Of a DNA stretch of 46,671 bases, positions 1 through 46,671 are shown one piece after another. The notes under the pieces are model-generated. The model saw only the letters and a program-made list of their open reading frames with translations. It searched no databases and had not been told where the DNA came from. A program made the translations under genes and the position numbers. The stretch covers positions 1-46,671 of the IMG/VR virus record IMGVR_UViG_3300025626_000036. The stretch is one strand, 5' to 3'. Every line of letters starts with the position of its first letter. Within the stretch, counting starts at the first letter, position 1. The DNA is from a virus.

Positions 1-48
1 AAACTCCCAGGCCAGAGGGGGTGTGAGGGGGCTTACCGATCAACACTC

Positions 49-90
49 CACGAGGCCCCCACCCGGGTAGCATCGGGCAGGGGCCTCGTG
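49..90. terminator. Bidirectional hairpin terminator candidate
   Basis: An 11-bp perfect inverted repeat (CACGAGGCCCC at 49-59 and GGGGCCTCGTG at 80-90) surrounds a 20-nt loop. It lies downstream of the leftward gene ending at 123. If the window ends join, it also lies downstream of the rightward VRR-NUC gene, so it would separate converging transcripts. No clear T-tract follows, so factor-independent termination is inferred only. Confidence 0.55.
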
Positions 91-122
91 TGCAGGACGG
101 CGCGTGGGCCGCCCGAGGGTGA

Positions 123-641
123 CTAGTCCTCGAGCTCCTCGACCGCGTCGTCGTCGTCGTCGGCCTCCTGCACGGCGTCGGCGGCCTCGACGGCCTTCTT
201 CGCCTTGCTGGCCTTCTTGGAGGCCTTGGCGGCCTCGAGCGACTCGGCCTTGGCCTTCTCGGCCGCGCCCTCCTTGACGGCGGTCACGATCGCGGCGACC
301 TGCGGGTCGTCCGGGCCGGTGAACGAGTAGCGGGCGCGGTCCTCGCCGACAGTGCGGGCGATGACCCCGTCCTTCGCCATCTTGCGCAGCAGGACGCGGA
401 TCGCCTTGCCGTCGTACGTCTTGCCCGTCTCCTTGCTGACGTGGGCCGCCAGCTCGGACGTGCCGAACGACGGCTTCTCGGCCTTCGGCGCGGCGGCCTT
501 CTTGGCCTTCTTCGCCTTGGCGCCCTTGGCGGGGGCCTCGGTCTCGGCGGGGGCCTCGTCGGCCTCCTCGAGCTCGTCGAGCTCCACGTCCTCGAGCTCG
601 TCGGTGGTCGTGGCGGGTGCAGCGGCGGTCTTGGTGCCCAT
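123..641 (-). CDS. Histone H1/winged-helix-like DNA-binding protein
   Basis: 172 aa. The N-terminus (about 1-35) is strongly acidic and is followed by a Lys/Ala-rich H1-like stretch (about 39-56). A compact winged-helix-like domain (about 58-110) contains ELAAHVSKETG and KAIRVLLRKMAKDGVI, and a second Lys/Ala-rich segment and an acidic tail end the protein. I infer a nucleoid-associated or regulatory DNA-binding role, analogous to actinophage Lsr2-like proteins, though it is not a true Lsr2 by sequence. The gene is monocistronic, with AGGAGG before the ATG and its own strong promoter at 710-739. The mixed-charge, low-complexity ends make homology assignment uncertain. Confidence 0.75.
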   Translation of the reverse strand: MGTKTAAAPATTTDELEDVELDELEEADEAPAETEAPAKGAKAKKAKKAAAPKAEKPSFGTSELAAHVSKETGKTYDGKAIRVLLRKMAKDGVIARTVGEDRARYSFTGPDDPQVAAIVTAVKEGAAEKAKAESLEAAKASKKASKAKKAVEAADAVQEADDDDDAVEELED

Positions 642-709
642 GTCAGGTGCCTCCTGGCTTGCGGTGCGGTGACCCCGTCGGCGGACTTGCCGTCGAGGTG
701 ATGGGGTAG

Positions 710-739
710 AACTTACGCCATAACCGTCGGCATTGTCAA
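710..739 (-). promoter_or_regulatory. Sigma70-type promoter for the H1-like gene
   Basis: TTGACA (739-734), an 18-nt spacer and TAAGTT (715-710) read leftward toward the gene starting at 641. The -35 is perfect. The same TTGACA-N18-TAAGTT arrangement, including gcg just before the -10, recurs at 26216-26245 ahead of the terminase operon, which supports both calls. Confidence 0.75.
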
Positions 740-764
740 GTCACCATTCCGGACGGCCCCCGTG

Positions 765-793
765 GTGCTGCGCCCGACGACGGGGCGTAGAAT
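765..793 (+). promoter_or_regulatory. Possible rightward promoter
   Basis: A TAGAAT -10-like hexamer (788-793, five of six consensus positions) lies about 36 nt upstream of the first gene of the short rightward cluster at 830-1907. The -35 region is weak (GTGCTG about 17 nt upstream). It is divergent from the leftward promoter at 710-739. Confidence 0.35.
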
Positions 794-829
794 GCCTGCA
801 CACACACGCCCCCGATGAGAGGTAATGCC

Positions 830-949
830 TTGCGTACCAGGCACTTCCACACCCGCGGCAACGGCCGGCAGCTCACCCTCGCCTGGGTAGCCGTCGGTTT
901 CTCGGCCCTGTACATCGGCGCTCAGCTCGTGCGCGGTTGGCAGGGCTAG
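830..949 (+). CDS. Small single-pass membrane protein
   Basis: 39 aa starting at TTG, chosen because GAGAGG lies 7 nt upstream; an in-frame ATG at 815 overlaps that site and has no ribosome site of its own. A basic N-terminus (RTRHFHTRGNGR) is followed by one hydrophobic helix (LTLAWVAVGFSALYIGAQLV), consistent with an inner-membrane peptide. Its TAG stop overlaps the GTG start of the next gene by one base, so translation is probably coupled. The function is unknown. Confidence 0.55.
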   Translation: MRTRHFHTRGNGRQLTLAWVAVGFSALYIGAQLVRGWQG

Positions 950-1437
950 TGCAGACATTCCTGCCCTTCGCCAGCTTCAAGCGTTCAGCCGAATGCCTCG
1001 ACATGAAACGCCTCGGCAAGCAACGCGTCGAGTGCCTACAGGTACTCAATGTCTTCGCCGGCGTGCGCGACGGTTGGGGTAATCACCCGATCACCCGCAT
1101 GTGGTCGGGCTACGAGACGGCCCTGCTCGCCTACACCCTCACCGTCTGCGACACCTGGACGGGCCGCGGCTACCGCGACACAGTGCACGGCAAGGTGCTG
1201 CAGCTCGCGCAACCCCTCAGCGCACCAGGCGGTCTCGACCTCGACGGGGTGTGGCGGCTGCCCGATGAGCTCCACACCGTGCGGGGCCTCGCCGCTGAGG
1301 GCATGCTCCCTCCCTGGTTCGGCTGGCGGGCATTCCATGAGTCGCATCGCTCGAACCTAATCCGCAAGGATGCCGAGCACTACCGTCCGTACTTCCCTGA
1401 CACCCCGCCTGACCTCGAGTACGTCTGGCCCGTCTGA
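949..1437 (+). CDS. MSMEG_6728-family protein (pyrimidine-dimer glycosylase-like)
   Basis: 162 aa. It begins VQTFLPFASFKRSAECLDMKR, matching the usual start of this family, so GTG 949 is preferred over TTG 937. Family-typical stretches are LGKQRVECLQVL, NHPITRMWSGYE, PPWFGW, SHRSNLIRKDAEHY and YVWPV. The family is commonly grouped with T4 endonuclease V-type pyrimidine-dimer glycosylases (Pyr_excise), and is frequent in actinobacteria and their phages, but its real activity is not established. DNA repair is a hypothesis. It is coupled to the preceding membrane peptide. Confidence 0.85.
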   Translation: MQTFLPFASFKRSAECLDMKRLGKQRVECLQVLNVFAGVRDGWGNHPITRMWSGYETALLAYTLTVCDTWTGRGYRDTVHGKVLQLAQPLSAPGGLDLDGVWRLPDELHTVRGLAAEGMLPPWFGWRAFHESHRSNLIRKDAEHYRPYFPDTPPDLEYVWPV

Positions 1438-1451
1438 GAAAGGCCCCACCC

Positions 1452-1907
1452 ATGGCACGCTTCATCGTCCTCCGCGTCGAGGACAACGCACGGGCCGAGG
1501 AGCTCGCGCGCCAGCTCGTAACTGATGGCGGGGTAACGACTTACGCCTCACCGGCCGATGACCTTCCCGAGGTACTCGAGGCTAGCGTCGTCGGCCTCTT
1601 CGCCATCCCGACCAAGTTCTGTGAATGCACCGAGCCCGACGAGGGCCTGCTCGCCAGCATGGGCGGGCGGCGCATCACTCGAGGTGAGAAGCTCGGCTGG
1701 TGGATTCACCGCGGGTGCGGTCGGCCCATCAAGGGGTCGTGGCAATCGCCGCGGAACCTGATCGACAGCAACTGGTCCCACCGCGACCCCGAGTTCATGT
1801 TCCAGCCGAAGCTCACGTGGATACACAAGCAGGTAATGCCTCAGCACGTCCGTGACGCTGCGGAAGTCACGCCCCCCTCCGACGACGCACGAACGACGCC
1901 GGAGTAG
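1452..1907 (+). CDS. Conserved hypothetical protein with Cys cluster
   Basis: 151 aa, with GAAAGG upstream of the ATG. The N-terminal third (ARFIVLRVEDNARAEELARQL) looks like a small alpha/beta domain. A CEC pair near residue 56 and a later Cys (HRGCGRPI) could bind metal. The WWIHRGCGRPIKGSW block and the C-terminal FQPKLTWIHKQ stretch look well structured. The acidic/Thr-rich tail is probably disordered. No function is recognised. It is the last gene of the rightward cluster before the terminator at 1942-1978. Confidence 0.65.
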   Translation: MARFIVLRVEDNARAEELARQLVTDGGVTTYASPADDLPEVLEASVVGLFAIPTKFCECTEPDEGLLASMGGRRITRGEKLGWWIHRGCGRPIKGSWQSPRNLIDSNWSHRDPEFMFQPKLTWIHKQVMPQHVRDAAEVTPPSDDARTTPE

Positions 1908-1941
1908 CCCAGGGACGCTGCTAGGCAGCGCGAACATGCCT

Positions 1942-1978
1942 CTGCGCCCCCGCTGTCACGACGACGACGGGGGCGCAG
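1942..1978. terminator. Bidirectional terminator between convergent genes
   Basis: The perfect 11-bp arms CTGCGCCCCCG (1942-1952) and CGGGGGCGCAG (1968-1978) flank a 15-nt loop. The hairpin sits exactly between the rightward gene ending at 1907 and the end of the long leftward late operon at 1985, so it can serve both strands. Confidence 0.7.
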
Positions 1979-1984
1979 TGCTGG

Positions 1985-2305
1985 CTAGGCGTTCGGGAAG
2001 CGTTGACCCACACCTGTGTTCGGGGTGCGGTCGGCGATGTTCTTCGCCGGCGCCTTCACCAACCCACCCTTGTAGGCGATCACGGCTGAGGCGAAGATGA
2101 GCAGCAGGTTGTTCAGCAGCTCCCGCCAGTCGAACCCGACGAAGCCCGTCTCCAGCAGCTCGGCGATGACGGCCGCCACACCCGAGAGTGCAGCGAGCGT
2201 CCAGCCCTTGACGGAGGAGCTCGCGGTGGACTTGGTGACGGCCGCAACGATCAGCGGCAGCACCAGCCCGAGCAGCGAGAGCCAGGGGTTGATGAGGTCT
2301 TCCAT
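1985..2305 (-). CDS. Holin candidate (small membrane protein)
   Basis: 106 aa. The start ATG at 2305 is chosen for the AGGAGA site upstream; the longer frame upstream lacks one. Hydrophobic segments are at about 6-22 (PWLSLLGLVLPLIVAAV), 33-50 (GWTLAALSGVAAVIAELL) and 62-78 (LLNNLLLIFASAVIAYKG), with a charged, polar tail. Size, topology and position as last gene after the endolysin genes fit a phage holin. Other small membrane proteins of the cassette (4563-4848) could be the holin instead. Confidence 0.65.
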   Translation of the reverse strand: MEDLINPWLSLLGLVLPLIVAAVTKSTASSSVKGWTLAALSGVAAVIAELLETGFVGFDWRELLNNLLLIFASAVIAYKGGLVKAPAKNIADRTPNTGVGQRFPNA

Positions 2306-2383
2306 GTTCCGTTTCTCCTGTTCTCCCCTAACCGCAGCAGGGGGTGGGTGTGAGAGTGCGAGAGCGAGCGTCAGCGGAGTGTT

Positions 2384-2408
2384 ACGACACCCCCCGTAAG
2401 GGGTGCGT
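2384..2408. repeat. 25-bp dyad repeat, copy A
   Basis: This 25-bp segment is identical to 29684-29708. It holds an inverted repeat (CACCCC ... GGGGTG), and with the bases just downstream it forms a second overlapping dyad GTGCGT-NN-ACGCAC. Partial similarity extends upstream (GCGT-AGCGGAG). It lies in the 137-bp gap between amidase and holin genes on the leftward strand. It could be a terminator/attenuator or a protein-binding operator; no T-tract follows on either strand. Confidence 0.7.
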
Positions 2409-2442
2409 AAACGCACTCACTCACTCACTTCCGAGCGGTTGC

Positions 2443-3246
2443 TCAGAGCTGCTTGTGGTCCCTCATGGTGGCGATCGTCTGGTCGACCTGCGACTGGAAG
2501 ACGTCGTTGGCGGCGACACGACCCGTCTCGTCGGTCTGGTTCGGGAACGAGTCGCACGCGACCATGGAGTAGAAGAAGTCGGGGGTCGGGATCCAGAGCA
2601 TCTGGCCCGGGGCGTAGGCGTACAGACGGCCGGTGTCGACCGTCTCGAGGAGCTGGTACATGTCTTGATCCTCCAGAGCAGAGATGGGCGTCGGGTTGAC
2701 TGCTGCGGCGCACGCCGCGAAGAACTCGCCCCAGGGGAAGTTGACCCCCGGGTCAGTGCGTCGTCCGGGGTCTCGATCCGCGTGCGGGATGAAGCCGGAG
2801 TACCCTCGGTCCGACTCGGCCTTGGTGATCCGGCGGAGCAGCGTCAGCGGGTACCCCTTGGACTTGAGCCAGGCCTGCTGACGGGCGAAGGCGAGCGCCC
2901 CCTGGCGCAAGTGCGCCGCCCGACGGCTCGAGCTCATTCGACTCCAGTCCGTGGTGCGCACGGCCCAGGAGATGCTCAGCGCCCAGGGGTTCGAGCCGGT
3001 CCCGTCCTGGAATGCCTGGTACTCGTACGGCATGAGCTGCACTGCCGAGTCGCTGTCCACCACGTCGTGGTACGACCCCGCGGTGGTGCGGGTGCGGATG
3101 AAGTTGGCGACATTCTCCGCGCCAGTGTCCGGGCCGAGAATGTCCATCGCCGACTCAGCGGTGTGGAGCACAGTGCAGCCCGTAGGCTTCACCCCCCTCG
3201 ACTTGCGGAACTGGGTCCTTCTCGGTGGGTTCTCGAGCAGGTACAT
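2443..3246 (-). CDS. Endolysin, N-acetylmuramoyl-L-alanine amidase domain
   Basis: 267 aa. The ATG at 3246 is preceded by AGGAGG; the frame extends further upstream only as a shadow of the peptidase gene. The Amidase_2/PGRP fold is indicated by TVLHTAES (first zinc His), SYHDVVD, and FIPHADRDPGRRTDPGVNF (second zinc His plus the H...RtDPG..F.W block). The enzyme would cut the amide bond between MurNAc and the stem peptide. The last 75 residues or so carry no recognised cell-wall-binding repeat. The neighbouring C1A peptidase 8 bp upstream probably supplies the second catalytic activity, so the lysin is split over two genes. Confidence 0.85.
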   Translation of the reverse strand: MYLLENPPRRTQFRKSRGVKPTGCTVLHTAESAMDILGPDTGAENVANFIRTRTTAGSYHDVVDSDSAVQLMPYEYQAFQDGTGSNPWALSISWAVRTTDWSRMSSSRRAAHLRQGALAFARQQAWLKSKGYPLTLLRRITKAESDRGYSGFIPHADRDPGRRTDPGVNFPWGEFFAACAAAVNPTPISALEDQDMYQLLETVDTGRLYAYAPGQMLWIPTPDFFYSMVACDSFPNQTDETGRVAANDVFQSQVDQTIATMRDHKQL

Positions 3247-3254
3247 CGCGCCTC

Positions 3255-3950
3255 CTAGTTGGGTCGGGTGCGGTGCATCGGGACACAGGCTTCGCCCTGC
3301 TCCCGAAGAAGTCGGTCGAGATCCTCGACCTTGACGTAGCCGATGCCTCGGACGCCGTAGCTGGGCCCCCACGAGTTGACCCAGGCGACGACCTCATGGC
3401 GCTTGAACCAGCCCTCACCCCGGATCCGCATTCCCGGGTGGTAGCCGAACAGCGTGATGCAATGCCCCCCGACGAGCGGTCCGTCGATCTCCACCAAGCC
3501 GGAGGGCCGGGTGTTGTACATGCCGGCGTACCAGTTCACCCCGAGCACGACCGGGCCATGTCCGACTAGAGCGTCGATCACCTGATCCACACCGAACGCC
3601 CAGCGGTACGCGTCCTGGTAGCCCAGCTGTTGGGTGGCCTTGGCACCGGCGAGCACCGTCGCGCCCTCGGGAAAGTGCAGGTTGTGCCGCTCCCGATCGA
3701 TCTGCTGCGACAGGCCGTAGAGCTCGCGGGCGAACTGGTTGCCGATGCCCGCCACCCGGACGGGGTCTCCCTGGAGCTCGTTCGCCCAGCCGAAGCCGAC
3801 GCACGCACCCTCGGCACCCTGGTCGATGCGGTTCTCCGGGTACCGCCACATCGACTCACGCCGCGCCTGGCGAGGCACGACTTCAGAGACGCCGAATCCG
3901 CGGCTCCGGTGGTCCAGGTGCGGGATGCGATCGAGAACGGGGGTGGTCAC
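3255..3950 (-). CDS. Papain-like (C1A) cysteine peptidase, probable endolysin partner
   Basis: 231 aa from GTG at 3950, which overlaps the upstream stop as GTGA. Peptidase family C1A signatures appear in order: IDQGAEGACVGFGWA (oxyanion Gln and nucleophile Cys), GGHCITLFGY (catalytic His) and VNSWGPSYGVRG (catalytic Asn in NSWG). No signal peptide is visible, so export would depend on the holin. It is immediately upstream of the amidase. I infer cleavage of peptidoglycan cross-links as the endopeptidase half of the lysin. Actinophage lysin A proteins often fuse a peptidase domain to an amidase in one chain; here they are separate. Processing of a host or phage protein is the alternative. Confidence 0.75.
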   Translation of the reverse strand: MTTPVLDRIPHLDHRSRGFGVSEVVPRQARRESMWRYPENRIDQGAEGACVGFGWANELQGDPVRVAGIGNQFARELYGLSQQIDRERHNLHFPEGATVLAGAKATQQLGYQDAYRWAFGVDQVIDALVGHGPVVLGVNWYAGMYNTRPSGLVEIDGPLVGGHCITLFGYHPGMRIRGEGWFKRHEVVAWVNSWGPSYGVRGIGYVKVEDLDRLLREQGEACVPMHRTRPN

Positions 3951-4576
3951 TGACAGATCTCCAGTCCGATGAGGGGCGACTCCACACAGACCAGTGTGGG
4001 GCCAGGCAGGGGTACGGCCTTCGGTGGCGGCGGGGGCTCAGCAGGTGGCGGCGGCGGGGGCGACGACTCAGGTGCTGCTGGGGCCCTCTGAGGCTGCTCC
4101 TGAGACGCCGGGGGCGCGTTGACGGGTGACGGGGCTGCCGGGGCAGGGGCAGGCCTAGGGGACGCTTCTGGCGCCGTGTCCTGTGACTGGTCCGTCTCAC
4201 GATCGACCTGTTGCTGAGCGAGGAACTCTTCGAGTGCTACGCGCCGTTCCTCTGGTGTAGCTCCAGCCAGGATGGCCGCCACCAGATTGGTGAGCTGCTC
4301 TTGGTCTCTCGAGGTGCGATCGACTTCTCGGGCCAGACTACCGATGAGCTGTTGCTGCCGATCGAGGAGCTGCTCGTTGAGCTCGACCTGGTTACTCCGC
4401 TCTCGCTGCTGGATGAAGCCCTGAGCCAGCGTCAGAGAGGCCAGAATCACCAGGATAATGGCGAGACTGCGGGGGACAGGGCTGGGCTTGTGCACCTCCT
4501 CGCGAGCGATGATCGGCTCGCCGTCTACCCAGTCCACCCGAGGGATGACCTGGGGCGGCTCTTCAGTGGGGGCCAC
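3947..4576 (-). CDS. Single-pass membrane protein with coiled coil and Pro-rich tail
   Basis: 209 aa. A cytoplasmic-type N-terminus (1-37) leads into one membrane helix (about 38-53, LAIILVILASLTLAQGF). A Gln/Glu/Arg-rich coiled coil follows (about 55-125), then a long Pro/Ala linker (about 130-190) and a short C-terminus with two Cys. The architecture resembles membrane-anchored lysis accessory or spanin-like proteins, and the gene sits between small membrane genes and the lysin genes. A role as lysis regulator is inferred from position only. Confidence 0.65.
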   Translation of the reverse strand: MAPTEEPPQVIPRVDWVDGEPIIAREEVHKPSPVPRSLAIILVILASLTLAQGFIQQRERSNQVELNEQLLDRQQQLIGSLAREVDRTSRDQEQLTNLVAAILAGATPEERRVALEEFLAQQQVDRETDQSQDTAPEASPRPAPAPAAPSPVNAPPASQEQPQRAPAAPESSPPPPPPAEPPPPPKAVPLPGPTLVCVESPLIGLEICQ

Positions 4577-4673
4577 GGTGGTCCTTCCAATAGCAGTGAG
4601 CCTTGCCGATGACGTAGCCGAAGACCAAGCCGAGCGCAGACCATGAGGAGGCCTCCATCACGTACTCAGTCAT
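4563..4673 (-). CDS. 36-aa membrane peptide in lysis cassette
   Basis: ATG at 4673 overlaps the stop of the preceding 60-aa gene by 8 bp, and AAGGGGAAGGGAG just upstream acts as ribosome site. The peptide has a short N-terminus, one hydrophobic segment (WSALGLVFGYVIGKA) and a charged C-terminus (CYWKDHRGPH). It overlaps the next gene's start at 4576. It could be a holin partner or antiholin; the function is unproven. Confidence 0.6.
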   Translation of the reverse strand: MTEYVMEASSWSALGLVFGYVIGKAHCYWKDHRGPH

Positions 4674-4848
4674 CTCCCTTCCCCTTGTCTGACTTGTAGG
4701 AGGCAGACAGCACGCCGATGATCGCCATGAAGGCCACGTTGATCTCCGAGGGAGGCGAGAACTCAGAGATGAAGAGAGGAGCGGTGAAGTTAGCGGCCCA
4801 CACCGTCGCCACGACGATGATGATGGAGGTCCGCAGGCGATCAGGCAT
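4666..4848 (-). CDS. 60-aa two-helix membrane protein (holin/antiholin candidate)
   Basis: Two hydrophobic segments (TSIIIVVATVWAANFTAPLF and INVAFMAIIGVLSASY) are separated by a short Ser/Pro/Glu loop, with a charged KSDKGKGDD tail. This matches the class II holin topology. It is the first gene after the tail genes and is coupled to the 36-aa membrane peptide. Which of the cassette's membrane proteins is the pore former cannot be decided from sequence. Confidence 0.65.
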   Translation of the reverse strand: MPDRLRTSIIIVVATVWAANFTAPLFISEFSPPSEINVAFMAIIGVLSASYKSDKGKGDD

Positions 4849-4864
4849 TAGCCGCTCTCCTCGG

Positions 4865-5857
4865 TCATCCGATCTTCTCGACGCTCAGCCACGTCTGCCA
4901 ATCGGCGCCTCCGTAGATCGTGCGGTTACCCCCGTCGAACTGCGCCGTGCGAAGACCTATGAGGTCGTTCGCGGCGCACGTCGTGACCCCCGACGACAGG
5001 AGGTAGGACTGCGCCGAAGAGGTCGGCGTGCTGTACGGGCGAACGCGGGCGGCGAGCGCGGGTGCGTACAGGTCCACGACCCACGACGGGTCCGTCTGGT
5101 AGTTATGCCTGACCCCGGCATCCACCCGGTACTTGCCTGCAGTCGGCACCCGGAGCCGTCCGGCTGTCGCGACGAGGTCGGAGGCGTAGGCATCGGTGTC
5201 GTGCATGATGCCAGCGCTGGTGAACGGGACGTACTCAGTGACACCCGAGGGGATGACAAAGTTCGCGTCGAGGAACACCCGCGCGCCCGAGTAGGGCACC
5301 GGCGTGATCTGCTGCCACGGGCCCCAGTCGCCGCCACCGCCGCCCGCGTAGCCGTGCCGCGTGTAGGAAGGGACGGTCACGACCGTGGTGCTGTCGCGCG
5401 CCTGCGCCGTCTGCGCCACGACGGTGCTGGAGCGCTTCGCCGTCGTCACCGTCCACGACCGACCGGGGATCGGAGCGCCAGGGCCGTCGCCCATGAACCG
5501 CACGCTGACCCGGTCGGGGAACGCGTTCACTGGATCGGTGAAGGCCGCCGACAGGTTCTGGTCGATCGAGTCGACCCGCGTGTCGAACAGCCCGTTGAAG
5601 TCTGCCTCAGGCAAGTACCCAGCCGTGTGCGACACCGAGCCCAGGATGACCCAGGTGCGGCCGCTGCGCGTCAGCAGGACTCTCCAGCCGAACTGAACGG
5701 GGGTGACCGTGCGGTACCACTTCGGGCTGTCCAGCGTCTCGCCGTCGAAGCGCACTCGAGCCGATAGATCTCCCGCCTCGATCACCGTGGCCAGTCGTGT
5801 GGATCGCTCGGGCTCAGGTCCGCGGACTGCGTTGAAGAAGACGTCTGCGAGACTCAC
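4865..5857 (-). CDS. Minor tail protein with C1q/TNF-like C-terminal domain
   Basis: 330 aa from GTG at 5857, which overlaps the upstream stop as GTGA. The N-terminal region (VSLADVFFNAVRG ... EAGDLSARVRFDGETL) looks like a tail attachment domain. The middle holds a Gly-rich hinge (YAGGGGGDWGPW). The last 130 residues or so (ARVFLDANFVIPSG ... VPTAGKYRVDAGV ... DWQTWLSVEKIG) have the alternating pattern of a C1q/TNF-type jelly roll, as in receptor-binding tips. As the last tail gene before lysis it is a good receptor-binding protein candidate. Confidence 0.7.
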   Translation of the reverse strand: MSLADVFFNAVRGPEPERSTRLATVIEAGDLSARVRFDGETLDSPKWYRTVTPVQFGWRVLLTRSGRTWVILGSVSHTAGYLPEADFNGLFDTRVDSIDQNLSAAFTDPVNAFPDRVSVRFMGDGPGAPIPGRSWTVTTAKRSSTVVAQTAQARDSTTVVTVPSYTRHGYAGGGGGDWGPWQQITPVPYSGARVFLDANFVIPSGVTEYVPFTSAGIMHDTDAYASDLVATAGRLRVPTAGKYRVDAGVRHNYQTDPSWVVDLYAPALAARVRPYSTPTSSAQSYLLSSGVTTCAANDLIGLRTAQFDGGNRTIYGGADWQTWLSVEKIG

Positions 5858-6969
5858 ACCTGCACCAGCCTTCTCATCTGATGGTTCATCGGCACGCCAG
5901 CTCGAAGCGTGAGATCCCACCCAGTCTCCTGGAACAGCGCCTCCACACCAAGCCGGCCGAAGCGTACCTCGAGCACGTCCAAGTGTTCATGGATGGGCAT
6001 CGCCAACGTCGGGAGCTCGAGGTACTCGTAGACCTGGCTGGCCTCGTGGGCGATGCGCAGCACCCGCGCGTCGAGCACGGCCTGAGACACCGCGTTCTCG
6101 GTCTCGCGGAAGTCCACGATCGTCCGTCCTCGATTGACCGTCGAAGTGGGGCTGTCGGGGTTCGTGTTCGTGTACTCGGCCCGGAGCAAGGGGCGGTCGG
6201 GCTCACTCACGATGACGACCCACTTGTTCGGGACGTTGAAGAGGTCCAGGGACACGTCGAGCCCGGGCAGCATGGTGCTGCGCTGATCGTCCAGGTAGCT
6301 CCACTGAGCTCCGGTCTCAGACGGAGGCTTGTAGGGAACCCCGATGGCGTACCCGTCCGCGTCGAACCAAAGGGACCCGTAGTTGATGGACAAGAGCAAG
6401 TCGTTGACCACCTGAGCCTTGCTCGTACCCGGTTCCCACTCACGGTCAACGGGCAGTGTCGAGGAACTCGTGGTGATGTTCCGCAGGGTGATGCCCGCCC
6501 CTGCCAGGACATCGTTCACCGCTACCACGACGTTGCTTCCCGCGGCGATGACCAGCCTATCCCCGAGCTTGTCCTCCCGCAGGACGATCGTCTGGTCGTA
6601 CGCATCCACCGGACGACCCGTGTTGACCGACGTGGCTCGGCGCTTGGTCGTACTCATCAGGAACAGACCGAGCGACCACTCAACCCAGCCGTCGTCGGGC
6701 ATCCGGAGCATGACATACGGCTTCACGCGGTCGTTCAGCCAGTCGATGTCCGACTCCTCAGCGAAGGTGAGAGAAGCCGTGCGAGGGATGTCGGCGAACG
6801 CTCGGTGACTGACCTTGGCGTCCCGGACACCTTGCATCGGGCCGAGGTACTTGTTCTCCTTGCTCCATCGCTCGTATCGGAACCGCACCTCACGCGAACC
6901 TGACTTGGCTGCGGTAAGAGCGTCTGAGACCTGATCGGGTCCGTAGGGAGCCAGGTCCAGAGAACGCAT
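5854..6969 (-). CDS. Minor tail protein (baseplate/hub-like)
   Basis: 371 aa, beginning one base before the 797-aa gene's stop. Stretches such as REVRFRYERWSKENKYLGPM, MPDDGWVEWSLGLFLMSTTKR, VDAYDQTIVLREDK and ITTSSSTLPVDREW with DADGYAIGVPY are typical of actinophage minor tail proteins with a tail-hub/gp27-like fold, which connect the tail tip to host-binding proteins. Assignment rests on position after the tape measure and on general style rather than a unique motif. Confidence 0.7.
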   Translation of the reverse strand: MRSLDLAPYGPDQVSDALTAAKSGSREVRFRYERWSKENKYLGPMQGVRDAKVSHRAFADIPRTASLTFAEESDIDWLNDRVKPYVMLRMPDDGWVEWSLGLFLMSTTKRRATSVNTGRPVDAYDQTIVLREDKLGDRLVIAAGSNVVVAVNDVLAGAGITLRNITTSSSTLPVDREWEPGTSKAQVVNDLLLSINYGSLWFDADGYAIGVPYKPPSETGAQWSYLDDQRSTMLPGLDVSLDLFNVPNKWVVIVSEPDRPLLRAEYTNTNPDSPTSTVNRGRTIVDFRETENAVSQAVLDARVLRIAHEASQVYEYLELPTLAMPIHEHLDVLEVRFGRLGVEALFQETGWDLTLRAGVPMNHQMRRLVQV

Positions 6970-9363
6970 CTAAACCTCCTCGGAGTAGTCCACCTCGATG
7001 GCCTCGAACGCCATCTGGGCGCCGTAGGCCGTGTCTGATAGGGGCATCCGCGGGATGATGACGTAGTGCTTGGTGCCCCTTCCATCGCGGTACAGCAGCA
7101 CCGTGCGCCGGTCGATGAGCGCCTGCATCCGGCCCACGTCCTCGCCTTCGAGTGCCAGGTTGATCGAGACCGAGCTGCTGAGGTTCGATCCGAACTCCGC
7201 GAGGGGCAGCGCACGGCCCTCGGTGTGGATGACCGACGCCTCGTACTCGCGCTCCCGAGAACGGCCCATCCCGTCCCATTGGAATCGGTAGGCGGTCTCC
7301 AGAGGTTCGCGGGGATCGAGCAGCCACACCCCGCGGAGGGTGATGGACGTGTCGATCTCCGGAGTCTTTGAACGGGTGTTCACGTCGGACAGCACGTCAC
7401 CGTAGTAGACGTAGTCCACACCTGAGGCGACTGAGTAGTCGTTCCACGACCCGCCAGGACCGATCACCGCGACTCTGGTGAACTCCGTCTCGTTCGGAGC
7501 TCGACGCCAAATGCCGACCTCGACCGGGTTGGGCTCCGGCGGGACAGGGTCGACGGGCAGGTGCTCGATCGTGATGAACCCCTGTCCCGCTTGAACTGTG
7601 GCCTGCAGCAGCCCAGACGGCGGGGTTTCGTAGTTGACGAGGACACGAACCGAGACCCACGTCGACCAGAGGTTGTTCTCCTGGATGAGCAGTCGAATGT
7701 GCTCGGTGCGCAGGTTGACCGGGAACTCAAGGCCGTAGTCGCGCTGTGTGGCGCTGACCAGCTGGCCGCTGTCGTGGTACACCGTGGTGAGGTCCGGGTT
7801 ACCCGTCCCGTCGTCGGCCACCCGCTGTACCTGAAACGCCTGCTGCGAGGGGTAGGACCATTGAAGCACGTCAGTGACCGTCGAGATGTTCCCATCTCCA
7901 GCGGGATACAAGATCGTCGGACCGACGGGCACGTTTTGCGCGGTGAAGAACGCAAACGCAGACCAGGGCGACCACACCCCGACGCCGTCCGCCGCGCGAA
8001 CCTGCCATTCATAGTCCCCGACGGTGAACGTGCCGCCCGAGATGTCCTGGTAGGCGTTGGACGTGGTTGCGGCTCGCACCGTCCAGGTGCTCGTGCCCGT
8101 TTTGCGGTACCGGACCTCGTGCTTGGACGGCAGGTCTCCCGTGTCGGGGTCGTTGAACTTGAACGAGAACCGTCGCGTCGTCTGACGGTCGTACGTCAGG
8201 TTGTTCGCCGGCGCCAGGTTCGTCGGAGACGTGGGCGCACGGTTGTGCCGGATCTCAAAGACCAAGCTCTGACGCCAGCTCGAGACGGCTCCCGAGGTGT
8301 CGACCGATCGCACTCGGAACCGAGCAGCCGTCGTGGCCGGGTACCCGCTGTAGTTCACGTCGCGGGTAATACCCGTCTGACCCGTCGCGAGCCGAGCCCA
8401 CGAGGCCCCGTTGTTGGTCGAGATCTCCAGGTCGTACTTGACCGTGTCCCCATCAGGGTCACTACCCGCTCCCCAGGAGACGGGGTGAATGTCGGTGTCC
8501 GTCGTGTCTACGATCCCGCCGACGGGCTCTGTGAACGCACCCGGGATGGCCGGTGCGCGGTTGTAAGTGATGACGACCAGGCCGTGCCCCGAGCGCACTC
8601 CCTCCTGCTCGGTGACATTGCCGACGCCACCTCCGTAGTAGCCCGCGCCGCCACCGCCACCGGCGGTCGGGCCGCCACCGCCACCCGCGCCGAACCCACC
8701 GCCACCGCCGCCACCGCCGCACGCGTCTTCATAGTTGAACCCGTCGCTGCTCGTCGCGCCCGTGCCGCCGTGGTTGAAGGTGCTGCTGCCCGTGCCCGCG
8801 ACCGTGCTGCCGTTGCGGCCCTGTGTTGCGTTCGCCCCTCCTGCAGCACCGCCGGTGCCGACGCCGTTCGCTGGTGTGTAGACACCGCCCTGACCCCCGT
8901 CAGGATTCGTGCCAGTCGTGCGCCCACCCGGCGACCCCTTCAGCACACCACCCTTACCGCCGCCGCGCGGGAAGTCCTCGATGCCCGCCTCGCCGCCGCC
9001 GCCGCCGACCGCGAGGAACACGTTGCCCGATGTCTTCTTGCGGACCGCCGTCCAGCCGCCACCTCCAGACCCGCCGGGCCCGTTGTGGATCGACGGCCCG
9101 CCATCCCCGCCATTCGGCCAGCCACCGGCGACGCCTGCCGTTGCCGCTTGACCCGTCGTGCCCTTACCCCCGACCTCGATCTGCAGCACGTCGCCAGGCA
9201 CGACACCAAGGCCGCTCACGAGCCGCCCGCCCTTGCCGCCGAGGCCGAACCTGCCCCCCCCCTCCGCGCCAAGCAGCTCGACCGTGATCGAGCCGACCGT
9301 TCCAGCCGGCACCGTCCACTCCTGCACGGCTCCCGTGTAAGAGAACGTCACTGAGGACGACAT
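6970..9363 (-). CDS. Large minor tail protein: Gly-rich domain plus fibronectin III repeats
   Basis: 797 aa. Residues 1-270 form a beta-sandwich-like start (VTFSYTGAVQEWTVPAGTVG) followed by a glycine-rich polyGly lattice ending GHGLVVITYNRAP, as in glycine-rich adhesion domains. Two or more fibronectin III-like repeats follow (about 275-565, for example APAIPGAFTEP and APTSPTNLAPANN with the typical Trp/Tyr pattern). The C-terminal 230 residues carry a conserved tail-type ending (GVWLLDPREPLETAYRF). I infer an exposed fibre or tip component that contacts the cell surface. Confidence 0.78.
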   Translation of the reverse strand: MSSSVTFSYTGAVQEWTVPAGTVGSITVELLGAEGGGRFGLGGKGGRLVSGLGVVPGDVLQIEVGGKGTTGQAATAGVAGGWPNGGDGGPSIHNGPGGSGGGGWTAVRKKTSGNVFLAVGGGGGEAGIEDFPRGGGKGGVLKGSPGGRTTGTNPDGGQGGVYTPANGVGTGGAAGGANATQGRNGSTVAGTGSSTFNHGGTGATSSDGFNYEDACGGGGGGGGFGAGGGGGPTAGGGGGAGYYGGGVGNVTEQEGVRSGHGLVVITYNRAPAIPGAFTEPVGGIVDTTDTDIHPVSWGAGSDPDGDTVKYDLEISTNNGASWARLATGQTGITRDVNYSGYPATTAARFRVRSVDTSGAVSSWRQSLVFEIRHNRAPTSPTNLAPANNLTYDRQTTRRFSFKFNDPDTGDLPSKHEVRYRKTGTSTWTVRAATTSNAYQDISGGTFTVGDYEWQVRAADGVGVWSPWSAFAFFTAQNVPVGPTILYPAGDGNISTVTDVLQWSYPSQQAFQVQRVADDGTGNPDLTTVYHDSGQLVSATQRDYGLEFPVNLRTEHIRLLIQENNLWSTWVSVRVLVNYETPPSGLLQATVQAGQGFITIEHLPVDPVPPEPNPVEVGIWRRAPNETEFTRVAVIGPGGSWNDYSVASGVDYVYYGDVLSDVNTRSKTPEIDTSITLRGVWLLDPREPLETAYRFQWDGMGRSREREYEASVIHTEGRALPLAEFGSNLSSSVSINLALEGEDVGRMQALIDRRTVLLYRDGRGTKHYVIIPRMPLSDTAYGAQMAFEAIEVDYSEEV

Positions 9364-9584
9364 CAGAAGTCGCTCCAGGCCTGGAAGTCGGTCAGGGTCA
9401 TGCCGGGCTCTCCCTTGACGACCACGAGCAAGGCGCGGTCTGCGGTGATCGTGAGCTGGACGGTGGCCTGCTTCTCGCCCGATTCCAGCAGGGGCAGCTC
9501 GATCTCCAGCGTCCCCTCCTCAGTCTTGCGGTTGCGGGACACGATGTCTCGAGGGTTGATGGACCAGCGGGCCTTCTTAGCCAC
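9363..9584 (-). CDS. Small tail-region protein, unknown
   Basis: 73 aa, between tape measure and large minor tail protein and overlapping both. It begins MAKKARWSINPRDIVSRNRK and alternates charged and hydrophobic residues (LEIELPLLESGEKQATVQLTI), consistent with a small beta-rich protein. Its position suggests a tail-tip assembly factor; no family is recognised. Confidence 0.65.
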   Translation of the reverse strand: MAKKARWSINPRDIVSRNRKTEEGTLEIELPLLESGEKQATVQLTITADRALLVVVKGEPGMTLTDFQAWSDF

Positions 9585-12417
9585 GAGTACCCACCCCCCG
9601 ACGACGCGACTCGTGCTCGATGCGGTCGAAGAACTCGGACACGGTCTTCATCTCTGCGAGGTCGGCAGCGGGGATCTCCACCTTGGCGACGTGCCAGGTA
9701 TCGCCCTGTCGTGTGGGCTGAGAGGGGATCGGTGAGGACGTTGCTGACGTGCGAGCAACGCTCACCGGTATCGTCGCTGTCACAGCGTCTGGAATCGTCC
9801 TAGAAACGCCGCCAAGCAGCTTCTCGAGCGGCCCGATCTGCCCCTCGATCCCGCGCAGCAGGCCGGACATGATGAGCTCTCCGTTCTGCTCCAGCAGGAC
9901 CTTGTCCTTCTCGGGCGGACCCTTGACCTTCGGGATCAGCGAGGTGATGGACTTGAGCTTGGACGTCAGTTCCCCGATCTTGGCGGTGACTCCGTTGATG
10001 AGCCCCTGAATGATGTTGCGGCCGGCGTTGACCAGCAGGCTGCCCCAGCCCCCGACGACGCCGAGGATACGACCAGCGATCCCGCTAACGGTGGACATGA
10101 GACCGTTCAGCGCACCAGCAGCGGCACTGCGTGCGGCGTTGAAAGCCCCACCCACGATGCCTGCCACCGCAGCAACTCGGTTGACTGCACCCATGACCTG
10201 GTTCACCGCCCCGGAGACGACCCCAGAGATGGCCCCCCAGGCGCTGGAAACGACGCTACGGACGGCGTTCATCGCCGAGGAGACGGCGCCCTGGATCGAG
10301 CTCCACACCGACCGCACGACGCTCGCGATGGAGTTGAGCACCCCGGAGACGTAGCTGGAGATCGCTCCCCAGGCTGAGGAAACGGTTCCCCGGATGGCGT
10401 TCATCACCGTGGAGATGACCCCGCTGATTGCGTTCCAGACCTGCGACACCCTCTGGGAGATGACGTACAGCACTGCACTGAGGCCCCTGCTGATGGCGTC
10501 CCAGATCGTGGTGAAGACGGCCTGGATTCCCTTGAGTACCGACCCGATGGCGTAGGCCATGATCGCCAGGTTGAGCTTGACCACCGCGACGATGAGCTCG
10601 AAGACGGCCTTGACCAGGCCTCCGATGGTGTTCCAGACCGCGTTGAAGATGCCCTTGATGGTGTTGAAGACCGTGGTGACAACGGCCTTCCAGGCGTTGA
10701 GGTAGGCAGTCACCACGGCCACCATGATCCCGAAGACCGTGGAGATGAAAGAGGAGATGCCGTTCCACACCGAGGTGATGACTGAGCGCACGGCGTTGAA
10801 GACCGAGGAGATGACCCCAGCGATGGTCGCCAGCACTGAGGAGATAACGCCGTAGATGGCGTTCCAGATGGTGGTGAAGAAGGTGGCAATGGCCGTGAAG
10901 ACGGTCGTGACAACGCCGGCGATGGACGACGCGACCGAGCTGACCGTGCTGGAGATCGAGCCCCAGACGCTCGCCAGGAAGTCCTTGATGGCGGTGAAGA
11001 CCGCGATGGTGAATGCCTTGATCTCATCCCACTTCATGAAGATGAGGATGCCGAGCGCGACGATCGCGGCGATGATGAGGGGGACCACCGCGATGATGCC
11101 GACGAGGGCTCCCACCGTGACTCCGATGGCAGCCGCGACAGGCGCTATGGCGGCCATGAACGCGCCGACCGCAGCGACGATGAGAAGGACGACTCCGATG
11201 ACCCCGATGATGGCCCCGGTGATCGCCACGAAGGCGATGATGGCCTTCTGCATCGTGGGCGACAGATTCAGGAACCAGTTCAGCATCTCGAGACCCTTGT
11301 TCACGATGGCCGTGACCGCAGGCAGGAGGTACGTACCGATTGTGATGCCGATGGTCTCCATGGAGCCCTTGAACTGTTCCATCGCACCAGAGAGGTTGTT
11401 CATCTTCTCGGCAGCCACGTCTGCCGCGGACACCTCGCCGATGGCCGCGCCCAGCTCCCGGAACCCCGCCTCACCCTGGTTGGCGAGAGCGACCGCACCG
11501 GCCATGGCGCGAGAGCCGAAGATGGTCGACAATGCAGCTGACTTCTGCTCGTCGGTGAGACCGTTCAGCGCACCCGCGAGCAGGCCCGAGACCTCGGCCA
11601 TCGACTTCATCGAGCCGTCGGCGTTGAAGAACTGGTTCGCCCCGTCCTCGGTGATGAGGCCGAGCTCCTTCATCGCCCCGGCGGCCTTCTCCGACTGGGG
11701 CTGGAGAGCGACGAGCATCTGGCGCAGGGTGGTACCCGCCTGGCTGCCGGTGATCCCGCCCTTGGCGAGCGCAGCGATGGCCGTGACTGTGTCGTCCAGG
11801 GAAACGCCGGCCGCACTCGCGAGGGGCGCCACGTACTTGAATGCCTCACCGACCGAGACCACGTCTGTAGCCGATCGGTTGGCCGCACCCGCCATGAGGT
11901 CAGCGACCTTCGGCATCTCCGACGCAGCGAGCGAGAAGTTGTTCATCGCCGCCGCAGCGATGCCGGCCGCAGTGGGCATGTCGATCGACCCGGCCGCAGC
12001 AAGCGCGACTACGGCGTCTGCCGCACCGTTGATGATGTCCGACGAGTTGAGACCCGCCTGGGCGAGCTGGAACATGGCGTCAGCCGACTCGCCCGCCGAG
12101 AACGCGGTGTCCTTACCGAGCTGCAGAGCCTTCTCGCGAAGAGCGTCCATCTCCTGCTCGGTGGCGCCGGTGACCGCCTTGACCGCGGACATCTGCTCCT
12201 CGAAGCCCGCTGCCGTCTGGATGGCGTAGGCGAACCCCGCGGCAACTCCCGCTCCCACACCGGCCATCGCGCCGCCGATGATGGTGAGACCGCGACCGGC
12301 CTTCTCGAAGCTGCCAGAGACCCGTCCAGCGGCCTCCTCTGCCTGGGCGGCCCCCTCCCGAGCACCTGAGGCGTCAATCTCGATGCTGCCGCGTGCGGTA
12401 CCGAGGTTGTACGAGAT
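9577..12417 (-). CDS. Tape measure protein, apparent ATC start
   Basis: 946 aa, which sets tail length. Domains: an N-terminal helical region; the TP901-type core (AVKAVTGATEQEMDALREKA, FQLAQAG, VSLDDTVTAIAALAKGGI); a hydrophobic block (about 395-460); a long repeat-rich middle of W-N/S-I-S-type units; and a C-terminal PKVKGPPEKDKVLL motif. The first ATG in frame is at 12267, but coding clearly extends upstream through SYNLGTARGSIEID, the usual beginning of actinophage tape measures. The residue in the Met position is encoded by ATC (12417-12415), 8 nt after a perfect AGGAGG (12431-12426), with an in-frame TAG just upstream. Initiation at AUC is inferred. Confidence 0.9.
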   Translation of the reverse strand: MSYNLGTARGSIEIDASGAREGAAQAEEAAGRVSGSFEKAGRGLTIIGGAMAGVGAGVAAGFAYAIQTAAGFEEQMSAVKAVTGATEQEMDALREKALQLGKDTAFSAGESADAMFQLAQAGLNSSDIINGAADAVVALAAAGSIDMPTAAGIAAAAMNNFSLAASEMPKVADLMAGAANRSATDVVSVGEAFKYVAPLASAAGVSLDDTVTAIAALAKGGITGSQAGTTLRQMLVALQPQSEKAAGAMKELGLITEDGANQFFNADGSMKSMAEVSGLLAGALNGLTDEQKSAALSTIFGSRAMAGAVALANQGEAGFRELGAAIGEVSAADVAAEKMNNLSGAMEQFKGSMETIGITIGTYLLPAVTAIVNKGLEMLNWFLNLSPTMQKAIIAFVAITGAIIGVIGVVLLIVAAVGAFMAAIAPVAAAIGVTVGALVGIIAVVPLIIAAIVALGILIFMKWDEIKAFTIAVFTAIKDFLASVWGSISSTVSSVASSIAGVVTTVFTAIATFFTTIWNAIYGVISSVLATIAGVISSVFNAVRSVITSVWNGISSFISTVFGIMVAVVTAYLNAWKAVVTTVFNTIKGIFNAVWNTIGGLVKAVFELIVAVVKLNLAIMAYAIGSVLKGIQAVFTTIWDAISRGLSAVLYVISQRVSQVWNAISGVISTVMNAIRGTVSSAWGAISSYVSGVLNSIASVVRSVWSSIQGAVSSAMNAVRSVVSSAWGAISGVVSGAVNQVMGAVNRVAAVAGIVGGAFNAARSAAAGALNGLMSTVSGIAGRILGVVGGWGSLLVNAGRNIIQGLINGVTAKIGELTSKLKSITSLIPKVKGPPEKDKVLLEQNGELIMSGLLRGIEGQIGPLEKLLGGVSRTIPDAVTATIPVSVARTSATSSPIPSQPTRQGDTWHVAKVEIPAADLAEMKTVSEFFDRIEHESRRRGVGTRG

Positions 12418-12429
12418 GAGAACCGCCTC

Positions 12430-12657
12430 CTATCGGGTGGGTGCGGACGGGGACCGGAAGCGAAGGTGGTCAGGCAAGTTCAGCCACTTGCCGAGCACGG
12501 CCTGCTGCTTGCGAGTCGCGTCCTTGCCAGTGTGCTTGTTGAGCTCTGCCTCGAGTGATGACCCGAAGGTGTGGACGGCGTTGTCGAAGCACCAAGCTCG
12601 GTGCCCGCCATCTATGTCGTAAAGCTCACTCGGTCGGCACCGGTACGCCTGCGACAT
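12430..12657 (-). CDS. Tail assembly chaperone, frameshifted C-terminal part
   Basis: The frame open upstream of ATG 12657 reads AQSPQELWLAWKMSQAYRC and then 60 or so residues ending SPSAPTR. It lies in the +1 frame of the preceding chaperone gene. Such overlapping pairs upstream of the tape measure are the conserved G/GT arrangement: a minority of ribosomes shift frame to make a longer fusion that binds the tape measure during tail assembly. The best slip site is TTT_C at 12697-12694, giving a fusion of about 232 aa. Independent initiation at 12657 has no good ribosome site. Confidence 0.75.
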   Translation of the reverse strand: MSQAYRCRPSELYDIDGGHRAWCFDNAVHTFGSSLEAELNKHTGKDATRKQQAVLGKWLNLPDHLRFRSPSAPTR

Positions 12658-13129
12658 CTTCCACGCCAGCCAGAGCTCCTGCGGACTCTGCGCGAAACCG
12701 CTCGAGGTCGCGGGTACCTCCGACCGCGTAGGCGAAGATGAACATCTTGTCCTCGAGATCCACCTCGTCGGGGTAGAACACGTCGTCTCGACGGTCCTCG
12801 TTGTTCTCCGGCACGGGCAGCACCGTGGGCTCGATCACCACGTCCACCAGCACCGCGTCGACCAGGTCGATCATGGCCGCGAGCTTGGCCGGGTCCTTCA
12901 TGAGCTTGGACAGGTCCTTCTCGCCCACCTCGCTCTTCCCCGGCGGGGTGCCCTTGGCCTTGTTGAGCTGGTCCATGATGAAGGGCATGAGCGGGTCCGG
13001 GATGAGGCCCCGACTGATGAAGGCCTCGAGTCCCGGCCGCTTCACCTTGCAGACCTCGCCGCTGGGCAGCGTCAGGTCCTCGTTCTTGGTCTTGTTCCAG
13101 CCCTTCTTCGGGGTCTTGGTCTTCGGCAT
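12626..13129 (-). CDS. Tail assembly chaperone (G-type)
   Basis: 167 aa. It is Lys-rich at the start (PKTKTPKKGWNKTK), then LPSGEVCKVKRPGLEAFISRGLIPDPLMPFI, a form common to actinophage chaperones, and an acidic centre with DRRDDVFYPDEVDLEDKMFI. AGGAGG lies upstream of the ATG. It sits between the major tail protein and tape measure, as expected. The unshifted product ends VAGVPVPTE; a +1 shift about 23 codons before the stop extends it into the 12430-12657 frame. Confidence 0.85.
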   Translation of the reverse strand: MPKTKTPKKGWNKTKNEDLTLPSGEVCKVKRPGLEAFISRGLIPDPLMPFIMDQLNKAKGTPPGKSEVGEKDLSKLMKDPAKLAAMIDLVDAVLVDVVIEPTVLPVPENNEDRRDDVFYPDEVDLEDKMFIFAYAVGGTRDLERFRAESAGALAGVEDVAGVPVPTE

Positions 13130-13169
13130 GTTGGGCCTCCTGGGGCTCTGTGTGCGGGGGCGCCTGGGG

Positions 13170-13703
13170 TCAGGCGATGGGGGTCACGGTCTCGTTCTGG
13201 ACGAAGTCGTAGAGCACCCCCTCGTCGCCGTCCACGTCGACCGGCAGACCCTCGCCCGAGCCGCTGGTCAGCCAGAAGGCGCCGTCGGTCATCTCGCCCT
13301 CCAGGTCCCCGGAAGCGATGCACTTGTAGATGACGGTGTGGAAGTCGCCACCGCCGTCGGAGATGGCCTGGCCCTCGGCCTTGAAGTAGGACCGGACGTC
13401 CGAGACCTTCTTCCGGAACGTGGTGACCGTGGCCGGGGCGACGCCGGTGGTGGTGACCTCACCGCCCGCCATGATGGCGTAGGCCTCGAGCGAGATGCCG
13501 CCCGCCTCGAGGTCCCACATCACGGCAGCGCCGCGACCGCGGATGGCCACGTGCCGGTCGTCACCGCGGAGCGTCTCGAACTCCTCGGACTCGGAGAACG
13601 AGAACGTCCGTGCGTTCGGCAGGTCGACGGACGTGCCAGCGAGCGTGTCACCCTCCCAGGGGGTGAGCTTCACGTCCCGCATTCCGTAGGGGAGAGTGGT
13701 CAT
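13170..13703 (-). CDS. Major tail protein
   Basis: 177 aa. It occupies the tail-tube position just upstream of the chaperones. MRDVKLTPWEGDTLAGTSVDLPNARTFSFSESEEFETLRGDD, read in pieces, is the characteristic beginning of actinophage tube subunits, and GGISLEAYAIMAGGEV with DFHTVIYKCIAS fits the beta-barrel tube fold. ATG 13703 overlaps the preceding stop as ATGA. Confidence 0.85.
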   Translation of the reverse strand: MTTLPYGMRDVKLTPWEGDTLAGTSVDLPNARTFSFSESEEFETLRGDDRHVAIRGRGAAVMWDLEAGGISLEAYAIMAGGEVTTTGVAPATVTTFRKKVSDVRSYFKAEGQAISDGGGDFHTVIYKCIASGDLEGEMTDGAFWLTSGSGEGLPVDVDGDEGVLYDFVQNETVTPIA

Positions 13704-13861
13704 GGGCTGTTCCTTCCGTTCGGTGTCTTGTACTGCAGGGTCCTCAGCAGGTCACCGGTGGTGGTGCTGAAGCGGTGAAGAACCACGATGCCCGGAGCAT
13801 GACCGCACGCGCGACGGCCGCACTTGATCTCCAGTTCGCCGTCCACGATCCGCGCGTGCAT
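13700..13861 (-). CDS. Small hypothetical protein with Cys pair
   Basis: 53 aa from ATG 13861 (HARIVDGELEIKCGRRACGHAPGIVVLHRF...). The C-x4-C-x-H cluster followed by GIVVLHRF and TGDLLRTLQYKTP resembles a small Com/zinc-ribbon-type protein. It is coupled to the major tail gene (ATGA). The frame is open further upstream, but that part overlaps the preceding gene and looks like a shadow. Confidence 0.6.
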   Translation of the reverse strand: MHARIVDGELEIKCGRRACGHAPGIVVLHRFSTTTGDLLRTLQYKTPNGRNSP

Positions 13862-13880
13862 GGTGCCCGAACAGCGCAGC

Positions 13881-14219
13881 TCAGCGGGTGCTGCGCGCCC
13901 CACGACTGGGCGAGGGCGACGGCGAACCGAGGTCGGTCGAGCCGCTGGCCTTGGTGCCGGCCGCATCTCCACCCGCCGTGTCGGGCGTCTCCTTGTCCTT
14001 GACGCCCGTGGTCCGGGGCTCGGCGTCGTCGTCGGCGTCCGAGACCTTGAAGTTGTTGTCGGTCTTGGTGAAGTACTCGACCTGCTCGTCGGTGAGCTCC
14101 GCCGTCACGGAGGCGCCCCTGTTGGGCCACTCCATGTTCTCGGCCTCGATCCCGATGGACTTCCAGTCCTTCTTGCTGATGACCCGTCGACCAAAGCCGG
14201 TGTAGGTGACCTGCTTCAT
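13881..14219 (-). CDS. Hypothetical head-tail region protein
   Basis: 112 aa from ATG 14219, preceded by AGGAGAG. The first 60 residues (KQVTYTGFGRRVISKKDWKSIGIEAENMEW ... ELTDEQVEYFTKTDNNF) look folded. The rest is a Ser/Pro/Asp-rich disordered tail ending SPSPSPSRGARSTR. It sits between the tail terminator and major tail genes. No family is recognised beyond its typical actinophage position. Confidence 0.65.
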   Translation of the reverse strand: MKQVTYTGFGRRVISKKDWKSIGIEAENMEWPNRGASVTAELTDEQVEYFTKTDNNFKVSDADDDAEPRTTGVKDKETPDTAGGDAAGTKASGSTDLGSPSPSPSRGARSTR

Positions 14220-14224
14220 GCCGT

Positions 14225-14617
14225 TCACTCTCCTGTTCCTGTGAGTTCCCATGCGCCCACTCGGACGATGGTCTTGTGTCCGTCGTCGTAGCTGTCCTCG
14301 CCGTCACCCACCCACTCGGATCGGATGAGCCAGCCACGCTGTGTGGAGACGCTCCAGAGGTCGAGCGCCTTGCGCGCCTCGCGAAGAGCCTCGTCGATCC
14401 GGGTGTAGGTCCCGGGCGCGTCGTGGCACCAGAGCTGCATGGTGCGCGTCGTGACCGCTCCCACACCCCGCAAGATGCGACCCATCCGGATCACTGCGAA
14501 CGGTGGCTCTCGCGACACGTCGAGGGTGATGGCGCTGGCCTCGACCAACCGGGACGCCGGGTAGATCGCCGAGAACGGCGCGTGAGCGAGCAGCATGTCT
14601 CGCACGGTGACTCGCAT
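14225..14617 (-). CDS. Tail terminator-like protein
   Basis: 130 aa, one base overlap with the preceding gene. RVTVRDMLLAHAPFSAIYPASRL opens the chain, then PFAVIRMGRILRGVGAVTTRTMQLWCHD and the YTRIDEALREARKALD helix, ending KTIVRVGAWELTG. The mixed alpha/beta pattern and its position between the HK97-gp10-like neck protein and the major tail protein fit a tail completion/terminator protein that caps the tube. Confidence 0.65.
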   Translation of the reverse strand: MRVTVRDMLLAHAPFSAIYPASRLVEASAITLDVSREPPFAVIRMGRILRGVGAVTTRTMQLWCHDAPGTYTRIDEALREARKALDLWSVSTQRGWLIRSEWVGDGEDSYDDGHKTIVRVGAWELTGTGE

Positions 14618-14976
14618 CAGAACATCCTTCCCAGCATGCGATCCAGGCCCGCCATGACCTCGGGACCCATGGATTCGATCGTCGGCTCGATGATGGCGTA
14701 GCGACCCGACCAGCGCACCTCGAGCCAGATCCCGTACTCGACCGTGTGGTACAGGACGATGGCGTACTCATCCCGGCTGCTCTGCATCTTCGCCCCGAGA
14801 CCCATGCGAGCAGCGCCCGTGCGATCTGTCCAGCGAGCCCCCTGCTTCATCCGCGCCTCGGCCATCGGCGCGTAACGCTCGAGGATCGCGCGGATCGCCT
14901 TGTCCACCTCGTCGGTCATCTTGCCGAGGTTCGGCGTCAGCGTGTCGAGGGTCAGGAAGAAGCCGTTCTTAGCCAC
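14617..14976 (-). CDS. HK97 gp10-like neck/tail completion protein
   Basis: 119 aa. The helix KMTDEVDKAIRAILERYAPMAEARMKQGARWTDRTGAARMGLGA followed by YAIVLYHTVEYGIWLEVRWSGRYAIIEPTIE (given here in its two parts) is the classic HK97-gp10/minor tail pattern: a long helix, then W-x-D-x-T-G-x-x-R, then the Y-G-x-x-L-E strand. It bridges the connector and tail tube. Confidence 0.8.
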   Translation of the reverse strand: MAKNGFFLTLDTLTPNLGKMTDEVDKAIRAILERYAPMAEARMKQGARWTDRTGAARMGLGAKMQSSRDEYAIVLYHTVEYGIWLEVRWSGRYAIIEPTIESMGPEVMAGLDRMLGRMF

Positions 14977-15340
14977 GAAGCGTGACCCCGCACTTGCGCT
15001 CGTAGAACCGTGTGGGGCCGTCGTTCACCCAGACTACCTCGTACTTGAGGCCGTCCAGGTAGAACCAGTCCCCGCGCTCCACGAGAGCGTCCCACGGGAA
15101 GACGAGAACGAAGTCGTCTTCGACTATCTCGCCGTCGACCATCGGTCGGGGTCGAGCCTCCACGTCGCCTCGCGAGATGAGCCGTCCGATCTGAGGCACG
15201 CGTGACGACGTGTCTCGAGTGAACCCCCCCGAGGATGTCGGCACCGCATCCACGGTCTGCAGCACGATGGTGCGGGGGTCGTAGTCGATCCAGGCTGTCG
15301 TCTGCAGGCGGTTGAGCTGGACCTCCGCGTCACTCGGCAC
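14969..15340 (-). CDS. Head-tail stopper-like protein
   Basis: 123 aa, overlapping neighbours at both ends. The beta-rich pattern (TIVLQTVDAVPTSSG, DDFVLVFPWDALVERGDWFYLDGLKYEVVWV) fits the small beta-barrel stopper/neck proteins that plug the connector. Assignment leans on gene order: adaptor, stopper, gp10-like, terminator, tube. Confidence 0.65.
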   Translation of the reverse strand: MPSDAEVQLNRLQTTAWIDYDPRTIVLQTVDAVPTSSGGFTRDTSSRVPQIGRLISRGDVEARPRPMVDGEIVEDDFVLVFPWDALVERGDWFYLDGLKYEVVWVNDGPTRFYERKCGVTLRG

Positions 15341-15674
15341 GGCGGATCGCCCGGGTCCGTGAACGCCCGGCTGTGGCTACAGGGGCCACACCGGCGGCGA
15401 GCGTGTCGTAGTGCCGCGCCATCGTCAGCGCGTTCTTGTGCAGGTCCGAGAGCTTCCGCGTCGAGCCACTCTCGGACGTGTCGACCAAATCCGCATACTC
15501 ACTGGCCTTGGTGTGCCACACTACTGAGGCTGCTCGCTGAATGTTGGGGGAGCCGTCGTTGTCCAGTGTGGTAGCCAAGATTTCGGACAAGCGCTCGTTG
15601 GAAAGACTGGTGGACCCCACCAGTGTCCGCAGGGCAAGCACTTCGGCTTCTGAGATTACTACTACCGTGGCCAT
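15330..15674 (-). CDS. Head-tail adaptor (connector) protein
   Basis: 114 aa, almost fully helical (SEAEVLALRTLVGSTSLSNERLSEIL, IQRAASVVWHTKASEYADLV, LSDLHKNALTMARHYDTLAAG). This fits the small helical gp6/gp15-like adaptor that binds the portal. The first third of the gene is less GC-rich than neighbours, next to the boundary with the fibre cassette. Confidence 0.7.
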   Translation of the reverse strand: MATVVVISEAEVLALRTLVGSTSLSNERLSEILATTLDNDGSPNIQRAASVVWHTKASEYADLVDTSESGSTRKLSDLHKNALTMARHYDTLAAGVAPVATAGRSRTRAIRRAE

Positions 15675-15711
15675 TATGGTTCCTCCCTTCGATTGTGATA
15701 CATAACCGCCC

Positions 15712-15897
15712 CTAGCGGACGACCCCAGACGTCGCGATGAAGGCCGCGTCGTCCACGCTGTAGGTGGCGGGGATGCCGTTGACCGTTATCAGGGGATGCG
15801 TCGGCGGACCCGTGACTCGGGCAGTGGTTCCGGCGGCGCACATCGCGTCGATGTCCTCAGCCGTCAGGTCGTCGTCGTCCTTGTCGCGCCAGTCCAT
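15712..15897 (-). CDS. Small acidic hypothetical protein of the fibre cassette
   Basis: 61 aa. It starts with very acidic DWRDKDDDDLTAEDIDAMC, then THPLITVNGIPATYSVDDAAFI. AGGAGGA precedes the ATG. It is the most distal gene of the fibre/esterase cassette and follows the hairpin at 15941-15961. The function is unknown. Confidence 0.6.
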   Translation of the reverse strand: MDWRDKDDDDLTAEDIDAMCAAGTTARVTGPPTHPLITVNGIPATYSVDDAAFIATSGVVR

Positions 15898-15940
15898 GTC
15901 GTCCTCCTCTGTCCGATCAAAGCTGTGGCACGTGAAACGC

Positions 15941-15961
15941 GACCGCCCCTAGAGGGCGGTC
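15941..15961 (-). terminator. Hairpin terminator after the esterase gene
   Basis: GACCGCCC (15941-15948) and GGGCGGTC (15954-15961) are perfect arms around a 5-nt loop, starting at the stop codon of the leftward esterase frame. On the leftward strand GCGTTT follows. A partial copy of the same sequence (CCGCCCCTAG) occurs at the stop of the next gene near 15707-15716. Confidence 0.6.
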
Positions 15962-16686
15962 ACGGCCGGAGCAGGACGTCCCACAGGTAGTCGGCCTGCG
16001 CCTGGTACTCGACCTTCGATAGGTGCGGGTTCTTCGTCCCGCCGCTATACGACAGCGCCGCCCCAGCGACCGGATAGAGCATGTCGAAGAACGCCAGCCC
16101 GTTCGCCAAGGCGGTGTCGCGCAGGGCTGCATACACGGCAGCGCCGTGTGTCGGCCAGCTCGCGTTGTACGGGTGCTGCCCGCTCATCACGATGCCGTCG
16201 CATCCGGCGGCCTTGCAGATCGCCGCGAACCGCTGCACGCCGAGTGTGCAGCGGGCGACCGTGTCAGCCGGTGCGCTCGTCAGATCGTTGAAGCCGAGGT
16301 TGAGCGTCGCCAGCACCGGGTTGATGGCGTGCGGCGACGGGACAGCGGTGTCCCAGCGGGTGTAGTTCGCCGGGTCGATGAGGTCCGACGCACTGAGCCC
16401 GGCGCCCGCGACGGACTTCTGCACACTGCCGCTGAAGTTGCCCATGATCCCGCCGGGAGTAGTCGTTGCCGCCCGCCTCGGCACCCATGGTGGTGCTGTC
16501 GCCCCAGGCGAGCAGGTCACGACGGCCGACCGGGTTGCGGGCGTAGGCGTACCAGCGGTCCAGCGCGCCGAACGGCACGATCATGCGCCCAAGCGGATCG
16601 GTGTAGGTGACCGGCTGCTTCGGGAACGACGGCGGCGCGGCGGCGGCTGTGATCCGCGCCGGCTGCGTGCTGCCAAGGTTGGGCAC
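15960..16686 (-). CDS. SGNH/GDSL-type hydrolase, reading frame interrupted once
   Basis: GTG at 16686 overlaps the fibre gene's TAG stop and opens a frame reading VPNLGSTQPARI ... GRRDLLAWGDSTTMGAEAG, with the block I GDS nucleophile. At about 16448-16460 the coding signal moves to the +1 frame (IMGNFSGSVQKSVAGAG ...), which carries block III (TLNLGFNDL) and the catalytic His/Asp block (KNPHLSKVEYQ) and ends at 15960. Joined, it is about 241 aa, a normal size for a virion-associated esterase that trims surface polysaccharide. One extra base in the TCCCGGCGGG run, a programmed +1 shift or a sequencing error are all possible. Confidence 0.7.
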
Positions 16687-17825
16687 TACGCACCCCGGCG
16701 CGCGTAGAAGGCGGGAATGAGACCGCCGAGCGTGGTGGTGGTGGGGGACGACGGGACACCAGCAGACGCCGCGATGGTTCCCGTGACGCCGGACTTGGTC
16801 GAGGCGTTGATGGTGTGACCGGCGGCCCAGCCAGCGTCGGCGCGGGCAGCAGCCAGCATCACCGGCATGAACGGGGTGAACGGCGAGTTGCACGCCGGGA
16901 TGGTCATGGCCGTCGCGCTCCACCCCTGGCCCACGATGCTGATCCAGAACTGGCCGCTGTAGGCGTAGCCGGGGTTCCAGTCCTTCGCCCCCGCCGTGGC
17001 GGTGAACGATGTCTCGCTGACTACCGCGCCGGGCAGGCCGCCGTTGTCCGCCCGGATCGCCATGCGCAGGACCGGCGTACCGTCGGGGTTGTTGTTGATC
17101 CCCAGGCGCAGTGAGCTCAGGGTGCCGCTGCCAGGCAGCAGCACGGGATAGCAGTATTCGAGGTCCTTGGTCAGCGTAACCGTGTTGTTGGTCATCGGGG
17201 CCAGGGGGAAGTACAGGCCGACCGGCAGGACGAAGCTGGTTGCCGATGAGCCCGACGGCCCTTGGGCTCCCTGGGCCCCGGTCGGGCCGGGAGCGCCGAC
17301 GGTGCTCATGCTTGCAGCGACGCGCCAGACGTTGCTGCCGACGTGCTGGAAGACCGCACCAGCCCACTGCGACGTGGCGACCGCCGAGGCGTCGCCGTCG
17401 ATGGTGCCGCCACCGGACGCGACCACCGTGACGAGGTTGGCGCTGCTGTCGACCTTCTTCACGCTGACCAGCGCGCCGACGTCCGGGGCGGCAGGCAGCG
17501 TTACCGTGAAGCCGCCCGCGCTGACGTCGGCCTGCACGAACTCGGCCGACGCCGCCGTGTAGGCGCTGGTCCGGTTGACGACGGTGGACGGAAGGCCGGA
17601 GCCGCTGCCCAGGTCGACCGGCTCCCCGCCGACGGTGAACTCGTCACCGTCGTAGGCGACAAACGTGGCATTATCGCTCGCTGCTTTAGCAGCTAGGGCT
17701 GCGGCAACAACATCGACTTTCGCTTGAGCCCCCGCGGGTGTTTCTGCCCCAATCAGCTCAGCAGTAATGAGAGAGGAACGGATGACATCTCCGTCATCGC
17801 CGATAACCACCTCGTATGCAGACAT
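16686..17825 (-). CDS. Collagen-like fibre protein, virion fibre candidate
   Basis: 379 aa. The N-terminal part (1-60) is helical and Ala-rich. A beta-rich section follows (about 80-170: FTVTLPAAPDVGALVSVKKV, WAGAVFQHVGSNVWRVA). A short collagen-like Gly-X-Y run (GAPGPTGAQGAQGPSG, about 177-193) marks a trimer, and the C-terminal head (about 195-379) looks like a beta-sandwich adhesin. The first 180 bp or so are noticeably less GC-rich than neighbours, suggesting recent acquisition. It lies between capsid and connector genes rather than among tail genes, so it could be a head fibre or a tail fibre. Confidence 0.75.
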   Translation of the reverse strand: MSAYEVVIGDDGDVIRSSLITAELIGAETPAGAQAKVDVVAAALAAKAASDNATFVAYDGDEFTVGGEPVDLGSGSGLPSTVVNRTSAYTAASAEFVQADVSAGGFTVTLPAAPDVGALVSVKKVDSSANLVTVVASGGGTIDGDASAVATSQWAGAVFQHVGSNVWRVAASMSTVGAPGPTGAQGAQGPSGSSATSFVLPVGLYFPLAPMTNNTVTLTKDLEYCYPVLLPGSGTLSSLRLGINNNPDGTPVLRMAIRADNGGLPGAVVSETSFTATAGAKDWNPGYAYSGQFWISIVGQGWSATAMTIPACNSPFTPFMPVMLAAARADAGWAAGHTINASTKSGVTGTIAASAGVPSSPTTTTLGGLIPAFYARRGA

Positions 17826-18024
17826 TACATCCCCCTTCGAGAACGAGCGCGTGAGCGTGCGCCTGAGACGCGCTGCGTCGTCGTGCTTGTGACGCCCCCA
17901 GTGCGGGGGTGCCAGAGCGTCACAGAGCAGCCTAGGCAGCTCTAAGACGCATCGTGCGTGAGTGCGTTCGTTCGCTGCGGCGCGTGAGCAGCCATGTCAC
18001 CGATCACGCGCCGCCGCCAGCGAA
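17826..18024. other. 200-bp intergenic region with nested dyad
   Basis: No convincing gene is seen. A nested inverted repeat sits at 17889-17923: outer arms GTGACGC/GCGTCAC and inner CCCCC (17895-17899)/GGGGG (17905-17909) around AGTGC. Several CGTGAGTGCG/CGCACTCAC-type words occur near 17955 and resemble those flanking the dyad repeat at 2384. It probably ends the capsid transcript and/or starts that of the fibre cassette. Confidence 0.5.
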
Positions 18025-18336
18025 CTACTCCTCCGAGGCCTCGTCGTCCTCGACCAGCCGGGCCGCGAGCTCGCGGATCGGACCGGACGTGGAGATGTCC
18101 TCGTACTCGGCGTTCTCGGGCAGCGCGTTGCGCCGCTCGATCTCCGCGATGAGCTGCTTCTTGCTGTGCTGGTCGTACGGCGGCTCCAGCGGCCCGTCGG
18201 GCTCCGAGTCGTCATCCTCCGGCTCAGCAGCGAACTGGCTCTCGTTCTCCAGGACCTCGTTCTCGCGGCCTCGGATGCGCAGGTACCGCTTGTCCTCGTC
18301 GGACAGCGGCTTGGTCAGGTCGATCGACCGGCTCAT
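18025..18336 (-). CDS. Acidic protein with SAP/Rho-N-like segment
   Basis: 103 aa. DLTKPLSDEDKRYLRIRGRENEVLEN opens, then a very acidic linker, then YDQHSKKQLIAEIERRNALPENAEY, which resembles the short helix-turn-helix of SAP/Rho N-terminal domains often seen in phage head genes. It follows the major capsid gene. A connector or head-completion role is a guess. Confidence 0.65.
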   Translation of the reverse strand: MSRSIDLTKPLSDEDKRYLRIRGRENEVLENESQFAAEPEDDDSEPDGPLEPPYDQHSKKQLIAEIERRNALPENAEYEDISTSGPIRELAARLVEDDEASEE

Positions 18337-18360
18337 GCCGGCTCCTTTCTAGAAGTCAGA

Positions 18361-18411
18361 GTGAGGACGGGGCGGGCCCAGGAGGCGGCCCGACACCCGC
18401 CCCATCCTCAC
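18361..18411 (-). terminator. Strong hairpin after the major capsid gene
   Basis: Arms 18361-18376 and 18396-18411 pair at 15 of 16 positions (GTGAGGACGGGGCGGG with CCCGCCCCATCCTCAC). It lies 14 bp past the capsid stop. On the leftward strand it is followed by TCTGACTTCT. I infer partial termination that raises capsid mRNA relative to downstream genes. Confidence 0.7.
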
Positions 18412-18424
18412 TGTCCGAGAGCGC

Positions 18425-19666
18425 CTACGCGTACTGCGCCGGCGTGGAGTACTCGGCCGCCGCCGAGATCTGGACGACGACACCCGCACCGCGGTGCCGG
18501 ATGCCGGTGCCGAACCCGCGGTTGTAGAACGAGTCCACGAGCGGGTAGTCGGCGTTGGCGCCCTTGACCAGACGCAGACCGCGCAGGCCGGCGTTGGCGT
18601 GCTCGCGGAAGCCGACCGGGTTCTGCAGGTTCTCCGCGCCGCCCGAGGCGAAGCCGAAGAGGTACCCCGCAGGGATGTAGTCGTTCTCCACGATCAGCGC
18701 GTTCCCGTACGAGCCGATCACGTTCAGACCCTGGAGGTCCGGCGAGGGCTGCGAGCCCATGAGCACGGTGCCCGGCACGAACAGCTGACCGGGCTGGCCC
18801 TGGGCGGGGATGAAGTCGAAGGTCGCCCCGTTCGTCCCGAAGCGGAACTGGCGGATGATCTTCGCCTGCGCCGAGTGCGCCATGATGACGACGCGGTGGC
18901 CGTTGATCGTGGAGTACCCGTGGTGCTTGAGGTGGTCGATGATCTCCTCGACGTCCCCAGCGTCGACCGTGGCCGCACCCGAGGTGTAGTAGTGCGTGTG
19001 GGCCCCGTCGAAGTTCTGGCCGTTGTAGGCCGGCGGCACGGTGCCGTCGCCGTTGTAGAACTTGTAGACCGGGTACGCCTGACCGCGGATGTCGGTCTGG
19101 AGGTTGCGCTCGTCGAAGATGGTCTTGAAGACGCGCTGGAAGACCAGGCGGCTGTCGGCCTCGAGCGCGGCGTTGTTGATCGCCTCGACCTGGCGGGCGT
19201 CGGCCTCGGCGAGGAACTTCCAGGTGAAGCGCGCCGCGAGGTCGTACCACTTGAAGTCGTAGCCCAGCGAGAAGTAGGTACCCGACGCGCGGATCCCCTT
19301 CGGCTCGCCGAACTCCGACGCCTCCTCGAAGTCGTCTCCGACGAACTGGGCGACGTCCTCCACCGGCGAGGTGACCGGGAAGGTGAGGAACTGGATGAGC
19401 CGCTGCCGCTCGGCGTTCTGCGCCTGCACGGTGGCCTGGAACTCGGCCCAGAGCTCGTTGAGGTCGCGGCCGTCCACCGTCTGGGTGAGGACGTCACCCT
19501 CGGTGTTCGTACCGCGGGCGCCGCCAGCGACCATCGGCAGGATGCCCAGGGACTGGAGGTCCACGAGCTCCATGCCGCGCTTCGGCTGGTAGGCGACCTC
19601 ACCAGGGAAGACGAGGTCGAGCTCACGCGAACGAGTCCGCGTGGAGAGCAGGGTTGCGGTGTTCAT
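18425..19666 (-). CDS. Major capsid protein (HK97 fold)
   Basis: 413 aa. Position after scaffold and decoration genes, size and composition identify it. LSTRTRSRELDLVFPGEVAYQPKRG opens the N-arm. PVEDVAQFVGDDFEEASEFGEPKG and YDFKWYDLAARFTWKFLAEADARQVEAI suit the spine helix and P-domain. HRVVIMAHSAQAKIIRQF and YLFGFASGGAENLQNPVGFREH suit the A-domain. The C-terminus contains RGLRLVKGANADYPLVDSFYNRGFGTGIRHRGAG, split here only for description. A strong hairpin follows it. Confidence 0.88.
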   Translation of the reverse strand: MNTATLLSTRTRSRELDLVFPGEVAYQPKRGMELVDLQSLGILPMVAGGARGTNTEGDVLTQTVDGRDLNELWAEFQATVQAQNAERQRLIQFLTFPVTSPVEDVAQFVGDDFEEASEFGEPKGIRASGTYFSLGYDFKWYDLAARFTWKFLAEADARQVEAINNAALEADSRLVFQRVFKTIFDERNLQTDIRGQAYPVYKFYNGDGTVPPAYNGQNFDGAHTHYYTSGAATVDAGDVEEIIDHLKHHGYSTINGHRVVIMAHSAQAKIIRQFRFGTNGATFDFIPAQGQPGQLFVPGTVLMGSQPSPDLQGLNVIGSYGNALIVENDYIPAGYLFGFASGGAENLQNPVGFREHANAGLRGLRLVKGANADYPLVDSFYNRGFGTGIRHRGAGVVVQISAAAEYSTPAQYA

Positions 19667-19682
19667 GCTTGGCCTCCCGGCT

Positions 19683-20039
19683 CTATCGGGCGACGCGGAC
19701 GATGAGCCGCGAGCCCTCGACGGTGTGACCGAGGCGGGTGCCAGCGGCCGGGACGGGGGCGACGATCGTGCCCACCGCGGGGTCCGTGCCGTAGACCGTG
19801 CCGGGGTCGCCGTCGAACTCGACCAGCTCCCCGTCGGTCATCACGTCCACGATGTCCCCGGCGCGCTTGTTGCTGGTCAGGACGAGGACGCCGACGATGC
19901 CGGTGTTCCCCTCGCCCACGACCACGGCGCCGGTGGCGTCGAGGCCGACCGCGCGGGCCACCTCGTCGCCGTTCATGTCCTCCGCGAGCGGGGCCCGGAA
20001 GCCACCGTCCTTGGAGTCGTACTTGTCGATGCGGGACAA
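19683..20039 (-). CDS. Capsid decoration/head protein
   Basis: 118 aa. The beta-rich composition (GAVVVGEGNTGIVGVLVLTSNKRAGDIVDVMTDGELVEF, described in part) is like DUF2190/decoration proteins that sit between scaffold and capsid genes. GTVYGTDPAVGTIVAPVPAAGTRLG is consistent with a small beta-tulip. Surface stabilisation of the head is inferred from position. Confidence 0.65.
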   Translation of the reverse strand: MSRIDKYDSKDGGFRAPLAEDMNGDEVARAVGLDATGAVVVGEGNTGIVGVLVLTSNKRAGDIVDVMTDGELVEFDGDPGTVYGTDPAVGTIVAPVPAAGTRLGHTVEGSRLIVRVAR

Positions 20040-20085
20040 GTAAGTTCACCTTCTCTTCTCTGAGGGCCTAGCAGGCCTGTCGATG

Positions 20086-20817
20086 TTACCGGCGCAGGGC
20101 CGGGTACTTCTTCGCGAGTGCCTCGCGGTCCAGCGCCTTCTTGTCGCCCTTGCGCTTGCCGTTCTGGGTCGACCCACTGGGCTTCCCCTCGTCCTCGTCG
20201 TCGTCGGAGCTCTGCTCCTTCTTGACGAGGTGCGGCTTGCTCGTGGCGAGCTTCTTCAGCGCGTCCTTGAGACCGATCACCTTGCCGTCGTCGTCGATCT
20301 CCACACCGTCCATGTCGGCCAGACGCAGCGCGTCCTCCGGGTCATGCCAGGTGAACTCGTTGGCCGACAGGAAGGCGACCTGCAGGCGAAGGTCTCGGAC
20401 GGTGGAGCCGAGCGCCTCGATCTGAGGCTCCAGCTCCTTGACCCGGTTCTGGGCACGCTCCAGTTCGGGCTTGTCCTTGTCCTTGAGCTCTCGGAGCTCA
20501 CGCTCGGCCGTGGACGCGCGCTGATCTGCAGCCCGCATCCGCTTCCGAAGCTTCGCCTCCTCGGACTCACCACCGCTGGTGTCGTCGTCCGAGGTCTTGC
20601 CACCCTGGCCCTCAGTGCCCGGGTCGTCCGAGTCGTCGTCGCCGCCGCTGGCGTCGTCGTCGCTCGAGTCGTCTGTGGAGTCGTCGTCATCGTCCTTCTC
20701 CATGCGCATGTCGCCGAAGATCGCGGCGTTGCGGGTCATGGCGTCCTGGACGATGGCGTGCACCGCGAGGATGTCCTCCTCGGTGGGACCGCATCGGGTC
20801 ATCTCGAGCTCCTTCAT
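20086..20817 (-). CDS. Capsid scaffolding protein
   Basis: 243 aa from ATG 20817 after AGGAGG. A short N-terminal helix (EEDILAVHAIVQDAM) leads into a strongly Asp/Ser-rich segment (about 40-85), a long coiled coil (AKLRKRMRAADQRASTAERELREL and onward to about 145), and then FTWHDPEDALRLADMDGVEIDDDGKVIG, the typical scaffold C-terminal portion. A basic tail (GKRKGDKKALDREALAKKYPALRR) would bind the capsid subunit. Confidence 0.85.
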   Translation of the reverse strand: MKELEMTRCGPTEEDILAVHAIVQDAMTRNAAIFGDMRMEKDDDDDSTDDSSDDDASGGDDDSDDPGTEGQGGKTSDDDTSGGESEEAKLRKRMRAADQRASTAERELRELKDKDKPELERAQNRVKELEPQIEALGSTVRDLRLQVAFLSANEFTWHDPEDALRLADMDGVEIDDDGKVIGLKDALKKLATSKPHLVKKEQSSDDDEDEGKPSGSTQNGKRKGDKKALDREALAKKYPALRR

Positions 20818-20837
20818 GTTCCGCCTCCTGGTGATGG

Positions 20838-21683
20838 TCAAGCTGCACCGCTCTGGTCCAGCCATTCGTCATACGAGCCCCGGTTGAAGGCCCGGATGAA
20901 GTCTTCCTCGCTCACTGTCACGGGGACCAGTGAGCACAGACAGTTGGGGTGGGGCTTGTCAGGCACCTCGTGCGGTCGATACGGCCCCTGGTCCGCGAGG
21001 TCGTCGCAGTCGTCGGGCTTCGGATGCGACCCGGAGATCCGCCAGTCGACCTTCTCAACGAACGGGTTGTCCTTGTAGCCGGCGCGCGAGCCAGCGTGGT
21101 AGGCGTTCGCCACCTCAGTGCGTGCGAGCCGACGCGCCGCGTACGCCGAACCCCCTGGTGTGGAAGGGGAGATGAAGCGCTGGACATCCTTGGCGATGGC
21201 TCGCACCGTCGCCCCTCGACCCATCCCCCGGCGCAGCGCCGTCTCGACATAGCCCATGCTGAGAGCACGGTGCTTGTAGACGGTCGCTGAGAGCTCCTGT
21301 CGGGACAGTGTCTCCCGTGCGATCGCTGCGCGCACGACGGCCGATGACCGAGCCGTGTAGGACGATCGTGGGATGCTGACGCCGGCACGGGTCGCGACGG
21401 ACGCGAGATCTTCCACACCCTGCATCGCAGCGACCTGCGCACGACCAACGCCCCGAGTCGTCTCGGTGCGCACGCCCTCCCAGAGTGTCGTCTGCTGGGC
21501 CCGGACTTCGGCGAGTACGCCCCGGAGTTGAGCGCGTTGCACCGTAGCGCCGACGGACTGGTTGCGGCCGAGCGCGCGGATTGCGTCCTCAGCACTCGAC
21601 GCCGCATCGGCGAGCAGTCGATCGACCGCCTGCCGAGTCGCCATCTCCGCGTTCAGCAGGCGGACGAGCTCACGACTCGCCAT
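20838..21683 (-). CDS. MuF-like head morphogenesis protein
   Basis: 281 aa. The helical N-terminus is followed by the MuF/SPP1-gp7 domain: RRLARTEVANAYHAGSRAGYKDNP, VDWRISGSHPKPDDCDDLADQG, and the terminal PHPNCLCSLVPV Cys-containing block. It is a minor capsid protein associated with the portal and injected or assembled with the head. Order portal, small membrane gene, MuF, scaffold is normal for this phage type. Confidence 0.88.
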   Translation of the reverse strand: MASRELVRLLNAEMATRQAVDRLLADAASSAEDAIRALGRNQSVGATVQRAQLRGVLAEVRAQQTTLWEGVRTETTRGVGRAQVAAMQGVEDLASVATRAGVSIPRSSYTARSSAVVRAAIARETLSRQELSATVYKHRALSMGYVETALRRGMGRGATVRAIAKDVQRFISPSTPGGSAYAARRLARTEVANAYHAGSRAGYKDNPFVEKVDWRISGSHPKPDDCDDLADQGPYRPHEVPDKPHPNCLCSLVPVTVSEEDFIRAFNRGSYDEWLDQSGAA

Positions 21684-21963
21684 CGTTGAAGCGTGTCTTG
21701 GAAGACGTACGCACCAGGTAGACGAGAACGACGAGCGCCGCAGACAGCCGGATGGGCGTCAGATGGAACTCGAACTCGTGGTTGACCCGAGCCACCGAGT
21801 CCACACCACCCGCGGCGAACAAGAGAGCGCAGCCCAGGTAGAGCCCGTTCTCCCGGTACTGACGATCGACGGCCCGCTTGCAGAGCCAGACGAACGCCAG
21901 TGCGGCGATGACTGCCGTGATGAGTCGGGCCGTGTCACTCAAAGTGATCCAGTCCACCGTCAT
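21670..21963 (-). CDS. Small membrane protein between portal and MuF
   Basis: 97 aa with hydrophobic segments at about 11-26 (ARLITAVIAALAFVWL), 41-53 (LYLGCALLFAAGG) and 71-84 (RLSAALVVLVYLVR). ATG 21963 overlaps the stop of the 20-aa basic ORF (ATGA), and its end overlaps MuF. A membrane protein inside the head operon is unusual, and its role is unknown. Confidence 0.7.
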   Translation of the reverse strand: MTVDWITLSDTARLITAVIAALAFVWLCKRAVDRQYRENGLYLGCALLFAAGGVDSVARVNHEFEFHLTPIRLSAALVVLVYLVRTSSKTRFNDGES

Positions 21964-22022
21964 CTCCCCCTCCGAACCATCGGTACCTTGCGGCGGTAGA
22001 GCTTACGCTTCGGCTTCGCCAT
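21960..22022 (-). CDS. 20-aa highly basic micro-ORF
   Basis: ATG 22022 lies 5 nt after GAGGAG and encodes MAKPKRKLYRRKVPMVRRGR, half Lys/Arg. It overlaps the portal gene's end, and its TGA overlaps the next ATG as ATGA, exactly the coupling used by neighbouring genes. It could be a DNA- or RNA-binding peptide packaged with the head, or simply a coupling leader for the membrane protein. Confidence 0.5.
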   Translation of the reverse strand: MAKPKRKLYRRKVPMVRRGR

Positions 22023-23487
22023 CGAGCTCCTCAGCCGCGCGCTCAGCGAACGGGTCGGCGATCGCGGCAGCCTCCGTCAGCGCCTGCTCCTCCTGGATGA
22101 TGTCTACCCCGATGTCCTCGGGGAAGACATACCCGAGCTTGGTCGCCTCGGCGCGGTAGAACGACGACGAGATGACCCTCCGCTCGTGCATGTCGTTGAG
22201 CTCCTTGAACTTCGCCGCCCGGTCGACAGGCAGCTTGTCGCCCAGCGTCGGCACCACAAGAGCCTCGCCGAAGGAGGTCGACTCGTACGCCGGGAACCAG
22301 CCGGTGACGAGGTCGAAGAACATCTGGGTGTGGACGTCCAGAATGATCTGGTCTTTCTCGTCCGCCTTGCTGAGCATCGGCCCCATCTGAAGCATGAGAC
22401 TCACGCCTGACTCGGCGACCGCCACATCGACCTTGCCGCGTGCAGCATCGGGAGTGCCGGCCGCCTCATGCAGGAAGTTGAGCAGCATCTTGATGTGATC
22501 CTGCTGCGGCGCGACCGACGACACGCCGCCGACGCGCTTCCACGTCTTGCCGTCCTCGAGCTCAACCACTCGGCCTGGGCCGAGCACCCAGTCCGTGTCG
22601 TTGCCATCCTCGTCCACCGGAGCACCCGAGTCGGTTGCGTACATGCCGAGACCGTCGAGCGCGAGGGCCAGCTCCTCGTCGGAGACCGACTGGTTGACCG
22701 CGGCCATGATGCGCTCGAGGCCCCGCAACTCGCTGGAGCCGAAGGGGTTTCCGGGCTCCTCGAAGTTGCGGACGTGGTACACCGGCAGCGCCGTGATCTG
22801 CGGAGGCAGGTTCTCGACGGCGCGGATCACCTTGACCGGTCGGTGCTGCGGGCCCTCCCACTTGTCCAGCTCGAAGATGCCCTCCTCGACGGTGACGCCA
22901 CCCGTCTCGGTCTTGCGGTACGTCTGCCGCCGGATCTTCATCTTGCCGTTGTCACTGGGGTCCTCGAACGGGTCCACCAGGTGGCAGCCGACGACGCGGT
23001 CGATGTCATCCTCGTCGTAGATCGGGAAGTAGGACGCAGGGTCGACTGGACGGATGGTCAGCCGCCGACCCTGCGGCTTGGCCGGGTCTGCGATGACGTG
23101 CCAGAGCCAGTCTCCCCGGATGAGACCGAACCTCTTGTTGGCAGCGAACTGACTGCGGACCCGCTCACGAGCGAACAGCGAACGGAACGCGAGCTGCAGC
23201 GCGGCCTGGTCATTCGGCGAGCCGAGCATCGGGTCGACGGCGAACCCGAACTGGGCACCCACGTAGCGGTTGGTCGTGTCGACCAGCGTCCGCGCGGTGG
23301 GGACGTAGATGGGCCGGTCCTCGGCCCCTCGAGCGGTCAGCTTGAACGTCTCGGGGACGTTCCAGTAGATCTCCTCATAGAGCTGGTAGGACAGGATCCG
23401 CTGCTGGTCGAGCAGGGACCCGATCCACGAGGGCAGCGTACCCATGAGGGGGGCCGCCGTCGAGTACGGGGTGAATGGCGTAGTCAC
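22003..23487 (-). CDS. Portal protein (SPP1 gp6-like)
   Basis: 494 aa. LLDQQRILSYQLYEEIYWNVPETF opens the chain, then RPIYVPTARTLVDTTNRYVG, FDLVTGWFPAY, and the central stem-type segment LPVYHVRNFEEPGNPFGSSELRGLERIMAAVNQSVSDEE, all usual for actinophage portals. The long acidic C-terminus (EERAAEELDGEAEA type) would face the head interior. It forms the dodecameric DNA channel and docks the terminase. Confidence 0.88.
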   Translation of the reverse strand: MTTPFTPYSTAAPLMGTLPSWIGSLLDQQRILSYQLYEEIYWNVPETFKLTARGAEDRPIYVPTARTLVDTTNRYVGAQFGFAVDPMLGSPNDQAALQLAFRSLFARERVRSQFAANKRFGLIRGDWLWHVIADPAKPQGRRLTIRPVDPASYFPIYDEDDIDRVVGCHLVDPFEDPSDNGKMKIRRQTYRKTETGGVTVEEGIFELDKWEGPQHRPVKVIRAVENLPPQITALPVYHVRNFEEPGNPFGSSELRGLERIMAAVNQSVSDEELALALDGLGMYATDSGAPVDEDGNDTDWVLGPGRVVELEDGKTWKRVGGVSSVAPQQDHIKMLLNFLHEAAGTPDAARGKVDVAVAESGVSLMLQMGPMLSKADEKDQIILDVHTQMFFDLVTGWFPAYESTSFGEALVVPTLGDKLPVDRAAKFKELNDMHERRVISSSFYRAEATKLGYVFPEDIGVDIIQEEQALTEAAAIADPFAERAAEELDGEAEA

Positions 23488-23501
23488 CGGTCAGTGCCTC
23501 C

Positions 23502-24866
23502 TCATGTGTAGCGGGCCTTCTTGGACTTCGCACGTCGCTTCTCGACGCTGCCGAAGTACCCGCGGAAGAAGCGACCGAGTGCTTCCACGGAGTGGTTGTC
23601 CTTGTCCAGCGGGTGCTCCGAGTCGGAGCGTACCTCGCTGCGGTGCTCGGGCCAGCGGTAACCCTCGCGCATCTCCCAGATGAGGTGCTGGCACGACCGG
23701 TCCACGATGAGACCGGGCTTCCGGTCGGGATGGCCCTCGGGGACGTGTGTGGGCCGTGTCTTCATCGCCGTGCGGATGAGCATGAGTCGAGTCCGCAGCT
23801 CGCCTCCCGTGCCCGTACGAGCGGGGATCTTCAGCCCGTTGCTCAGCACCTTGGTGTCGTCGGGCTCAGCAGGCTCCGGGTACAGAGCCACCGCCGCGCG
23901 AGCGAGCGCCGCGTCGATCGGGTTAGTGCGCATGTCCTGCACGATCTCAGGCGTGTCGGTCATGGTGAACGACCGCTCGCGGATGACGCGCACCTGGTTC
24001 AGTCGGTCGATCTGGATCCAGAGCAGCCGGAACGGGTTGGTGAACCCGGAGTCCGTCGCCAGGTACAGGGGCAGGGACGGGTCGTACGGGACGTGCCCGA
24101 CGTGCAGCTCGTCGTCCCATTCCTGCATGACGCGCCCGGTGCGCTCACCGAACTTGGCGCCGTACTGACGGTCGAACTCGTCGTCCGTGAGGTCGTCGTA
24201 CGCCTCGAGTATCTCCGGGTCGTTGCGGCCCCCCGGAAAGACCTTGGTGTTCGTCCACGACGGCATCGTCCACGACTGCCAGGCGGGCTTGGTTTCATCC
24301 AGGCCGCGCTGGAACAGACTGTACAGCAGGGAGTTCTCGGTCGCGCCCTCAGGCACGCCGGTGAAGAGCGCAGTGCCTCGCTTGTCGCTGAGCGCAGGGC
24401 GGACGTACTCAGCCCAGGTGCGCCGCTTGTGCCGCCCCGCCTCGACCAGCAGGGCGAAGTCCAGGCCCTCACCGACGAGCGTCTCAGGATGCTTCGCCGA
24501 CCGGCACTGGAGATCGAAGCCCCAGTTGGTGGTGATGTGCATGTTCCCCGAGTCAGGGTTGTTCTGGAACTTGATCGAGGTCTTGTCCACACCAAGCCGA
24601 CGGAGGGAGTCGTAGATGATGCGGAACTCCTTCTCCGCGTCGGTGTACGTGGGACCGACGATCCAGCCCCGCTGCGGGTCGCCGTATCGGTTCGGGACGA
24701 ACGTGCGCGGCTCGTGGTCCTTGGCGCCCATCAGCGTCTTACCCCAGCGTCGACCGCAGGGCACGACCTTGAAGCGAGCTGGCGTGTAGTGGATCTCCGC
24801 CTGGCCGGGATGAGGGTCATACCCCGTCTGCTCGAAGTACTTGTCCAGCCGGATGACGCCCTGCAT
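23502..24866 (-). CDS. terL: Terminase large subunit
   Basis: 454 aa. The ATPase has Walker A CGRRWGKT (about 37-44) and a Walker B-like LDFALLVEAGR, then the coupling motif region ALFTGVPEG. The C-terminal nuclease half shows PLYLATDSGFTNPFRLLWIQID (first acidic residue) and LIVDRSCQHLIWEMREGYRW, ending in SEHPLDKDNHSVEALGRFF with the D..D..HS.EALgRF block. It packages DNA into the head with the small subunit encoded upstream. Confidence 0.9.
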   Translation of the reverse strand: MQGVIRLDKYFEQTGYDPHPGQAEIHYTPARFKVVPCGRRWGKTLMGAKDHEPRTFVPNRYGDPQRGWIVGPTYTDAEKEFRIIYDSLRRLGVDKTSIKFQNNPDSGNMHITTNWGFDLQCRSAKHPETLVGEGLDFALLVEAGRHKRRTWAEYVRPALSDKRGTALFTGVPEGATENSLLYSLFQRGLDETKPAWQSWTMPSWTNTKVFPGGRNDPEILEAYDDLTDDEFDRQYGAKFGERTGRVMQEWDDELHVGHVPYDPSLPLYLATDSGFTNPFRLLWIQIDRLNQVRVIRERSFTMTDTPEIVQDMRTNPIDAALARAAVALYPEPAEPDDTKVLSNGLKIPARTGTGGELRTRLMLIRTAMKTRPTHVPEGHPDRKPGLIVDRSCQHLIWEMREGYRWPEHRSEVRSDSEHPLDKDNHSVEALGRFFRGYFGSVEKRRAKSKKARYT

Positions 24867-25084
24867 CAGACCAGCCGCGTTCCCGGGTCGAAGCCCTCCG
24901 GCAGGTCTTCCACGACCATCTCCCCGTCGACCCAGAAGGGCGACTGGTCAGGCTGGCGCAGGAGCATCTGCTTCTCGGCGGGCGTCGGAGTGTGGCCATC
25001 CTCCTGGCGCTGGATGAGACCGGGGCGCCCACCGAACTCGGACGGCCGCTTGTCCGTGCGCTGGAAGTCAGGGGTCAAGCTCAC
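24866..25084 (-). CDS. Small hypothetical protein near terminase
   Basis: 72 aa, ending one base into the large terminase start. SEFGGRPGLIQRQEDGHTPTPAEKQMLLRQ and FWVDGEMVVEDLPEGFDPGTRL are the recognisable pieces; no family is known to me. Tight spacing shows it belongs to the packaging operon. Confidence 0.6.
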   Translation of the reverse strand: MSLTPDFQRTDKRPSEFGGRPGLIQRQEDGHTPTPAEKQMLLRQPDQSPFWVDGEMVVEDLPEGFDPGTRLV

Positions 25085-25095
25085 GACTGCACCTC

Positions 25096-25380
25096 CTATC
25101 CGCGGGCGGCTTCGCCCATGATGATCGACTGCTGCTTGATCTTCTCCTCAGCAGCTCCGAGGTCCTCGACGGTGAGGATCCCCTTGTCCACCAGGGCTTG
25201 ACGCAGTACGGGGTCGAACGGCCACCGCAGCACGGCGGGTGTGGCCGACGCGGCGGGGCCTTTCTCACCCCGCTCGCGACGAGAGCCGAGATTCGCCGGC
25301 CGCCCGTCAGTGAACGGGTGCACCGTCTCGTTCTCGTCGTGCCACGTCCGCGACTGGCCGCACGTGGTGCACTTCTCCAT
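25096..25380 (-). CDS. Zinc-ribbon-like small protein
   Basis: 94 aa. The N-terminal CTTCGQSRTWHDENETVHPF carries Cys2-His2 spaced like a small zinc knuckle. The C-terminal half is helical (PVLRQALVDKGILTVEDLGAAEEKIKQQS). ATG 25380 overlaps the upstream stop as TGATG. A DNA- or terminase-binding role is possible but unproven. Confidence 0.65.
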   Translation of the reverse strand: MEKCTTCGQSRTWHDENETVHPFTDGRPANLGSRRERGEKGPAASATPAVLRWPFDPVLRQALVDKGILTVEDLGAAEEKIKQQSIIMGEAARG

Positions 25381-25547
25381 CAGCGCAGCCGACGACCCGA
25401 GACGAGGCGCGACGGGCTCGACTGGGCCGGGCCGGGGAACGGACGCGGCGCGACCGACCCCGAGTTGTCGATGGCGCGCAGCCTCTCGGCCGCCGTCTCC
25501 TGCGGCGAGCGGTACGTGCCGGAACGGTTGAGCGAGAGCAGCCTCAC
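25380..25547 (-). CDS. 55-aa hypothetical protein
   Basis: GTG 25547 overlaps the small terminase stop (GTGA), and its own stop overlaps the next ATG (TGATG), so it exactly fills the gap. The sequence VRLLSLNRSGTYRSPQETAA followed by ERLRAIDNSG and a Pro/Ser/Arg-rich tail has no recognised family. The double coupling argues that it is translated. Confidence 0.6.
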   Translation of the reverse strand: MRLLSLNRSGTYRSPQETAAERLRAIDNSGSVAPRPFPGPAQSSPSRLVSGRRLR

Positions 25548-26140
25548 GTTGGTTCTCCTTGTTCGTCGTCGTCCACGAGCTCGCCGTCGATTACGGCGGG
25601 CTGTCCATCGGGGAGCACGATCGCTCCGGCGAGCATCGTCCGCGTCTTCTCACCCAGGTCGACTTCCACCTTGGCGGTGGCGCGACCGAGCACGTGGTCA
25701 GCGATGAACTGGGCAGCGGAGAGCCGCACCGTAGCGGGCACTGCCGGCTTGCCGTCGAGGTCCACTGAGTCGTCGTTCATCAGCTCGGCCGTCACCTTGA
25801 TGGCATCTCCGAGGTGCGCCCCCAGGTCGGCCAGACCCTTGGCCCTCAGACGACGCGTTGCCTCGTCGCGGATGGCCGGCGTGATCCACTTCGGCGCGGG
25901 TCCGTTGAACTGGCCGTTCTTGCCCCGCGGACGACCGCGAGCCAGCTCCTCGTAGTCCCAGTCGGCGATGACCTTCCGGTCCGCGTACAGCAGCTCCAGC
26001 TCACCCTCGAGCTGGGCCGTGCCGCGTCGGATCCTCTTGCGGATCGCCTTCGGATTGGTGCTCTTCGGCCGCTTCGGCTTCCGCTCGCGCGGCTCTCGCA
26101 CCTCGGTGAAGTCGAGCACCAGACCCTCGGTGTCGTCCAT
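25544..26140 (-). CDS. Terminase small subunit
   Basis: 198 aa with GGAGGTG before the ATG. A basic N-terminal segment (RKPKRPKSTNPKAIRKRIRRG) is followed by RGRPRGKNGQFNGPAPKWITP and a helical core (ATRRLRAKGLADLGAHLGDAIKVTAELM; VRLSAAQFIADHVLG), then an acidic tail. This is the pattern of actinophage small terminases that recognise the packaging site. It is transcribed from the strong promoter at 26216-26245. Confidence 0.75.
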   Translation of the reverse strand: MDDTEGLVLDFTEVREPRERKPKRPKSTNPKAIRKRIRRGTAQLEGELELLYADRKVIADWDYEELARGRPRGKNGQFNGPAPKWITPAIRDEATRRLRAKGLADLGAHLGDAIKVTAELMNDDSVDLDGKPAVPATVRLSAAQFIADHVLGRATAKVEVDLGEKTRTMLAGAIVLPDGQPAVIDGELVDDDEQGEPT

Positions 26141-26215
26141 TGCTCATCACCTCCGGAAGTGCCTGGCCTACAGGGAGAACGGCCAGTGCGAGTGCGCTAC
26201 TGGCCGACCCTGAGT

Positions 26216-26245
26216 AACTTACGCGTCGAGAAGCGTCCCTGTCAA
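26216..26245 (-). promoter_or_regulatory. Sigma70-type promoter for the packaging/structural operon
   Basis: TTGACA (26245-26240), an 18-nt spacer and TAAGTT (26221-26216) read leftward into the small terminase gene 76 bp downstream. It has the same hexamers and spacer as the promoter at 710-739. The remaining gap (26141-26293) shows no other feature. Confidence 0.75.
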
Positions 26246-26293
26246 TCCGTGTGGCGTCTAGACGCTACGTCACGACAGAACGACGCACCTCCG

Positions 26294-26449
26294 TCACTCG
26301 AACGTCTCACGGACGCTCTCAGGAGGTGTGCGCGGCCATTCGGGAAAGCGCACCCCGACTCCTCGAGCGTACGCCGCACGACGAACCCGAGTCCGTCTCT
26401 TGGTGGGCTCAGAAGGTGTCGACTTGCGCACCCATCGGGGGACTCTCAC
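26294..26449 (-). CDS. 51-aa basic hypothetical protein
   Basis: GTG 26449 overlaps the preceding stop (GTGA). The product is Arg/Pro-rich (STPSEPTKRRTRVRRAAYAR ... EWPRTPPESVRETFE). Third-position GC is only moderate, so this is less certain than its neighbours. It ends about 50 bp before the terminase promoter. Confidence 0.4.
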   Translation of the reverse strand: MRVPRWVRKSTPSEPTKRRTRVRRAAYARGVGVRFPEWPRTPPESVRETFE

Positions 26450-26670
26450 ATCATCGCCTGCGTCACGACGCCGAGGACGAACACCCGCGGCGCATGGTGG
26501 GAGTTGGAGAACGCGTCGAGTACGTCAGACGGAAGGCCCCATGTCTTCGGGTGATCCTTCGCCTGAACGACCTGCCGAACCTGAGTACCGCACGCCTCAC
26601 ACGAGAGCTCAATAACGACGGGCTTATGACCGCAGCCGCAGCGATCCGGGTGCTCGCTCAGACTGGCCAC
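26446..26670 (-). CDS. Zinc-ribbon protein
   Basis: 74 aa from GTG 26670; the frame is open back to an ATG at 26763, but that part overlaps the 27-aa membrane ORF and looks non-coding. HPDRCGCGHKPVVIELSCEACGTQ supplies four Cys as two knuckles (C-x-C and C-x2-C), typical of a small zinc ribbon. HHAPRVFVLGVVTQAMM ends it. The function is unknown. Confidence 0.55.
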   Translation of the reverse strand: MASLSEHPDRCGCGHKPVVIELSCEACGTQVRQVVQAKDHPKTWGLPSDVLDAFSNSHHAPRVFVLGVVTQAMM

Positions 26671-26741
26671 GCGTGCCCCCGAAGTCGGCGGTACACCGTC
26701 CAGATCCAGAAAGCCCAGCCCAGCAGCCAGAACCGCTTCAC
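26658..26741 (-). CDS. 27-aa membrane micro-ORF
   Basis: GTG 26741 overlaps the upstream stop (GTGA) with GGAGG just before it. It encodes a Trp-rich helix, VKRFWLLGWAFWIWTVYRRL, followed by RGHAWPV. The stop is tidy, and the pattern (basic start, 12-residue aromatic core, basic end) is that of a small membrane peptide. Confidence 0.45.
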   Translation of the reverse strand: MKRFWLLGWAFWIWTVYRRLRGHAWPV

Positions 26742-26998
26742 GAGCCCTCCGTCCATCCCTCATGCAGTGCCCGGTTGAGCGCCACCTTGTGTAGACCCAC
26801 GGCCCGGTGCGTGGCGAGGTACCCGTTGGGGTAAATGGTCACGTAAGCGTTGGTCTCCGGATCAGTGAAATCCTGCACCTCGCAGATGATGGCGAACTCC
26901 ACGAGCATCTCCCCGTCCTCGAGTGCACCTCGCTCGCGGATGACCCGCTTGATCGCCTCCTCGAGCTGCTCGTACGCCTCGCGGCTGGCCTCAGGCAT
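26738..26998 (-). CDS. DUF7213-like hypothetical protein
   Basis: 86 aa from ATG 26998, with GGGAGA about 10 nt upstream; a GTG at 27031 in the same frame is the alternative. EASREAYEQLEEAIKRVIRERG is a helix, and then EMLVEFAIICEVQDF, TNAYVTIYPNGYLATHRAVGLHKVAL are strands. It resembles a small conserved actinophage family of unknown function, to my memory DUF7213. Confidence 0.65.
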   Translation of the reverse strand: MPEASREAYEQLEEAIKRVIRERGALEDGEMLVEFAIICEVQDFTDPETNAYVTIYPNGYLATHRAVGLHKVALNRALHEGWTEGS

Positions 26999-27034
26999 CA
27001 GCAGTCTCCCGTCGGATGTAGTCCCCCGCACACG

Positions 27035-27400
27035 TCACACATCGAGCGTGTACCGCGCCGAGGCCAGGAGCTGCAGCCCCTGAACGATGTCCCGCGCCAG
27101 CTCCGGCGACGAAGTCATGGCAACGACGATGCCGCTCGAGTCGAGCACCGAGTTACCCGTCGCCTGCCACTGATCGCGGATCAGAACCTCCGGCGCACCA
27201 GCCAGTTCCAGCACCACACCAGGGGGCGCAGAGGCGAACGCGTCTCGCAGGCGCTCGAGCTCCTCGTCGTCGGGACAGCTCCCGCCCATCGCCAGGCCGG
27301 TGGCCGCTGTTGCTGCCAGTCCCACCGGTGCGCTCCACCCGTTCGCGCACTCTTGCCGATGCGGCAGCGGGACGTTCGTGTCACAGCAGGACCTCTTCAT
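27035..27400 (-). CDS. Hypothetical protein downstream of WhiB
   Basis: 121 aa from ATG 27400, which overlaps the WhiB stop (ATGA). The N-terminal part is Cys-rich (KRSCCDTNVPLPHRQEC) and could be a lipobox-free leader. The rest (EELERLRDAFASAPPGVVLELAG ... SSPELARDIVQGLQLLASARYTL) looks like a small alpha/beta domain. No family is recognised. Confidence 0.6.
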   Translation of the reverse strand: MKRSCCDTNVPLPHRQECANGWSAPVGLAATAATGLAMGGSCPDDEELERLRDAFASAPPGVVLELAGAPEVLIRDQWQATGNSVLDSSGIVVAMTSSPELARDIVQGLQLLASARYTLDV

Positions 27401-27672
27401 GCCTTCATCTTCCCCTTCCCGGTTATCCGACTCTTGGCTCGACCGAAGTTGAACAGCACCCCGTGCCAGATTCCGTGGAGGGACTCGGCGGGATAGCTCT
27501 TGCGGAGCTGCTCGCACTCGGTGGTGCGCGGACACGACCAGCACACATGGACCGCGGCCAGTCGCTCAACCTCGGTGCGCGGGAAGAACAGCTCCGGGTC
27601 GATGTCTGATCGAGCGCAGCTCGCCCCACTCATGTTCACGTCCGCGACCTCGGGCCGATGGGCGGTCGTCAT
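27397..27672 (-). CDS. WhiB-family transcriptional regulator
   Basis: 91 aa from ATG 27672, coupled to the upstream stop (ATGA). The four Fe-S cluster cysteines are at about 19, 44, 47 and 53 (ASCARSDIDPELFFP; VHVCWSCPRTTEC), followed by the WhiB turn GIWHG (usual GVWGG) and a basic C-terminus (RAKSRITGKGKMKA). WhiB proteins bind a 4Fe-4S cluster and the housekeeping sigma factor and are confined to actinobacteria and their phages. It may redirect host transcription. Confidence 0.88.
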   Translation of the reverse strand: MTTAHRPEVADVNMSGASCARSDIDPELFFPRTEVERLAAVHVCWSCPRTTECEQLRKSYPAESLHGIWHGVLFNFGRAKSRITGKGKMKA

Positions 27673-27905
27673 CCGCACTCATCGTGGACGATGAGACCGT
27701 CGATCCAGACGACCGGATCTCCCGCACGGATCGGGCCACGGCACGAGCGACACTGTCCCGCGTAGGTCGCAGGCACCGCCCGCACTCGGGGGTATGAGCG
27801 ACGGGCCGTGGCCTTCTCCATGAGCTCCGGCTTGAAGCACGTGTTCAGGCAGTCGACGCCCACCCCGGTCATGCAGAGCCTCCCGCCGCAGGGCTGGTCA
27901 GTCAT
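27669..27905 (-). CDS. Cys-rich zinc-finger-like protein
   Basis: 78 aa. It has two Cys groups: CGGRLC...CLNTC at the start, and CRSCRGPIRAGDPVVWIDGLIVHDEC at the end. The latter is a C-x2-C ... H-x2-C zinc module like those in small actinobacterial zinc proteins. It is coupled to the WhiB gene. The function is unknown. Confidence 0.65.
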   Translation of the reverse strand: MTDQPCGGRLCMTGVGVDCLNTCFKPELMEKATARRSYPRVRAVPATYAGQCRSCRGPIRAGDPVVWIDGLIVHDECG

Positions 27906-28092
27906 CGAGCAGCTCCCTCATCTGCGACCCAGCCGGCAGCAGACGCACCTTCGCCCGCAGGTCGCTCAGCGTGGCGCGACTGATGAGGAAGCGCCGGCTC
28001 TCGAAGGTCCGGTAGTAGTGATCGCCCGACCCACCTGCGCGGCAGTCGTACGCCATCACCGTGAGCAGCGCCTTCATCTCCGCCTCGGTCAT
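27898..28092 (-). CDS. Hypothetical protein (64 aa)
   Basis: ATG 28092 overlaps the upstream stop (ATGA), favoured over ATG 28113. TEAEMKALLTVMAYDCRAG and YYRTFESRRFLISRATLSDLRAKVRLLP are the readable parts. It overlaps the next gene by 8 bp. No family is recognised. Confidence 0.6.
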   Translation of the reverse strand: MTEAEMKALLTVMAYDCRAGGSGDHYYRTFESRRFLISRATLSDLRAKVRLLPAGSQMRELLDD

Positions 28093-28346
28093 GGAGCGAC
28101 CTGCGTTCCCCACGACTGCTCCTGGACCGTCTTCGGCGTGAGCATGCCCTGAATCTGGTTGTACTGACCCTGGGTCATGGCGACGAAGACCAGGTCCTCG
28201 GTGAACTCACCCGCCTCGTCCGACGTGCGGTACACCGTGCCGACCGCAGGCACGATCTCATTACCGTCCGGGCCGATGACGCGGATGTTGGCGACCTGTG
28301 TGGGATCCATGCCCTCGACGCTACGTTCCGAGGACGAGCGCGTCAC
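28089..28346 (-). CDS. Hypothetical protein (85 aa)
   Basis: GTG 28346 overlaps the upstream stop (GTGA); an internal ATG at 28310 with GAGGGC is an alternative. VANIRVIGPDGNEIVPAVGTVYRTSDEAGEF and FVAMTQGQYNQIQGML suggest a small beta domain with a short helix. The function is unknown. Confidence 0.6.
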   Translation of the reverse strand: MTRSSSERSVEGMDPTQVANIRVIGPDGNEIVPAVGTVYRTSDEAGEFTEDLVFVAMTQGQYNQIQGMLTPKTVQEQSWGTQVAP

Positions 28347-28495
28347 GTTCCCACCAGCGTGACCCGGCCGAAGGTCGTGGAGACGTGGATGCTCTCCGCG
28401 TCCACCCGCACTCCGTACACCTCCAGCTCGACGACCATCTCTTGGTGGTCGATGTTGAGGCTGGTCAGCTTCTCGATGAGCTGGTCGACGGTCAC
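28343..28495 (-). CDS. 50-aa hypothetical protein
   Basis: GTG 28495 and the stop at 28343 are both shared in GTGA overlaps with neighbours, so the gene exactly fills the gap. It encodes VTVDQLIEKLTSLNIDHQEM followed by VVELEVYGVRVDAESIHVSTTFGR, an alternating strand-helix pattern with high GC3. Coding potential and coupling are good; function is unknown. Confidence 0.65.
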   Translation of the reverse strand: MTVDQLIEKLTSLNIDHQEMVVELEVYGVRVDAESIHVSTTFGRVTLVGT

Positions 28496-28761
28496 GTCTC
28501 GACCCGAGTGCTGAAGACGAAGAACTTCCCAGCGATGGCGTGCACCGCCACGACCTGGAAGCCCTCTCGGGTGAGGTTACCCATGAGCTCCTCGAGCACC
28601 TTGTCCCCGATGCCCACTCGGTTCACTCGGTTGGTAATCATCCCTGCTCCCTTGTTCTGGTCGATGGTGCACTGGTCGTGCCCCTCACCCGGCGTCTCAT
28701 GCCGGCCGAGGATCTGCTCGAGAGTGCCTGTCGTGCCACATCCGCATGTCGTCTTGGTCAT
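28492..28761 (-). CDS. Hypothetical protein with N-terminal Cys cluster
   Basis: 89 aa. It starts with CGCGTTGTLEQILGRHET and a later C (HDQCTID), a possible metal site. Helix and strands follow (VGIGDKVLEELMGNLTREGFQVVAVHAIAGKFFVF). It is the first gene of the run 26294-28761 of mutually overlapping genes, after a 45-bp gap. Confidence 0.6.
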   Translation of the reverse strand: MTKTTCGCGTTGTLEQILGRHETPGEGHDQCTIDQNKGAGMITNRVNRVGIGDKVLEELMGNLTREGFQVVAVHAIAGKFFVFSTRVET

Positions 28762-28806
28762 GCCCGAACGCTATCCGATCCTCGCGAGCACAGCATCTCT
28801 CCAGGA

Positions 28807-29277
28807 TTAGGCGGTTACGTCTTCTGTCTGGGACCGGCAGTAGGGGCACCAGGCCCAGTCGGGGTCGGCCCACTTGCGGCAGTTCTTGCCCGTGCATCGG
28901 CGCGGCATCGCCCTTTCTCCTCGGGTCAGCTCGCGGGTGATCTTCCGCAGCTTGCGGTCCACACGGGCCTTGAGTGACTGCGCCTCGTCTGAGGAGACCG
29001 GCGATCGTGGACCGAACCCCGAGCCGCCTGCTCCGCCCACCGAGTGCATCGTCGGCTGCTGGCCTGTCGAGACCCTCACCTCGTACTTCGCCTTCGCTCG
29101 GGCCGTGTCCGGATTCACGTCCCTCTTGAGACCGACGACCTCGGTGTAAAGCGACTCGTAGGCACGGACGAAGTCCTCAGGAAGCAGGAGCAGCACCTCT
29201 GCCGCCACGGCCGAAGCAGGATGCCCAGCCTGGAGGAGAGAACGAGCCCCCGCGGCTGAGTTACGGCGGCCACTCAT
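28807..29277 (-). CDS. Hypothetical protein with C-terminal zinc ribbon
   Basis: 156 aa, with ATG in an ATGA overlap. The N-terminus is helical (SAVAAEVLLLLPEDFVRAYESLYTEV), and a Gly-rich linker lies in the middle. RRCTGKNCRKWADPDWAWCPYC at the end is a C-x4-C ... C-x2-C zinc ribbon. Related architecture occurs in phage regulatory proteins, but no family is certain. Confidence 0.65.
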   Translation of the reverse strand: MSGRRNSAAGARSLLQAGHPASAVAAEVLLLLPEDFVRAYESLYTEVVGLKRDVNPDTARAKAKYEVRVSTGQQPTMHSVGGAGGSGFGPRSPVSSDEAQSLKARVDRKLRKITRELTRGERAMPRRCTGKNCRKWADPDWAWCPYCRSQTEDVTA

Positions 29278-29618
29278 CCCTCGTCTCCTCCGCCCGAACC
29301 CACGTCCCCTGACCCTTCACCCAGCCTCAGCCTCAGCACCTCGAGCCCCTCCTCACTCAGCCTCAGATACGTGCTCTGCCTCTTCGCCCCAACCACGCGA
29401 TACGCCCATCCCTTCCGCACTGCCTCGTTGACCAGGTTCTTGCAGGTCCGCACCGAGAGATCCGAACCCCTCACCGCCGCCATCACCACGTCCGGCTTCG
29501 CAGCCGCTCCGTCCAGCCCCTCCTCAGCCAGGCACAGCAGCATCGTCACCCACCCCGCGTACAGACGCGGCGCCCTCTCCCTATCGAACACATAGTGCTC
29601 GTACTCCTTCTCAGTCAC
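29274..29618 (-). CDS. Winged-helix-like protein
   Basis: 114 aa from GTG after AAGGGGAA. RAPRLYAGWVTMLLCLAEEGLDG, AAVRGSDLSVRTCKNLVNEAVRKGWAYRVVG and KRQSTYLRLSEEGLEVLRLRL form helix, recognition helix and wing. A transcription factor role for the middle-gene run is plausible. The tail is Gly/Asp-rich. The 130-bp gap upstream carries the dyad repeat copy B. Confidence 0.7.
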   Translation of the reverse strand: MTEKEYEHYVFDRERAPRLYAGWVTMLLCLAEEGLDGAAAKPDVVMAAVRGSDLSVRTCKNLVNEAVRKGWAYRVVGAKRQSTYLRLSEEGLEVLRLRLGEGSGDVGSGGGDEG

Positions 29619-29683
29619 TTCCCCTTGTCCCCTCCGTGTGAGTGTGTCGGCCGCCGGGCGTTCGCAGCGTTAGCGGAGATCAC

Positions 29684-29708
29684 ACGACACCCCCCGTAAG
29701 GGGTGCGT
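29684..29708. repeat. 25-bp dyad repeat, copy B
   Basis: Identical to 2384-2408, with the same overlapping second dyad GTGCGT-NN-ACGCAC. It lies in the gap 29619-29748 between the primase-helicase stop and the winged-helix gene. It may separate the replication transcript from the accessory genes, or bind a regulator. Confidence 0.7.
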
Positions 29709-29748
29709 GTACGCACTGCAGACGGCGCCTCACTCGAGGGGGGACGCA

Positions 29749-31923
29749 TCATTCTCCCTCTCCCTTGACCCGACTTGCATGGATCCATCGGTCCCCGTCA
29801 ACCACCAGGAAGCCTGACGCCACCGCAGCGTCGAGCTGCTTGCGCAGAGAGGGCTCCGTACCACCGTGCACCGCGCGCAGCGTCGCCATGTTCGTGCCCC
29901 GAGGCCCCATGTCCTTGACCTTGTTGGCGATCTTCACCCCTGCGATAGCCCCCGCTCTCGACCCCGCTCTCGACCCTGACCCGCCCCCTGTACCCCCTCC
30001 GCTTGCCGAACCCCCCGCTTCCACTGGAAGGCCCTTAGGGGCCTTGACGGGCTGCGCGTCGTCGTCGTCACCCCAGCGCACAACCACGGGCCTCCAGCGA
30101 CGGTCGGTCATGTCGTCCATCTGGGGGATCTCGATGGCGAAGCGCAGGTCCTGCGCCGACTTGCTCTCGCGCTCCACCAGCACCTTGAACCCCGGACGGC
30201 CGTCGGAGCCCTTCATCGGCTGCTTCTCCCGCACGTACAGCGCGTCCTCCACCCACGCGTGCAGGGCCACCGAGCCCAGCATCTGAGCCCCAGCTCGCGA
30301 CCCCGACTCAGCCTTCTTGTTGTGGTGCACCAGGGCGACGGCTACTCCGTACTTGCCGGACAGCGCCTTCAGCGGACGCAAGATGCGTTCCATCACCTCG
30401 GCCGCGCGGTCCGTATCCACGTCGCCCGCCGTCGTGCCCATCGTGTCGATGAAGACCATCTTGTACGGCACCCGCGCCTCGCCCTCGCCAGCCGACGAAC
30501 CCTCCGCCAGCATCTCCGCGAGCCATGACTGCCACGCAGGGTCAGACGAGGTGAAGCCCTTCCGGACGTAGACGTCCAGCGGCAGGTCCTCCGACGGTGG
30601 GCTCCACCACACCTGCCCACCGTCGAGCTCCATGTGCCCGTGCCAGTGCCTCAGCGGCGCGCGGCCCTCGATCACCTTCTCGAACCTCGAGAGCACCGTC
30701 GTCAGGCTGTCCTCCTCCTGGACGTACAGCACGGGACCGGGGTCAGCCACCATCCATTCGCCGAGGAACTTGGCACCCGAGGCGATCGAGACGGCGAGGT
30801 CCATGCCCGTCCAAGACTTGTACGACTTCGGCGCACCGCTGACGAACCCGCACGAACCTTCCGCCCAGACGTTGCGCACCAGCCAGCGGGGACGCGGATG
30901 GGGCTGCTGAGCAAGCACTGACAGACGGTGTGGGGCGGGCTTGGCAGTCGCCACGTCCTCGAGCGTCGGCTCGGCGTCCTTCGCTGCGGACAGGGCCTTC
31001 GCCGCTTCGGCCTTCAGTCGTCGGAGCTCGTCATTGCGGCCGGCGTACTTGTTCCACACACTGGCCCGCACGATGGCGACGATCTCTGCGAGCGTGCACC
31101 CGGCGTCGGCGAGGTCGCGCTCGATCTGCCACAGAGCGTCGGACCGGTCAGTGCTCTCAGCAACGCTGGGATCCCTGACGGCCATCAGTTCCCGCACGCG
31201 CCCCGAGACCTTGAGACGAACGCGCGCCCACACCTCGTGACGGTCGATCGAGCTGAGCAACTCGTCGTCTAGCAAGTCGTCGGTCTCACCGATGAGCCGG
31301 ATCTCCGGCAGGTCATCGAAGTCGTCCGCCGTGTAGTACGGCCCGTCCATCCAGAGGAGCTGCCCCTCGACGGGCTCGCCGTCTCCGGCGTCACGGTGGT
31401 CGGGCTTGTGATTCTTGCGCCCCGGCACCCTCAGCAGCTGCGTGGTGTCCCAGCCGGAGGGGTCAGCACCCAGCGCCAATGACAGACGCTGGTTCTCCTT
31501 GCCCGGCCACGAGGCCCCCACCAGCGGACGGTCGAGCAGCCAGATGCCCTGGTACCGCCCGGGGCTTGACTCCCAGGCGATCGTTGGTCGGATGTCGTGG
31601 CTGAGTGTGCGCGGGTCGACGGGGTCGAGGTCCGCCCAAAGGCAACGCTCGGGCTCTGCTTGGTTCTCGACGCGCCTGCGGTCAGTGAACAGCGACACGG
31701 AGAAGTACACGTCGTCGGTTGTGTGGCCGCGGAGGTGCTCGAGGATGCGGCCCTCGTCCGCCGGCCATTCGTACGCCGGTCCCTCGTGGTACGCCTTACG
31801 CCGCGCTTGCGGAGTACGTGCTGTGCCGGAGATCCACGGCAGGAAGACGTACCCCTCGCGGTCACGGCCCCAGATGCGGGTCAATACTCGCATTTGACCT
31901 TCTGGTGACAGCGGGCCGCTCAT
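29749..31923 (-). CDS. RepB-type primase fused to RepA-like helicase
   Basis: 724 aa. The N-terminal part (about 1-250) resembles the RepB primase/polymerase fold: VYFSVSLFTDRRR, CLWADLDPVDP with the acidic pair, IAWESSPGRYQGIWLLD and LLRVPGRKNHK. The central AAA_25/RecA-type ATPase has Walker A SGAPKSYKSW, MVFIDTMG Walker B and VALVHHNKK, and a GSR-AGAQ motif. The Gly/Ser linker then leads to a C-terminal winged helix (GTNMATLRAVHG ... RKQLDAAVASGFLVVDGDRW). It would prime and unwind during replication. It is leftward, opposite to the other replication genes. Confidence 0.8.
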   Translation of the reverse strand: MSGPLSPEGQMRVLTRIWGRDREGYVFLPWISGTARTPQARRKAYHEGPAYEWPADEGRILEHLRGHTTDDVYFSVSLFTDRRRVENQAEPERCLWADLDPVDPRTLSHDIRPTIAWESSPGRYQGIWLLDRPLVGASWPGKENQRLSLALGADPSGWDTTQLLRVPGRKNHKPDHRDAGDGEPVEGQLLWMDGPYYTADDFDDLPEIRLIGETDDLLDDELLSSIDRHEVWARVRLKVSGRVRELMAVRDPSVAESTDRSDALWQIERDLADAGCTLAEIVAIVRASVWNKYAGRNDELRRLKAEAAKALSAAKDAEPTLEDVATAKPAPHRLSVLAQQPHPRPRWLVRNVWAEGSCGFVSGAPKSYKSWTGMDLAVSIASGAKFLGEWMVADPGPVLYVQEEDSLTTVLSRFEKVIEGRAPLRHWHGHMELDGGQVWWSPPSEDLPLDVYVRKGFTSSDPAWQSWLAEMLAEGSSAGEGEARVPYKMVFIDTMGTTAGDVDTDRAAEVMERILRPLKALSGKYGVAVALVHHNKKAESGSRAGAQMLGSVALHAWVEDALYVREKQPMKGSDGRPGFKVLVERESKSAQDLRFAIEIPQMDDMTDRRWRPVVVRWGDDDDAQPVKAPKGLPVEAGGSASGGGTGGGSGSRAGSRAGAIAGVKIANKVKDMGPRGTNMATLRAVHGGTEPSLRKQLDAAVASGFLVVDGDRWIHASRVKGEGE

Positions 31924-31933
31924 GCTGTAACGT
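31905..31933 (+). promoter_or_regulatory. Candidate promoter for a leaderless HNH gene
   Basis: GTGACA (31905-31910), 17 nt and TAACGT (31928-31933) are followed 8 nt later by the HNH gene's GTG, which has no ribosome site. Leaderless transcripts starting at GTG/ATG are common in actinobacteria. On the other strand TTGACA (31973-31968) with TATCGG 17 nt on faces the primase-helicase gene. Confidence 0.5.
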
Positions 31934-31940
31934 ATCTGGG

Positions 31941-32357
31941 GTGACCGATACCCGGGAATGCCAGGATTGTCAAGAGACTAAGCCGTTGCATGAGAGTGTT
32001 TGGCCTCGGGGTCGGGGTCGGGATGGCGAATACTGGAAGCTCGTATGTCGAGACTGTTGGAACCGCCGGCGGCGTCGTGCCGCAGCAGCGAGACGAGCGT
32101 CGGGGGTACCTGTCCGAGACCAGGCGACACGACATCGCAGACGAGCCAAGCGCTATGGCCTTACGGTCGCGGAGCTTGATGAGATGCTCGAACGGGGGGG
32201 CGGGTGCCACATCTGCAAGCGTACAATGCCTCTTGAGGTGGATCACGACCACGAAACGGGAAAGGTTCGAGGTCTGCTGTGCTCGAACTGTAACCGCGGT
32301 TTGGGCTACTTCGCCGACGACGCGGCTAGATTGAGAGCAGCTGCCGAGTACCTCTAG
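31941..32357 (+). CDS. Endonuclease VII-like HNH nuclease
   Basis: 138 aa from GTG 31941 (TDTRECQDCQETKPLHE). It has an N-terminal Cys pair and C-x2-C (LVCRDC), a basic middle (RRRRRAAAARR), and then the recombination endonuclease VII core: CHICKRTMPLEVDHDHETG (zinc Cys, catalytic Asp-His) and GLLCSNCNRGLGYF. These enzymes cut branched or double-strand DNA. It is divergent from the primase-helicase gene. Confidence 0.85.
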   Translation: MTDTRECQDCQETKPLHESVWPRGRGRDGEYWKLVCRDCWNRRRRRAAAARRASGVPVRDQATRHRRRAKRYGLTVAELDEMLERGGGCHICKRTMPLEVDHDHETGKVRGLLCSNCNRGLGYFADDAARLRAAAEYL

Positions 32358-32560
32358 CTGCTGCTCCGGCGTCAATGTCTTGCCGTCAGGCACGGAACTC
32401 CCTCGGTCGGTGAGGGGTCGAATCTACGCGCCACGGTGCAGAAGGTCACGTTCCCCCTTAGAGGAGCGAGCACCCCCCATAGGGGGTTGACGGAAGTCGC
32501 GTCGCTCACCGGGACGTCATACGATCACTGCGTCAACCACCCGCCAATCGAGGAGATGAC
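32358..32560 (+). promoter_or_regulatory. Intergenic region with promoter-like element
   Basis: No gene is seen. GCTCAC (32504-32509), 8 nt, CATACGATCA (32518-32527) is the same pattern as at 44869-44892 and nearly that at 41105-41128. TACGAT could be a -10. A hairpin-like word (CACCCCCCATAGGGGG) precedes it at about 32470-32486. AGGAG leads directly to the ATG at 32561. Confidence 0.5.
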
Positions 32561-32728
32561 ATGGCTCGCAAGAAGGCCGCGTTCGAGCTCCGCGTCACCC
32601 AGAACTCTGACGAGTCGACGCAGTACACCCTGCGCGACCTGCGCACGGGAGACGTGCTGTACCAGGGCTCTCAGCAGGCAGTCGCCCTGACCGAGCTGCG
32701 CCGCGTCGACCCGGACTTCATGCGATGA
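32561..32728 (+). CDS. Small hypothetical protein (55 aa)
   Basis: ATG 32561, 5 nt after AGGAG. ARKKAAFELRVTQNSDESTQ and TGDVLYQGSQQAVALTELRRVDPDFMR describe it. The stop overlaps the next ATG (ATGA). This is the first gene of the rightward early operon after the HNH gene; function is unknown. Confidence 0.65.
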   Translation: MARKKAAFELRVTQNSDESTQYTLRDLRTGDVLYQGSQQAVALTELRRVDPDFMR

Positions 32729-32934
32729 CCGAGATGTTTGTCATCCAGACGAGAGCAACCGCCAGCACTGGTCGCATCATCCGCCACGTCTACGGACCCT
32801 GGACAACACGGGCACGCGCCAACGCCGCACTCAAGCGATTCCGCGTTACTCAAGTCGAGCTCTACGGAGAAGACGCTGTCAAGACGGTAGAGATGCACGT
32901 CACCAAGATCATTACCATGGGGGACAAGACATGA
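32725..32934 (+). CDS. Small hypothetical protein (69 aa)
   Basis: TEMFVIQTRATASTGRIIRHVYGPWTTRARANAALKRF, described in part, looks like a beta-hairpin followed by a helix; the C-terminus is KTVEMHVTKIITMG. It is coupled at both ends (ATGA). No family is recognised. Confidence 0.65.
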   Translation: MTEMFVIQTRATASTGRIIRHVYGPWTTRARANAALKRFRVTQVELYGEDAVKTVEMHVTKIITMGDKT

Positions 32935-33377
32935 GTAACCCGACCCTGCGCGAGCTGCTCGCCATGCCGGGCTACCGTCAGCACGTCCTGGCGAAGGCGC
33001 CCCATCTCCAGCCGAACCTGCGGCACGGCCTGCCCTGGAGGGTGTGGGCGATCGCTGACGACGGCAAGGTGGGCAAGAAGGACCTGGCGACGTACCGCGA
33101 GGCGTTCGACCTCGTCAAGCGTCTGCTGCCCCTCCGCGCCGACGTGACGATCACCAGCCTGCGCCAGCTCTACGGGCCCTCAACTGCCTTGCTAGCAGCC
33201 GGTTTCGGCTGGTCGCCGGGTCAGGGCTGGTGCTCGAGGTGCCGACGACCAGTGACCTTCAGCTACTTCCGCAAGCACCCCGCTTGCAAGGGCTCGCTCT
33301 ACGAGTCGATCGACCTGGCGACCGACGCCCGTTGCCCATACTGCGGCATTCGCCGTAGTGCCATGAGGGAGTACTGA
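32931..33377 (+). CDS. Zinc-ribbon-containing hypothetical protein
   Basis: 148 aa. The helical N-terminus (NPTLRELLAMPGYRQHVLAK; ATYREAFDLVKRLLPL) precedes two Cys pairs, WCSRCRRPVTF and ARCPYCGIRR, which together make a zinc ribbon. The overlap with the next gene is TGATGG. A nucleic-acid-binding role is plausible. Confidence 0.65.
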   Translation: MSNPTLRELLAMPGYRQHVLAKAPHLQPNLRHGLPWRVWAIADDGKVGKKDLATYREAFDLVKRLLPLRADVTITSLRQLYGPSTALLAAGFGWSPGQGWCSRCRRPVTFSYFRKHPACKGSLYESIDLATDARCPYCGIRRSAMREY

Positions 33378-33574
33378 TGGAGAACGAAGAGATGGACGAG
33401 ACCCAGGTCCGCGCACGTCTGGCCGATACCCAGGAGGAGGCACTGCTGCTCGGTAACACCCTGCTGCAGATCGTGCAGGAGGACGCGGATGCGGACACGG
33501 TGCGCATGGCACTGTCCGCGCTCACCCGCACCTCGTGTGGGATGCAGCTCCTCCACACCAACCCGATAGCATGA
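33377..33574 (+). CDS. Small acidic hypothetical protein
   Basis: 65 aa, helical and acidic (NEEMDETQVRARLADTQEEALLLGNTLLQIVQED), coupled at both ends. It could be an anti-host peptide of the early region. The function is unknown. Confidence 0.6.
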   Translation: MENEEMDETQVRARLADTQEEALLLGNTLLQIVQEDADADTVRMALSALTRTSCGMQLLHTNPIA

Positions 33575-33738
33575 AGGCCCTGCTGCGCAGGCTGTTCCCC
33601 GACGGCGTCGGGTCGTCATCGTGGACGGGCTACCTGTGCACCCAGTCCTGCATGGACAAGCACGCGTGCGGCGTTGACCGAACCGTCGAGCACTGGCAGC
33701 ACATCTGCGTCGAGTGCGGGTTCCGGTGGGCGGCCTGA
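33571..33738 (+). CDS. Cys-rich small protein (55 aa)
   Basis: ATG 33571 in an ATGA overlap. KALLRRLFPDGVGSSSWTGY, then CTQSCMDKHACGVDRTVEHWQHICVECGFRW with five Cys and three His, suitable for one or two zinc sites. The next GTG follows the stop directly. It is one of a consecutive run of small zinc-type proteins. Confidence 0.6.
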   Translation: MKALLRRLFPDGVGSSSWTGYLCTQSCMDKHACGVDRTVEHWQHICVECGFRWAA

Positions 33739-33984
33739 GTGGCTGAGCGGCACAGCACCTCGTCGCCGAATAGCCGCGGTCCCAGGCGCGCTTCTAGGCG
33801 CACGGTGGCGACGGGGGCAAGCGTCACTGCCGACGATCTGCGCAAGCGGCCCACGGATAACGGGGGACGCGTGAGGATACCGCGCACGCTTGCGCCAGAC
33901 GTGCTCATCGACTGGGTCGTCTACGAGCGACTCAACCGTGCAGCTCGCACCGCCTACTTCCAGGAGCAAGACAGTGGACAGTAA
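33739..33984 (+). CDS. Hypothetical basic protein (81 aa)
   Basis: GTG 33739 directly follows the stop. A disordered basic N-terminus (RGPRRASRRTVATGAS) precedes RIPRTLAPDVLIDWVVYERLNRAARTAYFQEQ, a helical C-terminus. No family is recognised. Confidence 0.55.
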   Translation: MAERHSTSSPNSRGPRRASRRTVATGASVTADDLRKRPTDNGGRVRIPRTLAPDVLIDWVVYERLNRAARTAYFQEQDSGQ

Positions 33985-34049
33985 TGGGCCCTATGGCGCG
34001 GACCCGGGGCGCTCTCTTTCATCCACAACTACGCCGGGAGGCACCGTGA
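33984..34049 (+). CDS. 21-aa micro-ORF linking two genes
   Basis: ATG 33984 overlaps the preceding TAA (TAATG), and its own TGA overlaps the next GTG (GTGA). The product is MGPMARTRGALFHPQLRREA plus P. It has no separate ribosome site, so it may only carry ribosomes across the gap. Confidence 0.35.
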   Translation: MGPMARTRGALFHPQLRREAP

Positions 34050-34657
34050 ACGACAACATCTGCAAGGCCGTCATCGCCATCAAGGGCGAATGGTTCGGGT
34101 GCGACGAGCCGAACCTGACGCACCCGATCCACGGCAGCACCGAGGCCGGAACGATCTGGGTCAACCACGACGAGGCGCTGGCCCTGCCGAGCGCGGTCGA
34201 GCGGCCTCGATGGGTGAGGTCGCGGGGCGGACTCCTTCATCAACCGAGAAGACTGATAATGCGCGGGGACACTGGGGACTGCCACCCGTTCGACGGCCCG
34301 TGTGTCGGCCCTGACCGCTGCCGCAACCACGGCGGCATCCCCCGCGCCCGACAGGTCGAGGTCGGGGCGCGCTCGACCGGCGTGCGGGTGCCTGACCCGA
34401 TCCGTTGCTCGATCAGCGATGACGGATGCACGGTCCGAGCAGAGTCCTGTACCTGCACCTACCTGCACGGCTGCGGTGAGGACGAGCCGGGCTGCTGCTT
34501 CTGCGCCCACCTGGACGTGTACCTGCCGTGCCCGACGTTCGGCTTCGGCTGCGGACCGGACTGCCAGGACGAGGACTGCTGCACGTCGTACCAGCGCCGT
34601 CAGGTGTTCAGGATGCACGAGCACTTCCGCCTCAACCCGGTGGTGCGCGATGCCTGA
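34046..34657 (+). CDS. Extremely Cys-rich protein, possibly two fused units
   Basis: 203 aa from GTG 34046 after GGGAGG. The first 70 residues (NDNICKAVIAIKGEWFGCDEPN ... GTIWVNHDEA) form one unit. From an internal ATG at 34259 the remaining 133 residues carry over 20 Cys, for example CTCTYLHGC, CCFCAH, CPTFGFGCGPDC and DEDCC, implying several zinc or Fe-S sites. No known family fits. The internal ATG could be a second start. Confidence 0.6.
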   Translation: MNDNICKAVIAIKGEWFGCDEPNLTHPIHGSTEAGTIWVNHDEALALPSAVERPRWVRSRGGLLHQPRRLIMRGDTGDCHPFDGPCVGPDRCRNHGGIPRARQVEVGARSTGVRVPDPIRCSISDDGCTVRAESCTCTYLHGCGEDEPGCCFCAHLDVYLPCPTFGFGCGPDCQDEDCCTSYQRRQVFRMHEHFRLNPVVRDA

Positions 34658-34877
34658 CCAGGGGCGGGTGCTGTCATGCCCGAGGTGCAAGCACCCCTAC
34701 GTCGGCCCGTCCTACCTGTGCGGCTGCTGCCCTCACTGCCGCGTGCAGGTCACTGACGAGGACGAGTTCTACGACCGCCACGCAGGCAGAAAGTGTGGCT
34801 GGAGCGGCATGTCCCTGAACACCGAGGACGGCGCGAACCGCGAGGCCGACCGCCACGACAGGGAGTTCCACCCGTGA
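34650..34877 (+). CDS. Zinc-ribbon protein (75 aa)
   Basis: ATG 34650 overlaps the upstream stop. LSCPRCKHPYVGPSYLCGCCPHC gives three Cys pairs, enough for a zinc ribbon. DEDEFYDRHAGRKCGWSG and an acidic/basic tail follow. It belongs to the run of zinc-type genes upstream of the helicase. Confidence 0.65.
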   Translation: MPDQGRVLSCPRCKHPYVGPSYLCGCCPHCRVQVTDEDEFYDRHAGRKCGWSGMSLNTEDGANREADRHDREFHP

Positions 34878-35038
34878 CCGGCGAGGGGCGCTCTCCGTCA
34901 CCCGAGACGGTGTGCGTGGTGCCCTACTGCGCACGGCAGGGGCGAGCCGACTGCCCGTACCCGCAGCACCCGCGCAAGACAGCACCCGCCAGGACTCCGT
35001 CCCCGAAGGACCGTTATCACTCGGGAGAGAACACGTGA
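34874..35038 (+). CDS. Small hypothetical protein (54 aa)
   Basis: GTG 34874 and the stop at 35038 are both in GTGA overlaps. VCVVPYCARQGRADCPYPQH has three Cys and one His, perhaps one zinc site, and the tail is Lys/Pro/Arg-rich. It is the leader gene of the helicase. Confidence 0.6.
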   Translation: MTGEGRSPSPETVCVVPYCARQGRADCPYPQHPRKTAPARTPSPKDRYHSGENT

Positions 35039-36570
35039 GCAAGTACGTGTGGAAGACGACGCCGTACAAGCATCAGGTCCGGGCAGTCAAGAAGCTCCTC
35101 ACTTCGGGTTACGGTGGCGCTTTGCTCATGGAGCCCCGCACGGGCAAGACCAAGACGACGATCGACTGGATGAGCATCCTCGCTAGCAAGGGCTACCGGA
35201 AGGCCCTCGTCGTGTGCCCCTCGCGAGTGATGGGCGTCTGGGACGATGAGATCCACGTGCACTCGCCGCTCCGGGTGCACGTCACCATCTGGGACGCGCG
35301 CTCACGGAAGGAGGTCGCGCTCCCTCGAGACGACGGACGCTTCGACCTGTACGTGGTCGTGGTCAACTACGAGGCGTTCGCCACACCCGGCAAGAAGCTC
35401 GCGTCCGGGCGTCGGAGCAAGTCGACGGGCCGCTTCAAGACGCGGCAGAAGATCGAGCGATGGATCGGCGAGGACAAGGCGATCGGTGTATTGGACGAGA
35501 GCCACAAGGTGAAGAGCCCGTCGGGCAAGGCCGCCAACATGATCGTGAACATGGCGCACCTGTTCGAGCAGCGGGCCATCCTCACCGGCACTCCCGTCAC
35601 CAAGGCCAAGCGCGTCTTCGACATCTACATGCAATGGAAGTTCCTGAACCCCAGCAGGTTCCACGACGTGCCGACGGTCGCGGACTTCAAGGAGCGCTAC
35701 GGCCGGTGGACCCATGCGAACGGGTACCCGAAGTTCCTCGGTCTGCGCGAGGACACGATGGGCGAACTCATCGGTCGAGTGCACGCGGACGCGTTCGCCA
35801 TCAAGCGCAGCGAGTGCTTCGACATGCCACCGCCGAAGATCAAGCTCATCCCGGTCCCCCTGGTCGGCTCAGCTCGAGTCTACGACCAGATGGCCGAGCA
35901 CATGGTCGCGGAGCTCAAGTCGGGTGCCGTCGTGGAGGCGAGCATCAAGCTGGTGCAGACGCTCCGGCTCGCGCAGATCGCGGGTGGTGTGGCGAAGACC
36001 GACGACGGCGTGCTCCGTCGCATCGGACGCGAGAAGATCGCTGCACTCGAGCCGCTCTACGAGGAGTCGTTCGATCACGATGAGAAGGTAGTCGTCGCGG
36101 CCCGCTTCAAGGCGGACCTCAACGCGTGCGTCCGCACGGCTCGTGAGGTGGCGACCAAGATGCGGATCGACGTGCCGGTGTACCAACTCCGCGGGGGCAT
36201 CAAGCGTGAGGACGCGGACCGATGGATCAAGGAGTTCCGCACTCACGACGGAGCAGCCGTGTTCGTCATCCAGCCCGCCGCGGGTGCGCTGGGCATTGAT
36301 CTGTCCACCGCGTCCCGCATGATCTGGTACTCACTCACCACGAGCTGGGTCGACTACACCCAGTGCATGGACCGGATCGCCCTCAACCCGAGGCAGACCG
36401 AGCAGGTGTTCCTGCTGGGCGGTGCTGCTCCCACACCGGGTGGAGGGCTCACGGGCGGGGTGGACCTCATGCTCTACGAGACGCTCCAGGAGGACGGCAA
36501 CGTGGCACGCGCGATCACGACACGACCCGAGCGACTGCTGCGCGCAGAACCAGAGACGTTGCCCGTCTGA
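35035..36570 (+). CDS. SF2 (SNF2-like) DNA helicase
   Basis: 511 aa from GTG 35035. TPYKHQVRAVKKLL is a Q-like motif, MEPRTGKTKTTIDW Walker A (motif I), VVCPSRVMGVWDDEI Ia, VLDESHKVKSPSG the DESH motif II, and AILTGTPV motif III. The second RecA lobe shows VIQPAAGALGIDLS, WYSLTTSWVDYTQCMDRI and the motif VI-like RIALNPRQTEQV, where the usual QxxGRxxR is altered. It would act in DNA unwinding or remodelling during replication. Confidence 0.88.
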   Translation: MSKYVWKTTPYKHQVRAVKKLLTSGYGGALLMEPRTGKTKTTIDWMSILASKGYRKALVVCPSRVMGVWDDEIHVHSPLRVHVTIWDARSRKEVALPRDDGRFDLYVVVVNYEAFATPGKKLASGRRSKSTGRFKTRQKIERWIGEDKAIGVLDESHKVKSPSGKAANMIVNMAHLFEQRAILTGTPVTKAKRVFDIYMQWKFLNPSRFHDVPTVADFKERYGRWTHANGYPKFLGLREDTMGELIGRVHADAFAIKRSECFDMPPPKIKLIPVPLVGSARVYDQMAEHMVAELKSGAVVEASIKLVQTLRLAQIAGGVAKTDDGVLRRIGREKIAALEPLYEESFDHDEKVVVAARFKADLNACVRTAREVATKMRIDVPVYQLRGGIKREDADRWIKEFRTHDGAAVFVIQPAAGALGIDLSTASRMIWYSLTTSWVDYTQCMDRIALNPRQTEQVFLLGGAAPTPGGGLTGGVDLMLYETLQEDGNVARAITTRPERLLRAEPETLPV

Positions 36571-36587
36571 ACCGTGGGCAGTAAGAT
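36559..36587 (+). promoter_or_regulatory. Candidate rightward promoter
   Basis: TTGCCC (36559-36564), 17 nt and TAAGAT (36582-36587) end 27 nt before the ATG at 36615, in the small gap after the helicase gene. Five of the six -35/-10 key positions are reasonable, but the match is moderate. Confidence 0.4.
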
Positions 36588-36614
36588 CGGATTACATCGA
36601 CCGAGGGAGACACC

Positions 36615-36782
36615 ATGCCCGACCAGTCCCTGCTGGCCCCCGCTCAGCTCGCGCGGATCGAAGCACTCACCGCTGCTCGGAAAGTACTCGTCGTCGGGCC
36701 ACTGATCGGGCCGCCTGCACCGATCGACCGACTCGACCTGGAGATGCTCGCTGAGTGGATTCTCAACGGGCCGCAGCAGTGA
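36615..36782 (+). CDS. Small hypothetical protein (55 aa)
   Basis: ATG 36615 after GAGGGAG. LLAPAQLARIEALTAARKVL followed by DRLDLEMLAEWILNG is helical throughout. It overlaps the kinase start (GTGA). It starts the nucleotide-metabolism block; its role is unknown. Confidence 0.6.
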   Translation: MPDQSLLAPAQLARIEALTAARKVLVVGPLIGPPAPIDRLDLEMLAEWILNGPQQ

Positions 36783-37303
36783 TCGTGCTGGAAGGCCCCG
36801 ACGGGGCGGGTAAGACGACCTTGCTGAGAGACCTGCGGGACCGCTACCCCGAGGTCGATGAAGCGCCGCGCTTCTCTACCAGCAAGGGCGGGCCGATCGA
36901 CCGGCACAACTTGCGGCGCAGAGTCGACCTCGAGTTCGAGTCGCAGATCGATGCTGCACCCCGTCTCTACGACAGGCACCCCGTCATCTCCGAGACGATC
37001 TACGGCCCGGTGCTAAGACGCGACATGCTAGGCGGTTTCGATGATCGCTGGCTCATCACTGCAACCGCACGCCTGCGCAACACTGCGCTCATCGTGTGGT
37101 GCCTGCCCCCCTTGCCCACGGTGCTCGCGAATCTGGCTGCCGAAGATCAGATGGACGGGGTGCACGAGAGTATCCACACCTTGTACTGGCTCTACCACGC
37201 CAAGGCCATGCAGTGGGCCGGTAACTCGGTGATCTACGACTACACCCGCACCAACGCGCTCAGCACCGTGCTGGACGCGATCGACCACCACCTGGAGTAC
37301 TGA
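36779..37303 (+). CDS. Deoxynucleoside monophosphate kinase-like P-loop protein
   Basis: 174 aa from GTG 36779 (GTGA overlap); a GTG at 36755 is also in frame. EGPDGAGKTTLLRDLRD is the P-loop of the thymidylate/dNMP kinase class, and APRLYDRHPVISE carries the DR-H motif after the nucleotide-binding helix. LIVWCLPPLPTVL is the expected core strand. In this block it would phosphorylate dTMP or a modified dNMP, like T4 gp1. The substrate is not provable from sequence. Confidence 0.75.
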   Translation: MIVLEGPDGAGKTTLLRDLRDRYPEVDEAPRFSTSKGGPIDRHNLRRRVDLEFESQIDAAPRLYDRHPVISETIYGPVLRRDMLGGFDDRWLITATARLRNTALIVWCLPPLPTVLANLAAEDQMDGVHESIHTLYWLYHAKAMQWAGNSVIYDYTRTNALSTVLDAIDHHLEY

Positions 37304-37524
37304 TGCACTTCACGGGCACACTGACCATCAAGCGCGTGGACGACGGACCGGGGGGCGAGACCGCACGCGGTCGCGTCACCGACCTCGCCAACATCACCGT
37401 CCGCGCCGACTCGCTCGACAGCCTGGTGCGCAAGGTGCACGGGCACCTCGAGCTCGTGGATGACGACCGCTCGGCCAAGCGCCTGCCGCGCGAGGTACTC
37501 GAGGAAGGGCGGCTCGGCCGATGA
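37303..37524 (+). CDS. Small hypothetical protein (73 aa)
   Basis: TGATG overlap upstream and ATGA overlap downstream. HFTGTLTIKRVDDGPGGETARGR and VRADSLDSLVRKVHGHLELV suggest a compact alpha/beta domain. It is inside the nucleotide block; function is unknown. Confidence 0.6.
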   Translation: MHFTGTLTIKRVDDGPGGETARGRVTDLANITVRADSLDSLVRKVHGHLELVDDDRSAKRLPREVLEEGRLGR

Positions 37525-37955
37525 CCACGACCAACTTCGGAGACGTCGGTGACTTCCACCGTCAGTTCGACCTGCACGCGTCGGACGAGGGGCCGGGTCC
37601 GGTGCTCGACATGCAGGACGAGGCCACGATGGACCTGCTCGGCTTCCGCGAGAAGTTCTTGTCCGAAGAGCTTGACGAGTTCACCGAGGGCCTAGACGAG
37701 CTGGACCACGCCAAGATGTTCGACGCCCTGCTGGACCTCGTCTACGTGGCGATGGGTACCGCGCACCTGCTGGGCTATCCGTGGCAGGAGGGCTGGGAGG
37801 CCGTGCAGGCCGCGAACATGAGCAAGGTGCGCGCCTCCAAGGACGGCTCGGACAGCAAGCGGGGCAGCAGCTTCGACGTGGTCAAGCCCCTGGACTTCCA
37901 GCCCCCGGACATCGCCAAAGTGCTCGAGCGTCACGGCTTCGAGAACACCCAGTGA
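37521..37955 (+). CDS. MazG-type nucleotide pyrophosphohydrolase
   Basis: 144 aa. LSEELDEFTEGLDELDHAKMFDALLDLVYVAMGTAHLLG (shown here only as its key residues EE..E, ExxD-like D..D) is the all-alpha NTP-PPase core, and WQEGWEAVQAANMSKVRASKDG is its familiar end. T4 gp56 dCTPase belongs to the same superfamily. It probably hydrolyses an unwanted dNTP to dNMP, feeding the TS-like enzymes downstream. Confidence 0.8.
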   Translation: MTTTNFGDVGDFHRQFDLHASDEGPGPVLDMQDEATMDLLGFREKFLSEELDEFTEGLDELDHAKMFDALLDLVYVAMGTAHLLGYPWQEGWEAVQAANMSKVRASKDGSDSKRGSSFDVVKPLDFQPPDIAKVLERHGFENTQ

Positions 37956-38032
37956 TCTCCAACTGTCCCTGCGCCAACGGCCAGCACGAGAAGTGCACCG
38001 GCTGTCCCTGCCAGCACAAGGAGAAGAAGTAG
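37952..38032 (+). CDS. 26-aa Cys-rich micro-protein
   Basis: GTG 37952 (GTGA) to TAG 38032 (TAGTG with the next start). It encodes ISNCPCANGQHEKCTGCPCQ and HKEKK: five Cys and two His in 26 residues. It is doubly coupled between the MazG and first TS-like gene. A tiny metal-binding partner is possible. Confidence 0.55.
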   Translation: MISNCPCANGQHEKCTGCPCQHKEKK

Positions 38033-39000
38033 TGCACGTCTTCAGGGCGCCGACCCTCACCTCACTCCACGATCGGCTGACCGAGAGGATGGCGTTCGCC
38101 ACGCGTGACAAGCTCGACGTCTGCACCTCAGTCGACGTGCAACTCCACAACGTCGTGGCCGAGACGCCGAGCATGGAGTGGGACTTCGACCTCAAGCGGC
38201 TCTGGCTGACCGAGGGCCGATGGTCGATGATGGCCCGTCAGTACATCGACCCCGAGGCACTCGACACGTGGGTCGAGGCCTGCGCAGATCGACTCACGGG
38301 CAAGCGCCGCGGGATCGCCACCCTGCGGACCAAGACCGTGCAGCAGCGCATGTCGGGCAACGGCATGACTCGTAGGTGGGGCTCCTGCATGCTCGCCCTG
38401 ACCTACCGCTCGAGCCCGACGCCGCAGGTGACTCTCCACTCGCGTACGACCTATCTCGGCTACATCGGGGCGCTCGACCTCCAGATCGCCTACTCAGCCG
38501 GCAGTATGGTCGCTGACCGCCTAGGCCACGACATGGAGGACGTGAAGTTCGTGTGGATGGTGGACATGGCCCAGTACCACGGGTTCAAGTCCCTGGCCTT
38601 TCTGCTCGGTGACCCGACGATGCGCGCCCGACTGCTCGACACGGAGGGCTACCCGTCGTCGCAGTACCCGGCGCTGAAGATCTCCCGATCGTGGCTGACC
38701 CGGATCGAGGGCATGGACGGAATGCACGGCAAGGACGCGATCCTCTACGGAGACATGACCTACAACACGTACCGTCGAGTACGCAGGCGCTACCACGCCG
38801 AAGTGCTGGGCGTCGATCACGCCATGCAGTACGAGGGGGGCGAGGGGCCTCACAGGGAGTCCGATGGACGCCGTTACCACCCGCTCCCGTCAGTACGCGC
38901 CAGTGCGCTCGATCTGAGCGTCCTGCGGCGTCCTGAGGACATCACCGAAGGGGCCGACTTGGTCGATGGTGGCAGCTACGACGAGGACGAGGACATCTGA
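38032..39000 (+). CDS. Thymidylate-synthase-superfamily protein 1 (dCMP-type residue)
   Basis: 322 aa from GTG 38032. RRGIATLRTKTVQ aligns to the TS Arg region, WGSCMLALTYR holds the Cys nucleophile (about 119), VTLHSRTTYLGYIGALDL aligns without gaps to the E. coli TS segment with the phosphate Arg (about 138), and Asp149 falls at TS Asn177. VKFVWMVDMAQYHGFKSL corresponds to TS FVWTGGDTHLYSNH. Asp here favours dCMP over dUMP, so a cytosine hydroxymethylase/methylase is inferred. It is distant from known TS and closest to the next gene. Confidence 0.65.
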   Translation: MHVFRAPTLTSLHDRLTERMAFATRDKLDVCTSVDVQLHNVVAETPSMEWDFDLKRLWLTEGRWSMMARQYIDPEALDTWVEACADRLTGKRRGIATLRTKTVQQRMSGNGMTRRWGSCMLALTYRSSPTPQVTLHSRTTYLGYIGALDLQIAYSAGSMVADRLGHDMEDVKFVWMVDMAQYHGFKSLAFLLGDPTMRARLLDTEGYPSSQYPALKISRSWLTRIEGMDGMHGKDAILYGDMTYNTYRRVRRRYHAEVLGVDHAMQYEGGEGPHRESDGRRYHPLPSVRASALDLSVLRRPEDITEGADLVDGGSYDEDEDI

Positions 39001-39923
39001 TGCTCCACACCTACCGCATGGACAACGCGGCGAAGCTCCATGACGCCATCGCCTATGACCTGGCGTACGGCAAGCCTGATGTCTCCAACGCCACCGACGT
39101 GCAGAACCACGTGGTCACAGGGCTCGCCGACTCGTTCTCCTTCGACTACGACCTCGCCGGCCTGTTCCACACCGAGCGCAGGTGGAACCAGCTCGCGCGG
39201 GAGTACGTGGACCCGGAGGCCCTCGAGCTCTGGCTGGACGGGATCGAGGCCAAGCTCTCGCTGCGCAAGCGGGGGGTCGCAGTGATGCGGACGAGGAGCC
39301 AGACCGCACGCCGGAATGCCGGCGCGGCGTGGCGGACCTGGGGCTCATGCATGCTTGCCTACTCATTCCGACGCATCCCGGCCCCGACCATCACCCTGCA
39401 CTCGCGCACGTCCTACTTCGGCTTCCTCGCACCGCTCGACATCGGCACCGCGTACGTCGCCGCGCAAGAGGTCTCCGAGCGCATCGGCATCCCCGTCGAG
39501 GACATGCAGTTCGCGTGGCACATCGAGGTCGCTCAGTTCCACGGCTTCAAGTCCATGGCCTGGCACATCAGGCAGCGGGAGCAGGGCCTCGACGGGCCGA
39601 CCCCTCCGAAGTCAGGGGGCCTCCTCGTGGAGAAGACACTCACCGCGTTCGAGCAGCAGGACCGGGACGGGGTGCACTACGGGGACATGAGCTACGGCCA
39701 GCAGCGTCGAGCCCGCAAGCGCTGGCACGCTGAGTTCGTGGACCCGACGGGTGCACACGGTGAGAAGTACGCGCACGGTTCGCACGCGGTCGAGTCGCAG
39801 AACAAGGCGATGAAGAAGCTCCCGCCGTTCACCACTGCGGACCTGAGCTTCGACTGCATCCGAGACTGGCCGCCGACCGGTGAGGCCAGCACCATGGTCG
39901 AGACGAGCGAGGACGAGGCATGA
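39000..39923 (+). CDS. Thymidylate-synthase-superfamily protein 2 (paralogue)
   Basis: 307 aa, one-base TGATG overlap with the preceding gene. It shares with it RW..(A)R.Y.DPEALE.W, TWGSCMLAYSFR (Cys about 117), ITLHSRTSYFGFLAPLDIG (Arg 136, Asp 147), MQFAWHIEVAQFHGFKSMAW and the C-terminal YGDMSYGQQRRARKRWHAE. It is clearly a tandem duplicate that has diverged. The same Asp-for-Asn substitution predicts dCMP-type specificity. One copy may be structural or have a different one-carbon acceptor. Confidence 0.65.
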   Translation: MLHTYRMDNAAKLHDAIAYDLAYGKPDVSNATDVQNHVVTGLADSFSFDYDLAGLFHTERRWNQLAREYVDPEALELWLDGIEAKLSLRKRGVAVMRTRSQTARRNAGAAWRTWGSCMLAYSFRRIPAPTITLHSRTSYFGFLAPLDIGTAYVAAQEVSERIGIPVEDMQFAWHIEVAQFHGFKSMAWHIRQREQGLDGPTPPKSGGLLVEKTLTAFEQQDRDGVHYGDMSYGQQRRARKRWHAEFVDPTGAHGEKYAHGSHAVESQNKAMKKLPPFTTADLSFDCIRDWPPTGEASTMVETSEDEA

Positions 39924-40723
39924 CCTTCCAGGACGACTACGCAACCCTGCGAGGACGACTGCTGCAGCAGACGCCGATCGAGGTCGGCAAGTGGCACAAC
40001 GTCAGCGTGGCCGGGTCGAAGCAGCACCTCTTCCGGGAGCTGCTCGACGTGCGCTTCACCCGCATCATGGCGCCGCGCATCGACCAGAGCCAGGCAGCGA
40101 TCAAGCCCAACCTGCCATGGGCCGAGGACCACTTCCAGGAGCGCGTCTCCGGCAAGCCGCTCAACCCCCCGCCCAGTCAGAGCTGGTGGCCCTTCGGCAA
40201 CACCCAGCGTCACCAGACCGAGCAGGGCGAAGCGTTCTCCCACTCGTACCCCGAGCGGTTCTGGCCGAGGCACGCCGGGCCGCACGTCTCAGAGGAGCTC
40301 GGGAAGCAGCGCACTCACATGGGCATCCGCTTCCAGTACGGCGATCTCGACGACGTGGTCAACCTCCTCGCGCGCGAGCCGATGACGCGACAGGCCGTGC
40401 TCCCCGTGTGGTTCCCTGAAGACACGGGCAACCACGCGGACGTGCGTCTGCCCTGCTCACTCACGTACCAGTTCACCGTGCGGGAGGGGCGGATGCGGTG
40501 CACCTACAACATGCGCTCCGTCGAGTTCCGTCGCCACTTCCGGGACGACGTCTACATGGCCGAACGCCTGACGCAGTGGATCTGCGACCGCCTCAACGAG
40601 TCGGACTGGGATCACCACGACCCGCTCGAGCCCGGCATGCTGACGATGAACATGGCGAACCTGCACCTGCTCGAGGGCGACGTGGAGTGGGCGCGATCGG
40701 AGGCGATCAGTGAGGCCCTCTAG
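39920..40723 (+). CDS. dCMP hydroxymethylase-like enzyme
   Basis: 267 aa. RQAVLPVWFPEDTG matches the TS R...SAWNP.D region. RLPCSLTYQFTVREGRM holds the nucleophile Cys (about 179), and the spacing to the phosphate Arg in YNMRSVEFRRHFRDDVY is exactly that of TS and T4 gp42. NMRS and FR-D-D match T4 dCMP hydroxymethylase NMRSNDVVFGFRND, with Asp210 at the dCMP-selecting position. MLTMNMANLHLLEGD is the final helix. Of the three TS-like proteins this is nearest to canonical enzymes. Confidence 0.75.
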   Translation: MTFQDDYATLRGRLLQQTPIEVGKWHNVSVAGSKQHLFRELLDVRFTRIMAPRIDQSQAAIKPNLPWAEDHFQERVSGKPLNPPPSQSWWPFGNTQRHQTEQGEAFSHSYPERFWPRHAGPHVSEELGKQRTHMGIRFQYGDLDDVVNLLAREPMTRQAVLPVWFPEDTGNHADVRLPCSLTYQFTVREGRMRCTYNMRSVEFRRHFRDDVYMAERLTQWICDRLNESDWDHHDPLEPGMLTMNMANLHLLEGDVEWARSEAISEAL

Positions 40724-41123
40724 AGACGTCACGCTGATGGACGTGGCGCACGTCTTCGCCCGACGAGGCACGTGCTCGAGACTGCCTGTCGGCGCGTGCT
40801 TCTCGCGCGAGGGGCGCGTGCTCATCACCGGGTACAACGGGCCACCCGCAGGCGCGCCAGAATGCATCCATGGCGTCGATGAGCCGTGCGCTGACGCAAT
40901 CCATGCCGAGGCCAACGGCATCTCCTACGCAGCGCGTACAGGCGTGCGTCTCGAGGGGTGCACTGCGCATGTCACCCATTCACCGTGCCCCGTCTGCGCC
41001 CGGCTGCTCGTACAGGCAGGTGTGGAGCGCGTCGTCTACGAGATCCCGTACCGCCTGACGGAGCCCCTCGACTATCTCCGAAGTGCCGGCGTGGCAGTCG
41101 CTATGCTCAACCGGCACGCGTAG
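40710..41123 (+). CDS. Deoxycytidylate deaminase-like protein
   Basis: 137 aa. GTG 40710 after GGAGGCG overlaps the preceding gene by 14 bp. TGYNGPPAGAP is the substrate loop. IHAEANGISYAA carries the zinc His and catalytic Glu, and HSPCPVCARLL has the two zinc Cys (PCxxC). VERVVYEIPYR is the core. Typical dCMP deaminases convert dCMP to dUMP; in T4 the same enzyme balances the pool next to the hydroxymethylase. Confidence 0.88.
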   Translation: MRPSRDVTLMDVAHVFARRGTCSRLPVGACFSREGRVLITGYNGPPAGAPECIHGVDEPCADAIHAEANGISYAARTGVRLEGCTAHVTHSPCPVCARLLVQAGVERVVYEIPYRLTEPLDYLRSAGVAVAMLNRHA

Positions 41124-41128
41124 AATCA
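41105..41128 (+). promoter_or_regulatory. Promoter-like element before polymerase gene
   Basis: GCTCAA, 8 nt, CGTAGAATCA is the third member of a motif shared with 32504-32527 and 44869-44892. TAGAAT (41121-41126) is a near-consensus -10. ATG 41134 is 8 nt downstream, compatible with a leaderless transcript. Confidence 0.45.
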
Positions 41129-43632
41129 TGGCAATGGAACCGAGGATGCAGCTCGCCGTGCGGAACGCCGCCTGCACGGCGTGTAAGCTCCACACCCAGG
41201 CCGAGGGCGATGACATCTGCGCCACGGGTGTGGGCCCTGCTGATGCGCGGGTGCTCGTCGTCACCAAGTTCCCGGCGTCGATCAAGATGCGCGCCGAGCT
41301 CGAGCGCGACATCCGCGAGGGCGGTCTTCCCGAGGAGTACAAGCTCATGTTCACCGGGGCGGTCAAGTGCCGTACCTGGGAACTCGAGCCGTCACGCGGC
41401 GACGTGAAGGCCTGCAAGCCGTACCTGGATGCAGAGCTTGAGTTCATGAAGCCCGAGTGGGTGCTCGTCCTGGGGAATGAGGGGCTCTCCTCAGTCGCGG
41501 GTAAGTCGGGCATCACCAAGTACCGGGGCATCGTCTTCGACCGCGGTGACACCAAGGTCATGGCGACCATCTCGCCGGGCATGTTCAAGCGCAACCCGGG
41601 ACTCAAGGGCGGGTACCTCGCTGACCTGCGGTACTTCGCTGCGCAGGTAACGGGCCTCGCTACGGCTGAGGATCACCTGCCGAAGGACGTCCGCACAGTC
41701 GACACCAAGCCCCTGCTAATCGCCATGCGAGACGAGCTTCTCGAGGCCAAGGGATGCAGCTTCGACATCGAGACGACGGGGCACGACGAGTTCGAGTCGG
41801 GCGCCGCGATCGTGTCCCTCTGCGTGACGACGTGGCGATCGCTCGACGACCCCACACCGATCGTGTGGCAGCTCCCTCTCGGTCACCCTCAGTCTGTGTG
41901 GCGATCGAGCTGGCAGCGGATCCTGGCCTTCATCGCTCCGGCTTTCCGCCGCGTGCCCATCGCCGTCGCGCACAACGGGAAGTTCGACTGCCGGTGGCTG
42001 CGGCACTTCGGCGTCGACCGGACCGTCACCTTCGACACCATGTTCGCTGCGCACCTGCTGGACGAGAACAGGCCGAAGGGACTCAAGCCGCTGGCGCAGC
42101 AACTCCTCGGCGCTGAGCCGTGGGCGATGTCGACCAAGTCCCTGCTACTCGAAGAGCTCGCGAAGGTGCTCAAGTACAACGGCCTGGACACCTGGCACAC
42201 CATGCGTCTGTGGCGTCTGTTCCGCGCTCAGCTCATGGAGCAGCCTCGACTGCTGCGGATCTTCAAGCTCCTGCTCATGCCGGCGTCTGAGGTCTTCACC
42301 GACGTGGAGCGACGGGGCCTCTGGGTCGATCGTGAAGCACTCGCGACCAACTGGCGCATCGCTGCCGCAGAGCTCGCAGATGTCGAAGAGCGATGCGCCG
42401 CGTACGTGCCTGACGACTGGGCCGAACACGGCACGTGGAAGGAGATCAACTACAACCCGTCGAACTTCCTGCGCTGGTTGATGTTCGAGCATCTCGGTGC
42501 GCCCATACTCGCACGCGGTAAGGCCAAGGACAACGGCGACCCCGGGGACCCCTCGCTCGCTGAGGCAGTCATGCTCGACCTCGCCGAGCTCGAGGGTCCA
42601 GCGGGTGAGTTCGCGCGTCTGCTGATCGAGCGCAGCAAGTGGTTCAAGTACTGCTCGTCGTTCTTCTCTGCGTATGACGAGCAGCTGGACGAGAACGACC
42701 GCATCCACTCGACCTTCAAGATCACGGGCACCGTCACCGGCCGTCTCTCGTCGGGCAAGGCCGACGCAGACAAGGTGACGGGCAAGAGACAGATCCGCGG
42801 GGTCAACCTCCAGCAAGTACCCCGCGACAAGTTCGTCCGCGGCGTCTTCGGCGCACCTCCCGGCTGGACGTTCATCGAGGCTGACTACTCGCAGGTCGAG
42901 CTCCGCATCGCTGCCGAGGTCTCGGGTGAACGCAACATGCTCCATCATTACGCGACGGGCCAGGACCTGCACATGGCCATGGCAATGCGGATGACCGGCA
43001 AGCCCGCAAGTGAGGTCACGAGCGAGGAGCGCAAGAAGGCCAAGCCCGTGAACTTCGGCTACCTCTACGGCATGGGCTGGCGCAAGTTCCAGGTCACCGC
43101 GTGGACGAACTACGGACTGCGCTTCACCGACGCCGAGGCCGAGGCCAGCCGCGCCGCGTTCTTCGACATGTGGCCCGACCTCCAGAGCTGGCACGCGCGT
43201 CAGCGGAGACTCGCCTCCAAGTACGGGCGGGTCGAGTCGCCCCTCGGTCGAGTGCGTCATCTGCCGGACGTGTACTCGCCCCACCAGGACGTACGCGCTG
43301 AGGCCGAGCGTCAGGCGATCAACAGCCCCGTGCAGGCCATGGCCTCGGACCTGACGCTCCTGTCCCTCATCCTGTTGGACGAGGCGTTCAAGCGCGAGGA
43401 ACTGCGCGCACGTCCGCTCGGTACTGTCCACGACGCCGTGAACTTCGAGGCGCCGAACGAAGAGCTCCATGTCGTGCTCCCGCTCATCAAGGACACGATG
43501 CAGAACCTGCCCATCAAGCGCAAGTTCGGGTATGACCTACGCGTCCCTCTCATCGCTGATCTGAAGGTCGGCGAACGCTGGGGTGGATCGCGTGAACTGA
43601 CTGAGGAGGAGATCTACGCATGGCCCTCCTGA
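41128..43632 (+). CDS. UDG-like domain fused to DNA polymerase I (family A)
   Basis: 834 aa. Residues 10-200 resemble family 4 uracil-DNA glycosylase: CTACKLHTQAEGDD and VKCRTWELEPSRGDVKACKPYL supply four Cys spaced for a 4Fe-4S cluster, but the catalytic GExPG and HPS loops are degenerate. The 3'-5' exonuclease has CSFDIETTG, VAHNGKFDC and YNGLDTWHT. The polymerase has FIEADYSQVELR (A), KKAKPVNFGYLYGM (B) and GTVHDAVNFE (C). No ribosome site precedes ATG 41128; ATG 41134 lies 8 nt after TAGAAT and could be leaderless. Confidence 0.92.
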   Translation: MAMEPRMQLAVRNAACTACKLHTQAEGDDICATGVGPADARVLVVTKFPASIKMRAELERDIREGGLPEEYKLMFTGAVKCRTWELEPSRGDVKACKPYLDAELEFMKPEWVLVLGNEGLSSVAGKSGITKYRGIVFDRGDTKVMATISPGMFKRNPGLKGGYLADLRYFAAQVTGLATAEDHLPKDVRTVDTKPLLIAMRDELLEAKGCSFDIETTGHDEFESGAAIVSLCVTTWRSLDDPTPIVWQLPLGHPQSVWRSSWQRILAFIAPAFRRVPIAVAHNGKFDCRWLRHFGVDRTVTFDTMFAAHLLDENRPKGLKPLAQQLLGAEPWAMSTKSLLLEELAKVLKYNGLDTWHTMRLWRLFRAQLMEQPRLLRIFKLLLMPASEVFTDVERRGLWVDREALATNWRIAAAELADVEERCAAYVPDDWAEHGTWKEINYNPSNFLRWLMFEHLGAPILARGKAKDNGDPGDPSLAEAVMLDLAELEGPAGEFARLLIERSKWFKYCSSFFSAYDEQLDENDRIHSTFKITGTVTGRLSSGKADADKVTGKRQIRGVNLQQVPRDKFVRGVFGAPPGWTFIEADYSQVELRIAAEVSGERNMLHHYATGQDLHMAMAMRMTGKPASEVTSEERKKAKPVNFGYLYGMGWRKFQVTAWTNYGLRFTDAEAEASRAAFFDMWPDLQSWHARQRRLASKYGRVESPLGRVRHLPDVYSPHQDVRAEAERQAINSPVQAMASDLTLLSLILLDEAFKREELRARPLGTVHDAVNFEAPNEELHVVLPLIKDTMQNLPIKRKFGYDLRVPLIADLKVGERWGGSRELTEEEIYAWPS

Positions 43633-43778
43633 CAAGCACCGTGGACACGACGCAAGGGAAGGGGAAGCCCGCGCAGAGTGACCACGGGGGGCCGTCGCCT
43701 CAGGTGACGCGGCTGGATACCGCTACCGCATCTGAGGCCACGGCCCCAACTACTTCCGACGAAGGAGACCGAGGATGA
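43620..43778 (+). CDS. Small disordered hypothetical protein (52 aa)
   Basis: ATG 43620 after GAGGAG, overlapping the polymerase end; the stop overlaps the next ATG (ATGA). LLTSTVDTTQGKGKPAQSDH and a Thr/Ala/Asp-rich tail (SEATAPTTSDEGDRG) indicate an unstructured peptide. Its place between polymerase and exonuclease is conserved only by inference. Confidence 0.55.
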   Translation: MALLTSTVDTTQGKGKPAQSDHGGPSPQVTRLDTATASEATAPTTSDEGDRG

Positions 43779-44860
43779 CTACACCGATCGAGCTGCCGAT
43801 GCCGCGCATGCTCTACGCCACCGAGGACGGACGGCCCCTGAGCACGCACTCCATGCTCAAGACCTTCCGTCGCTGCCCGAAGCAGGCGGACTACAAGTAC
43901 GCCCAGCGACTCAAGCCGAAGAGCATCTCCAAGCCGCTCAAGCGCGGCACGTGGTTCCACTCCCTGCTCGAGGCCCATCACTCGGGTCAGGACTGGCAGG
44001 AGCCCCACCGGCAGCTCTCGGCGAAGTACTCGGAGCTGTTCGATGAGGAGAAGGACATGCTCGGAGATCTGCCCTCCGAGCTGTCACACCTGATGAGGTC
44101 TTACCTCTGGCACTACCGGGACGCCAGCAACTGGGTGGTGCACGAGGTCGAGATGGTCGGGGAGGCCGCGTTCCCCGACGGCACAATGTACCGCGGCAAG
44201 ATCGACGCCCTGGTGGAGGACGACTACGGCCTCTGGGTCGTAGATCACAAGACGCACAAGCGCCTGCCCGGAATCGCCCAGCAGCTCCGTGACGCGCAGT
44301 CCGCGCTGTACCTCTGGGCCATCGCCAAGATGGGCATCCCTGTCTCGGGCTTCATCTGGAACTACGTCAAGACCGAGGCCATCGGCGAGCCCGTGCTCCT
44401 CAAGAACGGGGAGCGGCTCAGCAAGAACTCGCCGCAGACTGACTACCCGACCATGGCCCGGTTCGTGAAGGCCAACATGGAAGAGCACCCACACCTGCTG
44501 AGGATGCTTAGCCCCGAGCTCCGTCGACTCAAGGCCCAGCGATACAACCCCGACGAGATCCAGACGTCGCCCTTCTTCCGACGGGACGTGCTCGTCAAGA
44601 CGCCGGAGCTCATCGACCAGGTCGTGCTCGAGGCGTTCCGCACGTCGGACCGAATGCACGCCTACGCGTTCGACACGCCGGGTGTGGAGCGCGTGCCTGA
44701 TCGCTCGTGCGAGTTCATGTGCTCGTACAAGGACCTCTGCGTCGGGGAGCTGCTCCAGCCGGACAGCCCGTACACCCGCAACCTGCGGCGACAGCACTTC
44801 ACCGTCGGGGACCCGAACGACTACTACCAGGACCAGAAGGAGGGTGAGGAGAAGGACTGA
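43775..44860 (+). CDS. Cas4/RecB-type PD-(D/E)XK exonuclease
   Basis: 361 aa. FRRCPKQADYKY holds the first Fe-S Cys (about 34). GTWFHSLLEAHH is motif I. MYRGKIDALVEDDYGLWVVDHKTHK carries the D...D-x-K nuclease core, and QLRDAQSALYLWAI the Q/Y helix. CEFMCSYKDLC at the end gives three more Cys for a 4Fe-4S cluster. It is a single-strand 5'-end-processing exonuclease for recombination, next to the Sak4-like ATPase. Confidence 0.85.
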   Translation: MTTPIELPMPRMLYATEDGRPLSTHSMLKTFRRCPKQADYKYAQRLKPKSISKPLKRGTWFHSLLEAHHSGQDWQEPHRQLSAKYSELFDEEKDMLGDLPSELSHLMRSYLWHYRDASNWVVHEVEMVGEAAFPDGTMYRGKIDALVEDDYGLWVVDHKTHKRLPGIAQQLRDAQSALYLWAIAKMGIPVSGFIWNYVKTEAIGEPVLLKNGERLSKNSPQTDYPTMARFVKANMEEHPHLLRMLSPELRRLKAQRYNPDEIQTSPFFRRDVLVKTPELIDQVVLEAFRTSDRMHAYAFDTPGVERVPDRSCEFMCSYKDLCVGELLQPDSPYTRNLRRQHFTVGDPNDYYQDQKEGEEKD

Positions 44861-44861
44861 G

Positions 44862-44892
44862 TTGCTGCGCTCACGTCACGCCCATACGATCA
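44862..44892 (+). promoter_or_regulatory. Promoter before the Sak4-like gene
   Basis: TTGCTG (44862-44867), 17 nt and TACGAT (44885-44890). It overlaps the repeated motif GCTCAC-N8-CATACGATCA. It is the only clear gap (about 58 bp) in this operon and precedes the gene with the ATC start. Confidence 0.5.
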
Positions 44893-44918
44893 TGCCCGAT
44901 CGACCGAGGAGGTAAGCC

Positions 44919-45734
44919 ATCGCCAAGGACTATGCAGCCATCGCTGCATCGAAGATCCGGAAGCCCAGCACAGTCGAGCCCAAGCGCTCGTACCTAGTCT
45001 ACAGCCGGAACAAGAAGGGGAAGACCAAGCTCTCGTCCACTGCCCCGGACGTGCTGCTACTCGACCCCGAAGCTGGCACTGACGAGGAGACCAAGCTCGA
45101 CCCCGACGTGTGGCCCATCTATCAGTGGGAGGACATGGCGGACGTGCTCGGCTTCCTGAAGACGAACCCCGTCTCGCCGGTGACCAAGCGGCCGTACCGG
45201 TGGGTCGCAGTCGACGGGCTCACTCGCATCACCAACATGTCCCTGCGGTGGGTGATGCGCCAGGCCGAGGAACGTGACCTCTCGCGCCAGCCGGGGCAGG
45301 TCGGCAAGCAGGACTACGGCAAGTCGGGGCAGATGGTGCAGGCCATGCTCCACGAGTTCCACGCCCTACCGCAGTCCATCATCTACACCGCCCAGGAGCG
45401 CATGATTACCCTGGACGGTGAGACGGGCGATGAGGCCGACGACGACGCGGAGAACGTCGCCACCATCTACGTCCCGGACCTGCCGAAGGGAGCACGTGGT
45501 GCAGTCAACGCCATTGTCTCCGTCATCGGTCGGCTCTACGTGGTCAACGCCATGCAGAGGGTCCGGGTGAACGGCACGATCGAGGAACGGGAGATGCCCC
45601 AGCGGCGTCTCTGGATCGGACCGCACGTCTCGTATGACACGGGCTACCGCAGCAAGCACACCCTGCCTGACTACGTGCCCAACCCCACCATCCCGAAGCT
45701 CGACAAGCTCATCTCCGAAGGGAAGACCAAGTAA
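44919..45734 (+). CDS. Sak4/AAA-24 RecA-like recombinase, apparent ATC start
   Basis: 271 aa. RSYLVYSRNKKGKTKLS is the P-loop, VLLLDPEAGTDE an acidic strand, and RWVAVDGLTRI the Walker B. IVSVIGRLYVVNAMQRVRV is the later core. No ATG/GTG/TTG exists upstream of the P-loop in frame; TAA lies 6 nt before ATC 44919. AGGAGG ends 6 nt before that ATC, so the first residues would be (M)AKDYAAIAASKIRKPSTVEP. The first canonical start (GTG 45051) would remove the P-loop. It forms an annealing/exchange pair with the exonuclease. Confidence 0.85.
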   Translation: MAKDYAAIAASKIRKPSTVEPKRSYLVYSRNKKGKTKLSSTAPDVLLLDPEAGTDEETKLDPDVWPIYQWEDMADVLGFLKTNPVSPVTKRPYRWVAVDGLTRITNMSLRWVMRQAEERDLSRQPGQVGKQDYGKSGQMVQAMLHEFHALPQSIIYTAQERMITLDGETGDEADDDAENVATIYVPDLPKGARGAVNAIVSVIGRLYVVNAMQRVRVNGTIEEREMPQRRLWIGPHVSYDTGYRSKHTLPDYVPNPTIPKLDKLISEGKTK

Positions 45735-46276
45735 TGGCCGACACCAAGGCAAGCCCGGCAACCGCCCAGATCCTCGACTTCACCAACGTCAAGGACCGGG
45801 GTCAGTACAACCCGAAGCACAAGCCCGCCGGCGACTACAAGGCGCGCGTCGTCAAGGTCGAGCAGACCGACTCGCAGGCGGGCAACGCCATGTGGGTCTT
45901 CGCCATCCAGCTCGAGGACGACGCCTCCGCCGTCTACCCGCACCGCTGCGTGCTCAACGAGAACAACATCTGGAAGGTGCGGAACCTGCTCGTCGCGGCC
46001 GGCATGACCGTGCCGAAGAAGCGCGTGAAGGTCGACCCGTCCAAGGTCGTCGGCAAGACCATCGGGATCACTCTCGAGGACGACGAGTACGAGGGCAAGC
46101 TCAAGTCGGTCGTGCAGGCCACGTTCCCGGCCAGCGACCTCGCGCCGACGCCCACCAAGGTCGCGGGGGTCGCGGCCGGCGAGGACACCGTCGAGGCGCC
46201 GGACCTCACCAGTTCCGACGACGACGGCGAGGTCGCCGACGAGGAGCTTGAGGCCCTCGACGTGGACGAGCTCTGA
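45734..46276 (+). CDS. SSB-like/DUF669-type protein
   Basis: 180 aa. ATG overlaps the preceding TAA (TAATG) after GAAGGGAAG. PKHKPAGDYKARVVKVEQTDSQAGNAMWVF (OB-fold style strands), then VYPHRCVLNENNIWKVRNLLVAAG. The tail is acidic (SSDDDGEVADEELEALDVDEL), typical of single-strand binding proteins that recruit partners. Its position after the recombinase supports an SSB. Confidence 0.75.
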   Translation: MADTKASPATAQILDFTNVKDRGQYNPKHKPAGDYKARVVKVEQTDSQAGNAMWVFAIQLEDDASAVYPHRCVLNENNIWKVRNLLVAAGMTVPKKRVKVDPSKVVGKTIGITLEDDEYEGKLKSVVQATFPASDLAPTPTKVAGVAAGEDTVEAPDLTSSDDDGEVADEELEALDVDEL

Positions 46277-46284
46277 CCCCTCGC

Positions 46285-46365
46285 TTGCGAGTCTCGCGCT
46301 CGCGCACGTAGGGTCATTCCACCGGCAGCCCCGGCGCGTTCTCCTCGGTCCGCGCTGGGGCTGCC
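46285..46365 (+). promoter_or_regulatory. Promoter plus 5' UTR hairpin before VRR-NUC gene
   Basis: TTGCGA (46285-46290), 18 nt and TAGGGT (46309-46314) form a moderate promoter. A strong inverted repeat follows at 46324-46338 and 46351-46365 (GGCAGCCCCGGCGCG, 14 of 15 pairs) in the leader, 27 nt before the ATG. It may be a terminator of the upstream operon or an RNA control element; no T-tract follows. Confidence 0.5.
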
Positions 46366-46391
46366 CTCAAGCTGGCAGGAGAATCCACACA

Positions 46392-46671
46392 ATGGCTCAG
46401 CCTGAATCCCGCCTTTCCCGGGCAATCCTCACGGAGATCCGAAACCGCGGGGGCTTCGCCTTCAAGGTGCACGGCGGCCCGCTGATGATGGTCGGCCTTC
46501 CCGACATTGTCGCGTGTTACCGCGGCCGATTCCTGGCTCTCGAGACCAAGATGCCGGCGGGCGCCCTGCACGGTCGACAAGCGTACGTGCTGCGCGCGAT
46601 CGAGCGCGCCGGGGGCGTCGTCGCGGTGCCTAGGAGCGTCCCTGACGCCCGGGAAGTGCTGCGCGCGATAG
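46392..46671 (+). CDS. VRR-NUC nuclease, running off the window
   Basis: Partial, 93 complete codons, with AGGAGA before the ATG. ESRLSRAILTEIRNRGGFAFKVHG, VGLPDIVACYRGRFLALETKMPAG and HGRQAYVLRAIERAGGVVAVPRS are the PD-(D/E)XK VRR-NUC core (D in GLPDI, E-x-K in LETK). Such enzymes resolve branched DNA. If base 46671 joins base 1, the frame continues E-T-P-R-P-E-G-V and stops at 24-26, a normal ending. Confidence 0.8.
   Translation, partial: MAQPESRLSRAILTEIRNRGGFAFKVHGGPLMMVGLPDIVACYRGRFLALETKMPAGALHGRQAYVLRAIERAGGVVAVPRSVPDAREVLRAI

Follow-up and report, generated by a model that had tools for sequence, protein, structure and literature searches.

At which codon does a gene begin when its frame contains no ATG, GTG or TTG between the upstream stop codon (TAA 44913) and the Walker A motif of its product? 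This question is raised by a Sak4-like gene in the record of an uncultivated virus (46,671 bases, GC 66%), the whole of which was analysed and is referred to here as the window. The features of its start region are as follows:

44892–44915, plus strand: in-frame ATG mini-frame (MPDRPRR), closed after seven codons by TAA; anti-Shine-Dalgarno (anti-SD) pairing only -1.5 kcal/mol
44907–44912, plus strand: Shine-Dalgarno AGGAGG, six-base spacer (TAAGCC) to ATC; anti-SD pairing -13.0 kcal/mol
44913–44915, plus strand: in-frame TAA, closing the Sak4 frame on its 5' side
44919–44921, plus strand: ATC, putative Sak4 start codon, aligned with the Met of homologues and flagged as lacking a canonical start
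44919–45734, plus strand: Sak4-like ssDNA-annealing ATPase, 271 codons plus TAA (45732–45734)
45003–45026, plus strand: Walker A (P-loop) SRNKKGKT, codons 29–36, of which RNKKGK is invariant in the family alignment
45051–45053, plus strand: GTG, first canonical in-frame start, 3' of Walker A

The AGGAGG, the six nucleotides to ATC GCC AAG GAC and the in-frame upstream TAA described by the first-pass annotation proved exact on re-reading, the frame opening with ATC GCC AAG GAC TAT from 44919. Its statement that no canonical start precedes the P-loop is likewise borne out, with GTG 45051 being the first and lying after SRNKKGKT, and the product contains Walker A only if translation begins 5' of this GTG. 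The coding signal of the frame, as judged by codon usage, extends back to the first codon past TAA 44913.

The product had been called a Sak4-like ATPase, which is confirmed by its match with phrog_124 (Sak4-like ssDNA annealing protein; E 7.6e-39, residues 12–264). It also matches PF13479 AAA_24 (E 3.6e-16; 60 bits, cut-off 27), and the profile of the Sak4 family recovers one solved chain, ORF016 of 8rc5 (E 2.2e-08); ATP-dependent single-strand annealing is predicted for the window product by this homology. A single-sequence search with the window Sak4 protein gave no match, and alignment-based searches were needed for relatives. The nearest known relative (L016) is about 60% identical and starts with ATG, and the best isolate relatives are Gordonia phage proteins (about 55% identity). 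The known hosts of the relatives include Gordonia, Mycobacterium, Microbacterium, Streptomyces and others, which together with the GC content of 66% makes an actinobacterial host of the window phage probable. A search of genome contigs for Sak4 gave one relative (L087; 47% identity), located in a contig labelled as an Acidobacteria MAG (QHXS01000048.1), which is possibly a prophage or a misbinned phage.

Two neighbouring genes accompany Sak4:

43775–44860, plus strand: RecB/Cas4-like PD-(D/E)XK exonuclease gene with ATG start (phrog_1218, E 1.2e-74; PF12705)
45734–46276, plus strand: DUF669 SSB-like gene (PF05037, 21.5 bits, cut-off 21; phrog_14876, phrog_378)

The ATG of the DUF669 gene overlaps the Sak4 stop codon (TAATG). 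The order exonuclease, Sak4, DUF669-like recurs in relatives, and the same exonuclease neighbour is found in Gordonia phages. In HK620, the SSB that partners Sak4 belongs to the DUF669 family (PMC5928155), and the neighbouring SSB that serves as a criterion for Sak4 (PMC5928155) is present here as the gene at 45734–46276. The window Sak4 shares family, Walker A and DUF669 SSB neighbour with the Sak4 of HK620 and the actinophage Sak4-like proteins of phrog_124 (PMC5928155), but differs from its annotated relatives in that they start with ATG or GTG.

The survey of homologues' starts, proposed earlier as a check, found several relatives whose initial Met is aligned exactly with the window ATC, namely L016 (MAKDYNAIA), L022, L049 and L050 (MAKDYAAIA) and L027 (MAKDYSAIA). 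Homologues that start at the position of 45051 and lack the P-loop, named beforehand as the refuting case, were sought among about 86 homologues, and no homologue complete at its 5' end proved to be of this type. In the Gordonia phages, the Sak4 protein has 7–10 further residues ahead of KDY, and its start codon is ATG or GTG, in most cases behind a Shine-Dalgarno sequence. Such extensions of several relatives would accord with a start at ATG 44892, which is in frame with Sak4 and would require readthrough of the TAA, or a TAA that is itself a mutation or an error. This candidate is rejected as highly improbable, as ATG 44892 has no Shine-Dalgarno sequence (-1.5 kcal/mol), would need a tandem AGG AGG, which none of 26 window genes contains in frame (AGG making up 5.5% of Arg codons), and is contradicted by the several relatives, including the nearest, that begin exactly at the ATC position. 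The mini-frame, having no Shine-Dalgarno sequence of its own, is probably a chance occurrence. Separately, the ATG of one Sak4 relative (L149, 3982–4753) lies past the conserved KDY segment, which indicates that the N-terminal stretch can be lost.

The first-pass annotation had also reported a second gene with an ATC start and a Shine-Dalgarno sequence, and this holds for the tape measure gene:

9577–12417, minus strand: tape measure gene, 946 codons, with ATC at 12417–12415; homologues are annotated as tape measure protein
12426–12431, minus strand: Shine-Dalgarno AGGAGG of the tape measure gene, eight-base spacer; anti-SD pairing -15.5 kcal/mol

The first canonical start in this frame is ATG 12267. 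Where the 5' end of a tape measure relative could be read, the start in 21 of 22 is ATG, GTG or TTG and lies at most a few codons away from the ATC place (N-termini M-PDYNLGTARG, MA-SLGTIRG and similar), while the one outside these (L167) could not be judged. AGGAGG occurs 47 times on both strands of the window, about ten times at gene starts, and two of the gene-start sites (44907, plus; 12431, minus) precede ATC with no canonical codon 4–10 bases downstream. In anti-SD pairing among 26 window genes, the tape measure gene ranks second and Sak4 third.

The reading that we prefer, with a probability of about 0.82 on the comparison of sequences, is that ATC 44919 is the real start of Sak4, used by weak fMet initiation behind a strong Shine-Dalgarno sequence, and that the same mode operates at the tape measure ATC 12417. 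The strong Shine-Dalgarno sequence at optimal spacing would set the ATC in the ribosomal P site, where initiator fMet-tRNA would begin despite the third-position mismatch, at a rate well below that of ATG, probably with IF3 proofreading acting against it. The product would then begin with fMet-Ala-Lys-Asp-Tyr, as in relatives. What the analysis demonstrates is the sequence, the identity of the gene, its start position from homology, the strong Shine-Dalgarno sequence and the recurrence in separate lineages; we infer fMet at ATC, the reduced rate and any benefit, such as Sak4 kept below its SSB partner, while IF3 sensitivity of the ATC start may be expected by analogy (PMC5472188). A counterpoint to initiation at ATC is that the switch from AUG to AUU is very rare in cellular genomes, having been found for 1 of 61,358 ancestral AUG starts (PMC5622118). 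A search of the window for tRNA genes, bearing on the idea of an ATC-reading phage tRNA, found none.

Recurrence of such starts was surveyed in 68 non-identical Sak4 genes, using stop-to-stop frames and the start position expected from homology. Three of them (3/68), namely the window gene (ATC), L062 (ATC) and L042 (ATT), lack a canonical codon where one is expected; a fourth gene, L149, was also flagged but has a nearby ATG. The start regions read GGGAGGGCAGTAGCC ATC GCC GAG AAA GAC TAC in L062 and AAGGGAGCCTGAG ATT CCT ATT GAC TAT in L042. The ATC of L062 occupies the position of the relatives' ATG or GTG in MAEKDY, its closest kin (79% and 81% identical) starting with ATG (L085) and GTG (L058). 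L062 and L042 are weaker cases than the window, because in-frame ATGs lie 3–7 codons downstream (9 and 21 bases, respectively, past the first conserved codons), and a start there would spare the P-loop. Anti-SD pairing is -12.3 kcal/mol at the ATC of L062 versus -5.7 kcal/mol at its downstream ATG, and -8.1 kcal/mol at the ATT of L042 versus -0.7 kcal/mol at its downstream ATG. These two distant relatives probably start Sak4 at ATC or ATT. On the Sak4 protein tree the ATH label needs three separate changes, at least two of which are forced by supported branches. Pattern scans for more Sak4 genes with ATH starts gave only L062 plus chance matches (L077, L163, L165 and L166).

The other families surveyed alongside comprise 397 testable genes from 13 families, of which 29 were flagged. 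On inspection, the flagged non-Sak4 genes proved to start canonically a few codons further on or to be aligned through an internal domain, and no clear case was left, although one polymerase frame (L030), with four scattered supports, is a possible exception. The hypergeometric probability of all three cases falling in Sak4 is estimated at about 0.003, rising to 0.02 when the window, which prompted the search, is omitted. A genome-wide survey, with a tolerance looser than that of the Sak4 survey, covered 515 testable genes in 22 phage genomes and flagged 18. For 16 of these, a canonical start lies a little farther along the frame or the alignment covers an internal domain. This leaves two window genes, Sak4 and tape measure, as the sole clear cases with no canonical start nearby; the looser survey does not flag L062 or L042, owing to their downstream ATGs.

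These counts bear on whether the ATC codons are artefacts, i.e. whether sequencing or assembly error, or a strain mixture, conceals ATG at both 44919 and 12417. The source is an uncultivated virus record, a start reading ATG GCC AAG would be entirely conventional, and a single G-to-C change would account for each case. Error would, however, need to have struck the third position of both start codons; among the sense genes of the window that were compared with relatives, none of the others is broken up; and the contigs of L062 and L042 show ATC or ATT at the start of the same gene. Error is unlikely on these three grounds, and the earlier argument to that effect, made from two genes of the window, is strengthened by the Sak4 genes of L062 (ATC) and L042 (ATT). 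No near-identical record of the window phage was found, the closest relative being about 60% identical. Apparent split genes in the L062 contig were dismissed as antisense shadows.

Termination-reinitiation, in which ribosomes stopping 1–3 bases upstream restart on ATC or ATT, draws on the stop codons located 3 (window), 2 (L062) and 1 (L042) bases upstream, that of L062 being the exonuclease stop. It is nonetheless improbable, since the window mini-frame has no Shine-Dalgarno sequence and the exonuclease stop is 58 bases off, while for the tape measure ATC the nearest stop, a TAG, is about 10 rather than 1–3 bases upstream.

If initiation at ATC is accepted, its purpose has to be considered. 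The weak start may serve no regulatory end and be kept by drift, with the strong Shine-Dalgarno sequence yielding enough protein, for which we would give a little under even odds. This agrees with the sporadic occurrence of ATH starts at tree tips, the nearest kin of which use ATG or GTG, with the RNA structure at the starts, which shows no departure from shuffled sequences, and with the strong Shine-Dalgarno sequences known beside weak starts (PMC5622118, PMC13009471). Against drift, Sak4 accounts for three of the four cases and a tail protein of low copy number for the remaining one, which points to these products being tolerated, or wanted, at low output. Tentatively, an IF3-sensitive ATC may instead hold Sak4 below its SSB partner, by analogy with the GTC start for sigR/rsrA in Streptomyces. 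The DUF669 SSB gene comes next with its overlapping TAATG, sigR rises about fourfold when GTC is changed to ATG (PMC5472188), and ATH starts are enriched in Sak4; a low ratio of Sak4 to SSB would fit the operon if the analogy applies. Such regulation is opposed by the weak codon not being conserved in close relatives, neither between the window and L016 (ATG) nor between L062 and L085 (ATG) or L058 (GTG). As the ATC is not conserved in near relatives, drift is about as likely as regulation, and the deliberate control of initiation hinted at by the first-pass annotation is at present a conjecture, the relatives using ATG or GTG.

Known weak starts offer partial parallels to initiation at ATC. 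The start codon of infC is ATC in Streptomyces, ATT in E. coli (PMC5472188) and AUA in S. aureus (PMC13009471), so that infC, like the window Sak4, has an AUH start with a Shine-Dalgarno sequence; it is, however, autoregulated by its own product and its start is widely conserved, whereas Sak4 is a phage annealase in which the codon is sporadic. The Streptomyces sigR gene has a GTC start repressed by IF3, with its downstream partner in excess (PMC5472188). This actinobacterial gene resembles the window Sak4 in having a weak start and lying upstream of and overlapping its partner, but its codon and function are different, and IF3 repression is demonstrated for sigR and only inferred for Sak4. 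In S. aureus, AUU and AUA starts lie behind Shine-Dalgarno sequences of extended length, with reporter output at roughly 10% of that from AUG (PMC13009471); cvfC1 (AUU) and ccpN (AUA) share with the window Sak4 a strong Shine-Dalgarno sequence behind a non-canonical start (PMC13009471), but are cellular genes, with the ccpN start conserved to B. subtilis. The best precedents for the window ATC start are the actinobacterial ones, infC and sigR.

A handful of bacterial genes have a documented natural start at AUC or AUU. AUH starts are a known kind to which the window adds an instance, while no phage example of an ATC/AUC or AUU start codon was found in the open-access literature searched. If the ATC start is real, standard gene calling cuts Sak4 past its ATP-binding site or drops the gene, and weak-start control of phage recombination and tail genes becomes testable. 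A broader proposal, which we regard as doubtful, is that AUC/AUU starts of Sak4 evolved repeatedly in phages, probably of Actinobacteria, are IF3-sensitive and keep Sak4 below SSB, here extending to the tape measure gene, and that callers accepting only ATG, GTG and TTG miss them.

A promoter scan of the gap between exonuclease and Sak4 found none; TTGCTG and TACGAT with a 17-base gap at 44862–44890 (plus strand) within it look promoter-like by eye and are a possible promoter, left unscored by the scan. Elsewhere in the window, 41083–43629 (plus strand) encodes a family A DNA polymerase that carries a 3'-5' exonuclease domain and matches PF03167 (uracil-DNA glycosylase superfamily) towards its N-terminus; the GTG start of this gene (41083) has almost no Shine-Dalgarno sequence (-0.6 kcal/mol). 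Restriction avoidance, by which ATG to ATC would remove CATG or CCATGG, was rejected as a cause of the ATC starts, CATG occurring 204 times versus 236 expected and many window genes starting with CATG. Over the whole window, TGATCA is absent (8.5 expected), ATCGAT occurs 2 times versus 10.5 and TCATGA 3 times versus 11.8, and the scarcity of these three sites perhaps reflects restriction avoidance.
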